Translations under genes and position numbers: made by a program | Notes under the pieces: generated by a model | What the model saw: the letters and a program-made list of their open reading frames with translations, nothing else | Told to the model about the DNA's origin: nothing | The model's database searches: none | Assembly (NCBI GenBank): GCA_000961595.1 | Contig: LADO01000007.1 | Span: 1-44,175, forward strand | Origin: Peptococcaceae bacterium BRH_c4b | GTDB taxonomy: Bacteria; Bacillota; Desulfotomaculia; Desulfotomaculales; Desulfocucumaceae | Length of the DNA stretch: 44,175 bases | Reading direction: 5' to 3' | In this document: positions 1 through 44,175 of the stretch, one piece after another | Layout: the number at the start of each line of letters is the position of its first letter | Numbering within the stretch: position 1 is the first letter of the stretch

Positions 1-165
1 TATTCCTTGATTAGCTATTCATGCTCCTATTTGGAACAAAACTATTACCTGTTTGATTATCGAGATGATGTAATAAAGTCTTTTGAGTCTGTCTTTGATT
101 TTGACTTAAGTAAAAAAGTTATGTCCCAGGCCGAGATTAAAAAAATTTTGCAATACAAAAAATAA
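1..165 (+). CDS. 3' end of an unidentified protein (partial)
   Basis: An open frame runs from the first base to a TAA at 163-165 and gives the last 54 residues of a protein; the start lies outside the window. The peptide is rich in Tyr, Phe, Asp and Lys and ends in a lysine-rich segment (QYKK). No motif is recognisable and I assign no function. It is clearly more AT-rich than the genes that follow, like the stretch at 43749-44129, and it is closed by the hairpin at 202-243, which supports its being a real gene end and not a chance frame. Confidence 0.5.
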   Translation, partial: YSLISYSCSYLEQNYYLFDYRDDVIKSFESVFDFDLSKKVMSQAEIKKILQYKK

Positions 166-201
166 CTGTAAATACACTACAACTTTATGACAAAAAAAGA
201 A

Positions 202-243
202 ACCCGCTAGCTCTTGATAACTCTAGGCTAACGGGTATTTTTT
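202..243 (+). terminator. Rho-independent terminator, probably bidirectional
   Basis: Arms 202-211 and 227-236 pair over 10 bp with one mismatch. A run of six T follows at 238-243 and a run of A precedes at 192-198, so it can end the partial plus-strand gene and also the minus-strand operon finishing at 293. Confidence 0.8.
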
Positions 244-292
244 AGTCATTTCTGCTGTAAAACCCAGGTGTCAAGGAGATATATCAAGCAGA

Positions 293-1252
293 TTATGGGG
301 TGAGGCTGAATCCTTTGTGCTGCCAGAGTTCGATAAAGCCTTCCGCCACCTTCATTATTTCTTCCCGGTTCTTCAGCGCGTTCAGCCACCTGGCGGGGAT
401 AGTCTCATAGCCGTAATAGGAGCCTGCCAGTCCGCCCACGATGTTGCCGGCGGTGTCGGCATCCTCGCCTTGATTGACTATTTTTATCAGCGCGTCTTCG
501 AAATTATCGGTTTGCAAAAAGCACTGCAGGGAGGAGGCCAGTGTATCCAGCACATTGCCCCTGGGCGGCACCGGGTCGGCTCCTTCCTGGAGCGGCTTGA
601 TCGTGTGCCAGAAAAATTTATTGGGTTTTACCTCCATGACTTTGCAGTGGTCGTCGGTAATGGTGAGGGTACGGCTGACCACGGTACGTTTTGTGTCACT
701 CGATATCTTTAGCTCGCGGATTAGAAAGTTGTAAAAAATGCAGCTGGTGGTTCCTTCTGAGCTGTAATGGGTCATATGGGCGATTTCCGCAGACCATTTG
801 GCCATGTTTTGTAGATTGTTCCAGTAGCCGAAGGTCACCGGCAGGGTGCGCATGAGCCCGCCGTTGCTGTCCATTTTGTTGATGGACTGGGCGGTGAGGC
901 GGGACGCTTCACGCCAGCTTCCGGTGCGCATGTAGTTCTGGAAGGAAGTCTTGGTGGTGTTCCCTATATCCCTGGGGTTGGACTGGAACCAGAGCAGGAA
1001 ATTGCGCCCGATGTCCTCAACAGGGTAGGCGGGGTTGGCCAGTATCCCCCTGGCCACGTCTAGTGTCATGCTGGTATCGTCGGTGGGCTCGCCGGGTTCA
1101 AGATTCAGCCAACCTCCTCCCACCATGTCCCTCAGCACACCGTATTTTTCCTTTATTTCACCGGCCTTCATCATTTCCGCCGGAGCACCTAGAGCGTCGC
1201 CCACTGCGGCGCCGAAGAAAGCTCCTTTAATGAAATTCTCTATCGCTGACAC
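293..1252 (-). CDS. ADP-ribosylglycohydrolase (DraG/ARH family)
   Basis: Predicted to remove ADP-ribose from proteins or small molecules, as in the DraG/ARH family of dinuclear Mg/Mn hydrolases. Visible motifs, in order: GDALG near residue 20, the metal-binding TDDTSM near residue 60, NGGLMR near 135, HMTH near 165, and GEDADTAGNIVGGLAG near 270, the second metal-binding segment. The length of about 320 residues is normal. The frame can be read from a GTG at 1261, but that GTG is the tail of the SD sequence (AGAAGGTG); the better start is the GTG at 1252, six bases downstream. It is the last gene of the minus-strand group and starts about 24 bp after the lytic transglycosylase. The substrate is unknown; no DraT or toxin partner lies nearby. 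Confidence 0.88.
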   Translation of the reverse strand: MSAIENFIKGAFFGAAVGDALGAPAEMMKAGEIKEKYGVLRDMVGGGWLNLEPGEPTDDTSMTLDVARGILANPAYPVEDIGRNFLLWFQSNPRDIGNTTKTSFQNYMRTGSWREASRLTAQSINKMDSNGGLMRTLPVTFGYWNNLQNMAKWSAEIAHMTHYSSEGTTSCIFYNFLIRELKISSDTKRTVVSRTLTITDDHCKVMEVKPNKFFWHTIKPLQEGADPVPPRGNVLDTLASSLQCFLQTDNFEDALIKIVNQGEDADTAGNIVGGLAGSYYGYETIPARWLNALKNREEIMKVAEGFIELWQHKGFSLTP

Positions 1253-1276
1253 CGTTAACACCTTCTTATTTATATT

Positions 1277-1909
1277 TTACTGGTGTACAAGCTGCTGGTC
1301 CGGTAGCAGTTTTGATTCCGTCCGGGCAATTTTGTCTATGTACAAATAGCCGTATACTTTACGGTACCAGAGCACCTTGCGTACAAACTGCCTGGTTTCC
1401 GGGAAGGGAACTTTCTCCAGTCCCTGGCTGGGGTTGTTTTGGGATTCGGCATCAAGCCATTTCTTTACGTTGCCCCTACCGCCGTTATAAGCCGCCAGCA
1501 TCAGGGTGATATTCCCGTTGAATTCCCTCTGCAAATCTGCCAGGTACCAGGCGCCGATGGATATGTTGTATTCAGGTTCGAAAAGGCGGTCCCTGGAGAA
1601 GTTACCGATGCCGCTTTTCTGGGCGGCCCATTGGCCGGTGTCGGGCATTATCTGCATCAGTCCGATGGCGCCCTTGGGTGAGACAGCACCGGGCCTGAAA
1701 TTACTTTCGGTTCTTATCACTGCGGCCAGGAGGCTGCGGTCCAGTCCGTACCTGTCGGCGTAGTTGAATATGGTGTCTTTATATGGCAGAGGGTATAATA
1801 TGCGGCCTATATTGTCCAGGTTGAAGAGCACGAGAACGATTATGATTAGAAGGAGCAACTTTTTCGTAAATTTGCTTTTCCTACGGGGCTTGCTCTTTGG
1901 CCGGTACAA
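1277..1909 (-). CDS. Membrane-anchored lytic murein transglycosylase (SLT family)
   Basis: Predicted to cleave the MurNAc-GlcNAc bond of peptidoglycan outside the membrane. A basic N-terminus (residues 1-17) is followed by a hydrophobic anchor at about 18-31, then a compact SLT domain. The catalytic glutamate is E68 in RTESNF, followed by the family motifs GLMQIMP (near 83) and AYNGG (near 140). The start is a TTG at 1909 with GGAGTGA seven bases upstream; an ATG just before it is in another frame that stops after 11 codons. It lies 64 bp downstream of coaE. At 210 residues it is a small single-domain enzyme and may act in wall remodelling or spore formation; the exact role cannot be read from the sequence. 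Confidence 0.9.
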   Translation of the reverse strand: MYRPKSKPRRKSKFTKKLLLLIIIVLVLFNLDNIGRILYPLPYKDTIFNYADRYGLDRSLLAAVIRTESNFRPGAVSPKGAIGLMQIMPDTGQWAAQKSGIGNFSRDRLFEPEYNISIGAWYLADLQREFNGNITLMLAAYNGGRGNVKKWLDAESQNNPSQGLEKVPFPETRQFVRKVLWYRKVYGYLYIDKIARTESKLLPDQQLVHQ

Positions 1910-1973
1910 CTGGCATCACTCCGATATGTCGTTTAAAGTATATCTATTCCCTTTCCCGGGCGTGGATAACTCC

Positions 1974-2582
1974 TTAAAGGTTATCTCCGGTCAACTCGCT
2001 CCATAGTTTATCCATCTGGGTGTAAGTCTCTTCAGGCGAACCGTTATTATCGATAATCTTCGTGGCGTATTTTATTTTTTGCTCCTGGGGCATTTGTGAC
2101 CGGATGCGTTGCAGTGCCTGCTCCGGTGATAGTCCGTCCCGGGACAATACCCTGTTAAGCTGTGTTGCGGGGTTTACTGTAACCAGCCATATTTCATCCA
2201 TCAGGCGTTGCATGCCGGACTCTATTAGCAGGGGCACTTCTATGACCAGGGCCGGGGCAGGGTTTTGCCCTTTTTTGTATTCCTCGATTCTTTTTACCAC
2301 TTCCCGGTTGATCAGCGGGTGGACTATGGATTCCAGCCTGGACAGGGCCTCCCTGTCCTGAAACACTATTGATCCCATTTTAGCCCTGTCCAGTTCACCC
2401 GCGTGGGTTAGTACGCTGCTGCCGAAAGTTTTTGTGATTTCATCCAGCCCGGTGGTGCCTGGAGCTACCACGTCCCTTGCTATCCGGTCGGTATCCACCA
2501 CCACGGCGCCCAGTTCACCCAGGCGGCGGGAGACCGTACTCTTGCCGCTGCCTATATTGCCAGTCAGGCCGATAACTTTCAA
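1974..2582 (-). CDS. coaE: Dephospho-CoA kinase
   Basis: Catalyses the last step of coenzyme A synthesis, phosphorylating the 3'-hydroxyl of dephospho-CoA with ATP. The P-loop GLTGNIGSGKST sits at the N-terminus; DTDRIARDVV near residue 33 and IEVPLLIESG near 118 fit the CoA-binding and lid segments. The length of about 202 residues is normal. The frame extends to a GTG at 2591, but that triplet is part of the SD (GAGGTGA); TTG at 2582, six bases downstream, is the likelier start. The upstream terminators at 2695-2757 suggest it has its own promoter and is not simply cotranscribed with mutM and polA. Confidence 0.95.
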   Translation of the reverse strand: MKVIGLTGNIGSGKSTVSRRLGELGAVVVDTDRIARDVVAPGTTGLDEITKTFGSSVLTHAGELDRAKMGSIVFQDREALSRLESIVHPLINREVVKRIEEYKKGQNPAPALVIEVPLLIESGMQRLMDEIWLVTVNPATQLNRVLSRDGLSPEQALQRIRSQMPQEQKIKYATKIIDNNGSPEETYTQMDKLWSELTGDNL

Positions 2583-2694
2583 ATTCTTCACCTCAGTGGG
2601 AACGGCTATTGATTGCTACACTTTTTATAAAGCCTTATTTGACTTTATTTTAAACTGTTTTTTAAGTTCTGGGAAGGCATGTCTTATTCCTTCT

Positions 2695-2724
2695 AAAAAA
2701 TACGCCTGCTGCAACGGAGCAGGC
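2695..2724 (-). terminator. Second terminator downstream of mutM
   Basis: A 7-bp GC-rich stem (2704-2710 with 2718-2724) with a 7-base loop is followed on the minus strand by six T (the A run 2695-2700). It lies just beyond another terminator, so readthrough from mutM into coaE should be low. Confidence 0.8.
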
Positions 2725-2731
2725 TGTTTGA

Positions 2732-2757
2732 CAAAAATCACCCCAGCGCGGTGATTT
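2732..2757 (-). terminator. First terminator downstream of mutM
   Basis: Arms 2735-2742 and 2750-2757 form an 8-bp stem followed by a T-rich run on the minus strand (A run 2733-2737). It is one of a tandem pair. Confidence 0.7.
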
Positions 2758-2861
2758 AGACAGCCGGGGGTGCATGTGGTTGATGGGGAATTATAGGGTG
2801 CAGCCCGGCAGGATAGCCAGGCGAGATGAGAGGGACTGTGGAATTGTAAGGATGGAATCTC

Positions 2862-3689
2862 TTATGGCTTTTGGCAGTGTGGGCAGAAATAGGAACTGCG
2901 TCCTGCCACCCGGATGCGATTGATAGGTTTACCGCATTTCAGGCAGGGTTTGCCTTCCTTGCTGTATACCGCCAGCTTCTCCTGGTAGTTCCCCGGCCTG
3001 CCGTCACCATCCACGTAATCCCGGAAGGATGTTCCCCTATTGTTGATGCCTTCGTTTAAAACATCCTTAATGGCCTGATAAAGATGGGTTGTCTCCCGGG
3101 GGGAAAGGCCGGCGGCCAGCCTTTCGGGGTGCAGTCCGGCCCTGTGCAGGGCTTCGTCTACGTATATATTGCCCAGCCCGGCGATGAAGGACTGGTCCAG
3201 CAGCAGTGCTTTCAGCCTGATGCGGCGGCGCTTCAATTCTTTTTTCATGAATTCCCTGGTGAAATTCCCGCTGAGCGGCTCCACCCCCAGAGTTTTAAGG
3301 CCCGGCATTTCGTCCAGTTCGGCGGTGGGGGCGAGCATCATCCTGCCGAATTGCCGGATATCCGTATAACGCAACTGATCGCCGTTGCTCAGGGCAAAAA
3401 CCGCGTGGGTATGTTTTTCCAGGGGTGCTTCAGCTGTGGTGTAAACCAACCTGCCGGTCATACGGAGGTGGATTACCAGTGTATATCCACCTGACAGGTG
3501 TAGCAGCAGGTATTTTCCCCTGCGGCCCAGGCGTGATATTTTTTTCCCCTTGAGAAAATCCGCAAATTCTTCAGGTGTCGGTAGCCGCACGATTTTGGGC
3601 ATGTGCAACTTGACAGCCTCAAATGTAAGTCCCGCCAGCTTTTTTTCCAGGGTTCTTTTTACTGTTTCTACTTCCGGCAGCTCGGGCAT
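2862..3689 (-). CDS. mutM: Formamidopyrimidine-DNA glycosylase
   Basis: Base-excision repair enzyme (Fpg) that removes 8-oxoguanine and formamidopyrimidines and cuts the abasic site by beta/delta elimination. The N-terminus is MPELPEVETV; after Met removal Pro2 is the catalytic nucleophile and Glu3 the assisting acid. A helix-two-turn-helix region (QSFIAGLGNIYVDEALHRAG) lies near residues 165-185, and the C-terminus is a four-Cys zinc finger (CLKCG ... CPHC). At 275 residues it is full length. AGGAGTG stands six bases before the ATG. It follows polA by about 37 bp, so the two are probably cotranscribed; the pairing joins lesion removal with gap filling. Confidence 0.96.
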   Translation of the reverse strand: MPELPEVETVKRTLEKKLAGLTFEAVKLHMPKIVRLPTPEEFADFLKGKKISRLGRRGKYLLLHLSGGYTLVIHLRMTGRLVYTTAEAPLEKHTHAVFALSNGDQLRYTDIRQFGRMMLAPTAELDEMPGLKTLGVEPLSGNFTREFMKKELKRRRIRLKALLLDQSFIAGLGNIYVDEALHRAGLHPERLAAGLSPRETTHLYQAIKDVLNEGINNRGTSFRDYVDGDGRPGNYQEKLAVYSKEGKPCLKCGKPINRIRVAGRSSYFCPHCQKP

Positions 3690-3726
3690 ATTTGCACTCC
3701 TGATATTTATGAATGTGTAGTCTGGT

Positions 3727-6390
3727 TTATATCTTTTGCACTTCGTACCAGTTATACCCCGCTTTCATATCCACTTCCAGCGGGACGTCCAGGGCCAGGG
3801 CGCTTTCCATCCTGGTTTTTACCAACTCTTTCATTGCTTCGAATTCTTCCAATGGTACATCAAAAATGAGTTCGTCATGTACTTGTAGAATCATTTTGGT
3901 GGCCAGACCGCGCTCCAGTATTTCATCGTAAATACGCACCATGGCCATTTTGATTATGTCCGCCGCGCTTCCCTGGATGGGGGTGTTCATGGCGGTGCGC
4001 TCGCCGAAGCTCCTGACGGTGTGGTTGGAGCTGAACAGGTCGGGCAGGTAACGCCGCCGGTTCAGCAGGGTGGTGACGTATCCTTTTGCCCGGGCCTCGG
4101 CGACTACCCGCTCGATATATTTTTTCACGCCCTGGTAGCGGTTGAAGTAGCCTTCAATATATAGTTTGGCTTCCCGGCGGGGGACCTTGATGTCCCGGGA
4201 CAGCCCAAAATCGCTGATGCCGTATATAATACCGAAATTTACCGCCTTGGCCCGTCCCCGCATCTCCCTGGTAACTTCGCTCATTTTTACGCCAAAAACT
4301 TCGGAGGCAGTCCGGGTATGTATATCCTCCCCGTGTTTGAACGCGTCCACCAGCAGCGGGTCGCCTGACATGTGGGCCAGAATGCGCAGTTCTATTTGGG
4401 AGTAATCGGCGGACAGTATTATGTTCCCTTCCCGGCGGGGTAGAAATACCTTCCTGATTTTTCTACCTTCTTCCATTTTTATGGGTATGTTTTGGAGGTT
4501 TGGTTCCGCGCTGGACAGCCTGCCGGTGGCCGTGACGTCCTGGTGGAAGGTGGTGTGCACCAGCCCGGTTTCCGGGTCAATCAGGGGGGCCAGTCCGTCC
4601 ACGTAAGTTGATTTCAGTTTTACCAGCTGCCTGTGTTCCAGTACGTGGGCTACTATTTCGTGGGAGCCGGCCAGTTCCTCCAGCACTCCCGCGTCAGTGG
4701 AATAGCCCGTTTTGGTGCGTTTGATCACCGGCAGTTCCAGTTTATCAAATAGTATGTAGCCCAGTTGTTTGGTAGAATTGATGTTAAATTTTTCACCCGC
4801 CAGGTGGTGGATGGTACCGGTAAGTTGCTGTATTTTCCCCCCCAATTCGGCGGACATGTCACCCAGGAGCTTATTGTCCACCTTAACACCGGTCATTTCC
4901 ATCTCCGCCAGCACGGCTACCAGGGGCAGTTCAACTTCATAATACAGTCTGTCCATGCCCGTTTCCTCTATTCTGGCGGCCAGCGGTTCCCGCAGCCGGA
5001 GTATGGCTTCCGCCCGGGCCGGGAGGGCCGGTTCGATCCCGGAGGGAAGTACAATTTTTAAATGCTCCAGGGCCACCTCCGGCAGTTCCCTGCTGGGCGT
5101 GGCGGGATTCAGCAGGTAGGCCGCCACCATGGTGTCGAAGGAAAGTCCTTCTAGATATATTCCGTTAGCTTTCAGCAGCCACATGTCATCCTTGGCATTG
5201 TGGCACAGCTTGCGGGTGTTCCGGTCGCCGCACAGTTTTCCCAGCCAAGTCAGCGCTTCGTCCCGGGGGAGTTCGTGCCGGCTGTCCAGGGGCAGATAAA
5301 ATACGTTGCCCGGTATGCTTAAGGCTGCGGCGTGCAGCCCGTTTTTCTTGTCACCGGCCAGGGCCAGGGCGGTCTCGCCTGCAGACTTTATTTTATCCAG
5401 GGCGGCTGCCAGCATTTTTACGCCGGTTATGGTGATATAGCCCACGCTGAAAGTATCGGGTTCCGGGATGGCGTGTGTATCAGTAATGAAACTGCCCTGC
5501 CTGCCCTTGCTTCCTTCCCCGTCCCGGCTGCTCATTATTCCCCTGAGCAGTGTTTTAAATTCAAGTTCGCTGAACAGGGCGAGCAGCCTGGGGTAGTTGG
5601 GTCCCTGCCAGCTGTATAGCTTCATATCCCCGTCCAGGGGTATATCCCGGGTAATGGTGGCCAGACTTCTGGAAAGAAGCGCCTGCTCCGTGAATTCGCT
5701 GATTTTATTTTTAATTCTTGGGGGGAGTTCCTCCCGGTGCTCTATAACTTCTTCCAGTGTGCCGAATTCGCTGATCAGTTTGGAAGCGGTTTTCTCGCCT
5801 ATGCCCGGCACACCGGGTATGTTGTCCGAGGGGTCACCCACCAGCCCTTTAAAGTCGATTAGCTGTTCCGGAGATATGCCGTATTTCTCCCATACTTTGC
5901 CCTCATCGTATTCATCCAGTTCGGTAATGCCCTTTTTGGTCAGCAATACTCTGGTCAGGGGAGAGACTAGCTGCAGGGCGTCCCGGTCGCCGGTGACTAT
6001 GATACTGCTTACGTTCTGTTTTTCTGCCAGTGTGATCATGGTGCCGATCAGATCATCCGCCTCGAAGCCTTCCTGTTCCAATATTCGTATGCCCATGGCT
6101 CCCAGGACCTCTTTCAGCAGGGGAAACTGAGGTCTCAAGTCGTCCGGGGTTGCCTTACGGTGGGCTTTATAGTCGCTAAACTGCTGGTGGCGGAAATTTA
6201 TTTTCCCCTTGTCGAAGCAAACCGCCACCAGGGCTGGTTTTTTCTCCTCCAGTATTTTCAGCAGCATGGTGGTGAAACCGTAAACGGCGTTGGTGACCAC
6301 ACCCTTGCTGGTGGTAAGGGATGGAATGGCGTGATAAGCCCGGTGGGCCAGGCTATTGCCGTCTATCACCATAAATGTTTCCGGGGGCAA
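3727..6390 (-). CDS. polA: DNA polymerase I
   Basis: Fills gaps in repair and removes Okazaki primers. The N-terminal 5'-3' exonuclease domain (about 1-290) has DGNSLAHRAYHA, EADDLIGT, GDRDALQLV and the helix-hairpin-helix GVPGIGEKTA. The polymerase domain has motif A (DYSQIELRILAHMSGD), motif B (RAKAVNFGIIYG) and motif C (QVHDELIFD, near residue 840). In the middle domain I do not see the DxE pair of a working proofreading exonuclease (the matching region reads ETALALAGDK), so 3'-5' exonuclease activity is probably lost, as in several Gram-positive homologues. Length is about 887 residues. The frame can be read from GTG at 6399, but that GTG ends the SD (AGGAAGGTG); TTG at 6390 is preferred. 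It is the first gene of the polA-mutM transcript and diverges from the S41 protease gene. Confidence 0.97.
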   Translation of the reverse strand: MPPETFMVIDGNSLAHRAYHAIPSLTTSKGVVTNAVYGFTTMLLKILEEKKPALVAVCFDKGKINFRHQQFSDYKAHRKATPDDLRPQFPLLKEVLGAMGIRILEQEGFEADDLIGTMITLAEKQNVSSIIVTGDRDALQLVSPLTRVLLTKKGITELDEYDEGKVWEKYGISPEQLIDFKGLVGDPSDNIPGVPGIGEKTASKLISEFGTLEEVIEHREELPPRIKNKISEFTEQALLSRSLATITRDIPLDGDMKLYSWQGPNYPRLLALFSELEFKTLLRGIMSSRDGEGSKGRQGSFITDTHAIPEPDTFSVGYITITGVKMLAAALDKIKSAGETALALAGDKKNGLHAAALSIPGNVFYLPLDSRHELPRDEALTWLGKLCGDRNTRKLCHNAKDDMWLLKANGIYLEGLSFDTMVAAYLLNPATPSRELPEVALEHLKIVLPSGIEPALPARAEAILRLREPLAARIEETGMDRLYYEVELPLVAVLAEMEMTGVKVDNKLLGDMSAELGGKIQQLTGTIHHLAGEKFNINSTKQLGYILFDKLELPVIKRTKTGYSTDAGVLEELAGSHEIVAHVLEHRQLVKLKSTYVDGLAPLIDPETGLVHTTFHQDVTATGRLSSAEPNLQNIPIKMEEGRKIRKVFLPRREGNIILSADYSQIELRILAHMSGDPLLVDAFKHGEDIHTRTASEVFGVKMSEVTREMRGRAKAVNFGIIYGISDFGLSRDIKVPRREAKLYIEGYFNRYQGVKKYIERVVAEARAKGYVTTLLNRRRYLPDLFSSNHTVRSFGERTAMNTPIQGSAADIIKMAMVRIYDEILERGLATKMILQVHDELIFDVPLEEFEAMKELVKTRMESALALDVPLEVDMKAGYNWYEVQKI

Positions 6391-6727
6391 GGCAAGCACC
6401 TTCCTTAGTTTATTTGTTGATCAGCTATTTTAAGTCCGACTATACTATTCAATAGTATGCACCGGTCATCTGTGTGCGGTGCAAGGGTGTACTGCGTCTG
6501 TCAGCAGTTAACAGGACCGTAAAAAATGGCGCTCAGGCCGCTCTCGCGGAGAAACACAGGGATTTCCCGGCCTGTTTATATTATTTCACCGGAAACCGTC
6601 AAAATACCTTTCTTTGAGCCGCCTTAAAGTTTTCTGAGTAGTAAAATAAAGGCAGGAGATTAATTAACGCCGGGAGAATTAATCCATGAGTTAGAACTAG
6701 CAGATAATTAAATTTGAGGTGATTATT
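6391..6727. other. Divergent intergenic region between polA and the S41 protease gene
   Basis: About 335 bp with no credible gene. It must hold promoters for both directions, but no consensus -35/-10 pair stands out. It contains the 17-bp palindrome listed separately and a 7-bp GC-rich inverted repeat (CAGGCCG near 6535, CGGCCTG near 6570). Confidence 0.6.
6442..6458. promoter_or_regulatory. 17-bp perfect palindrome, possible operator
   Basis: Two 8-bp arms, 6442-6449 (ATACTATT) and 6451-6458 (AATAGTAT), around a central C. It lies 52 bp upstream of polA and 270 bp upstream of the protease gene and resembles a dimeric regulator site. No regulator can be named. Confidence 0.35.
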
Positions 6728-8215
6728 TTGCCCCGTCGCTTATTGGTTTTGTTTTTGGTTGTGATCATGCTCATGTCGGCCTCCACGCCGGCTCTGGCTC
6801 TGGCTCTGGATCTGGATCCTTCTACCAAAGCGGTCCTGCAGGTACAGGAAGTTATGGATTATATTTACCGGCACCATATTGACAAGCCGGAATTGAATCA
6901 GCTTTCCGAGGGTGCTATAACGGGCATATTGGAAAGGCTGAACGATCCTTATTCCGAGTATCTGAGCGAGGATATACTGGAAGAATACAAGGAGATGCTG
7001 GACGGGGATTTTGTTGGTGTGGGCCTTAGACTGCAGGAAAACGGGCAATACACGCAGGTGCTGGATTTAATTCCCGATTCACCGGCCTCCCGGGCCGACG
7101 TCAGGCCCGGGGACTTAATCATAAAGGTTAACGGGGAAAATATAGCCGGTTTGTTCCTGGATGAAGTGGTGTCCAAAATCAGGGGTCCGGAAGGAACCAC
7201 CGTTACGCTTACCGTACGCCGGGACTCCCGGGATATCGAAGTTATCCTGAAAAGAACACCCCTTTCCTCACCCACGGTGGTCTCAAGCAAGCTGTCGGGA
7301 AACATAGGCTACATAGTGGTACATTCTTTCGGTTCCCAGACTGCGGATGAGTTTGCAGTTGAGCTGGACAGGCTGGTATCCGAGGGAGTAAAGGGTTTGG
7401 TGATTGATCTGCGTAATACTCCTGGCGGCTATCTGCAAGCCGCCGTGGACATGGCTGGGGATTTCCTGCCGGATAAATCCCTTGTGGTTACCACCGTAGA
7501 CAGGGATTCCATCAGGGATGAATATCGCTCCCGGGGCAACGCTTGCTGGAATGACCCCGTGGTAATACTTATGAATGAATTGACCGCCAGCGCCTCCGAA
7601 GTGTTGGCCGGAGCATTGCAGGATTACGGTAAGGCTGTTTTGTTGGGGGATACCTCTTACGGCAAGGGAGTAGTGCAGAGCATTATTCCCCTGGAGAGCG
7701 GGGGAGCGCTAAAACTTACCACGGCTCGTTACCTCACTCCCAAGGGGCGCTCCATTAACGGCACCGGTCTTGACCCTGACGTGCGGGTGCTAACCCAGGA
7801 ATTGCAGCTTATCCTGGCAAAAAATATAGTCAGCCCCGCGGCTGAAACCGTTGTAAAGTTTAGTTTGATTGATAAAAAGGCTAGTATCAACGGCGAAGAA
7901 ATACCCTTGCAGGCGGCAGCCTACAAGGCCGGGGGAGTAGTTTATGTACCGCTTCGTTTCGCCATGGAGGCACTGGGGTATTCCGTTAGCTGGAATGAGG
8001 ATGCCCGGAGCATTGATCTGGCGGGAAAAAATGAAAATATCCGGCTCTTCGCGAACCGGGCTTCAGCTGTCATCAACGGAAAGGACGCGGCACTGGAAGC
8101 GTCCATAACCACCAGGGAAGGATTGTCATATATGCCGTTGACGGCTGCTATTCCCGGCATTACTGTTGTGGACCGCAGCGATGAGGTAACTATGGTCAAG
8201 GCGGGCAGGAAATAG
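6728..8215 (+). CDS. S41 family carboxyl-terminal processing protease with C-terminal copper-amine-oxidase-like domain
   Basis: Exported serine protease of the CtpA/CtpB type. A signal peptide or anchor covers residues 1 to about 27. A PDZ domain follows (DFVGVGLRL, SPASRADVRPGDLIIKVNG), then the S41 core with the catalytic Ser in ELTASASEVLAGAL and Lys in SYGKGVVQ. The last about 110 residues form a domain of the copper-amine-oxidase N-terminal-like (stalk) type (INGEEIPL, YVPLRFAMEALGYSV), common in secreted proteins of clostridia and related Firmicutes and likely to bind the wall or a partner. Start: GTG at 6719 belongs to the SD GAGGTG, so TTG at 6728 is chosen. The substrate is unknown; CtpB-type enzymes process sporulation signalling proteins. 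Confidence 0.92.
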   Translation: MPRRLLVLFLVVIMLMSASTPALALALDLDPSTKAVLQVQEVMDYIYRHHIDKPELNQLSEGAITGILERLNDPYSEYLSEDILEEYKEMLDGDFVGVGLRLQENGQYTQVLDLIPDSPASRADVRPGDLIIKVNGENIAGLFLDEVVSKIRGPEGTTVTLTVRRDSRDIEVILKRTPLSSPTVVSSKLSGNIGYIVVHSFGSQTADEFAVELDRLVSEGVKGLVIDLRNTPGGYLQAAVDMAGDFLPDKSLVVTTVDRDSIRDEYRSRGNACWNDPVVILMNELTASASEVLAGALQDYGKAVLLGDTSYGKGVVQSIIPLESGGALKLTTARYLTPKGRSINGTGLDPDVRVLTQELQLILAKNIVSPAAETVVKFSLIDKKASINGEEIPLQAAAYKAGGVVYVPLRFAMEALGYSVSWNEDARSIDLAGKNENIRLFANRASAVINGKDAALEASITTREGLSYMPLTAAIPGITVVDRSDEVTMVKAGRK

Positions 8216-8287
8216 ACCCGCTTCCGTTGAAGTAACATTAATTGCGTAGTTAATTATTAAACAGCTTTTTACGGGGGAGGTGGCGGT

Positions 8288-9538
8288 ATGAAAAAAAACA
8301 GTGCCAAAACCCAACAAAATCAGGGCAGCAGCAAGATTATATATTTAGACCAGATTAGATGGCGCAAGGCAGGCCAGTTGCTCCGCCGTAAACTTGGTGA
8401 GTTCGCTGACAGGACAGCTTTTTTTGATGAAGCTGCCAAAGCGCAGGAAATTTACCTGGACAGCATTGCCTCCGGTTATGGTGACAGGGAAGATGATTTT
8501 ACCATGGAACGCTGTTTTGAATGGTTCATATTTGATTATGTGATGTCCGGGGGCCGGACCCTGATCGAGGATTTTAAAGAAAACCAGATATTTTCCGAAA
8601 TGGAACAACAGCTACTGGCGAACTGGTCCGCCGCCCGTATTTCGGTTTACGAGGTAATTCATGTTTTTCCAGGCAAATGCATGGTTATCAAGGACCTTAT
8701 GCACAGAAATGAATTTACCGTGCAGGACCCCAGCGTGGCTGACCTGGTGGAAGTAGGTACGGTGCTGCTCATGCGGGTCTTGAAGGTGGGGGACGAGTAT
8801 GAGTTTTCCACCAGCGGGCTGGCTCTTCCTGGATTCTGCAAGTTGCCGCTGATGAAGAAAATACAGGATGATTTTACCAGATACCACCGCCGCAAAGGTA
8901 TACCTCACCGGGAGGTCTGGCAGCAATATTTAAGGGACAGGGCACATAAGATCAACGGCTGGGTCATGGAGATAGGTATCAATGCCAGCATGCCCCGCTC
9001 GGTGGATACCGGCAAGACACCGTCCAGGGCTATAATAAGGAATATCTGGGATAAAAGAATAAAGGATCAGCCTACCACTGCTGTTGACCAGAAAATCACC
9101 AATGCCTTCCCGGAGGATTTGGCGGGGAGGGTTCCGGACTTTGAATGGCTTCAGCCCGCTCATGGCCGGGTGGCCGGAACCGTTTCGGAATACCTGGGCA
9201 AAGCGGGGTACGACCGGAAGCAGGTAGAGGGGGCCATTCGGTTATGGCAGGACTACTGCCGTCTGATTAATCCTAAGCTGCGCAAGGAGTCGGTTTGGGC
9301 AGCCACCGTGGTATATGCCGTGGATAGAATGGAATTCAGCGGTATTATCAGCCAGCAGGAGTTGGCGCGCAGTTTTGGGGTGAGTGCGTCCACCATTTCC
9401 GGTAACTTTCGAGCTATTTGTGATGCTCTGGGCCTGATGGCCTATGACCGCCGCTATTCCACCCGCAAATCTCCCCTGGAGGGGCTTGTGGAGTCCAATC
9501 CCTTTTTAGCCAGCATCCTGGAAAATTTCAGATTATAG
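8288..9538 (+). CDS. Uncharacterised protein with TFIIB/cyclin-like C-terminal domain
   Basis: I do not recognise a named family for the whole protein. Residues about 70-190 form an alpha/beta region (CFEWFIFDY, GGRTLIEDF, ISVYEVIHVFPGKCMVIKDL) that recalls the N-terminal part of proteins often annotated with SEC-C motifs, but the SEC-C zinc motif itself is absent. Residues about 314-383 look like a cyclin/TFIIB repeat: ESVWAATVVYAVDRM, then SQQELARSFGVSASTISGNF, in the order seen in archaeal and eukaryotic TFIIB, with a helix-turn-helix at about 353-375. A nucleic-acid-binding or regulatory role is therefore possible but unproven. The ATG has a good SD (GGAGGTGG). It lies 72 bp after the S41 protease gene. 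Confidence 0.7.
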   Translation: MKKNSAKTQQNQGSSKIIYLDQIRWRKAGQLLRRKLGEFADRTAFFDEAAKAQEIYLDSIASGYGDREDDFTMERCFEWFIFDYVMSGGRTLIEDFKENQIFSEMEQQLLANWSAARISVYEVIHVFPGKCMVIKDLMHRNEFTVQDPSVADLVEVGTVLLMRVLKVGDEYEFSTSGLALPGFCKLPLMKKIQDDFTRYHRRKGIPHREVWQQYLRDRAHKINGWVMEIGINASMPRSVDTGKTPSRAIIRNIWDKRIKDQPTTAVDQKITNAFPEDLAGRVPDFEWLQPAHGRVAGTVSEYLGKAGYDRKQVEGAIRLWQDYCRLINPKLRKESVWAATVVYAVDRMEFSGIISQQELARSFGVSASTISGNFRAICDALGLMAYDRRYSTRKSPLEGLVESNPFLASILENFRL

Positions 9539-9582
9539 TGTTTGCGGCTCCTCCATAGAATTAACATAATAGATTTTTGCCG

Positions 9583-9617
9583 CCCTCGTTATTCCCCCTG
9601 CCGGGGCATAATGAGGG
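9583..9617 (+). other. Hairpin in the leader of the DedA gene
   Basis: Arms 9583-9592 and 9608-9617 pair over 10 bp with one G-T wobble, and an inner CCCC/GGGG stem extends it. There is no T run behind it, so it may be a leader structure or a weak terminator for the preceding gene; it ends 20 bp before the DedA start. Confidence 0.45.
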
Positions 9618-9637
9618 TTAGTTTTCGGAGGTATAAA

Positions 9638-10261
9638 GTGGATTTTGTTTATAATCTAATTGAGTTGTTATCCCAAGAGGTTACCACCAGAATTGCCGCC
9701 CTGGGTTACTGGGGGATAGCTCTGGGGATGGCTATTGAGAGCGCTAATATTCCCCTTCCCAGTGAAATAATACTGCCTTTCGGGGGATATCTGGTTTCCA
9801 CGGGCCAGTTGAATTTTTTCTGGACGGCCATGGCCGGCGCCATAGGTGGTACCGTGGGCTCAATACTCTCGTATATCCTGGGATGGTACGGGGGAAGACC
9901 TTTTTTGCTTAAATATGGAAGATATTTCGGCTTATCGCAGAAAAATTTTGACATAGCTGAAAGCTGGTTTATACGTTACGGCGAAGCTACGGTTTTCTTC
10001 ACCAGGCTGATGCCCATTATACGGACATTTATTTCGCTGCCGGCCGGTATTTCCGGCATGAATTTCCCCCGTTTTGTGCTTTACACCTTTCTGGGTTCAC
10101 TGCCCTGGTGTTTTTTCCTCACCTATCTTGGCGTGAAGCTGGGTGAGCACTGGGAAGTTTTGAAACCGTGGTTTCACCGGGCAGATGTGTTGGTGGCGGC
10201 GGCCATTGTTGGAATGCTGGTGTTATACTTATTAAAAAGAAGGAAAAGAAATAAATATTAA
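9638..10261 (+). CDS. DedA family membrane protein
   Basis: Polytopic membrane protein with a SNARE-associated/VTT domain; members act as lipid flippases (undecaprenyl phosphate or phosphatidylethanolamine recycling) or affect proton homeostasis. Visible family signatures are ESANIPLPSEIILPFGGYL near residue 25 and FFTRLMPIIRTFISLPAG near residue 125, carrying the conserved acidic residue, arginines and Pro-Ala-Gly. An upstream extension to 9542 is open but has no SD; GTG at 9638 follows GGAGG with good spacing and gives 207 residues, the family norm. The next gene encodes a PAP2 phosphatase 17 bp downstream, so the pair probably handles undecaprenyl phosphate or phospholipid recycling. Confidence 0.9.
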   Translation: MDFVYNLIELLSQEVTTRIAALGYWGIALGMAIESANIPLPSEIILPFGGYLVSTGQLNFFWTAMAGAIGGTVGSILSYILGWYGGRPFLLKYGRYFGLSQKNFDIAESWFIRYGEATVFFTRLMPIIRTFISLPAGISGMNFPRFVLYTFLGSLPWCFFLTYLGVKLGEHWEVLKPWFHRADVLVAAAIVGMLVLYLLKRRKRNKY

Positions 10262-10277
10262 ACACCGGAGCTGAGAT

Positions 10278-10853
10278 ATGATACTGGATTACCTGAGCAG
10301 TATTGACACTGCCTTGTTTGTAATTGTTAACAGGGATTTAAGTAACTTATTTTTTGACCGTGTTATGCCTCTCGTTTCCTTTGCCGGCAACAGCGGAGCC
10401 GTATGGATTTTGCTGGCCGTGTTGCTGGGACTGAAAAACCGGCATTTCAGGCTGCGTGGTTTTATTGTCATTGCGCTGGCCCTTGTGGGCAGCTTCCTCC
10501 TGGCGGACGAATTATTAAAGCATTTATTCGCCAGACCCAGGCCTTTTTTGGTTATAGACCCGGTTAACCTCCTCATAACGGCACCCCACGATTATTCCTT
10601 CCCATCAGGGCATTCGGCCACGGCCTTTGCCGCAGCTACGGCAATGGCCCTGATGGACAGGAGGTTGACCCCCGCCGTAATGCTGTTGGCGGCGGTAGAA
10701 GCATATTCCAGGGTGTACGTGGGAGTTCATTATCCCTTTGATGTTATGGTGGGGGCGATGGTGGGGGTGCTTACCGGATGGGTTGTGGTGAGGCTGGCGG
10801 GTTCCCGGTACGGTCGTCATGATGCCGGCCAGTTCCAACGCTGGCGCTATTAA
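10278..10853 (+). CDS. PAP2 family (undecaprenyl-diphosphate/lipid) phosphatase
   Basis: Integral membrane phosphatase of the PAP2/BcrC superfamily. The three active-site motifs are complete: KHLFARPRP (near residue 75), SFPSGHS (near 110) and SRVYVGVHYPFD (near 155), with about five membrane segments. The length of 191 residues is normal. It starts 17 bp after the DedA gene and is probably cotranscribed with it. It may dephosphorylate undecaprenyl diphosphate for wall synthesis or act on phosphatidic acid or PgP; the sequence does not decide. Confidence 0.9.
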   Translation: MILDYLSSIDTALFVIVNRDLSNLFFDRVMPLVSFAGNSGAVWILLAVLLGLKNRHFRLRGFIVIALALVGSFLLADELLKHLFARPRPFLVIDPVNLLITAPHDYSFPSGHSATAFAAATAMALMDRRLTPAVMLLAAVEAYSRVYVGVHYPFDVMVGAMVGVLTGWVVVRLAGSRYGRHDAGQFQRWRY

Positions 10854-10880
10854 TCTGTTTACAGGTCCGAAAAAGGGGCT

Positions 10881-11573
10881 CTAAGCCTGTTGGTCTTGAT
10901 CATCTGAACAGGCTTTTGTCCTTTTTTTTTGCAGTAAGGGCATTACAAGCAGGACCAGCAGCACCAGGGCAATGGTAACCTTGGTCAGTAAACCTTCAGC
11001 CCGGTCCAGGCTGTGCCCCAGGGCATTGTAGATGACTATTTCAGGCAGCTTACCGAGCACGCTGGCTATAAAAAAATGGCCGAATCCCATTTTGCTCAGT
11101 CCTGCCGCGTAACTGACAATGCTGGAGGGTATTACTGGCACCAGCCGGGCTAGAAATACCACTTTCAACCCGGAGTCCTGGCTCAGATTATCCATCTTTT
11201 CCATGTATTTCCCCATCCGTCTGGAGATGTAATCCCGGGCGATAAAGCGGGCTAGATAAAAAGCCACGGTTGAGCCGATCAGAGCTCCGGCCATGGTGAT
11301 CACTATGCCCCAGGCCGCCCCGAAAATATAACCGTTGGCCCCCGCCACCAGGAAAAGCGGCAAAGGTGTAAACAGGGTCTGCAGGATCATCACCAGTATG
11401 CTTATAGCTACGGTCCAGGGCCCGAAGGAAAGGAGGTAATCAGCCATTTCCCGGGTAGAGTGAAAAGTTTTGCGCAGTCCCAGGGGATGTTGGCCGTTAA
11501 GGTCATAAAAAACGATGGCGAATGATATCAGGACAATTATGCCGGATATGATAAAAGTCAGTTTTTTCTTCAT
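10881..11573 (-). CDS. TVP38/TMEM64 family membrane protein (VTT domain)
   Basis: Polytopic membrane protein of the same SNARE-associated/VTT superfamily as the nearby DedA protein but of the TVP38/TMEM64 subgroup. There is an N-terminal membrane helix (about 5-25), then the core with FTPLPLFLVAGANGYIFG (near 70), AGALIGSTVAFYLAR (near 95) and FLARLVPVIPSSIVSYAAG (near 147). The length of 230 residues is typical. ATG is preceded by GGAGTAA. It converges on the PAP2 gene with only 27 bp between stops. Function is probably lipid transfer or scrambling; the substrate is unknown. Confidence 0.88.
   Translation of the reverse strand: MKKKLTFIISGIIVLISFAIVFYDLNGQHPLGLRKTFHSTREMADYLLSFGPWTVAISILVMILQTLFTPLPLFLVAGANGYIFGAAWGIVITMAGALIGSTVAFYLARFIARDYISRRMGKYMEKMDNLSQDSGLKVVFLARLVPVIPSSIVSYAAGLSKMGFGHFFIASVLGKLPEIVIYNALGHSLDRAEGLLTKVTIALVLLVLLVMPLLQKKRTKACSDDQDQQA
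10883..10930 (+). terminator. Terminator of the DedA-PAP2 unit, inside the 3' end of the convergent gene
   Basis: Arms 10883-10890 and 10908-10915 form an 8-bp stem followed by a long T-rich run (10914-10930). The stem overlaps the stop and last codons of the convergent TVP38-type gene. Confidence 0.75.
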
Positions 11574-11665
11574 TCATTTACTCCAGGGTTGATATGTGTT
11601 TGTTAATACTATAGCAAAAATTGTAATATTAGAAAACATATATCGGTAAGATGATCATGCCGGTG

Positions 11666-11703
11666 AAACGGAACAGGCCCCCCGGAGGGGGCCTGTTCCG
11701 TTT
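11666..11703. terminator. Very strong 17-bp hairpin downstream of the deacetylase gene
   Basis: Perfect arms 11666-11682 and 11687-11703 around a CGGA loop. On the plus strand a T-rich stretch follows (11704-11713); on the minus strand, the direction of the deacetylase gene, the U tract is missing. It sits 10 bp beyond the deacetylase stop and probably stops or protects that transcript's 3' end. Confidence 0.7.
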
Positions 11704-11713
11704 GGTTTTTGTT

Positions 11714-12466
11714 TTACTCAGCTACCCCTGGACCCTTTTTTAGCAAATCGGAGACCGTTACCAGGGTGTAGCCGCGTTCCTTGAGCCCCTCAATTACCCT
11801 GGGCAGCGCTTCGGGGGTTTGCAGGCAGGTATCGCTGGCGTGCATGAGGATAATGGCGCCGGGGTGTGCTTTGTCCAGCACCCTGTTCACTATGGCATCC
11901 ACTCCCGGCTTTTGCCAATCCAATGAATCCGTGCTCCACTGGATTACTTTGTAACCCAGTTCATCTGCCTCCGACAGCACCATATCGTTCCAGGCGCCGT
12001 TGGGTGTGCGGATCAGTGTGGGACTGACCCCGGTAACCTGCTTGATAGCGTCATGGGCGGTGGAGATTTCCTCCCTTACTTTTTCCTTGCTTTCCCGGTC
12101 CAAATCGATATGGTTGTTGCCGTGAGACGCTATTTCATGTCCTTCCTGCACAAGTCTTTTGGGATACTCCGGGTATTTAGACGCCCATGGTCCGGATAAA
12201 AAGAAGGTAGACTTGACGTTGTATTTTTTCAGTGTGTCCATAACCGGCCCCGGTACTTTAGTGCCCCAACTGATGTCGAAGGTCAGTGCTGCTATTTTTT
12301 CCTCGGTCTTTACCTTGTAGATAGCGTGCGGTTTTGCTCTTATCGTCGCAGCGGTTATGGCGTCCCGTATGAAAACCGACGCTACCAGCACTATAACCAA
12401 CAGGGTGACACTCCCGGCAAGCATGTATTTTCTGAATTGGTAAAGGTTCCAGTAATATATTTTCAA
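11714..12466 (-). CDS. Polysaccharide deacetylase, PdaB-like
   Basis: NodB-type carbohydrate esterase (CE4) probably acting on peptidoglycan. A membrane anchor lies at about 15-35. Motif 1 is LTFDISWGT, the variant seen in the sporulation PdaB group; motif 2 is SHGNNHID, with the two metal His; motif 3 is RTPNGAWN; motif 4 is STDSLDW; motif 5 is ILMHASD. The length of 250 residues is normal. The start is TTG at 12466 behind GGGAGGG. It is divergent from the dacF-like gene. PdaB is needed for spore cortex maintenance in Bacillus subtilis, so a sporulation role is likely by homology. Confidence 0.88.
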   Translation of the reverse strand: MKIYYWNLYQFRKYMLAGSVTLLVIVLVASVFIRDAITAATIRAKPHAIYKVKTEEKIAALTFDISWGTKVPGPVMDTLKKYNVKSTFFLSGPWASKYPEYPKRLVQEGHEIASHGNNHIDLDRESKEKVREEISTAHDAIKQVTGVSPTLIRTPNGAWNDMVLSEADELGYKVIQWSTDSLDWQKPGVDAIVNRVLDKAHPGAIILMHASDTCLQTPEALPRVIEGLKERGYTLVTVSDLLKKGPGVAE

Positions 12467-12569
12467 AAGTAATCCCTCCCCGTATTATTGAGAAAAGGTA
12501 TTACTATATACATATTTTTCTGGGTAAGCTAATATGTCGGTATTATGGTTTTAACCAGAAAATTTTTCC

Positions 12570-12575
12570 TATAAT
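12570..12575 (+). promoter_or_regulatory. Possible -10 element of the carboxypeptidase gene
   Basis: A perfect TATAAT followed by GATTAG, 82 bp upstream of the ATG. No clear TTGACA-like -35 box is seen at 16-18 bp, so a weak or alternative-sigma promoter is possible. Confidence 0.35.
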
Positions 12576-12657
12576 GATTAGGGGCGTCGCAAGGCAGACT
12601 AACTACCGGGTTTTCTGCCGACTCTGAGCCGTTAATTATTACAGGGGAGATTTAACT

Positions 12658-13776
12658 ATGCTTAAAAAGACTTTTACTATTTTTATGATTATGCTTGTAC
12701 TCCTGGCTTCCGCCGGTCCGGCTGCTGCGGAATCTCCCGTCATAACAGCATCGGCGGGTATACTGATGGATGCCGCCAGCGGGCAGGTGTATTATGCCAA
12801 GAAGTGCGATACCCGCAGGGAGCCGGCCAGCCTCACCAAAATAATGACTGCCGTACTGGCTATCGAGTATGGCCGTATGGGTGACGTGGTAACCGTTAGC
12901 CGCAGGGCAGCCTCAATCTCCATGGGCCAGGATATAGGCCTCCGTTCCGGGGACCGGTTGACCCTGGAGAATCTTGTCAAGGCTGCCCTGATATGTTCCG
13001 CCAATGACAGCACCGTAGCTATCGCGGAGCATATCGCAGGCTCGGAAGAGGAATTTATCCATATGATGAATGCCAAGGCCCTGCTGGTGGGGGCGTATAA
13101 CACACGGTTTGCCAACACCAACGGCTATCACCACCCCAACCACTACACCACCGCAAGGGATCTGGCCCTGATTACCCGTTATGCTCTGGGTATCGGGAAA
13201 TTCCGGGAACTGGTGGGCACCAAAGAGACTACCATGCGCTGGGAGGACGGGCGCGAAAAGGTAATCCGCAATACCAACGGGCTGTTGCGGGACGGCAGTT
13301 TTCAGGGAGTATACGGGGTCAAAACGGGCACTACGCCCAGGGCGGGGGGCTGCCTGATCACTGCGGCGGGCAGGGGGGAAAGGAATCTGATTACCGTAGT
13401 GTTGCACAGCCGGAGCCGTTACCAGGATACGGTAAGGCTGCTGGATTACGGGTTCAACCATGTAGTCAGGGTCTCCCTTTGCCGCGCTGCGGAGGAAATG
13501 GACCGGCCACAGGTTGCCGGCGGCGTGCTGCCCGAGGTTCCGGCTGTTACTGTTGAACAGGTGGAAGTGCTCCTGGCGGAGGAACAACTTGCCGGTATAA
13601 AGAAAGAAATAAAGCTGGATGCACCTCTCCATGCGCCTGTGCGTCGTGGACAGAGACTGGGACAGGCTATATACAAGCTGGAGGGCAACGAGCTGGCCAG
13701 GGTGGAACTGGTCTCCGCCCAGGATGTGCCGAAGCCGGGGGTGCTGGCCAGGATATACAACGCTCTTGACTTTTAG
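12658..13776 (+). CDS. D-alanyl-D-alanine carboxypeptidase (DacF/PBP5-like)
   Basis: Exported penicillin-binding protein that trims the terminal D-Ala from peptidoglycan stem peptides. A signal peptide covers residues 1-24 (cleavage likely after PAAA). The active-site set is complete: SLTK with nucleophile S58, SAN at 114-116 and KTG at 222-224. A C-terminal PBP5-type beta domain follows (about 275-360). At 372 residues it matches DacF/DacB-type enzymes of spore formers. The ATG follows a GGGGAGA SD. Whether it serves vegetative walls or the spore cortex cannot be read here, but the divergent PdaB-like gene favours sporulation. Confidence 0.92.
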   Translation: MLKKTFTIFMIMLVLLASAGPAAAESPVITASAGILMDAASGQVYYAKKCDTRREPASLTKIMTAVLAIEYGRMGDVVTVSRRAASISMGQDIGLRSGDRLTLENLVKAALICSANDSTVAIAEHIAGSEEEFIHMMNAKALLVGAYNTRFANTNGYHHPNHYTTARDLALITRYALGIGKFRELVGTKETTMRWEDGREKVIRNTNGLLRDGSFQGVYGVKTGTTPRAGGCLITAAGRGERNLITVVLHSRSRYQDTVRLLDYGFNHVVRVSLCRAAEEMDRPQVAGGVLPEVPAVTVEQVEVLLAEEQLAGIKKEIKLDAPLHAPVRRGQRLGQAIYKLEGNELARVELVSAQDVPKPGVLARIYNALDF

Positions 13777-13816
13777 CCGGGTATAGGGCATAATGATATC
13801 TGCGAAATGGGTTTAA

Positions 13817-13891
<75 letters not shown>

Positions 13892-13902
13892 GCGTATAAT
13901 AC

Positions 13903-13939
13903 AAAAACCCTTGTATCTTCACAGGATACAAGGGTTTTT
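13903..13939 (+). terminator. Terminator after tRNA-Val
   Basis: Perfect 15-bp arms 13903-13917 and 13925-13939 with a 7-base loop. The outer part is AAAAA/TTTTT, so it works in either direction; it lies between the tRNA and the convergent gene ending at 13990. Confidence 0.9.
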
Positions 13940-13989
13940 AGCATCCGTATAAGTTTTTTGATAATTTGATTTCAACATTTCGGCAATCG

Positions 13990-14244
13990 CTACTGGGCAG
14001 GGGGAGCGGGCGGTTTTCCGGTCAGGTCGATAGTGCCCACCACCGTGCCGTCAGACTGCCTTTTTACCTCTATGGTTTCTTCAGTCTCAATAAATACGAG
14101 ACCGGCGTACTGGGACAAATTTTCCGCTCCCAGGTCGTGATAGACGCTGTCCGCGTAATCAAGGCAATCATCAAAATCCCTTTTGGGCTCCCCGAAATTG
14201 AAAAGCATTTCCGCGATTTTTTGAATAACATGCTGGTATTCCAA
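13990..14244 (-). CDS. Hypothetical protein (84 residues)
   Basis: Small acidic protein with a helical N-terminal half (IQKIAEMLFNFG) and a beta-rich C-terminal half (AGLVFIETEETIEVKR ... TVVGTIDLTG) that ends in a Pro-Ala tail. I do not recognise a family. It is supported as a real gene by a TTG start at 14244 with GGAGG nine bases upstream and by a near-consensus sigma-A promoter at 14289-14317. It stands alone between two terminators. Confidence 0.65.
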   Translation of the reverse strand: MEYQHVIQKIAEMLFNFGEPKRDFDDCLDYADSVYHDLGAENLSQYAGLVFIETEETIEVKRQSDGTVVGTIDLTGKPPAPPAQ

Positions 14245-14288
14245 TGTAAAAAACCTCCATCACTATCCACATAAATTTTACATTATAT

Positions 14289-14317
14289 ATTATAATCTTT
14301 ATCCTGTGGGTTATCAA
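14289..14317 (-). promoter_or_regulatory. Sigma-A-type promoter of the 84-residue hypothetical gene
   Basis: On the minus strand: TTGATA (14312-14317), 17-bp spacer, TATAAT (14289-14294). The start codon lies about 45 bp downstream of the -10 box. Confidence 0.8.
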
Positions 14318-14396
14318 CGGAAGTCGTATCATAGGGAACGGAATATTTGCTTCATCGGACCCCGCCAGGGCAGTGACTTATTTATCTAGCAGCGCC

Positions 14397-14433
14397 AAGA
14401 GGCGCAGATTTCCTGGCGGAACCTGCGCCTCTT
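14397..14433 (-). terminator. Hairpin at the end of the DUF3243 gene
   Basis: Perfect 11-bp arms 14397-14407 and 14423-14433 touching the stop codon of the DUF3243 gene. A U tract is not evident, so it may be a 3'-end stabiliser as much as a terminator. Confidence 0.6.
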
Positions 14434-14696
14434 TAACGGGTCTGCCCGCTGTCCACCATTCTGGTCAGCAGCCCCGCCAGTGCCTTTTTCTCGTCTGCAT
14501 TGCCCTGCTCCCATAGCTCTTTTAACAGCCTTTGCTCCCTGTTAGCAGGGTCGAAATGATTTGCAAAGAATTCGCCGATGCGGTAAGCCGTGTCGTGGAT
14601 TGCATCATCCGACAGTCCCACCGCTTTGCCCAGGTTTACGGCTCTACCCAGCATGTTTTTCCACTCATGCCACGTACTTTCGGTTTCCATCTCCAC
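14433..14696 (-). CDS. DUF3243 domain protein (YmfJ-like)
   Basis: Small helical protein of about 87 residues. The pattern W..WK..LG.AV.LG...GLSDD.I...AYRIGEFFANHFDPANREQRLLKELW matches what I recall of DUF3243, a Firmicute family of unknown function present in many spore formers. The frame can be read from GTG at 14705, but that overlaps the SD (GGGGTGA); GTG at 14696, or ATG two codons later, is likelier. It stands downstream of a family-B repeat. Confidence 0.75.
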   Translation of the reverse strand: MEMETESTWHEWKNMLGRAVNLGKAVGLSDDAIHDTAYRIGEFFANHFDPANREQRLLKELWEQGNADEKKALAGLLTRMVDSGQTR

Positions 14697-14712
14697 GTAT
14701 ATCACCCCGGTA

Positions 14713-14847
14713 TTATCTCGCTAACAGCCTGTAAGATCCCGTCCTCGAAGGTCGGGGATCAACAGGCTGTAAAGCTCGAACTAAGTTCGCTCTAAGGGTT
14801 CGGTAGGGGAATAACCCCTTCCGAATCCAAGGCTCACTTATATTTTT
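14713..14847. repeat. Family-B structured intergenic repeat, copy 1 (uninterrupted)
   Basis: About 135 bp that reappears at 37044-37288. It folds into three hairpins: an outer ACAGCCTGT/ACAGGCTGT stem with an inner GATCCC/GGGATC stem, a small CGAAC-TAA-GTTCG stem, and GGGTTCGG...CCGAATCC with an inner GGG/CCC. It separates the DUF3243 gene from the biotin-carrier gene. An open frame crossing it (14713-14895) is not credible as a gene. Confidence 0.85.
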
Positions 14848-14893
14848 CTCAGGCCCAATCCTGTTTATACAACAGTTGCCCAGACAATAAAAC

Positions 14894-14913
14894 AACCGCC
14901 TCTACAGGCGGTT
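14894..14913 (-). terminator. Terminator of the biotin-carrier gene
   Basis: Perfect 8-bp arms 14894-14901 and 14906-14913 with a 4-base loop, followed on the minus strand by GTTTTATT. Confidence 0.75.
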
Positions 14914-14964
14914 TGGATTGTCACATTTATCCGGGCTATATAAAATGGGACTTGCTAATTTGTT

Positions 14965-15180
14965 TTAGCCCAGGGTCATTATTACGTTTTCCGGGCTTAC
15001 CACATCCCCGGGGGTAGCACTTATCTCTTTTACCTCTCCGTCTGCGGGTGAGAATACTTTAACCATCATTTTCATAGCTTCGATGGTTGCCACCGCATCG
15101 TTTTGCTTGACCTTGTCCCCAATCTTCACATCAATGGAGATCAGTTTGCCCACCATAGGAGCATTTACCGGAACACTCAT
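14965..15180 (-). CDS. Stand-alone biotin carboxyl carrier protein
   Basis: A 71-residue protein that is almost only a biotinyl domain. The EAMKM motif places the biotinylated lysine at K37. PADGEVKEI and GDVVSPENVIMTL complete the barrel. It would carry CO2 between a biotin carboxylase and a carboxyltransferase (acyl-CoA carboxylase, pyruvate carboxylase or decarboxylase complexes), but none of these partners is encoded in the window, so the complex it serves is unknown. It is monocistronic, with a strong SD (GAGGAGG) before ATG and a terminator behind. It lacks the Ala/Pro-rich N-terminal half of AccB, which argues against fatty-acid AccB and for a methylmalonyl-CoA- or pyruvate/oxaloacetate-type carrier. 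Confidence 0.88.
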   Translation of the reverse strand: MSVPVNAPMVGKLISIDVKIGDKVKQNDAVATIEAMKMMVKVFSPADGEVKEISATPGDVVSPENVIMTLG

Positions 15181-15439
15181 GCATTAACCTCCTCAAATTA
15201 TTTATGATTATTTTATGCGGGATTTATTACTACAAGGAAAATATTACGGTCTTGTTAGTATGCCCGCATGAAAAGAATAATAACCTTTCTGGATATATTA
15301 TGTATTATTGCACAACAACAAAAAATGGTCAATCGGGATCAGTAAAAGTATACAATATTTCTCGCTAATATGAATGCATGGATGCGTTTGTATACAGTTA
15401 TATTTTTACTTAACTGCGAGAAATTTTACCACATTATTG

Positions 15440-15468
15440 TTGCTGTAGACTCACCGTTAGGGTAAAAT
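15440..15468 (+). promoter_or_regulatory. Sigma-A-type promoter of tig
   Basis: TTGCTG (15440-15445), 17-bp spacer, TAAAAT (15463-15468). It predicts an RNA start near 15475 and a leader of about 240 nt before the tig ATG. Confidence 0.65.
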
Positions 15469-15471
15469 AAC

Positions 15472-15604
15472 GTATCAACACCATTATGGAGGTGCCTGCC
15501 CGAAGGGCGGGCGTGTTTGTGTCTGGCAGCCGGAAAGTGATACCAAGTTTTTGGAGGAAATAACAGTGGGCCGTAGAATAGATCCGGTATCCGGAACATT
15601 TTAA
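15472..15604 (+). promoter_or_regulatory. Structured tig leader with two mutually exclusive pairings (riboswitch-like candidate)
   Basis: GTATCA (15472-15477) can pair with TGATAC (15538-15543), closing a domain that holds CACC/GGTG and an 8-bp GC-rich hairpin (15494-15501 with 15505-15512). Alternatively GATACC (15539-15544) pairs with GGTATC (15586-15591), which would loop out a GGAGG at 15553-15557. That SD precedes a 12-codon GTG reading frame (15566-15604). No known riboswitch class is recognised. The predicted RNA start lies within the first arm, which weakens the first pairing. Confidence 0.35.
15566..15604 (+). CDS. Possible 12-residue leader peptide before tig
   Basis: GTG at 15566 has a strong SD (TTGGAGGAAA) eight bases upstream and reads MGRRIDPVSGTF to TAA at 15602-15604. 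It lies 110 bp before tig. The SD is the only support; it could be a remnant or a regulatory upstream frame. Confidence 0.3.
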   Translation: MGRRIDPVSGTF

Positions 15605-15714
15605 GCAACCTGAAACTATCAGGTAGTCAGCCCTTATTTTGGAGACACGTATTATATCTCTACAAATAAATGGCAACAATATTTTTATTAAATTCAAGGG
15701 GGAGCATTGCAATT

Positions 15715-17031
15715 ATGAAGGCGACAGCGGAAAGGATAGAAAAGAACACCGTACTTCTGGAAGTGGAAGTGGGGCAGGAGCAGTTCTCCAGCGCCATAGA
15801 AAAGGCATATAAAAAGCTGGTAAAGAAGGTTAACGTTCCTGGTTTTAGAAAGGGTAAGGCTCCGAAAACGATCCTGGAACGATACATAGGTAAACAGGCG
15901 CTTTACGACGAAGCGGTGGAAATGGTTTTGCCCGAGGCCTATATGAAGGCGGTTGAGGATACGGGGATCGAGCCGGTTGCCCAGCCCGAGTTGGAAATGG
16001 TCCAGGCGGAAGAAGGAAAACCGGTGGTATTCAAGGCCAAAGTCGTGGTGAAGCCCGAGGTGAAGCTTGGTCAGTACACCGGACTTGAAGTTGCCAGGCC
16101 GGATGAGAGCGTTTCGGAAGAGGAAATTCAGAAGGAACTGGAGCGTCTGCAGAACCGTCACGCCCAACTGCAAACCCTGGAAGAGGGGGACGTGGTAGCA
16201 AAGGATCTGGTTACCATTGACTTTGAGGGTAAAATAGAAGGTGTACCCTTTGAGGGGGGGCAGTCCAACGACTACACCCTGGAAATCGGATCGGGTACCT
16301 TCATCCCCGGCTTTGAAGAGCAATTAATAGGCATGAAGATAGGGGAAACAAAGGATATCAGCGTTACATTCCCGGAAGATTACGGCAGGGAAGATCTCGG
16401 TAACAAGGAGGCAGTATTTACGGTAACGGTTAAAGTTATCAAACGTAAAGAATTGTCTCCTCTGGACGATGAGTTTGCCAAGGATGTCAGTGAGTTTGAC
16501 AGCTTAGAGGAATTACAGGCTGATCTCGCGAATAAATTAAAGCAAGCTGCCGGGGACAGGGCAAAAAATCAGCTTCGCAGCGAGGTTATCGCCAAGGCGG
16601 TGGAAAACGCCGAGGTAGATATTCCCCCGGAAATGGTGGAAGGCCGTGTGGAAGAGATGCTGGGCAGCATGGAACAGCGTCTTATGTCCCAGGGTGTCTC
16701 TCTGGAAAATTACCTTAAATACACTAATTCTAATGTAGATGATATGAGGGCAAACCTGAGGCCGGATGCCGAGAGAAATATCAAGCAGATGCTCATTACC
16801 GATGCCGTTGCCAGGACGGAAAATATCGAAGCCACCGATGAGGATCTGGAGAAAGAAATTAAAAAAATGAGCGAGGAAATGAAGCAGGATCCTGAAATAA
16901 TCAAAAAGGTACTGGAAGGTCAGGATCAATTGGATTACGTTAAAAAGAGCATTATAAGGGATAAGGCAACCCAGTTCATGGTGGATAATGCTGTATTAAC
17001 AGAGGGAACAAACCCGGCAGCGGGGGAATAG
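15715..17031 (+). CDS. tig: Trigger factor (ribosome-associated chaperone/prolyl isomerase)
   Basis: Binds the ribosomal exit tunnel and folds nascent chains. The N-terminal ribosome-binding domain carries the signature FRKGKAPKTI (near residue 45); the FKBP-type isomerase domain spans about 155-245 (VTIDFEGKIEGVPFEGG, GSGTFIPGFEEQLIGMKIGE); the C-terminal helical chaperone arms follow. The frame is open to 15670, but the family N-terminus (MKATAERIEKN) and the GGGGGAG SD place the start at ATG 15715, giving 438 residues. It is the first gene of tig-clpP-clpX, linking folding with degradation. Confidence 0.97.
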   Translation: MKATAERIEKNTVLLEVEVGQEQFSSAIEKAYKKLVKKVNVPGFRKGKAPKTILERYIGKQALYDEAVEMVLPEAYMKAVEDTGIEPVAQPELEMVQAEEGKPVVFKAKVVVKPEVKLGQYTGLEVARPDESVSEEEIQKELERLQNRHAQLQTLEEGDVVAKDLVTIDFEGKIEGVPFEGGQSNDYTLEIGSGTFIPGFEEQLIGMKIGETKDISVTFPEDYGREDLGNKEAVFTVTVKVIKRKELSPLDDEFAKDVSEFDSLEELQADLANKLKQAAGDRAKNQLRSEVIAKAVENAEVDIPPEMVEGRVEEMLGSMEQRLMSQGVSLENYLKYTNSNVDDMRANLRPDAERNIKQMLITDAVARTENIEATDEDLEKEIKKMSEEMKQDPEIIKKVLEGQDQLDYVKKSIIRDKATQFMVDNAVLTEGTNPAAGE

Positions 17032-17087
17032 TTTGATAAACAAAGCAAAACAATGTATTACAAAAAATTTCTGGGAGGTTCTGTAAA

Positions 17088-17681
17088 GTGTCCGGACTGG
17101 TACCTATTGTAGTTGAGCAGACCAATCGTGGAGAGCGCGCTTACGATATATACTCCAGGCTGTTAAAGGATAGGATTATATTTATCGGTGGCGCCATAGA
17201 CGACCATATCGCTAATCTGGTAATAGCCCAGCTTTTATTCCTCGAGGCGGAGGATCCGGAAAAAGATATTCATATATATATCAATTCTCCGGGCGGCGTG
17301 GTGACCGCAGGCATGGCTATGTATGATACCATGCAGTATGTCAAGCCGGATGTATCAACCATCTGTCTTGGGCAGGCTGCCAGTATGGGTGCTTTTTTAC
17401 TGGCGGCTGGAGCCAAAGGAAAGCGTTTTGCCCTGCCTTATGCCAGGATTTTAATTCACCAGCCTTCCGGTGGCATGCAGGGCCAGGCCACCGACATAGA
17501 TATTCATGCCAGGGAGATATTGCGCATGCGAGATGAATTAAACCGTCTGCTATCCGAACACACCGGCCAGCCCGTGGAGAAGGTGGCAAAGGATACAGAA
17601 AGGGATTACTTTATGTCGGCCCAGGAAGCAAAAGAATATGGTATCGTGGATGAAGTGTTCCTGAGCAGGAAGCAAAGGTAA
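17088..17681 (+). CDS. clpP: ATP-dependent Clp protease proteolytic subunit
   Basis: Serine peptidase that forms the double-heptamer chamber used by ClpX and other Clp ATPases. The catalytic triad is S99 (GQAASMGAF), H124 (ILIHQPSGG) and D173 (TERDYFMS). At 197 residues it is full length. The start is GTG behind GGGAGG, so the protein begins [25 protein letters not shown], cut here at [12 protein letters not shown] for brevity, which is typical of the family. It lies 56 bp after tig and 13 bp before clpX, in one operon. Confidence 0.98.
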
Positions 17682-17694
17682 AAGAGGTGGGATA

Positions 17695-18945
17695 ATGTTT
17701 AACGAAAAGGGTCAGCTAAAATGTTCCTTTTGCGGCAAGCTGCAAGATCAGGTTAAAAAGCTGGTCGCCGGCCCCGGGGTATATATCTGCGACGAGTGCA
17801 TTGAGTTATGCAATGAGATCATTGAGGAAGAACTGAACGAGGACCTGGGGCTTGACCTGGGGGATATTCCGAAACCGAAGGAAATCAAGGACATCCTTGA
17901 CCAGTATGTCATCGGCCAGGAAGAAGCCAAGAAATCCCTTTCCGTGGCAGTCTATAACCACTATAAGAGGATTAATCTGGGCGGCAAAATAGACGATGTG
18001 GAGCTTCAGAAGAGCAACATCGTTATGCTGGGACCTACAGGCAGTGGTAAAACCCTGCTGGCCCAGACTTTAGCCCGCCTCCTTAATGTACCATTTGCCA
18101 TTGCTGATGCCACTTCACTGACTGAAGCCGGTTATGTGGGTGAAGATGTGGAGAACATTCTCCTGAAGCTCATACAAGCGGCGGATTATGATGTGGAGAA
18201 AGCTGAAAAAGGGATAGTATATATCGACGAAATAGATAAGATAGCCCGCAAATCCGAAAACCCCTCCATCACCAGGGACGTATCCGGCGAGGGAGTGCAG
18301 CAGGCGCTTTTGAAAATACTGGAGGGTACGGTGGCCAGTGTGCCTCCCCAGGGCGGGCGCAAACACCCGCACCAGGAGTTCATTCAACTGGACACCACCA
18401 ATATTTTATTCATCTGCGGCGGGGCCTTTGACGGTATCGAAAAATTAATTCAAAGCCGTACCGGTAAGAAAACCATGGGCTTTGGAGCCGAAATTCAGAC
18501 CCAGAAAGAAATTCGTATTGGGGAAATATTAAGCCATATTTTACCTGAAGACCTGCTCAAGTACGGTCTGATTCCCGAATTTGTAGGCCGTTTGCCCATC
18601 ATCGTAACCCTGGATGCCCTGGATGAGGAAGCTCTGGTGCGTATTCTCACCGAGCCCAGGAACGCCCTGGTTAAGCAGTACGACAAGCTGTTCGAGTTGG
18701 ACGGGGTGGCTCTGGAGTTTCAGGCGGAAGCGCTGAAGGCGGTAGCCCATGAGGCACTGAAACGCAAGACAGGGGCCAGGGGCCTGAGGGCTATCCTGGA
18801 GGAAATAATGATGGACACCATGTACGAAATTCCTTCCCGGGAAGATATAGCAAAGTGTGTAATTACCAGGGAAACCATATTGAAAAAAGAAAAACCGATC
18901 ATAATAACCATGGACCGCAAAAAGAAAAAGGAAGAAACCGCATAA
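17695..18945 (+). CDS. clpX: ATP-dependent Clp protease ATP-binding subunit ClpX
   Basis: AAA+ unfoldase that feeds tagged proteins to ClpP. The N-terminal zinc-binding domain has C10, C13, C32 and C35. Walker A GPTGSGKT is at 113-120; Walker B is [13 protein letters not shown]; the ClpP-docking IGF-type loop corresponds to KKTMGFGAE; sensor 2 lies in [14 protein letters not shown]. At 416 residues it is normal length. AAAGAGGTGGG precedes the ATG. It ends the tig-clpP-clpX operon at the terminator 18961-18985. Confidence 0.98.
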
Positions 18946-18960
18946 AACAACGTCAAGCAA

Positions 18961-18985
18961 GGCACCCTTTAAAGGGTGCCTTTTT
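18961..18985 (+). terminator. Terminator of tig-clpP-clpX
   Basis: Perfect 10-bp self-complementary arms (18961-18970, 18971-18980; the AT-rich centre forms the loop) followed by five T. Confidence 0.9.
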
Positions 18986-18987
18986 CT

Positions 18988-19110
18988 AGTTGGGGACATT
19001 CCTTCGACCCCAGAGCCATTCCAATCGGGGACATTCCTCCGACCCCAGAGCCAATCTCTAAAGAGAGGTGTGTCCCCATTCCTTTGAAAGAGAGGTGTGT
19101 CTCCTTTCAT
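18988..19110 (+). repeat. Family-A repeat, locus A1 (two 35-bp units plus tail)
   Basis: Two direct 35-bp units begin at 18992 and 19027 (GGGGACATTCCTTCGACCCC / GGGGACATTCCTCCGACCCC), followed by two tail units ending GAGAGGTGTGTCCCC and GAGAGGTGTGTCTCC. The head and tail pair as GGGGACA/TGTCCCC with CCTC/GAGG, so the RNA or single strand forms a long hairpin. It directly follows the clpX terminator. Confidence 0.9.
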
Positions 19111-19145
19111 CTTATAAAATTTTTTAAATTTTTGCTATTAAGGGG

Positions 19146-19173
19146 TTGACAGAGGAAATTTTGTAAGTATAAT
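19146..19173 (+). promoter_or_regulatory. Sigma-A promoter of the Rrf2-type regulator gene
   Basis: Consensus TTGACA (19146-19151), 16-bp spacer, consensus TATAAT (19168-19173), 47 bp before the ATG. A TATCCACTT motif shared with the hcp upstream region lies at 19190-19198, where it could serve autoregulation. Confidence 0.85.
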
Positions 19174-19219
19174 TAAAGAAGATAAAAGTTATCCACTTAG
19201 TACTGAAAGGGTAGTTATT

Positions 19220-19636
19220 ATGCAAATCACCAGACAAACAGAATACGCTATAAGAACTGCCCTGGAACTATCCACAGCCCCCTTTGGAGAGTTTATCCAA
19301 ACCAAGCACATATCCGAGCGCCATAGCATACCGGAAGTATTTCTGAAAAAAACAATCCAGCTTTTAAGCCGCGCCGGGCTGGTGATAACCCAGCGGGGCT
19401 CCCAGGGAGGGGTAAGGCTGGCCAGGCCGGGCAACGAAATTACCCTGGCCGATATACTGGTAGCCATAGAAGGTCCACTGGCGCTGAACGTGTGCCTTGG
19501 AGAAAACTACCAGTGTCATAACCGCCCTACCTGCCGGGTACACCGGATTATAAGAAGAGCGCAGGCAGCCCTGGTAAAGGAATTGACCAGGGAAACCCTG
19601 GCGGATATAGTGAGCGGAATGCCAATGGAGGGATAG
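19220..19636 (+). CDS. Rrf2 family transcriptional regulator with three cysteines
   Basis: A 138-residue winged-helix regulator. The N-terminus MQITRQTEYAIRTALELS and the recognition region SIPEVFLKKTIQLLSRAGLV ... GSQGGVRLAR are typical of Rrf2. Three cysteines in the C-terminal half (NVCLGENYQCHNRPTCRVH; spacing C-x6-C-x5-C) match the [Fe-S]-binding arrangement of NsrR/IscR-like members. It lies 80 bp upstream of hcp, so it is probably a redox- or NO-responsive controller of hcp and of itself. The ATG has AAAGGG upstream. Confidence 0.9.
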   Translation: MQITRQTEYAIRTALELSTAPFGEFIQTKHISERHSIPEVFLKKTIQLLSRAGLVITQRGSQGGVRLARPGNEITLADILVAIEGPLALNVCLGENYQCHNRPTCRVHRIIRRAQAALVKELTRETLADIVSGMPMEG

Positions 19637-19637
19637 A

Positions 19638-19665
19638 TTGTGCTGGTGTAAGGGGCAATTATAGC
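19638..19665 (+). promoter_or_regulatory. Possible hcp promoter
   Basis: TTGTGC (19638-19643), 16-bp spacer, TATAGC (19660-19665), just after the rrf2 stop. The candidate operator begins at the last base of the -10 box, a position suited to repression. Confidence 0.45.
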
Positions 19666-19685
19666 CTTAAAGTGGATATATAAGG
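19665..19685. promoter_or_regulatory. Candidate Rrf2 operator upstream of hcp
   Basis: An inverted repeat CCTTA (19665-19669) / TAAGG (19681-19685) encloses AAGTGGATA (19670-19678), the reverse complement of the TATCCACTT found in the rrf2 promoter region. A motif shared by both promoters of one regulator-target pair suggests an operator; there is no experimental support. Confidence 0.4.
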
Positions 19686-19716
19686 TCTAATTAATCATAA
19701 AAAAGGAGGAATAACA

Positions 19717-21345
19717 ATGTTTTGTAATCAATGCGAACAAACCGCCAGGGGAAAAGGCTGCACCGCCATGGGAGTATGCGGCAAAAAGCCGGAGGTGGCT
19801 GCTCTCCAAGATCTGTTACTGCACGCTGTGAAAGGGTTATCCCTTTACGCCGAGGAAGGGCGCAGGGTCGGTGTTACGGACTCTGAGATGAACTCTTTCA
19901 CCAGTGAGGCTATGTTCTCTACGCTGACCAACGTAAACTTCGACCCGGAGCGCTTCCAGCCCATGATTAACCGTTGTGTTGAATACAGGGAAAAACTGAG
20001 GGAGAGGGTTTCTGCCGCAGGTGGTAAAACCAGCTTCAGTGACCCTTCGGCAAACTTCAGGCCCGCCGCCGACCTGGCCGGGTTAATCACACAGGGTGAA
20101 GTTGTGGGTATAGTATCCGACTATGTTGCTGACACTGATATTCAATCACTGCAGCAAATACTGGTATACGGCATCAAAGGTGTGGCCGCCTATGCCGACC
20201 ATGCCCGTATCCTGGGCCAGGAGGACGACAGCGTATATGCCTTTATCCATCATGGCATGGCCGCACTGGCCAACAGGGAATTAACCATCAACGACTGGAT
20301 CGGCCTGGTACTCAAATGCGGAGAGGTCAACCTGCGCGTCATGGAACTGCTGGATGCAGGAAACACCGGCACATACGGTCATCCCGTACCCACCGGGGTG
20401 CCTCTGGGCCATAAAAAAGGCAAGTGTATACTGATTTCAGGCCACGACCTTAAAGATTTGGCCGAATTGTTGAAACAGACCGAGGGCAAGGGGATATATG
20501 TGTATACCCACGGCGAAATGCTGCCCACCCACGGTTACCCGGAACTAAAGAAATACAATCACTTTTACGGGCACTACGGCACTGCCTGGCAGAACCAGAA
20601 GAAAGAATTCCCCGCCTTCCCGGGCGCCATACTCATGACCACCAACTGCATCCAGGATCCCCAGGCCTACATGGACAACATCTTTACCACCGGTCTGGTA
20701 GGTTGGCCGGGAGTGCAACACGTTAATAACGGAGACTTCGGCCCGGTTATCGAAAGAGCCCTGGCCATGCCCGGCTTTGCATCCGACGAAGATAACGGCA
20801 GCGTAATGGTGGGTTTTGCCCGCAATGCGGTAATGGGTGTGGCCGGAAAGGTTATAGAGGCGGTTAAGAGCGGCGACATTAAGCATTTCTTCCTGGTGGC
20901 CGGCTGCGACGGAGCCAAACCGGGTCGCAACTACTACACCGAATTTGTGGAAAAGGCGCCCAATGATTCCGTTATATTGACTCTGGCCTGCGGCAAATTC
21001 CGCTTCTTTGACAAAAAGCTGGGTGATATCGGCGGCATACCCCGCCTGCTGGATATAGGCCAGTGCAACGATGCCTACTCCGCCGTGCAAATCGCCGTGG
21101 CCCTGGCCAACGCCTTCAACTGCGGTGTAAACGACTTGCCTCTCTCCCTGGTGCTCTCCTGGTACGAGCAGAAGGCGGTGGCCATACTGCTTACCCTGCT
21201 GCACCTGGGTATTAAAAACATTCGCCTTGGCCCCAGCCTGCCGGCGTTCATAACACCCAACGTGCTGGATGTGCTGGTGAAGAACTTCAACATTATGCCC
21301 ATCACTACACCGGAACAGGACCTGGCAGCTATCCTGAATAAATAA
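19717..21345 (+). CDS. hcp: Hydroxylamine reductase / hybrid-cluster protein
   Basis: Hcp carries a [4Fe-4S] cluster and the hybrid 4Fe-2O-2S cluster and is linked to hydroxylamine and nitric-oxide reduction. The N-terminal cysteines C3, C6, C15 and C21 (C-x2-C-x8-C-x5-C) fit the class I protein of anaerobes. Downstream are the conserved HGEMLPTHGYPEL, TTNCIQDP, GCDGAKPGRNYYTEF, LACGKFRF and GQCNDAYSA segments that hold hybrid-cluster ligands. At 542 residues it is full length. AAAAGGAGG precedes the ATG. No hcr reductase gene is adjacent, so the electron donor is unknown. The rrf2-hcp pair sits between clpX and lonB, with family-A repeats on both sides. Confidence 0.97.
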   Translation: MFCNQCEQTARGKGCTAMGVCGKKPEVAALQDLLLHAVKGLSLYAEEGRRVGVTDSEMNSFTSEAMFSTLTNVNFDPERFQPMINRCVEYREKLRERVSAAGGKTSFSDPSANFRPAADLAGLITQGEVVGIVSDYVADTDIQSLQQILVYGIKGVAAYADHARILGQEDDSVYAFIHHGMAALANRELTINDWIGLVLKCGEVNLRVMELLDAGNTGTYGHPVPTGVPLGHKKGKCILISGHDLKDLAELLKQTEGKGIYVYTHGEMLPTHGYPELKKYNHFYGHYGTAWQNQKKEFPAFPGAILMTTNCIQDPQAYMDNIFTTGLVGWPGVQHVNNGDFGPVIERALAMPGFASDEDNGSVMVGFARNAVMGVAGKVIEAVKSGDIKHFFLVAGCDGAKPGRNYYTEFVEKAPNDSVILTLACGKFRFFDKKLGDIGGIPRLLDIGQCNDAYSAVQIAVALANAFNCGVNDLPLSLVLSWYEQKAVAILLTLLHLGIKNIRLGPSLPAFITPNVLDVLVKNFNIMPITTPEQDLAAILNK

Positions 21346-21387
21346 GGGGATCTGCATCGAATCAATTACAACTGCAATAGCAGAGAA

Positions 21388-21422
21388 CAAAGAGTTCCGG
21401 CAGAGATGTCCGGAGCTCTTTG
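21388..21422 (+). terminator. Hairpin downstream of hcp
   Basis: Arms 21388-21400 and 21410-21422 pair over 13 bp with one wobble and a 9-base loop. No T run follows, so termination may be partial. Confidence 0.6.
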
Positions 21423-21437
21423 CTAACCCCCTTACAC

Positions 21438-21635
21438 TAGTTGGGGACATTCCTCAGACCCCAGAGCCATTCCAATCGGGGACATTCCTCAGACCCCAGA
21501 GCCATTCCAATCGGGGACATTCCTCCGACCCCAGAGCCATTCCAATCGGGGACATTCCTCCGACCCCAGAGCCAAGCTCTAAAGAGAGGTGTGTCCCCAT
21601 TCCTCTAAAGAGAGGTGTGTCCCCCTTCCTTACTC
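21438..21635 (+). repeat. Family-A repeat, locus A2 (four 35-bp units plus two tails)
   Basis: Four direct 35-bp units begin at 21443, 21478, 21513 and 21548, the first two with TCAGACC and the last two with TCCGACC. Two 26-bp tail units follow (GAGAGGTGTGTCCCC). Orientation is the same as at A1. The rest of the 400-bp hcp-lonB gap (21636-21749) shows only the lonB SD region. Confidence 0.92.
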
Positions 21636-21749
21636 CGGGGTGAAGGACCGATAGTCCTAAAGCGGCGGCAGCCCCTATTTTAATAAAAGGGATAAAATAT
21701 ACAAAAGTTAGCAATAATAGTAGGAAAACTGAATGAGGAGGAATCGCCG

Positions 21750-23462
21750 ATGGGAGAGGCCGGTATCGGAATCGGCAGTTTTCTTACTTTTATACAGGTG
21801 TTTTTCGCAGTAATTATCGGTATGTATTTCTGGAATATGCTCAAAGCCCAGCAGGGGAATAAATCCGCTGTGGAGCGGGAGTCCCGCAAGGAGCTGGAGA
21901 AGTTACAGCGCCTCCGGGCCATATCGCTGACGGAGCCGCTGGCGGAAAAAACAAGGCCCACCAGCTTCAAGGAAATAATCGGCCAGTCCGAGGGCTTGAA
22001 ATCACTGCGGGCGGCCCTTTGCGGGCCAAATCCCCAGCACGTCATTATTTACGGCCCCCCGGGGGTGGGCAAAACGGCGGCTGCCAGAGTAGTACTGGAG
22101 GAGGCCAAAAAAAATACCTCCTCCCCCTTTAAGGTAGATGCTAAATTTATTGAGATGGATGCCACCACCGCCCGGTTTGACGAACGGGGCATTGCCGACC
22201 CTTTGATCGGATCGGTGCACGATCCCATCTACCAGGGCGCCGGTCCGCTGGGAATGGCCGGTGTGCCGCAGCCCAAGGCCGGCGCGGTAACCAAGGCCCA
22301 CGGCGGCATGCTCTTTCTGGATGAAATAGGTGAATTGCACCATATCCAGATGAACAAACTACTGAAAGTAATGGAGGACCGCAAGGTATTGCTGGAGAGC
22401 GCCTATTACAGTTCTGAGGATAACAACATCCCCGGCCATATTCATGATATTTTCCAGAATGGCCTGCCTGCTGATTTCAGACTGGTGGGAGCTACCACCA
22501 GAACCCCCGAGGATATAGCCCCGGCCATACGGTCCCGCTGCCTGGAGGTTTTTTTTAAACCTCTGCAGCCCGAGGAGATTGAATTAATCGCTGCCAATGC
22601 CTCCGAGAAAGTAGGTTTTCCCATGGCAGGCGGCTGTCTGGAGGTTATTAAGAAATATGCCACCAGCGGCCGGGAAGCGGTTAATATTATTCAAATTGCC
22701 GCAGGTATTGCCATGACCGAGGGTAGAAAAACCATTAGCACCTGCGACGTGGAGTGGGTGGTCAACAGCGGGCAGTATTCTCCGCGACCTGAAAAAAAGG
22801 TGGCCTCGCAACCCCAAATTGGCCTGGTAAACGGGCTGGCGGTCTACGGTCCCAACACCGGCACGCTGCTTGAAATCGAGGCGGGCGCAGTACCGGTGGC
22901 CCGGGGGCAGGGTAAGGTAATTGTAACCGGTGTGGTGGAAGAGGAAGAAATAGGCGGCCGTGGGCGCACCATCCGGAGGAAGAGTATGGCCAAAGGATCC
23001 ATTGAAAATGTTTTGACGGTATTGCGCAGGGTTAGTGATGTAAATCCTCCGGATTATGACATTCATGTGAATTTCCCGGGAGGTGTGCCCATAGACGGAC
23101 CTTCCGCTGGTGTGGCTGTGGCCGCTGCGGTCTATTCTGCCATCAAAGGCATACCGGTGGATAACAGGCTGGCCATGACCGGTGAGATTTCTATCCGGGG
23201 GCTGGTGCTGCCTGTGGGGGGAGTAGTGTCCAAGGTTGAAGCCGCCCGCCGGGCGGGGGCTAGCAGGGTGCTGATACCGGCTGAAAATTATCAGGAAACA
23301 TTCCGCGACCTGGAAGGAGTAAAAGTTTTGCCTGTAACGCGGCTGGAACAGGTTTTAAAAGACGCTTTGGTGGAGGATCCGGGCCTAACAAATCCCGCCC
23401 CGGTGGTGGTAAAAGCGGATGTTCTGGTGGCTGCAGGGGTGCAGGGGGTAAACTGCCACTGA
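21750..23462 (+). CDS. lonB: ATP-dependent protease LonB (sporulation type)
   Basis: Membrane-anchored Lon-type protease. A hydrophobic segment at about 8-28 is followed by an AAA+ domain (Walker [14 protein letters not shown] near residue 100, Walker B GGMLFLDEIGEL) and a C-terminal Ser-Lys protease domain (Ser in IDGPSAGVAV, Lys in VVSKVEAARRAG). It lacks the large N domain of LonA, and its length of 570 residues matches LonB of spore formers, where it is made in the forespore. ATG at 21750 follows GAGGAGG. It stands upstream of lonA, as in Bacillus. Confidence 0.93.
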   Translation: MGEAGIGIGSFLTFIQVFFAVIIGMYFWNMLKAQQGNKSAVERESRKELEKLQRLRAISLTEPLAEKTRPTSFKEIIGQSEGLKSLRAALCGPNPQHVIIYGPPGVGKTAAARVVLEEAKKNTSSPFKVDAKFIEMDATTARFDERGIADPLIGSVHDPIYQGAGPLGMAGVPQPKAGAVTKAHGGMLFLDEIGELHHIQMNKLLKVMEDRKVLLESAYYSSEDNNIPGHIHDIFQNGLPADFRLVGATTRTPEDIAPAIRSRCLEVFFKPLQPEEIELIAANASEKVGFPMAGGCLEVIKKYATSGREAVNIIQIAAGIAMTEGRKTISTCDVEWVVNSGQYSPRPEKKVASQPQIGLVNGLAVYGPNTGTLLEIEAGAVPVARGQGKVIVTGVVEEEEIGGRGRTIRRKSMAKGSIENVLTVLRRVSDVNPPDYDIHVNFPGGVPIDGPSAGVAVAAAVYSAIKGIPVDNRLAMTGEISIRGLVLPVGGVVSKVEAARRAGASRVLIPAENYQETFRDLEGVKVLPVTRLEQVLKDALVEDPGLTNPAPVVVKADVLVAAGVQGVNCH

Positions 23463-23477
23463 AAATATTGTTCAATT

Positions 23478-23506
23478 GGACAGGCCCGGATAATTCGGGC
23501 CTGTCC
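23478..23506 (+). terminator. Terminator-like hairpin after lonB
   Basis: Perfect 11-bp GC-rich arms 23478-23488 and 23496-23506. A T run appears only about 20 bases later. The remaining 255 bp to lonA are AT-rich and must hold the lonA promoter; no CIRCE or clear -35/-10 pair is seen. Confidence 0.6.
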
Positions 23507-23761
23507 TGTGATCCGTGACAGAAGTGTTTTTTATTGTAACATTTTTCGGGATAATTTTGATTTTCGGCATAATACTTAATATACAGGCGGTAGAGAGCTG
23601 AATTTTACGTTATACTGGTTTTATATGTGATTTTTACTGCTTTTTCTTCAATTCTGACAGTTATTACTATAGCAGTCGGCGGAACTGGTGTGATAGAATG
23701 TTGTATGCGCATCTGCCCTGAGTAACTGATTAATCAATACATTAGATAAGGAGGTTCAGCT

Positions 23762-26182
23762 GTGGAACCAACCGTAAAGGTTTTGCCATTGCTGCCTCTC
23801 AGGGGTATTCTGGTGTTTCCATACATGGTAATTCATTTGGACGTAGGCCGCGATAAATCCGTGCAGGCCATCGAAGAAACCATGGCACGGGACCGTATGA
23901 TTTTTCTGGCCACCCAAAAGGAAGCACAAACTGATGACCCCGGTGAGGAGGATATCTTCCAAATCGGAACCGTTGCAGAGGTCAAACAACTGTTGAAATT
24001 GCCGGGTGGCACCATCCGAATTCTGGTTGAGGGTATGTCCAGAGCCAGAATCAACAAGTACCTGGCCGATGAACCATATTTCAAAGTTGAGATCAAACAG
24101 TATTCCGAGGATTTTAAAAAGACTGCGGAAATTGAGGCTCTCATGCGCAGTCTGGTATACCAGTTTGAGCAGTATGTCAAATTGTCCAAGCGTATCCCGC
24201 CGGAGACAGTGGTTTCGGTGGTCAACCTGGAGGAGCCCGGACGTCTGGCGGACATAATTGCATCCCACCTATCCCTGCGCATTGAGGATAAGCAGGCAGT
24301 GCTGGAGACGACGGACATCGTCAAACGCATAGAAAAACTCTGCGCCCTGGTGGCCAAGGAACTGGAAATTGTGGAGCTTGAACGCAAGATCAATATCCGT
24401 GTCCGCAAGCAGATGGAAAAAACCCAGAAAGAGTATTACCTTCGGGAGCAGATCAAAGCTATCCAGAAGGAACTGGGCGAAAAGGATGAGCGGATGGCCG
24501 AGGCGGAGGAATACAGGGAAAAAATCGCCAGTGCCAAGCTACCCAAAGATGTGGAAGAGAAGGTCATCAAGGAACTGGAGCGGCTGGAAAAAATGCCGCC
24601 CATGGCCGCCGAGTCTGCCGTGGTACGCAACTATCTGGACTGGATCCTGGCCCTGCCCTGGAGCAAGGGTACCAGGGACCGCCTGGATATTAACGCTGCT
24701 GAAGCCATTTTAGAAGCTGACCACTATGGGCTGAAAACCGTCAAAGAGCGGATTCTGGAATATCTGGCCATCCGCAAACTGGCCAAAAAAATGAAAGGGC
24801 CCATAATTTGCTTTGTGGGGCCGCCTGGAGTCGGCAAAACATCTCTGGGCCGTTCCATTGCCCGGGCGCTGGAGCGCAAATTTGTACGCATTTCCCTGGG
24901 TGGGGTTCGGGACGAGGCTGAAATACGCGGTCACCGGCGCACCTACGTGGGCGCCTTGCCGGGTAGGATTATTCAGGGCATGAAAACCGCCGGTTCTAAA
25001 AACCCGGTGTTCCTGCTGGACGAAATTGATAAGATGAGTATGGACTTCAGGGGCGATCCATCCTCAGCGCTGCTGGAGGTGCTGGATCCGGAGCAGAACA
25101 ATTCCTTTAGCGACCATTACATTGAGGTGCCCTTTGATCTTTCAAATGTTATGTTTATCACTACCGCTAACGTCCAGCATAATATTCCCAGGCCGCTGCT
25201 GGACAGGATGGAACTTATTCATATTTCCGGCTATACCGAGGAAGAAAAGGTGCAGATAGCGCTGCGTCACCTGGCTCCCAAGCAGATTAAGGAGCATGGG
25301 CTAAACGATAAGTTAGTGCATATATCTGAAAACACCATTCGCAGGATTATCAGGGAATACACCAGGGAAAGCGGTGTGCGTAACCTGGAGAGGAATATCG
25401 CATCGCTCTGTCGCAAGGTAGTCAAACAAATAGTGGCGGGCAAGGCACAGAAGGTGAAAATCAGCACACAAAACCTGGAGTCATTCCTGGGGACACCACG
25501 TTATCGCTACGGTATGGCCGAGCAGGATGACCAGGTGGGGGTTGCCACCGGCATGGCCTGGACCGAAGTGGGCGGTGACACACTGGCCATCGAGGTAACG
25601 GTTTACAAGGGGAACGGCAAGCTTACCCTCACCGGTAAACTGGGGGACGTGATGAAGGAATCAGCCCAGGCCGGATACAGTTATGTACGCAGCCGGAGTA
25701 TGGAACTCGGCATCTCCGAGGATGTTTTTGACAAATTCGATATCCACGTGCACATACCCGAGGGAGCTATACCCAAGGACGGTCCCTCCGCCGGTATAAC
25801 CATGGCCTGTGCCATAGCCTCGGCCCTTACCGGCCGTAAGATACGCCATGACGTGTCCATGACCGGGGAAATTACCCTCCGGGGCAGGGTACTTCCTGTG
25901 GGCGGCATAAAAGAAAAAGTACTGGCGGCCCACAGGGGTGGTATAAAAACTATCATACTGCCCAATGATAATAAAAAGGATCTGGACGAGATACCGGCCA
26001 ATGTCAAAAAGAATTTAACCTTTGAACTGGTTGACCTCATGGACGATGTGCTGGAAATAGCCTTAATGGAAAAGGAATTTGAGCCGGAGGCTGCCGAATT
26101 GGGTGGAACGCCTGCTGTGGTGAATCCGGAGGTGGCCTACCAGCCGGTGGTTCAGGACGGCGGAGGCCAGATCCTTTCCTGA
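23762..26182 (+). CDS. lon: ATP-dependent protease La (LonA)
   Basis: Soluble hexameric AAA+ protease degrading misfolded and regulatory proteins. An N-terminal substrate-binding domain (about 1-200) and coiled coil ([20 protein letters not shown] region, 210-260) precede the AAA+ module (Walker [15 protein letters not shown] near 355, Walker [13 protein letters not shown]). The protease dyad is S676 (DGPSAG) and K719 (GGIKEK). At 806 residues it is full length, with a short glycine-rich tail. The GTG start has an excellent SD (AAGGAGG). ysxC follows closely, as in Bacillus. Confidence 0.98.
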
Positions 26183-26205
26183 GAACCGCAGAGGAATAGT
26201 TGAAG

Positions 26206-26817
26206 ATGAAAATTGCTACCGCTGAATTCGTCAAAACAGCAGTTGATTTAAAAAGCTGCCCGGCCGGAGAGCGACCTGAAATCGCCTTGGCCGGGCGTTC
26301 CAATGTAGGGAAATCGTCGCTGCTGAACAAGCTGGTCAACAGAAAAAGCCTGGCCCGCACCAGCAATACCCCGGGGCGGACCCAGGGTATTAATTACTTC
26401 TTGATAAACGACAGCTTTTACCTGGTGGACCTGCCGGGCTACGGCTATGCCCGGGTTCCTGCCCAAATAAGGGCGAAGTGGGGTCCCATGGTAGAAAATT
26501 ATCTCAAGGGGCGGACCCAACTGCAGGGCGTCATTCAACTGGTGGACATTCGCCACCAGCCCAGCGCACAGGACATCCAGTTGCACCAGTGGCTGAAACA
26601 TTACAGCATTCCTGCGTTGGTGGTAGCCACCAAAAGCGACAAACTTTCAAAAAACCAGGCCGCCAAACAGGTTAAGATTATCAAAACCACCCTTGAACTC
26701 GGCCGGGAAGATACCCTGCTGCTTTTTTCCTCTCTTTCAGGGCAGGGCCGGGACGAGATATGGCAGATAATTGAAGGTATGATCGGCGAGCAGCCGGACA
26801 GCAACTTACAGGACTGA
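26206..26817 (+). CDS. ysxC: Ribosome biogenesis GTPase YsxC/EngB
   Basis: Small essential GTPase for 50S subunit assembly. G1 is GRSNVGKSS; G2 is the conserved Thr in NTPGRTQGIN; G3 is DLPGYGYA; G4 is TKSD; G5 is SSLSGQG. Length is about 203 residues. The frame can be read from TTG at 26200, but ATG at 26206, ten bases after GAGGA, gives the usual N-terminus. It begins 23 bp after lon and is probably cotranscribed. Confidence 0.95.
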   Translation: MKIATAEFVKTAVDLKSCPAGERPEIALAGRSNVGKSSLLNKLVNRKSLARTSNTPGRTQGINYFLINDSFYLVDLPGYGYARVPAQIRAKWGPMVENYLKGRTQLQGVIQLVDIRHQPSAQDIQLHQWLKHYSIPALVVATKSDKLSKNQAAKQVKIIKTTLELGREDTLLLFSSLSGQGRDEIWQIIEGMIGEQPDSNLQD

Positions 26818-26914
26818 CTGTTTCATCCTGCGGATTTGCCTTGCCAATTGAACGAATTTGTTGTTTAGCTCTTCCTTTAAATCCGTGTCCGTACACCGGC
26901 TTGATTTCGCAGAT

Positions 26915-26956
26915 AGCCGGGACAGCTGCATTTCCAGCAGTAGTAGAGTCCCGGCT
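26915..26956. terminator. Hairpin between convergent ysxC and solute-binding protein genes
   Basis: Arms 26915-26923 and 26948-26956 pair over 9 bp, with a smaller GCTG/CAGC stem inside. It lies between two stop codons and may end either transcript. Confidence 0.55.
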
Positions 26957-26984
26957 CAAGCTTATTTCTCCTTACTGATCCATC

Positions 26985-28082
26985 CTATCTATCATCAGCC
27001 AAGCTAAGTATGTTAAAGGGGAACCTTTTTTTAGGCATTTTGTCCTCCGGAATGTATTTTACAGTGTCCACAGCCCGGCGGGCAAAAATGCTGTTTACCA
27101 TACCCTCATATGTTACTTCCCTGGGAATCTCTCTGGCCCTGGCCAACATTGCCATCCCGCCGTCAAAGGAATCGCCGGTAATTACCGGATTTTCAGGCCA
27201 TACCTTATCCCTGGCGTATCTTTTAAGCATGATCGAATACAATTCCCGGTCCTTTTTTTCTGCTGCCCCGGTGTGGTGCTTGCCTATTTCTGCATCCGTA
27301 TGATATTTAATCCAGATCAGTGCTTTGTAAATGGCGTTGGTGAATTTTTGTAATTCACCGCTGTGTTTGGATAAAAAATTTTTATTAACCACACAGATTG
27401 CGGCGGGGTAAGGGCCTAGCTCATTGCCGAGAGAGGCGATAACCACTGCTGCACCGCCTTTCTCGGCTGCTGCAGCCAGCGGACCCCGTACTAACAAATA
27501 ATTGCCGATGCCAGCTTTAAGCGCGCCTATTTTTAAATCGTCCGGTATGTTTGTCATCATGGTCACGTCTTCGTATGGAACCAGCCCCTGGCGCCTCAGT
27601 ATTTCTTCCAGCACCACCGTCTCTATGCTGTCGGGGGAGCCACAGATAACAGATTTGTCTTTCATTCCGACCCATGCAAAATTTTGCCCGGGCTCCGGGG
27701 CCAGCAGGTAAGAGTCGTTTATACAGGTGATAGCGGCAAAGCCTGTCGCATCAAAATCATCGTCCAGCCGGCGGGCCCCGGCCCTGACAAAGTCCTCCAG
27801 GTCAACCAGGGCTACGTCGGACTTGTCTGCCAGTAAGATGTCCATCGCCTCGTCCCCGGTGTTATACCTTTTGGTTTTAACGGCTATGCTCTCCTGTTTG
27901 AAAAATTTCATTTCTCCGGCCAGGTGGAAGGGAAAGTGGTATGCGCCGCCGGCTCCTTCGGCCACCCGAATGGTTACGGTTTTTTCTCCGGCCAGAAACC
28001 AGTGGTGGGCCAGCAGGGACAGCGCTGCCAGGACAATAATAAGTAATAAAAGGATTGTCAGGGTTTTAAGAGGTTTCTTCAT
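26985..28082 (-). CDS. Orphan membrane-anchored ABC-type solute-binding protein (NMT1/SsuA-like)
   Basis: Predicted extracytoplasmic substrate-binding protein of the NMT1/THI5-SsuA/TauA type. An uncleaved-looking membrane helix (about 8-28) without a lipobox cysteine is followed by IRVAEGAGGAYHFPFHLA and the ligand-fold segments DVALVDLEDF and SVICGSPDSIETVVLEEIL. At 365 residues it is normal length. No permease or ATPase gene lies nearby, so its transporter is elsewhere or it has a sensory role. The ligand cannot be named (sulfonates, thiamine precursors and nitrate-like compounds are all used in this family). ATG has GGAGGG six bases upstream. Confidence 0.8.
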   Translation of the reverse strand: MKKPLKTLTILLLLIIVLAALSLLAHHWFLAGEKTVTIRVAEGAGGAYHFPFHLAGEMKFFKQESIAVKTKRYNTGDEAMDILLADKSDVALVDLEDFVRAGARRLDDDFDATGFAAITCINDSYLLAPEPGQNFAWVGMKDKSVICGSPDSIETVVLEEILRRQGLVPYEDVTMMTNIPDDLKIGALKAGIGNYLLVRGPLAAAAEKGGAAVVIASLGNELGPYPAAICVVNKNFLSKHSGELQKFTNAIYKALIWIKYHTDAEIGKHHTGAAEKKDRELYSIMLKRYARDKVWPENPVITGDSFDGGMAMLARAREIPREVTYEGMVNSIFARRAVDTVKYIPEDKMPKKRFPFNILSLADDR

Positions 28083-28150
28083 GGTCTACCCTCCTGTGGT
28101 GTATAGAAATCTTTTATAGTAATAATTCGGAGAATCCGGTCAAAAGCCGT

Positions 28151-28180
28151 GCGTCAGGCCACCAATCCCAAGTCTGACGC
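28151..28180. other. Small inverted repeat upstream of the solute-binding protein gene
   Basis: GCGTCAG (28151-28157) and CTGACGC (28174-28180) form a 7-bp stem between the divergent solute-binding protein gene and the valS leader. Its role is unknown. Confidence 0.4.
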
Positions 28181-28225
28181 AGTATGAGCGGTATACCAGG
28201 TGGTTATGTTAATCATCGGGCTTAA

Positions 28226-28254
28226 TGCGACAGAGAACCGTCCCCACTGTCGCA
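28226..28254. repeat. REP-like palindrome of the GGGGACGG...TGTCGCA type
   Basis: TGCGACAG (28226-28233) and CTGTCGCA (28247-28254) frame AGAACCGTCCCCA. From memory, this sequence resembles palindromes scattered near Y1/RAYT (IS200-like) transposase genes in many Firmicutes. It occurs once here and no transposase is nearby. Confidence 0.6.
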
Positions 28255-28407
28255 CTTTGTTTGTGCGGGAGACTATTATAATTAATATTTCGTTTATTAA
28301 GTTTAATGACTTTTGATTGCTTCGGATTTGATTTTGATTTAACGAATTAGCAGAATGAGCCGGAGAGGTCAGATACCAGACGGCTGCATGCGGTTGTATT
28401 TCGCGCA

Positions 28408-28436
28408 TTGACAACGGCAATGCAAAGGGATAATAT
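28408..28436 (+). promoter_or_regulatory. Sigma-A promoter of the valS T-box transcript
   Basis: TTGACA (28408-28413), 17-bp spacer, TAATAT (28431-28436). RNA would start near 28443, just ahead of the T-box stem I. Confidence 0.75.
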
Positions 28437-28444
28437 ATTTTTGA

Positions 28445-28740
28445 CATACCGTATAAAGCGGTGATGGGGAGGGCCAGCCTTTCAAGGAGTCCAGAGAGTG
28501 AGATCCGCCGCGTTTTTAGCAGCGGCAGGCTGAAAGATTTCCCGCCCGGCGGGTTGGACTGTCGCCCCGGAAGCTGCATGGTCGAAGGCAAACGCTGTTA
28601 GGCCATAGCCGGGTTAGCCCGTTACAGCTGTTAAAGTGCTGCAATACAAGGCGACAATAGATGTTGCCGCTGTTGCGGAATTAAGGTGGTACCGCGGAGA
28701 GTAAACTCCTTTCGTCCTTATATACGGAAGGGGTTTTATT
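28445..28740 (+). promoter_or_regulatory. T-box leader of valS
   Basis: Binds uncharged tRNA-Val and switches between termination and readthrough. The T-box core AAGGTGGTACCGCG is at 28684-28697; its TGGT pairs with the tRNA ACCA end. An AGAGAG motif is at 28493-28498. AGTCC (28488-28492) pairs with GGACT (28556-28560), which places GUC at 28561-28563 in the specifier position. GUC is read by anticodon GAC, the anticodon of the tRNA at 13817. The terminator lies at about 28705-28740, ending in TTTTATTATTTTTT. Confidence 0.92.
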
Positions 28741-28771
28741 ATTTTTTATTTGCATGAGGAGGATGATTGTT

Positions 28772-31432
28772 GTGTCAGCTAACGCAACCCCGAAAACCGA
28801 CATGGCTCCCGCCTACGATCCCGGAGCGGTGGAGGGAAAGTGGTATAAATACTGGGAGGAAAATAATTTTTTTCATACCGTGGTGAACCCGGAGCAGGAG
28901 CCTTTCTGCATTGTAATGCCGCCTCCCAATGTTACCGGCCAGCTGCACATGGGGCATGCCCTGGACAACACCATGCAGGATATTCTGACCCGCTGGCGCC
29001 GGATGCAGGGTTATAACGCCCTCTGGCTGCCCGGCACCGACCACGCGGGGATTGCCACCCAGGCCAAGGTGGAGGAGCAACTGGCCAAAGAGGGTCTTGC
29101 CAAGCACGACCTGGGCCGGGATAAATTTCTGGAGCGGGTTTGGCAGTGGAAGGAACAGTACGGCGGCAGGATTACCCACCAGCTAAGGCGCCTGGGCTCG
29201 TCCTGCGATTGGGACCGGGAGCGTTTCACCATGGACCAGGGCTGTTCGGAGGCCGTGCTGGAGGTGTTTGTACGACTTTATGAAAAGGGTCTCATTTACC
29301 GTGGTCATTACATTACCAACTGGTGCCCCAAATGCCATACCACCATTTCGGATATAGAGGTGGAGCATCTGGATAAACCGGGCCACTTTTATTTTATAAA
29401 ATACCCCGTGAAGGACAGCAACGAGTATCTTGCCATAGCCACCACCCGCCCGGAGACCATGCTGGGCGACGTGGCGGTGGCGGTTCACCCGGAGGATGAG
29501 CGCTATCGGCACCTGGTGGGAAAAACGCTGGTACTGCCGGTGGTGGATAGGGAAATACCGGTCATCGCTGACGATTACGTGGACCCTGAATTCGGCACCG
29601 GCGCAGTCAAGATAACCCCGGCCCACGACCCCAATGACTTTGAGGTGGGCCAGCGCCATAACCTGCCTCAGTTGCAGGTTATCAACAAGGATGCGGTGAT
29701 GACCGGGGAAGCAGGCAAATACCAGGGGCTGGACCGCTGGGAATGCCGCAAACAACTGGTCAGGGAACTGGATAGTAAAGGCTACCTGATCAAGGTGGAT
29801 GACCATACCCACGCCGTAGGTCACTGCTACCGCTGCTCCACGGTTATCGAGCCCATGCTTTCCAAACAGTGGTTCGTGCGTATGAAACCCCTGGCCGAAC
29901 CAGCCATTGAGGCCGCCAGGGAGGGCAGGTTGCGCTTTGTTCCGGAACGTTTTACCAGGATATATCTCAACTGGATGGAAAATATCAGGGACTGGTGCAT
30001 ATCCAGGCAACTCTGGTGGGGGCACAGAATTCCTGTGTGGTATTGTGGCGACTGTGAGGAAATTATAGTTACCAAAACCCCTCCGTCGAAGTGCACAAAA
30101 TGCGGCGGCAGCAGACTGGAGCAGGATCCCGATGTGCTTGACACCTGGTTTTCCTCGGCGCTTTGGCCCTTTTCTACTTTGGGCTGGCCCCGGAAGACGG
30201 TGGATTTAGCCTATTACTACCCTACTTCGGTGCTTGTCACCGGCAGGGATATCATATTCTTCTGGGTGGCCAGGATGATCTTTAGTGGTATGGCCTTCAT
30301 GGATGAGGTGCCTTTCCGGGAGGTTTTCATCCACGGCTTGGTCCTGGACGCCCTGGGGCGGAAAATGAGCAAATCCCTGGGCAACGGGGTGGATCCTATA
30401 GATGTTATCGAGAGTCATGGGGCGGACAGCCTCAGGTTTATGCTGGTGACCGGAAACACTCCGGGTAATGACTTGCGCTTTCATTTTGAGCGGCTGGAGG
30501 GCACCAGGAATTTTGCCAATAAATTATGGAACGCCTCCCGCTTTACCCTGATGAATCTAAATGATTTCACCCCGGGTCCGGAGCCGCGCCGGGAGGTGCT
30601 GACCCTGGCCGACCGCTGGATTATGAGCAGATTCCAGGAGGTTGCGGCTGAGGTCACCCGGAACCTGGACAGATACGAACTGGGTGAGGCGGCCCGGGTG
30701 TTGTATGAATTCACCTGGAACGAGTTTTGCGACTGGTATATTGAGCTGGCCAAGCCAAGGCTGTACGGCAAGGACCGGGATGATCGCTACACGGCTCAGT
30801 ATGTGCTGGCCCAGACCCTAAAAGGGACGCTGGAGTTGTTGCACCCGTTCATGCCCTTTATTACCGAGGATATCTGGCAGCGCCTGCCCCACCGGGGGCA
30901 GACCATCATGAAAGCTACCTGGCCAGTTGCAACCTTCGGGCTTGCAGATCGGGAAGCGGAAGACCAGATGGGGATACTAATGGAAATAATCCGCGCGGTC
31001 AGGCATATTCGTAGCGAGATGAATGTTCCGCCGGGTAAAAAGGCGGACATAGTGCTGGCGATACCCGAAGAGGAAACCAGGAAACTGGTGGAAAAGTGGG
31101 CAAATTATATTGAATTGCTGTCAGCCGGCAGGGTAAGCATACATGCCACACTGCCTGAAGCACCTGAACAGGCCGCCCAGGCAGTGGCCCGGGGGATGGA
31201 GATTTATGTTCCCCTGAAGGGGCTTATTGATATAGACCGGGAAGTTGCTAGGCTGTCCAAGGAATTGGCGACTCTGGAAAAAGACCTGATCAGGATACAG
31301 GGGAAACTCTCTAATCACGGCTTCCTGGACAAAGCCCCGGAAGAAGTTGTGGCCAAAGAAAAATCCAAGGAATCTGAGCTGGCCGGCAAGAAGAAGGCCA
31401 TTGAGGAGCGCCTGAAGATGCTGGAACAATAG
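28772..31432 (+). CDS. valS: Valyl-tRNA synthetase
   Basis: Class I synthetase that charges tRNA-Val and edits Thr-tRNA. GQLHMGHAL (HIGH signature) lies near residue 50 and RKMSKSLGN (KMSKS) near 530; the editing domain lies between, and a C-terminal coiled-coil arm (about 815-885) is rich in Glu and Lys. A zinc-type cluster (CGDCEEI ... CTKCGG) is visible near residues 420-445. The frame can be read from ATG 28754, but those first codons are the SD (GAGGAGG); GTG 28772 gives 886 residues beginning MSANATPKTDM. Controlled by the T-box upstream. Confidence 0.97.
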   Translation: MSANATPKTDMAPAYDPGAVEGKWYKYWEENNFFHTVVNPEQEPFCIVMPPPNVTGQLHMGHALDNTMQDILTRWRRMQGYNALWLPGTDHAGIATQAKVEEQLAKEGLAKHDLGRDKFLERVWQWKEQYGGRITHQLRRLGSSCDWDRERFTMDQGCSEAVLEVFVRLYEKGLIYRGHYITNWCPKCHTTISDIEVEHLDKPGHFYFIKYPVKDSNEYLAIATTRPETMLGDVAVAVHPEDERYRHLVGKTLVLPVVDREIPVIADDYVDPEFGTGAVKITPAHDPNDFEVGQRHNLPQLQVINKDAVMTGEAGKYQGLDRWECRKQLVRELDSKGYLIKVDDHTHAVGHCYRCSTVIEPMLSKQWFVRMKPLAEPAIEAAREGRLRFVPERFTRIYLNWMENIRDWCISRQLWWGHRIPVWYCGDCEEIIVTKTPPSKCTKCGGSRLEQDPDVLDTWFSSALWPFSTLGWPRKTVDLAYYYPTSVLVTGRDIIFFWVARMIFSGMAFMDEVPFREVFIHGLVLDALGRKMSKSLGNGVDPIDVIESHGADSLRFMLVTGNTPGNDLRFHFERLEGTRNFANKLWNASRFTLMNLNDFTPGPEPRREVLTLADRWIMSRFQEVAAEVTRNLDRYELGEAARVLYEFTWNEFCDWYIELAKPRLYGKDRDDRYTAQYVLAQTLKGTLELLHPFMPFITEDIWQRLPHRGQTIMKATWPVATFGLADREAEDQMGILMEIIRAVRHIRSEMNVPPGKKADIVLAIPEEETRKLVEKWANYIELLSAGRVSIHATLPEAPEQAAQAVARGMEIYVPLKGLIDIDREVARLSKELATLEKDLIRIQGKLSNHGFLDKAPEEVVAKEKSKESELAGKKKAIEERLKMLEQ

Positions 31433-31436
31433 TCTA

Positions 31437-31592
31437 TTGGGGACATTCCTTCGTGAAATTGTTAAAGGTAAGGAATAAAAGGAAACACAGAAGGTGTGTC
31501 CCCTTACATAAGTTGGGGACATTCCTTCGCGATATTATTATAAGGTAAGGAATGATGGGAAACACAGAAGGTGTGTCCCCTTACCTTAATAA
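31437..31592 (+). repeat. Family-A repeat, locus A3 (two longer tandem units)
   Basis: Two tandem units of about 75 bp, starting GGGGACATTCCTTCG and ending GAAGGTGTGTCCCC, lie between valS and folC. The stem here is CCTTC/GAAGG where the other loci have CCTC/GAGG, a compensated change. The second unit's tail ends about 17 bp before the folC start. Confidence 0.88.
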
Positions 31593-31603
31593 GGGGTGTC
31601 GGT

Positions 31604-32887
31604 TTGAATTTTCCAGAGGCATTAGAATACATGCAGAACCTCACCAAATTCGGCTTTAATTTCGGGCTGGGGAGAATTACAGAGTTGCTGCGCAGGCTGG
31701 ACAACCCCCACCTTGATTTGAGAATCATACACATCGGCGGCACCAACGGCAAGGGCTCCACTACCGCCATGCTGGGGGCGATACTACAGCAGTCAGGCTC
31801 ACGGGTGGGCGCCTTTACTTCTCCCCATCTCCATTCCTATACCGAAAGATATCGTATTAACGGAGCAGAAATTTCCGAAAACGATATGGCCGTAATGATC
31901 ACCGAACTGCGCCCCCACCTGGAAGCGATGGTCCGGGAAGGGTATGAGCATCCCACCGAGTTCGAAGTGGGCACTGCCCTGGCCTTCCTCTACTTTCAGA
32001 GGCAGCGGGTGGATTACCTGGTGCTGGAAGTGGGGCTGGGCGGGGCCATAGATTCCACTAATGTGGTTATACCACTTGTGGCGTCTATAACCAATGTGGC
32101 CATGGACCACATGGATTACCTGGGTAACACCGAAAAAGAGATTGCTACGGTTAAAGCCGGCATCATAAAAGAAGGGGTGCCCCTGGTTACTGCGGCCGCC
32201 GGCGAGGCGCTGGAGGTAATCGAAGGGGTGTGCCGGGAAAAAAATGCTCCCCTGCTGCTGGTGGGTAGGAATGTTATCTGGCGAGAGAGGGAAATTACCG
32301 GTAGCGGGCAAATAATCGACATTGACGGAAGGTTAGGAAATTACCGGAATATAACGGTGCCGCTGATGGGCAGGCACCAGCAAATTAACGCCGCCACGGC
32401 GGTGGCCCTGGCCGAGGTGTTGGTGGAAACCGGGGCGAAAATTACCGCGGATGACATTGCAGGCGGTATTGCCCGCACAGTCTGGCCGGCCAGGATGGAA
32501 ATTGTAAGCAGGGACCCTTTGGTTTTAATTGACGGCGCCCACAATATGGATGGGGCGGTGGCCCTGGGCAGAGCCCTGGAAGATTATTTTCCCGGCAGAG
32601 GGATCGTCATGGTGCTGGGGATGCTGGGAGACAAGGAGCGCTCCAGGGTGGTGGCGGAACTGGCGCCCCGGGCCAGAGCCGTGGTGATCACCCGGCCCAA
32701 CAGCCCCAGGGCCGGCAACTGGCAGAGCATGGCCGGAGAGGCCGGCAAATATGTTGAAAAAGTGTTGACTGTTGAGGATATTTCCGGGGCGGTCAGGGCG
32801 GCTCTGGAACTGGTCGCCCCGGGGGACGTGGTCTGCATAACCGGATCACTGTACATGGTAGCCGAGGCCAGAGAGATGTTTATGTAA
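31604..32887 (+). CDS. folC: Bifunctional folylpolyglutamate/dihydrofolate synthase
   Basis: Adds glutamate to folates (and to dihydropteroate), a Mur-ligase-type ATP enzyme. The P-loop is GGTNGKGST (near residue 45); TSPHLHSYTER and LEVGLGGAIDSTN follow; IDGAHN near residue 310 marks the C-terminal domain. Length is about 427 residues. The frame is open back to 31571, but that part lies in the family-A repeat tail; TTG at 31604, with GGGGTG upstream, gives the family-like N-terminus MNFPEALEYM. Confidence 0.95.
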   Translation: MNFPEALEYMQNLTKFGFNFGLGRITELLRRLDNPHLDLRIIHIGGTNGKGSTTAMLGAILQQSGSRVGAFTSPHLHSYTERYRINGAEISENDMAVMITELRPHLEAMVREGYEHPTEFEVGTALAFLYFQRQRVDYLVLEVGLGGAIDSTNVVIPLVASITNVAMDHMDYLGNTEKEIATVKAGIIKEGVPLVTAAAGEALEVIEGVCREKNAPLLLVGRNVIWREREITGSGQIIDIDGRLGNYRNITVPLMGRHQQINAATAVALAEVLVETGAKITADDIAGGIARTVWPARMEIVSRDPLVLIDGAHNMDGAVALGRALEDYFPGRGIVMVLGMLGDKERSRVVAELAPRARAVVITRPNSPRAGNWQSMAGEAGKYVEKVLTVEDISGAVRAALELVAPGDVVCITGSLYMVAEAREMFM

Positions 32888-32989
32888 AAGCTTGTCATAA
32901 CCGAAGGCTGGATGTTAAACTGGAAATAATGCGGGTATTGGTTTTTCCTGGCGAGGGAAAGATAATTTTTAGAGCCCGCGGGTGAAATA

Positions 32990-33244
32990 ATGGTGAAATC
33001 TTTAAAAAGCCCGAAAAGTCCGTGGGTGCTGTTGTTGCTGCTTATTGCCGGCGCCCTGGCCGGAAGCGCCCTGGCGGAGGCCCTGCCCGCTTTGCCGCTA
33101 ATTAAGGCAACTAAAAGTTTCGGCCTGTCTCCTACCACGCTTGACTTGCATTTTTTGAAGATCACTTTTGGTATTAATATTGCCCTGGGGCCTTTAACCG
33201 TCCTGGGTTTGATTGTTGGCTACTGGGTTTACAGAAGAATTTAA
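32990..33244 (+). CDS. DUF4321 membrane protein
   Basis: Small protein of 84 residues with two membrane segments (about 11-30 and 60-80) and the conserved middle SFGLSPTTLDLHFLKITFG, which I recall as the DUF4321 family of Firmicutes. The function is unknown. Its usual place beside maf, radC and mreB suggests a link to cell shape or division, by context only. ATG follows GGGTGA. It ends 2 bp before the maf start. Confidence 0.8.
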   Translation: MVKSLKSPKSPWVLLLLLIAGALAGSALAEALPALPLIKATKSFGLSPTTLDLHFLKITFGINIALGPLTVLGLIVGYWVYRRI

Positions 33245-33246
33245 CC

Positions 33247-33849
33247 GTGGGAGTTGATCTGCTTTTGCTGCCGATATATCTGGCTTCCACCTCGCCCCGC
33301 CGCAGGGAGCTGATGGAGCAGCTGGGTCTGCGTTTTGACATTATTTCCCGGCCAGTGGACGAAACCGTAGCCGAAGATATGGAGCCAGCCGGGTTGGTGG
33401 AGGCCCTTTCCGCCAGGAAGGCCCTGGCGGTGTCCCGGGAATTGAACCAAGGACTGGTTATAGGCTCCGACACGGTGGTGGTCTGGCGGGGAAAAATAAT
33501 GGGGAAGCCGTCGGATGAGACGGATGCGCTGCGCATGCTGCGGTGTCTTCAGGGAAGCGAACATTACGTATACTCCGGCCTGGCTGTGGTTGATGCCACA
33601 GACGGCAGGATGGTCTGCACCCATGAGCGCACGAGAGTTATTTTTCGTCCGGCCGGGGATGACGAATTGAAACTGTACGTTAACTCCGGTGAGCCGATGG
33701 ACAAGGCCGGATCTTATGCTATACAGGGACTGGGAGCAGTATTTGTGTCCGGCATAGAGGGCTGCTATGCCAATGTTGTAGGGTTGCCACTTTTTAAACT
33801 TGCTTCAGTATTTAAATGTTTTGGTGTTAATGTATTGGAAAGCGATTAA
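33247..33849 (+). CDS. maf: Maf family nucleotide pyrophosphatase
   Basis: House-cleaning enzyme that hydrolyses non-canonical or pyrimidine nucleoside triphosphates (dTTP/UTP type in bacteria) and is associated with septum inhibition. The signature YLASTSPRRRELMEQLGLRF is near the N-terminus, followed by GLVIGSDTVV, MDKAGSYAIQGLGAVF and GCYANVVGLPL. About 200 residues, the family norm. The start is uncertain: GTG at 33247 has no good SD, while TTG at 33265 lies 11 bases after GGGAG and gives MLPIYLASTSPR, closer to the family. Confidence 0.93.
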   Translation: MGVDLLLLPIYLASTSPRRRELMEQLGLRFDIISRPVDETVAEDMEPAGLVEALSARKALAVSRELNQGLVIGSDTVVVWRGKIMGKPSDETDALRMLRCLQGSEHYVYSGLAVVDATDGRMVCTHERTRVIFRPAGDDELKLYVNSGEPMDKAGSYAIQGLGAVFVSGIEGCYANVVGLPLFKLASVFKCFGVNVLESD

Positions 33850-33903
33850 ATTGATTGAAGTCAGGATGGACAGGCGTTCGTTTTCCGGCAAAGGAGATAT
33901 GCC

Positions 33904-34590
33904 GTGTTGTACCGTACTGCCATCAAGGATTTACCGGAAGGACAGAGGCCCAGGGAGAGATTAATAAGGGAAGGCCCGGGTATGCTGGCTGACAACGAAC
34001 TGCTTGCTATCCTGCTGCGTACAGGAACAGCCGAGGCCAGTGCGCTGGATCTGGCCACACATTTGATCAGCCATTTCGGAGGGATCAGGGCGCTGGTGCA
34101 GGCCGCCCCGGAAGAGCTATCCGCCGTAAAGGGCATCGGGCTGGCCAAAGCCGCTCAGGTAAAGGCTGCTCTGGAACTGGGCCGGAGAGTGGCTGCCACC
34201 CAGATTGAAGAGCGCCCCTATATCAGATGTCCGGAGGACGCTGCCTTCCTGGTAATGGAAGAAATGCGCCACCTTGATAGGGAATATTTTAGCGCCCTGC
34301 TGCTAAATACCAAAAACCAGGTGGTGGCCAGGGAAACCGTTTCCATAGGCACTTTGAATTCTTCGGCGGTACATCCCAGGGAATTATTCAAAGGAGCCAT
34401 CCGGCGCAGTGCGGCAGCGATAATACTGGTGCACAATCATCCCAGCGGGGATCCCACACCCAGCAAGGAAGATATGGATGTTACCAGGCGCCTGCAGGAG
34501 GCCGGGGAAATTGTAGGCATTGAAATATTAGATCACATAGTAATAGGGGATAATAAGTTTATCAGTTTTAAAGCCAAGGATATGTTGTGA
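33904..34590 (+). CDS. radC: RadC family protein (JAB/MPN domain)
   Basis: Contains an N-terminal helix-hairpin-helix region ([21 protein letters not shown], near residue 80) and a C-terminal JAB1/MPN metal-binding domain with [16 protein letters not shown] near residue 178, the His and Asp ligands in place. Once thought to be a DNA repair protein; its real role is unclear. GTG start with AAAGGAG seven bases upstream; 228 residues, full length. It stands in the common maf-radC-mreB order and ends 25 bp before mreB. Confidence 0.93.
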
Positions 34591-34615
34591 ACCTATAAAA
34601 GAAAGGGGCCGGGAG

Positions 34616-35647
34616 ATGCGCATAGGGCTGTTCTCCAAGGATATGGGAATAGATTTGGGTACCGCAAATTCACTGGTGTATGTAAAAGGGAAGGGAATCG
34701 TGCTGCGTGAGCCGTCTGTGGTGGCCATCCAGAGAGACAGCGGCCAAGTTCTGGCGGTGGGCGAGGAAGCCAAGCAGATGATTGGCAGGACACCGGGGAA
34801 TATTGTGGCCATCAGGCCGATGAAAGACGGGGTAATAGCTGATTTTGACGTTACCCAGAGCATGATTAAATATTTTATCAGCAAGGCCCTGAGGGGCAGG
34901 ACGTTTCTGGTACACCCCCGGGTGGTTGTATCGGTTCCCTCCGGTGTTACCGCAGTGGAGGAGCGGGCCGTCAGGGAGGCTGCCATTCAGGCCGGGGCCA
35001 GGGAGGCTTACCTTATTGAAGAGCCCATGGCTGCGGCCATCGGTGCAGGCCTGCCTGTGCACGAGCCCACTGGAAATATGGTGGTGGATATAGGCGGCGG
35101 CACAACGGAGGTGGCGGTTATTTCCCTGGGTGGCATAGTAACCAGCCGTTCCATTCGTATTGCCGGGGATGAAATGGACGATGCCATAATCCAGCATGTT
35201 AAGAAGGCATATAGTTTAATGATCGGGGAGAGAACGTCGGAAGATATAAAAATTGAAATAGGCACTGCCTGTCCCAAGCATACTTCTGCTGTTTACGACA
35301 TCCGGGGACGGGATTTGATCACCGGTCTCCCCAAAACGGTTAAGATCACATCGGAGGAAATACAAAAGGCTCTTTCCGAGCCGGTAAGCTCCATATTGGA
35401 TGCCATTAAGGCTACCCTGGAGCAGACGCCGCCGGAACTTGCGGCCGACATAATGGACCGGGGAATTGTAATGGCCGGGGGTGGCTCCCTGTTAAAGGGG
35501 CTTGACCGCCTGGTAAGCGAGCAGACGGGGATGCCAGTACACCTATCTGACGAACCGTTACTGGCGGTAGCCTATGGTACTGGGAGGGTTCTGGAGAATA
35601 TAGATATACTGCGCAGGGTGCTTATTCAGCCCAAGAGATTGGCCTGA
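34616..35647 (+). CDS. mreB: Rod shape-determining protein MreB
   Basis: Bacterial actin that organises the elongation machinery under the membrane. The phosphate-1 motif [18 protein letters not shown] is at the N-terminus, the phosphate-2 motif [13 protein letters not shown] near residue 157 and the adenosine motif [14 protein letters not shown] near 285. At 343 residues it is full length. AAAGGGG precedes the ATG. A 228-bp gap separates it from mreC; this gap contains a small GGGG/CCCC hairpin but no clear promoter. Confidence 0.97.
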
Positions 35648-35875
35648 ACGGCGGCTAAGCGTCCTCCCGCCTTGCGCATTTGTTTTTAGGTAAATGCAGG
35701 TAATTTTTCAGTAACCAGTTATATTGATATTTGTATTGTCAATGGACGGGGAACCCCCTGCTATGAAGTATATATTGGTTATCACGTAAACAATTTTCTG
35801 GTGCATTTATTGTACGGGAGTTATAAAATATATGAGTAATACTGTATACCGAATCGTTAACCGGAGGTGAAGGGA

Positions 35876-37036
35876 GTGCCTCGCAGGGCTACCTATAAAA
35901 AGGCTTTTTACCTGGCCGTGCTGGTAGTGGCTTCGCTGGTGCTGGTTAAATATACCGCCTTTGGCAGGCTTTCCGTTTCACCTGTGGAGGCGGCACTCAG
36001 AGATGTATTATCACCCGTTCAGGGTTTGGCCACTCAGGTGGGGCACCGCATAAAAGGTCTGGTGTCCTTTCCTTTTGAAGTGGTGGGAATGACCAGGCGC
36101 AATGACGAACTCAGTGAGAGGCTCAAGGATGTAGAGGGTCAACTGAGGCAGATGGAGGAATACCGCCAGGAAAACGAGAGGCTGAAAAAGCTCCTTAATT
36201 TTAATTCCAGCACGGCCAGAGCCATGGGGCTGGAATTGGAAAGCGCAGTCGTTATTGGCCGGGATCCCGGAAACTGGTTCGGCATGATTAGAATAAACAA
36301 AGGATCTGCAGACGGTATCCGTAGGAATATGACTGTCTTAACGCCGGAAGGACTTGTGGGCAGGATAACCTCGGTCAGCAGCGCTTCAGCGGAAGTCCTA
36401 TTGATTACCGATCCTCGCAGCGGCGTGGGGACTCTGATTCAGGAAAACCGAACCCCGGGTTTGGTCGAGGGGATTGCCACAGCCTCAGGACAGGTACGGG
36501 TGGTGCATATACCAACGGGCTCAAAGGTTGCAAAGGGCCAGACAGTGGTTACTTCGGGGCTGGGAAGCCTCTACCAGAAGGGTATACCTGTAGGTACAGT
36601 GACTTCCGTCGGCCGGGAGTCCACCGGCTTGTTTATGAGCGCTGCCTTAATACCCTTTGTGGATTTCGACCGGCTGGAAGAGGTAATGGTGGTAACCACT
36701 GTAGGAAATCCCGATCCAAAAGTCAGTCTGGCGGATATTCAACCTCCGTGGGGGACTGCCAGGCACTACGGTAGTTCCCCAGGTACTACCCGGGCTGGAG
36801 ATCTGCCCCTGGAAAACGCAGCTAACGGTAATCAGCCTGCTGCCCAGCCTTTATCTGACGAACATGTACAACAAAGACCTGTCCAACAGCAACCCCGGAT
36901 ACCCAATAATACTTCGCCGGGAGGCGTGCCACCATCCGGAAACGTTTTACCAACCGCACCTGATACACAGACCCCTCCTGCCGGACAAACCAGTCCCCGG
37001 GCATACGGCCCTGGTAATGGCACAGGAGATAATTGA
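35876..37036 (+). CDS. mreC: Rod shape-determining protein MreC with a long proline-rich tail
   Basis: Bitopic elongasome protein. A membrane helix (about 8-28) is followed by a coiled coil (RRNDELSERLKDVEGQLRQM, about 75-105) and the double beta-barrel core (FGMIRINKGSADGI, GLVGRITSV, DFDRLEEVMVV). From about residue 285 a tail of roughly 100 residues, rich in Pro, Gln, Gly, Asn and Thr, replaces the usual short end. GTG at 35867 belongs to the SD GGAGGTGA; GTG at 35876 is the likelier start, giving 386 residues. The stop is followed directly by a family-B repeat. Confidence 0.93.
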   Translation: MPRRATYKKAFYLAVLVVASLVLVKYTAFGRLSVSPVEAALRDVLSPVQGLATQVGHRIKGLVSFPFEVVGMTRRNDELSERLKDVEGQLRQMEEYRQENERLKKLLNFNSSTARAMGLELESAVVIGRDPGNWFGMIRINKGSADGIRRNMTVLTPEGLVGRITSVSSASAEVLLITDPRSGVGTLIQENRTPGLVEGIATASGQVRVVHIPTGSKVAKGQTVVTSGLGSLYQKGIPVGTVTSVGRESTGLFMSAALIPFVDFDRLEEVMVVTTVGNPDPKVSLADIQPPWGTARHYGSSPGTTRAGDLPLENAANGNQPAAQPLSDEHVQQRPVQQQPRIPNNTSPGGVPPSGNVLPTAPDTQTPPAGQTSPRAYGPGNGTGDN

Positions 37037-37123
37037 CCATTTTTTATCTCGCTAACAGCCTGTAAGACCCCCTCCTCGAAGGTCAGGGATCAACAGACTG
37101 TAAAGCTCGAAACTACTAAGGAT

Positions 37124-37178
37124 AGGGGACACACCTCTCTTTGGAGCATGGCTTTAGGGTCGGAGGAATGTCCCCAAC
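37124..37178 (-). repeat. Family-A repeat, locus A4 (single unit, reversed, inside family B)
   Basis: On the minus strand it begins GGGGACATTCCTCCGACCC and ends GAGAGGTGTGTCCCC, one 51-bp head-plus-tail unit. It is the simplest copy and probably shows the basic element. Confidence 0.88.
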
Positions 37179-37183
37179 GTATG

Positions 37184-37224
37184 AAAGTTCAGCTAACGAA
37201 ATCAGAGATTTCGAGCTTCACTTT
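37184..37224. repeat. Second inserted hairpin next to A4
   Basis: CGAAATC (37197-37203) and GATTTCG (37207-37213) form a perfect stem, extended by AGCT/AGCT and AAAGT/ACTTT. It is absent from family-B copy 1. Confidence 0.6.
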
Positions 37225-37336
37225 TAAGTTCGCTCTAAGGGTCCGATAGGAGAATAATCCTTCCGAACCCAAGGCCCACTTATATTTTAATTATATCATT
37301 TCGGGGATATCTGTTGTTGTACTGGAGGGTTGACCG

Positions 37337-37837
37337 TTGCGCCTGCTTTTCTTAGTGGCCATGATCGTGGTTTCTCTAATCGTCCAGTCCGCTTTTCTTG
37401 ATTCTTTTCATATCTGGGGTATAAAACCGGATCTTGTATTAGTCCTGGTTGTTTACAACGCTTTTTTACGGGGGCACCGGGAGGGTGCCTTTGTAGGGTT
37501 TTGCGGGGGAATGATACAGGATATTTATACCGGCAGCTATATAGGCCTAAATGCTTTGAGCTATATGACAGTGGGGTACCTTGTGGGTATGACCGAAGCC
37601 AAGCTGTATAAAGACAGCTCTCTTATAATGATGGCCCTGGTTTGGTTTGCCTCTGCCGGGGAGCAGTTCCTTTATTACCTTTTAATGACCTACACAGGGG
37701 TGACCATTTCACCCCTTGTGGCACTGGTCAGGGTGATTGTACCCACCGCTGCATATACTGCTCTGCTGGTTCCTCTTACCTATAAAAGATTTTATAGTTC
37801 CAATCAAAAAGGATTGTTGCGCGGACGAGAGGTATAA
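37337..37837 (+). CDS. mreD: Rod shape-determining protein MreD
   Basis: Small polytopic membrane protein of the elongasome, 166 residues with about five membrane helices and the family pattern WGIKPDLVLVLVVYNAFLRG and GFCGGMIQDIYTGSYIGLNA. TTG start with GGAGGG seven bases upstream. The gene lies between mreC and mrdA as expected; the repeats at 37044-37288 separate it from mreC, so readthrough may be reduced. Confidence 0.92.
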   Translation: MRLLFLVAMIVVSLIVQSAFLDSFHIWGIKPDLVLVLVVYNAFLRGHREGAFVGFCGGMIQDIYTGSYIGLNALSYMTVGYLVGMTEAKLYKDSSLIMMALVWFASAGEQFLYYLLMTYTGVTISPLVALVRVIVPTAAYTALLVPLTYKRFYSSNQKGLLRGREV

Positions 37838-37855
37838 GACAGAGAGGGTATGGCA

Positions 37856-40060
37856 GTGGAAAGAAAAAAATTTGAAAAAAAAGCAAAATATTTTGTTGGA
37901 CTGCTGGCAGGGCTGTTAGTCCTGCTCATGTTCAGGCTAGCTTATATGCAGGTGCTGGAAGCCGACAGGTACCGCACCCTGGCCACCCAAAACCACCAGC
38001 GGCTAATACCGGTGGAAGCGCCAAGGGGTGAGATACTGGACCGTAACGGTGTCCGTATAGTTTCCAATAAACCTGTTTATACGGTATCCCTGGTTTATCT
38101 GGGGCTAAAGAATAACGACAGCGTGATTAACCGGCTGGCCGAGTTATTGTCACTGGAAGAATCATTTAAAGGTGTGACGGCAGATCAGATCAAGGAAGAT
38201 ATGCAGAGTAAACTAAAGGATCACCAGCGGCTGTACGAGCCGGTGAAGGTGGCTTCCAATGTATCCCAGCAAACTGTAAACCGCATTGAGGAACAGCGAC
38301 TGGAACTCCCCGGTGTATCCATTGACGTGGAGCCCGTAAGGTATTATCCTTTCAAGGATTTGATGGGAGAAGTGTCGGGCTATGTCCGGGAAATAACTGC
38401 GGAAGAATTGGAAAAGCAACAAATAGAGGAAAATTCCCAGAATTTTACCACCGAAGAACATCATTATAGCATGGGCGATATGGTTGGTAAGGTGGGCATT
38501 GAGAAAAGTTACGAAGATCAGCTCAGGGGGGTTGGGGGCGCCCGCCTGGTGGAAGTTGACTCTCAGGCCAGACCAGTGCGGGATCTGGGCATTAAAGAGC
38601 CTGTACCCGGGAACAACCTGGTTCTAACAGTTGACTACCGCCTGCAGCGCGCCGCCCAGGACGCCGTGCAGTCCGGCCTGGCCAGGGCAAAGCAGCTCGG
38701 ATACGCCAAGCCTCCCCCGGGGAAGGCTCCCAGCGGGGCTGCGGTGGTGCAGGATGTCAAAACCGGTAAAATACTGGCCATGGCCACCCTGCCGTCCTAC
38801 GATCTGAATATCTTTTCCGGCAATCTTACCGCCGGAGTGTACAGCGATCTAATTAAAAGCGGCGCTTTGAGAAACCACGCTATTCAGTCCATCTATACAC
38901 CCGGCTCCACCTTTAAGATGGCAACGGCCACGGCCTTGCTGGAAAAAAATATAGTAACCCCATCCACCGTTATTAGCGACCCGGGCTATTACAAATACAA
39001 ACATGACTGGAAGCCGGGCGGCCACGGCAGGGTGGATATAATAAAAGCCCTGAAAGAATCTTGCGATACATTTTTCTATATGTTCGGCGCCATAGCCGGG
39101 CCCAGCCCCATTAACCATTATGCCAGAGAATACGGCTTTGGTCAGCTTACCGGGGTTGATTTGCCCGGCGAAGAGGAAGGGGATGTTGCCTCTCCGGAGG
39201 TCAAGAAAAAGCACTGGGAAAACTACCCGGACCCCAGGGTCAGGGAATGGGAATCTCAATGGCATGAATATGACAGCATGGATATGGCCATAGGTCAGCA
39301 GGAGACTAAGATTACTGCCATCCAACTGGTAAATTACATGGCCAGTATTGCCAACGGGGGCATATTATACAGGCCCTATCTGGTGGATAAGGTGATCTCA
39401 CCGGATGGAAGGGTGTTGCAGGAAAATACTACTAAAGAAATAGGTAAGGTGGAGGTTTCGGCTAAAACCCTAAGCCTGATAAGGCAAGGAATACATGAGG
39501 TAACCATTAACGGCGGAACGGCTTCCGGGGTTTTTGCCGGCGCTAACTATACTGCGGCGGCCAAAACCGGAACGGCTGAGGTGGGGGATGCGGCCAAGAA
39601 CAACCATGCCCTATTTGTGGCCTATGCTCCTTACGAAAACCCTGAGATTGCAGTTTCCGTCATCATCGAATACGGCGGTAAGGGCAGCGGTATTGCCGGC
39701 CCGGTGGCCAGGCAGATTATGGATACCTATTTTAACCTTAAAAAGCTACAGAAACAGGAAACCAACCAGGAAAGCAATGATGGCGCCCCGTCCGCAAATG
39801 TCTCCGGCGGCGCCAACCAGGCGCCGGGAGCGGAAACCAGGCGCCCTGGCAACAGCGGGACACCCGCAGTACCACAAACTCCGGGGAATGTGCAGCCGAA
39901 CGGTACTCAGCCGGGAGCCCTGCCCGGGGGCTCCCGGGCTACGGAAGGCACGACTCCTCTTGGTGAGGGATCAGGCCAGGAGGGAGGAGTGGTTCCGCCG
40001 CCACCACCAGGCCAGGACAGCGGTGGTGACGCTCCAACAGGGAGCGCCGGAGATGGTTAG
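37856..40060 (+). CDS. mrdA: Penicillin-binding protein 2 (elongation transpeptidase) with a long disordered tail
   Basis: Class B PBP that crosslinks peptidoglycan during elongation with RodA and MreCD. A membrane helix (about 12-30) precedes the dimerisation domain (VEAPRGEILDRNG, VSGYVREIT). The transpeptidase motifs are TPGSTFK (catalytic Ser), ESCDTFFY in the SxD/SxN position and AAKTGTAE. The last about 100 residues are rich in Gly, Pro, Gln and Asn (VPPPPPG near the end), like the MreC tail. ATG at 37850 abuts the SD AGAGAGGGT, so GTG at 37856 is preferred (734 residues). It starts 18 bp after mreD. Confidence 0.95.
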   Translation: MERKKFEKKAKYFVGLLAGLLVLLMFRLAYMQVLEADRYRTLATQNHQRLIPVEAPRGEILDRNGVRIVSNKPVYTVSLVYLGLKNNDSVINRLAELLSLEESFKGVTADQIKEDMQSKLKDHQRLYEPVKVASNVSQQTVNRIEEQRLELPGVSIDVEPVRYYPFKDLMGEVSGYVREITAEELEKQQIEENSQNFTTEEHHYSMGDMVGKVGIEKSYEDQLRGVGGARLVEVDSQARPVRDLGIKEPVPGNNLVLTVDYRLQRAAQDAVQSGLARAKQLGYAKPPPGKAPSGAAVVQDVKTGKILAMATLPSYDLNIFSGNLTAGVYSDLIKSGALRNHAIQSIYTPGSTFKMATATALLEKNIVTPSTVISDPGYYKYKHDWKPGGHGRVDIIKALKESCDTFFYMFGAIAGPSPINHYAREYGFGQLTGVDLPGEEEGDVASPEVKKKHWENYPDPRVREWESQWHEYDSMDMAIGQQETKITAIQLVNYMASIANGGILYRPYLVDKVISPDGRVLQENTTKEIGKVEVSAKTLSLIRQGIHEVTINGGTASGVFAGANYTAAAKTGTAEVGDAAKNNHALFVAYAPYENPEIAVSVIIEYGGKGSGIAGPVARQIMDTYFNLKKLQKQETNQESNDGAPSANVSGGANQAPGAETRRPGNSGTPAVPQTPGNVQPNGTQPGALPGGSRATEGTTPLGEGSGQEGGVVPPPPPGQDSGGDAPTGSAGDG

Positions 40061-40215
40061 ATTACCGGTGAGATTTGATTTATTGCTGAGAATATTGGGA
40101 GCCGGTGGTAAATGGTAAAATTTTCACCTGCTTTTCTTTTTTTTCTTTACATCATTAGCAGGATTTGGTTATTTGATTGTAGAAAATTTAATCTTGCAGG
40201 GGAGGGAGATCGTCC

Positions 40216-40629
40216 TTGGAAAACTCATATAAAAATCAGGACCGTCACTCCAACGGCGTTGAAGAAACCGCGGGGGATGAAAATACCATACTGATCAAAA
40301 GGACCCTGCGCTCCGGTCAAAGGCTTCACTATGACGGTAATGTAGTTGTCATGGGCGATGTTAACCCGGGGGCTGAGATAATGGCTTCGGGTAATATAAT
40401 AGTTATGGGACAGTTGCGCGGTGTAGTTCATGCGGGAGCGGGCGGAAATGAAAAGGCCATCGTTATGTCTTTTCGTCTGGCTCCTACCCAGTTAAGGATC
40501 GCCAATCATATTACCAGGCCGCCCGACGGCGATACTCAGGAAACTGACCGCCCGGAAATTGCCAGTATAAAAAATGGCGTAGTTACTATTGAACTGTTTA
40601 ATGTCAGTATCGACCGGCAGCACAGGTAA
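40216..40629 (+). CDS. minC: MinC-like septum inhibitor, C-terminal domain only
   Basis: MinC blocks FtsZ assembly away from mid-cell. The protein is 137 residues, while usual MinC is about 210-230. After about 25 polar residues it has the C-terminal beta-helix (IKRTLRSGQRLHYDGNVVVM, NPGAEIMASGNIIVMGQLRG, HAGAGGNEKAIVMSF), which binds MinD. I find no N-terminal FtsZ-inhibiting domain in the 155 bp upstream in any frame. TTG start with GGGAGGGA upstream. It may be a natural short form in this lineage or a degraded gene; the intact SD and frame favour the first. Confidence 0.85.
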   Translation: MENSYKNQDRHSNGVEETAGDENTILIKRTLRSGQRLHYDGNVVVMGDVNPGAEIMASGNIIVMGQLRGVVHAGAGGNEKAIVMSFRLAPTQLRIANHITRPPDGDTQETDRPEIASIKNGVVTIELFNVSIDRQHR

Positions 40630-40671
40630 CAGACATATTATCAAATGCACAGCAGGTTAAGGGAGGACAAA

Positions 40672-41466
40672 ATGATGAGTGAAGTAATTGTTGTTACTTC
40701 AGGCAAGGGTGGTGTAGGCAAAACCACCACCACCGCAAATCTCGGCACGGGCCTGGCTGCCGCCGGACACAAAGCAGTACTGGTGGATGCCGATATCGGT
40801 TTGCGCAACCTGGACGTGGTGCTGGGATTGGAGAACAGAATTGTATATGATATAACTAATGTGACTGATAAGCAAATCCCATATAGAAAGGCTATCATCA
40901 AGGACAAGCGTTACGAAAACCTATTTTTGCTTCCAGCTGCACAGACCAAGGATAAAACAGCGGTCAGCCCGGATCAGATGAAGGAATTGTGCGATGACTT
41001 AAGACAGGAATTTGAGTACGTTATTATTGATTGCCCGGCGGGTATCGAACAGGGTTTTAAAAATGCCATTGCCGGAGCCGACAGGGCTATCGTGGTAACT
41101 ACCCCGGAGGTCTCGGCGGTACGGGATGCCGACCGTATTATCGGTCTGCTGGAGGCCAACGAACTCAGGGACCCCAAACTGATAGTCAACCGTCTCCGCT
41201 ACAACATGGTTAAAGCCGGCGACATGATGAGTATAGATGATATTTTAGACATTCTCGCCGTTGAGCTGCTGGGTGTAGTGCCGGAAGACGAGATGGTGGT
41301 GATCACCACCAACCGTGGGGAAACCGTGGTACAGGACGACAAGTCCCGCTCCGGCCAGGCTTACAGGAACATAGTCCGGCGTATGAATGGTGAGCAAGTT
41401 CCCCTGATGGATTTACAAGAAGGCGGCATATTGAAAAAGTTGCGGAAATTCATGGGCATGAAATAA
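40672..41466 (+). CDS. minD: Septum site-determining ATPase MinD
   Basis: Membrane-binding ATPase that recruits MinC. A deviant Walker A (SGKGGVGKTTT) is at the N-terminus; VDADIGLRNLDVVLGLENR and IIDCPAGIEQGF follow; the C-terminus ends in an amphipathic membrane-targeting helix (ILKKLRKFMGMK). GGGAGG stands five bases before two adjacent ATGs (40672, 40675); 264 residues. The upstream 27 bp of open frame are not coding. Part of this gene (41186-41231) reappears exactly at 44130-44175. Confidence 0.97.
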   Translation: MMSEVIVVTSGKGGVGKTTTTANLGTGLAAAGHKAVLVDADIGLRNLDVVLGLENRIVYDITNVTDKQIPYRKAIIKDKRYENLFLLPAAQTKDKTAVSPDQMKELCDDLRQEFEYVIIDCPAGIEQGFKNAIAGADRAIVVTTPEVSAVRDADRIIGLLEANELRDPKLIVNRLRYNMVKAGDMMSIDDILDILAVELLGVVPEDEMVVITTNRGETVVQDDKSRSGQAYRNIVRRMNGEQVPLMDLQEGGILKKLRKFMGMK

Positions 41467-41485
41467 TAAAAAGGGGGGGAACACG

Positions 41486-41773
41486 ATGCTGGAGTTTATA
41501 TCAAGAATATTCGGCAAGGATAGCTCTCCCAGTAAGAACGTGGCCAAGGAAAGGCTGCGGCTGGTGTTGGTGCATGACCGGACGGATATTTCTCCTCAAC
41601 TCATGCAGGCTTTGAAAACAGATTTGATACAGGTCATTTCAAACTACATGGAAATTGATGAAGCCGCCCTGGAAGTAAGCCTGGACAGCAGTGAGAACCA
41701 GATAGCCCTGGTGGCCAATATTCCTGTCAAGGGTATGAAGCGCTCAGGGAAAGTTGCACCCACCGGCGCTTGA
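41486..41773 (+). CDS. minE: Cell division topological specificity factor MinE
   Basis: Short protein (95 residues) that drives MinD off the membrane and makes the Min system oscillate. The N-terminal helix MLEFISRIFGKD would bind membrane, the anti-MinCD segment is KERLRLVLVHDRTDISPQLM, and the C-terminal part (DEAALEVSLDSSENQIALVANIPVKG) forms the dimer domain. It lies 19 bp after minD, with AAAGGGGGG upstream. It ends the mre-min run at a strong terminator. Confidence 0.95.
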   Translation: MLEFISRIFGKDSSPSKNVAKERLRLVLVHDRTDISPQLMQALKTDLIQVISNYMEIDEAALEVSLDSSENQIALVANIPVKGMKRSGKVAPTGA

Positions 41774-41813
41774 TACTTAAATAACACAGCACGGATGTAG
41801 TGACATTTTTGCC

Positions 41814-41834
41814 AGCTCCTTCGGGAGCTTTTTT
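41814..41834 (+). terminator. Terminator of the min operon
   Basis: AGCTCC (41814-41819) and GGAGCT (41824-41829) with a C(TTCG)G tetraloop, followed by a run of six T (41829-41834). Confidence 0.92.
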
Positions 41835-41844
41835 GCAGTTAAAG

Positions 41845-41928
41845 GTAACTACTCAGGAGTCAGAATGAGAGAACGGTTTATCGTTTCGAATTATCGTTTC
41901 GAAGTATTCTGACTACCTGAATAGTAAC
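41845..41928. repeat. MITE-like inverted-repeat element with internal 13-bp tandem
   Basis: Arms 41845-41866 and 41906-41928 are inverted repeats of about 22 bp with two single-base insertions and one mismatch. Between them TTATCGTTTCGAA occurs twice in tandem (41878-41890, 41891-41903). There is no coding capacity. It marks the border between the min operon and the pckA region. Confidence 0.6.
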
Positions 41929-41946
41929 AAATAAAGTATGTTTAGA

Positions 41947-41977
41947 AGATGGGGTATTCCGGCAAGGTACCCCATCT
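41947..41977 (-). terminator. Hairpin downstream of pckA
   Basis: Perfect 10-bp arms 41947-41956 and 41968-41977. The minus-strand run after it is CTTCTAAA, only weakly U-rich. It lies 20 bp beyond the pckA stop. Confidence 0.6.
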
Positions 41978-41996
41978 CGTGGTAAATCCTTTACAG

Positions 41997-43748
41997 TTAA
42001 AATTCAAATCTTTTAATAAGAGAATCATATTCTTCTTTAATCTTGCCTGGCAACCTGTCAAATTTTCCAAGAAAATCCGCCAGGTCCTTGACCTCCTCTT
42101 TCCATGACTCCCTGTCGACATTTAGCAAGGTTTTCACCATGTCCCGGGAAACGCCCTCCAAACCGCTTATATCAATGTCATCAACCTCAGGTAAATAACC
42201 AATAGGAGTTTCTACAGCACCTACTTCGCCATTACAGCGGGAAAGTATCCAATTCAACACGCGGAGGTTTTCGCCGTACCCCGGCCAGAGAAATTCTCCC
42301 TTTTCACTGGTCCTAAACCAGTTTACATTGAATATCTTCGGAGGGTTGGGGGTCTTTTTGACCATCTTTAGCCAATGGTCAAAATAATCTCCCATATTGT
42401 AGCCGCAGAAAGGAAGCATGGCCATGGGGTCACGCCTGACAACCCCTACAGCGCCGGTTGCAGCCGCAGTGGTCTCTGAGGCCATCGTGGCACCGACGAA
42501 GACACCTTGTTCCCAGTTGAAGGACTGGTATACCAGCGGGGCAATCCTGGCGCGGCGGCCGCCAAACAAAATTGCACTTATAGGTACACCTTTGGGGTTT
42601 TCCCATGCGGGGGATATTGAGGGACACTGGCGGGCCGGCGCAGTAAACCGGGAGTTCGGGTGAGCGCCATTTTTACCGTTTCCGGGGGTCCAGGGATTAC
42701 CCATCCAATCGGTAGCGTACTCAGGAGGTTCAACGCGCATACCTTCCCACCATACGGTTTTCTCGGGTGTTAAAACTACATTTGTAAATATGGTGTTTTT
42801 TGTTGTGGTAAGCATGGCATTCGGATTGGATTTCATGTTTGTACCCGGCACTACACCAAAAAAGCCTGCCTCGGGATTCACTGCCCATAGCCTTCCGTCT
42901 TCACCTACCCGCATCCAGGCAATATCATCTCCAACAGTCCATGCCTTGTAACCTGACAGAGACTTTGGAGGAACCAGCATAGCCAGGTTGGTCTTTCCGC
43001 ATGCGCTTGGGAATGCAGCGGCAATATATGAAACTTCCCCTTTGGGGTTTTCTATACCCAATATAAGCATGTGTTCTGCCAACCAGCCTTCCTGCCTGCC
43101 CATATAGCTTGCCAGACGCAGCGAGAAACACTTTTTACCCAAAAGAACGTTTCCGCCGTACCCGGAACCAATGCTCCATATGGTATTATCTTCAGGAAAA
43201 TGGCAGATAAAGCGCTTTTCCGGATCCAGTTCGCCTTTCGAATGCAGGCCTTTAACAAAGTTACTTGAATCCGCAAGGTAGTCCATAGCGACTTTTCCCA
43301 TTCTGGTCATAATCCGCATATTAAGAACAACATAAATACTATCGGTAAGCTCTATTCCCACTTTACTGAAACCGGAAGCCGCGGGCCCCATCAGATAAGG
43401 TATCACATACATTGTTCTACCCTTCATTGAACCATCAAATAATTTACCAAGCTTTTCATAAGCTTCAGATGGAGCCATCCAGTTATTGGTAGGACCGGCA
43501 TCCTCTTTTTTTGATGTACAAATAAAGGTCAGATGCTCAACTCGGGCAACATCATTAATCGCTGTCCGATGATAAAGACCCCCTGGATATTTTTCTTGAT
43601 CTAACTCGATCATCTCTCCCGTCTTCAGAGCCTGTTTTGTTAATCCTTCTCTTTCTTCCTCAGAGCCGTCTAACCAGACAATATTGTCCGGTTTGGTAAG
43701 TTTGACCATTTCTTCAACCCATTGTTTTACCGCTCTGTTTGAATGCAT
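41997..43748 (-). CDS. pckA: Phosphoenolpyruvate carboxykinase (GTP)
   Basis: Interconverts oxaloacetate and PEP with GTP/GDP, for gluconeogenesis or, in some anaerobes, CO2 fixation with energy gain. The substrate-binding YGGNVLLGKK region, the P-loop FPSACGKTNLAM (near residue 250) and the metal-binding VGDDIAWM (near 275) are those of the GTP class and not of the ATP class. At 583 residues it is slightly short of the usual 590-620 but complete. ATG follows AGGTGG. It faces the min operon and is flanked by AT-rich DNA; its codons look more AT-rich than those of the genes to its left, by eye. No related metabolic gene is near. Confidence 0.95.
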   Translation of the reverse strand: MHSNRAVKQWVEEMVKLTKPDNIVWLDGSEEEREGLTKQALKTGEMIELDQEKYPGGLYHRTAINDVARVEHLTFICTSKKEDAGPTNNWMAPSEAYEKLGKLFDGSMKGRTMYVIPYLMGPAASGFSKVGIELTDSIYVVLNMRIMTRMGKVAMDYLADSSNFVKGLHSKGELDPEKRFICHFPEDNTIWSIGSGYGGNVLLGKKCFSLRLASYMGRQEGWLAEHMLILGIENPKGEVSYIAAAFPSACGKTNLAMLVPPKSLSGYKAWTVGDDIAWMRVGEDGRLWAVNPEAGFFGVVPGTNMKSNPNAMLTTTKNTIFTNVVLTPEKTVWWEGMRVEPPEYATDWMGNPWTPGNGKNGAHPNSRFTAPARQCPSISPAWENPKGVPISAILFGGRRARIAPLVYQSFNWEQGVFVGATMASETTAAATGAVGVVRRDPMAMLPFCGYNMGDYFDHWLKMVKKTPNPPKIFNVNWFRTSEKGEFLWPGYGENLRVLNWILSRCNGEVGAVETPIGYLPEVDDIDISGLEGVSRDMVKTLLNVDRESWKEEVKDLADFLGKFDRLPGKIKEEYDSLIKRFEF

Positions 43749-43785
43749 TTAACCACCACCTGAAATCATATATTCACTTTATAAT

Positions 43786-43813
43786 ATTATATAGATTAGA
43801 TTTGTTATTGAAA
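43786..43813 (-). promoter_or_regulatory. Likely sigma-A promoter of pckA
   Basis: On the minus strand: TTTCAA (43808-43813), 16-bp spacer, TATAAT (43786-43791), about 40 bp before the ATG. Confidence 0.5.
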
Positions 43814-43975
43814 TAGAAAAACTTGAAGTATACAAAATATTTATAAATGCAAAAGAATATATTAAACAGAATGCATAATACAATTCATTGACGAAAAACA
43901 GTATGGTATATATACAAGACGTTATTTTTTATAAAGATATGTGTTATACATAATAATACCTAGCAAATGAATACA

Positions 43976-44004
43976 AAATCCATGCATACGGTATGCATGG
44001 ATTT
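43976..44004. terminator. Strong palindrome, possible bidirectional terminator
   Basis: Arms 43976-43989 and 43991-44004 (AAATCCATGCATAC / GTATGCATGGATTT) are perfectly complementary around one G. It could end an unseen gene to the right or be an operator for pckA; no long T run follows. Confidence 0.5.
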
Positions 44005-44129
44005 ATAACAAATACCCTCAACTAATTTCAAAATAATCACACTATGTATTATAAAAACAATATGAGGGTTTTGTCTTGCAAAGGCTAGAAATACTATATA
44101 ATATTTTGCTTATTTTGTTACATGATTAT

Positions 44130-44175
44130 TCAACCGTCTCCGCTACAACATGGTTAAAGCCGGCGACATGATGAG
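44130..44175 (+). pseudogene. Start of a second, N-terminally cut minD copy (46 bp in window)
   Basis: Identical over all 46 bases to 41186-41231 inside minD. In the minD frame it reads FNRLRYNMVKAGDMM, but a TGA stands two codons upstream (44123-44125) and no start or SD precedes it, so this end cannot encode an intact MinD. The match runs to the window edge and probably continues. It is either a real tandem duplication or an assembly loop. Confidence 0.75.

Follow-up and report, generated by a model that had tools for sequence, protein, structure and literature searches.

The closest described systems are the GTAG and CGTC families of REPs with their RAYT (TnpA-REP) transposases (PMC3733652, PMC2817692), and one of these accounts places REPs regularly inside palindromes in A. 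variabilis, T. roseum, and H. neapolitanus (PMC3733652). For IS200/IS605 and REP hairpins alike, a guide word at the foot is described (PMC6006769). Among other repeat families, long and short Correia elements are reported to differ by a 50-nt internal sequence, and YPAL targets to span or adjoin dyad symmetry (PMC2229807). We studied a nest of short repeats of two families, A and B, in the window, by which we mean the whole 44,175-nt stretch of DNA analysed; it is contig C3 of the 3.62-Mb genome (66 contigs) of Peptococcaceae bacterium BRH_c4b. In the literature searched, these repeats were not found described from either Desulfocucumis or Desulfotomaculum. A and B have the appearance of non-autonomous elements of the REP/IS200 type.

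Layout of the nest between mreC and mreD

The nest lies between the mreC and mreD genes (Table 1). A preliminary description had reported about 110 extra bases within the CGAAC/GTTCG hairpin of this B copy when compared to the copy at 14713, and had taken them for one nested insertion of a single A unit together with a separate long hairpin. The size and the place are correct: the B copy between mreC and mreD measures 241 nt and the uninterrupted one, which has many copies elsewhere at 97–98% identity, 130 nt (a difference of 111 nt), and the extra DNA is in the middle hairpin of B. Both parts were also found, namely an A unit that is reverse-complementary (88–89%) to A at 19027-19084 and at 21548-21604 and, 3' of it, the hairpin GAAATC-AGA-GATTTC. 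A single event, however, does not account for them, since the second hairpin, hereafter insert C, also stands, without A, at this position of the B copies L020, L021, and L087.

In these three copies, a CCC...GGG with a short loop stands 5' of the extra hairpin. In the window copy an A unit stands in place of the CCCTAAAGGG of C, still with GAAAC on its left and AAAGTTCAG on its right. Because C occurs A-free at the same place in other B copies, A lies in the hairpin of C and not directly in the CGAAC/GTTCG stem of B, and because the hairpin of C predates A as a layer of its own, there are three levels in the nest rather than two. Judged from the aligned copies, it is A in C in B, with A inside the small CCCTAAAGGG hairpin of C. 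Three layers are visible by this comparison, B and B+C forms without A exist elsewhere, and A would be the last arrival at this site. A search with the C core pattern returned three exact sites, each within a B copy; there is a fourth site, as L020 has a variant core.

Table 1. Coordinates of the nest, its neighbours, and the uninterrupted B copy in the window.
Feature	Position	Strand	Basis
mreC, left of nest	35867..37036	+	Pfam MreC E 1.3e-47
B left arm (first hairpin), opens TTAT	37044..37111	+	94% identity to 14713-14780
Insert C left remnant (AC of GAAACCC) or junction bases	37112..37114	+	aligned with L021 B+C form; border ambiguous
Single A unit, 69 nt, AAGG foot, AACGTATG tail	37115..37183	+	flank conservation across 120 A units sets borders
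A core hairpin GGGGACA...TGTCCCC	37125-37175		within the 69-nt A unit
Insert C right part, hairpin GAAATC/GATTTC	37184..37225	+	also in three A-free B+C copies; folds
B right arm (third hairpin), closes CACTTATA	37226..37284	+	89% and 93% identity (two pieces) to 14713 copy
mreD, right of nest	37337..37837	+	Pfam MreD E 4.8e-14
Uninterrupted B, three hairpins	14713..14842	+	DNA fold z-score -8.67

At the corresponding site in a relative of the same genus (G001), mreC and mreD are separated by a short spacer with neither B nor A, and in G002, G005, G006, and G007 mreC runs into mreD on our reading of the sequence. Seven relatives were queried and five matched, all too diverged for an exact empty target to be read. 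On this comparison, the whole nest appears to be specific to the lineage of the window among the genomes examined. Elsewhere in the window, a 49-nt piece of a minD-like gene (41183-41231) is found again at the contig end (44127-44175; 98% identity), which may reflect a duplicate of the gene or an edge of the assembly.

Copies of B and the proposed spread of B with A inside

Searching the genome for the B left end, with two mismatches allowed, we found 67 sites (30 forward and 37 reverse); a reversed-pattern control gave 0. All 67 were inspected, and the automatic labels (B+A, 27; B, 21; noRE, 12; noRE+A, 3; B+C, 3; B+C+A, 1) were revised by eye in five cases: a right end is missing from L058-2613 and L063 (the latter also lacking A), L277 has no A, and L051-2992 and L276, both with a worn right end, became B+A and short B, respectively. 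In the final tally there were 21 uninterrupted two-ended copies (15 at 117–129 nt; 6 shorter), 3 B+C, 1 B+C+A, 27 B+A, and 15 sites without a right end nearby, one of which (L062) has A. Two-ended copies (n = 52) thus contained A in 28 cases, C in 4 (the window copy having both), and neither in 21. The copy at 14713 would have to be read as a deletion if most B copies were long, as the preliminary description had pointed out; the long B+C+A form is the window copy alone, 1 of the 67 left ends examined. The order proposed there, B before A, agrees with our census, A being inside B in every examined copy that has both.

The ends of B read TTAT-CTCGCTAAC ... GGCTCAC-TTATA. At the left end TT precedes ATCTCGCT, with T at -2 in 41/43 and at -1 in 43/43 copies; TTAT likewise stands at the right end, where the search pattern partly required it. 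We noticed no terminal inverted repeats in B. Its fold has hairpins near both ends, and in these subterminal hairpins and in the short, fixed target word on the left B agrees with non-autonomous IS200/IS605 elements.

Within B, A occupies four positions in the own genome, in both orientations. In type 1 (23 of the 27 B+A copies) a reversed A is in the middle hairpin, in type 2 (3 of 27) a forward A is between hairpins two and three, and in type 3 (1 of 27; L022) a forward A is between hairpins one and two. Among type 1 copies, L197 has a further A of type 2, A is nested in A at L067 and L069, and L261, L274, and L051 are rearranged. That single A units of about 50–85 nt are present at several distinct positions of B supports the earlier suggestion that A moves as a unit. 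The same holds in a second sense, for the 23 copies of one arrangement lie at scattered loci, each with its own flanks, and resemble a composite that has spread, which is the simplest reading of so many alike copies.

The type 1 copies contain two A lineages. Lineage a units in B have their best matches (92–100%) mostly in other B-borne units, L061 being also 94% identical to an isolated copy, and relatives of lineage b outside B are just as close as those inside. Comparison of B backbones, for which 46 of the 67 copies were used and in which a few type 1b rows are deletion forms with inflated distances, revealed that the four type 2 and type 3 backbones are closer than random labels (P 0.006), and that type 1 backbones do not cluster relative to random labels. 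The words at the junctions do not sort by A lineage either, GTTTAG and AAAG occurring with both. Type 1 copies could therefore also have arisen by A entering a single hot spot of B many times or by gene conversion among B copies, for which the unclustered backbones and the shared junction words speak. We consider this possible but doubtful, since the 23 copies agree in orientation and almost in position, and the lineage a units are close chiefly to one another.

Among 60 genomes, the strict A pattern was found in 18 and B in 8 (own genome counted in both). In G049, two A units from different subfamilies sit in a single B homologue, the G034 homologues being empty, and in G001 the A of one B copy (L101) lies almost at the type 3 position, indicating that A entered B more than once. 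The exact B left end was found in 14 stretches of named genomes, comprising 9 of Desulfocucumis palustris, 3 of Peptococcaceae MAGs (BICA1-7 and BRH_c4a), and 2 of a MAG labelled Actinobacteria (L105 and L115), which is possibly mislabelled or a mixed bin. By this distribution, the organism itself most likely falls within the Desulfotomaculum group. In two genera, worn B remnants and A-like traces lie beside the same 94%-identical stretch (L273 on C46 of the own genome, and L092 in G007), reflecting either shared descent or transfer.

In G002 and G005, B is at one orthologous place (L090 and L091; 88.6% identity over about 3.1 kb), next to genes that by eye are dnaK-like and dnaJ-like. Such retention might be expected if B were a conserved structured RNA or regulatory element under selection, with the insertions as minor decoration, and six base pairs of B had changes on both sides compared to 2.0 in shuffles. 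Slid controls, however, yielded 2–5 such pairs, an Rfam gathering search of the window returned one tRNA only, and the 67 B sites are scattered and many are truncated. We therefore regard an RNA or regulatory function of B as very improbable. Covariation was weak in the 19 B sequences, and an alignment-based fold retained the first hairpin only.

Insertion sites of A and the candidate mobilising enzymes

The strict A pattern matched 172 times in the own genome and 0 times in the control. From 132 instances, 12 outer or irregular ones were set aside, leaving 120 units out of the at least 172 in the genome. Like a REP, A is a short palindrome of high copy number and, at the loci inspected, is mostly intergenic. 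The foot word of A is AAGG (86 of 120 units) instead of the GTAG/GTGG or CGTC of REPs. Inside B lie 23 of these units, 53 have a second A or a REP-like motif no more than 40 nt away, and 44 are isolated.

Several loci display arrays. Window positions 18984-19111 and 21435-21632 hold A units and half-units with A inside A, and at 31437-31595 there are two longer units (65–66-nt subfamily) head to tail. Elsewhere in the genome, six A units, five of them identical, form a tandem with 64-nt spacing (L032; G000:C25:70045-70440). At three loci (L223, L231, and L051) A directly follows GGGGACGGTT, i.e., lies within a RAYT-type repeat.

The B+C form has three TAARG sites on the top strand and none on the bottom strand. 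Each of the three coincides with one of the positions at which A is inserted forward (type 3, window, and type 2), the window site being the TAAAG word in the small hairpin of C. The type 1 position fits TAARG poorly. These coincidences suggest that A may use a short sequence target (TAARG), a lead rather than a test because the word was noticed post hoc and the left end of A itself has AAGG.

The preliminary description had proposed instead that A targets hairpins, in which case hairpins or extruded loops as such would be preferred and the TAARG words incidental. A is indeed often found within other repeats; it lies inside hairpins in B, in further A units, and in a GGGGACGGTT repeat, and it occupies two hairpins of one B homologue in G049. 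Some of these copies, however, are co-amplified, and a TAARG word is common to the three forward sites in B+C. We paired the left flanks of the 44 isolated A copies with permuted right flanks under four settings, and found no excess of flanking stems (mean stem, P 0.13–0.35; stems ≥6, P 0.20–0.57), so that the proposed targeting of hairpins was not supported for isolated copies. Given also that the type 2 and type 3 sites fall between hairpins, we regard a preference for hairpins as unlikely.

We then turned to Y1_Tnp matches, of which the own genome has 12. A search of this genome and 12 relatives gave 68 rows; 60 loci were inspected, the other 8 all being from G034, with some loci scanned for GGGGACA only and others for GGGGACA or GGGGACG. 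None of the 60 had A on both sides, so the arrangement of REP copies flanking a RAYT gene was not seen for A. A lone A copy lies downstream of one locus (L078), and several RAYT-sized genes bear GGGGACGGTTC-type repeats at their ends. Comparison of the B ends with the 12 own Y1 loci gave no convincing match, and thus not the shared ends of a non-autonomous IS200/IS605 element.

We consider it rather probable that the nest arose by successive insertions of short non-coding hairpin elements, with A and B moved in trans by Y1/HuH enzymes and A hitch-hiking on B. B carrying insert C would have settled between mreC and mreD, and one A unit would then have inserted at the TAAAG word in the small hairpin of C. 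The enzymes acting in trans on each family would be tyrosine (Y1/HuH) transposases of single-strand DNA, of the IS200/IS605-RAYT type, with short target words, TTAT for B and TAARG-like for A; for both, Y1 mobilisation in trans is most likely on their anatomy (end hairpins, TTAT, and the A foot word). As B keeps both ends, it would still be mobile with A inside, and such hitch-hiking would explain the 23 type 1 copies. More tentatively, and at somewhat less than even chances, we envisage a two-tier system in which A enters B at TAARG, the ends of B spread the composite, and A enters A as well, giving nests of two to three levels; A, with its AAGG foot and GGGGACA stem, would then represent a new class of REP-like repeats in the Desulfotomaculum group, with the enzyme not linked to A.

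Comparison with known systems

Nests with readable empty forms reveal where such elements, otherwise only guessed to be mobile, have their edges and which word they probably target, and they suggest that one non-coding element can hitch-hike on another. The spread of REP-like repeats thereby becomes testable in the Desulfotomaculum group, the known picture being unchanged in kind. With its short, high-copy, intergenic hairpin and conserved foot word, A resembles the REP/RAYT system, some families of which are described inside palindromes (PMC3733652), but differs in having an AAGG foot and a GGGGACA stem rather than GTAG/CGTC and in that no A-flanked RAYT gene was found. B shares with non-autonomous IS200/IS605 elements the hairpins near both ends, the fixed TTAT flank, and the lack of noticeable terminal inverted repeats; unlike theirs, no parent element with its ends was found among the 12 own Y1 loci. 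The short and long forms of Correia/NEMIS, with an internal insert of about 50 nt, parallel B and B+C, although Correia has terminal inverted repeats and the likeness is one of described layout (PMC2229807). YPAL/RU-2 resemble the nest in their internal inverted repeats and in targets at or beside dyad symmetry; YPAL is described as making target duplications of 3–26 nt, whereas none were recognised at A or B sites (PMC2229807). With REPs inside palindromes already in print, the nest of A and B is of a known kind, and its layering is unusually readable.

Follow-up and report, generated by a model that had tools for sequence, protein, structure and literature searches.

The minD-minE region and its right flank

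The window, that is, the whole stretch of DNA analyzed here (44175 bp), is the entire contig C3, one of 66 contigs of the assembly. Close to its right end it carries the cell-division genes minD and minE, followed on the opposite strand by pckA, and it ends with a short piece of sequence that is already present inside minD. The features discussed below are the following.

40645..41466, + strand: minD, an intact open reading frame of 273 aa with matches to ParA/MinD-type NTPase families in Pfam; the source of the 46-bp copy
41186..41231, + strand: the part of the minD interior that reappears at the contig tip (exact match)
41486..41773, + strand: minE (Pfam MinE, E-value 1e-26; 91% amino acid identity to Desulfocucumis palustris)
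41800..41838, + strand: downstream of minE, a terminator-like hairpin with a T run, common to D. palustris (by alignment and hairpin)
41846..41938, + strand: palindromic dispersed repeat, located between minE and pckA and matched about 40 times in the genome
41997..43748, − strand: pckA, GTP-type phosphoenolpyruvate carboxykinase, 583 aa (Pfam PEPCK_GTP, E-value 3e-167; genome search)
43749..44129, no strand: AT-rich non-coding DNA upstream of pckA, for which no relative was found
44130..44175, + strand: contig tip, which repeats 46 bp of the minD interior exactly; probably a chimeric extension

The minD-minE pair has 81% DNA identity to the same-genus genome G001, and an alignment with D. palustris is collinear through minE and the terminator hairpin, to about position 41838. 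From there to 44129, we found no signs of a misjoin. The dispersed repeat at 41846-41938 was considered as a possible point of misjoining and is an unlikely one, as its closest other copies are 84% identical over 67-73 bp or 97% identical over 35 bp. This repeat folds into a strong hairpin (-31 kcal/mol, z-score -5.7), is MITE-like, and has some matches in relatives. No Rfam family is found in 40000-44175, the repeat included. A palindrome with 13-bp arms, which could be an operator or a terminator, lies at 43976-44004, about 230 bp upstream of pckA. Elsewhere in the window, at separate places, there are families of 35-, 26-, and 77-bp repeats (21443-21630, 18986-19080, and 31437-31584) with the motif GGGGACATTCCT / GTGTCCCC.

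The terminal copy

The window's final 46 bases (44130-44175) are identical to 41186-41231 by exact matching, with 0 mismatches, on the same strand, and at an offset of 2944 bp. The 47-bp suffix of the window has no second copy, as the 47th base differs. A suffix match of this length has a chance expectation of about 1e-23 in the window, and of about 1e-21 genome-wide, which is negligible. What a sequence-only reading had observed at this tip is correct: the match is exact, and the DNA that precedes the copy is AT-rich and unrelated. In a search of the 3,624,575-bp genome, the terminal 46-mer occurs exactly twice, both times on C3. Because the window is a complete contig, the copy is the physical end of the assembled sequence; it stops at 44175, and nothing is assembled past it.

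The match can be extended leftward by 7 bases at the cost of one gap and one mismatch, to 53 bp at 96% identity. An extension is also seen for 23% of random AT-rich 12-mers, so this similarity is not meaningful homology, and microhomology at the 44129/44130 join is rejected as no better than chance. Two other candidates were also discarded. A circular contig does not fit, as the first bases of the window match neither its end nor anything else in it; and the copy does not stem from a known repeat or a mobile element, since the 46-mer is otherwise single-copy. No mobile or recombination feature is seen at the junction.

Contig tips across the assembly

We compared both ends of all 66 contigs (132 tips) against about 1.05 of the 3.62 Mb, mostly contig ends. 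BLAST reports a terminal match at 92 of the 132 tips, and in 79 of these 92 the match is at least 146 bp long. The 13 shorter ones fall into three kinds: six are the ends of three pairs of adjacent contigs that were left unmerged (33-39 bp), six lie in short repeats, tandem or dispersed, and the remaining one is the right end of C3. At no other tip is the only partner a protein-coding site that is single-copy and internal to a contig. The lengths of the exact terminal overlaps span 0-2453 bp, and none recurs or is favoured; they measure 23-42 bp between adjacent unique contig ends, and mostly 146-2453 bp at repeat tips. At one other tip, the right end of contig C1, the longest match is likewise 46 bp; it lies in a dispersed repeat and extends to 92 bp at 96% identity. 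Among the tips of the 66 contigs, and within the ~1.05 of 3.62 Mb covered, no other has a short unique direct self-match like that of C3, and the idea of a systematic population of back-jump tips was dropped.

As a control, contig C53 (L299) shows what a real tandem duplication looks like in this assembly. A fumarate-reductase-like flavoprotein gene is present there at 6130-7503 and again at 8563-9318, the copies being 98.9% identical and 2.43 kb apart, and the contig ends within the second copy, at least 750 bp into it. Real tandem repeats thus do end contigs in this assembly. C53 and C3 are alike in having a terminal direct repeat of an interior gene located 2-3 kb upstream on the same contig. 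They differ in that the second copy in C53 runs for at least 750 bp with 1.1% divergence, whereas that in C3 has 46 bp and none.

Genes missing to the right of the contig

In Desulfocucumis palustris NAW-5, the gene order is minE, rodA, M23 peptidase, M50 peptidase, histidine kinase, response regulator, NYN, and radical SAM, with Pfam families assigned for the first three. We counted neighbours in 69 relatives, each with more than 2.5 kb of sequence downstream of minE. In 63 of them rodA is found within 1.5 kb of minE, usually with the M23 and M50 peptidase genes next, and none of the 69 carries another minD within 9 kb downstream of minE.

The orthologs of rodA, M23, and M50 are absent from the assembly, where the best matches (45%, 31%, and 31% identical) are located elsewhere; the same searches recover full-length rodA and M23 matches in four relatives. 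The next conserved genes, NYN and radical SAM, are at the start of contig C26, whose first 400 bases hold an IS3-like orfA and recur at other contig ends. Since the orthologs are absent and the next conserved genes open C26, there is a real gap to the right of C3. Most likely, a piece with rodA, M23, and M50 is missing between C3 and C26, and the apparent absence of these genes is an assembly gap due to dropped short contigs; the smallest contig in the assembly has 5776 bp. The genome is rated 100% complete, and yet it lacks these three genes. To infer from this assembly that the lineage has lost rodA or the M50 (SpoIVFB-like) gene would be misleading. An earlier warning, that gene order to the right of 41773 should not be trusted unchecked, is partly right: order is collinear to about 41838 and free of misjoin signs to 44129, and the warning holds to the right of 44129, where rodA, M23, and M50 are missing.

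A chimeric contig tip as the preferred reading

We put at roughly 0.65 the probability that the terminal 46 bp are an artefact, of whatever kind, in a draft contig whose end is ragged. The segment is foreign to its surroundings and lies at the extreme end of the contig, and its source is otherwise single-copy in 3.62 Mb. Also in favour are the shortness of the copy next to most other tips with a terminal match and to C53, the single assembled pckA, and the finding that the AT-rich DNA upstream of pckA is on no other contig by genome search. The join between 44129 and 41186 would then have arisen in the library or in the assembly, not in the chromosome. Contigs breaking at repeats are usual in this assembly, which speaks against an artefact, as this pattern would also fit a real second minD fragment.

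On this view the assembly runs out to the right of pckA, at a thinly covered tip, and the last bases of C3 would derive from a chimeric library molecule, or a handful of them, joining 44129 to 41186. The simplest such molecule would be a piece of genomic DNA of about 2.94 kb that had been circularised by self-ligation. In a read over its ligation point, the right end of the fragment would be followed directly by its left end, with the orientation unchanged, as in mate-pair libraries made without a linker. The same-strand back-jump of 2944 bp at the C3 tip has this geometry. Standard Illumina mate-pair libraries, for which fragments up to 5 kb are suggested, carry no recognisable junction, and reading through it gives chimeric reads (PMC3253782). 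The likeness to the junction reads of a mate-pair or jumping library is thus a direct right-to-left join of a fragment of a few kb with no linker. The difference is that here the pattern is present at one tip only. A common artefact would be expected to leave similar junctions at other tips, although a single one need not, and none was found in the ~1.05 of 3.62 Mb compared. Going by geometry, we regard circularisation in particular as a tentative choice within the artefact reading, rather less than an even bet.

In practice, the tip is better treated as unreliable; at face value it would point to a cell-division gene that is broken or duplicated.

Alternative explanations

The alternative that fares best is a real partial duplication. 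The chromosome would then read minD-minE-pckA-minD'(3' part)-minE'-rodA-M23-M50, and the assembler would have stopped at the second copy. pckA could have entered between minE and rodA with or before the duplication of minE and the 3' part of minD, either by a Campbell-like integration or by tandem duplication of 41186-44129. Most tips with a terminal match do break in repeats, C53 ends in a real tandem gene duplicate, and a copy of 46 bp with no mismatch is what a recent duplication predicts. In this arrangement rodA would stand behind a minE, where 63 of the 69 relatives have it, and the lost segment with rodA, M23, and M50, about 4-5 kb long as a contig, would fall short of the smallest contig retained (5776 bp). 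A true partial duplication keeps some probability, because most breaks in this assembly come from repeats and the contig that should adjoin C3 is absent. On the other hand, the tip covers no more than 46 bp of the copy, where 79 of 92 tips have 146 bp or more; C3 passes the supposed repeat entrance at 41186 unbroken; the junction has no mobile or recombination feature; and a second minD after minE is not seen in any of the 69 relatives. In the genome search, no other contig has minD or minE sequence beyond one short weak match. We consider a real duplication unlikely. The tandem repeat of minD(3' part)-minE-pckA that had been proposed from the sequence gains no positive support: pckA is assembled once, no other contig has minD/minE sequence beyond that weak match, and almost every other repeat-driven tip has a much longer copy.

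A more specific version is somewhat more doubtful still. In it, a duplicative Campbell-like insertion of pckA after minE would have placed a truncated minD copy and an additional minE before rodA, so that the organism would carry minE twice and have its min operon split. If the copy were real, a duplicative insertion would have brought pckA into a conserved cluster of cell-shape and sporulation genes.

Very improbable, in our judgment, is a fixed k-mer overlap, in which the assembler left the k-1 shared bases where its graph re-entered minD. De Bruijn k-1 overlaps do leave a short exact repeat at a contig end as in C3, 46 bases would fit k = 47, and the right end of C1 has a longest match of that length; but the overlap lengths are not constant over the 132 tips (0-2453 bp), they have no peak, and the 46 bp of C1 are part of a dispersed repeat (92 bp at 96%). 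A fixed k-1 overlap is thus rejected for the C3 tip. The sequence-only reading had left the choice between a repeat and an artefact open, the artefact being a contig closed on itself at an assembler k-mer. An artefact is indeed favoured, not in that form: 46 recurs only at C1, at a dispersed-repeat tip.

We give as little weight to a chimera of whole-genome amplification (MDA) in place of a ligation chimera: MDA does produce chimeras within one molecule, joined at short complementary stretches, but 85% of its junctions are inverted and only 11 of 475 are direct joins within 10 kb (PMC1855051), whereas the C3 join is direct and has no clear microhomology above chance, and a genome rated 100% complete would be unusual for a single-cell product. 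The mostly inverted nature of MDA chimeras, together with the same-strand 2.94-kb geometry of C3, leads us to prefer a ligation or circularisation chimera.

The apparent pckA insertion

A genome search finds pckA as a single copy in the assembly, and it is 72% identical to the copy in genome G027. The nearest genome compared was Desulfocucumis palustris NAW-5, of the same genus, as no second genome of the source species was found; it has no pckA match, in an assembly rated only 84% complete. Downstream of minE, pckA is found in 0 of the 69 relatives (flanks of more than 2.5 kb), and within the order near full-length copies are limited to a few relatives. This patchiness is suggestive of horizontal transfer or repeated loss. 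The insertion of pckA after minE appears to be genuine, and it looks lineage-specific.

Other observations

On C53, the frame at 4346-5359 of L299 encodes an HflX-like GTPase whose C-terminus looks frameshifted, which could be due to a pseudogene or to a sequencing indel. The right end of contig C13 (L080) and the left end of contig C52 (L057) hold arrays of about 32-bp repeats, spaced 66-67 bp and CRISPR-like, which are probably one array split between both contigs.
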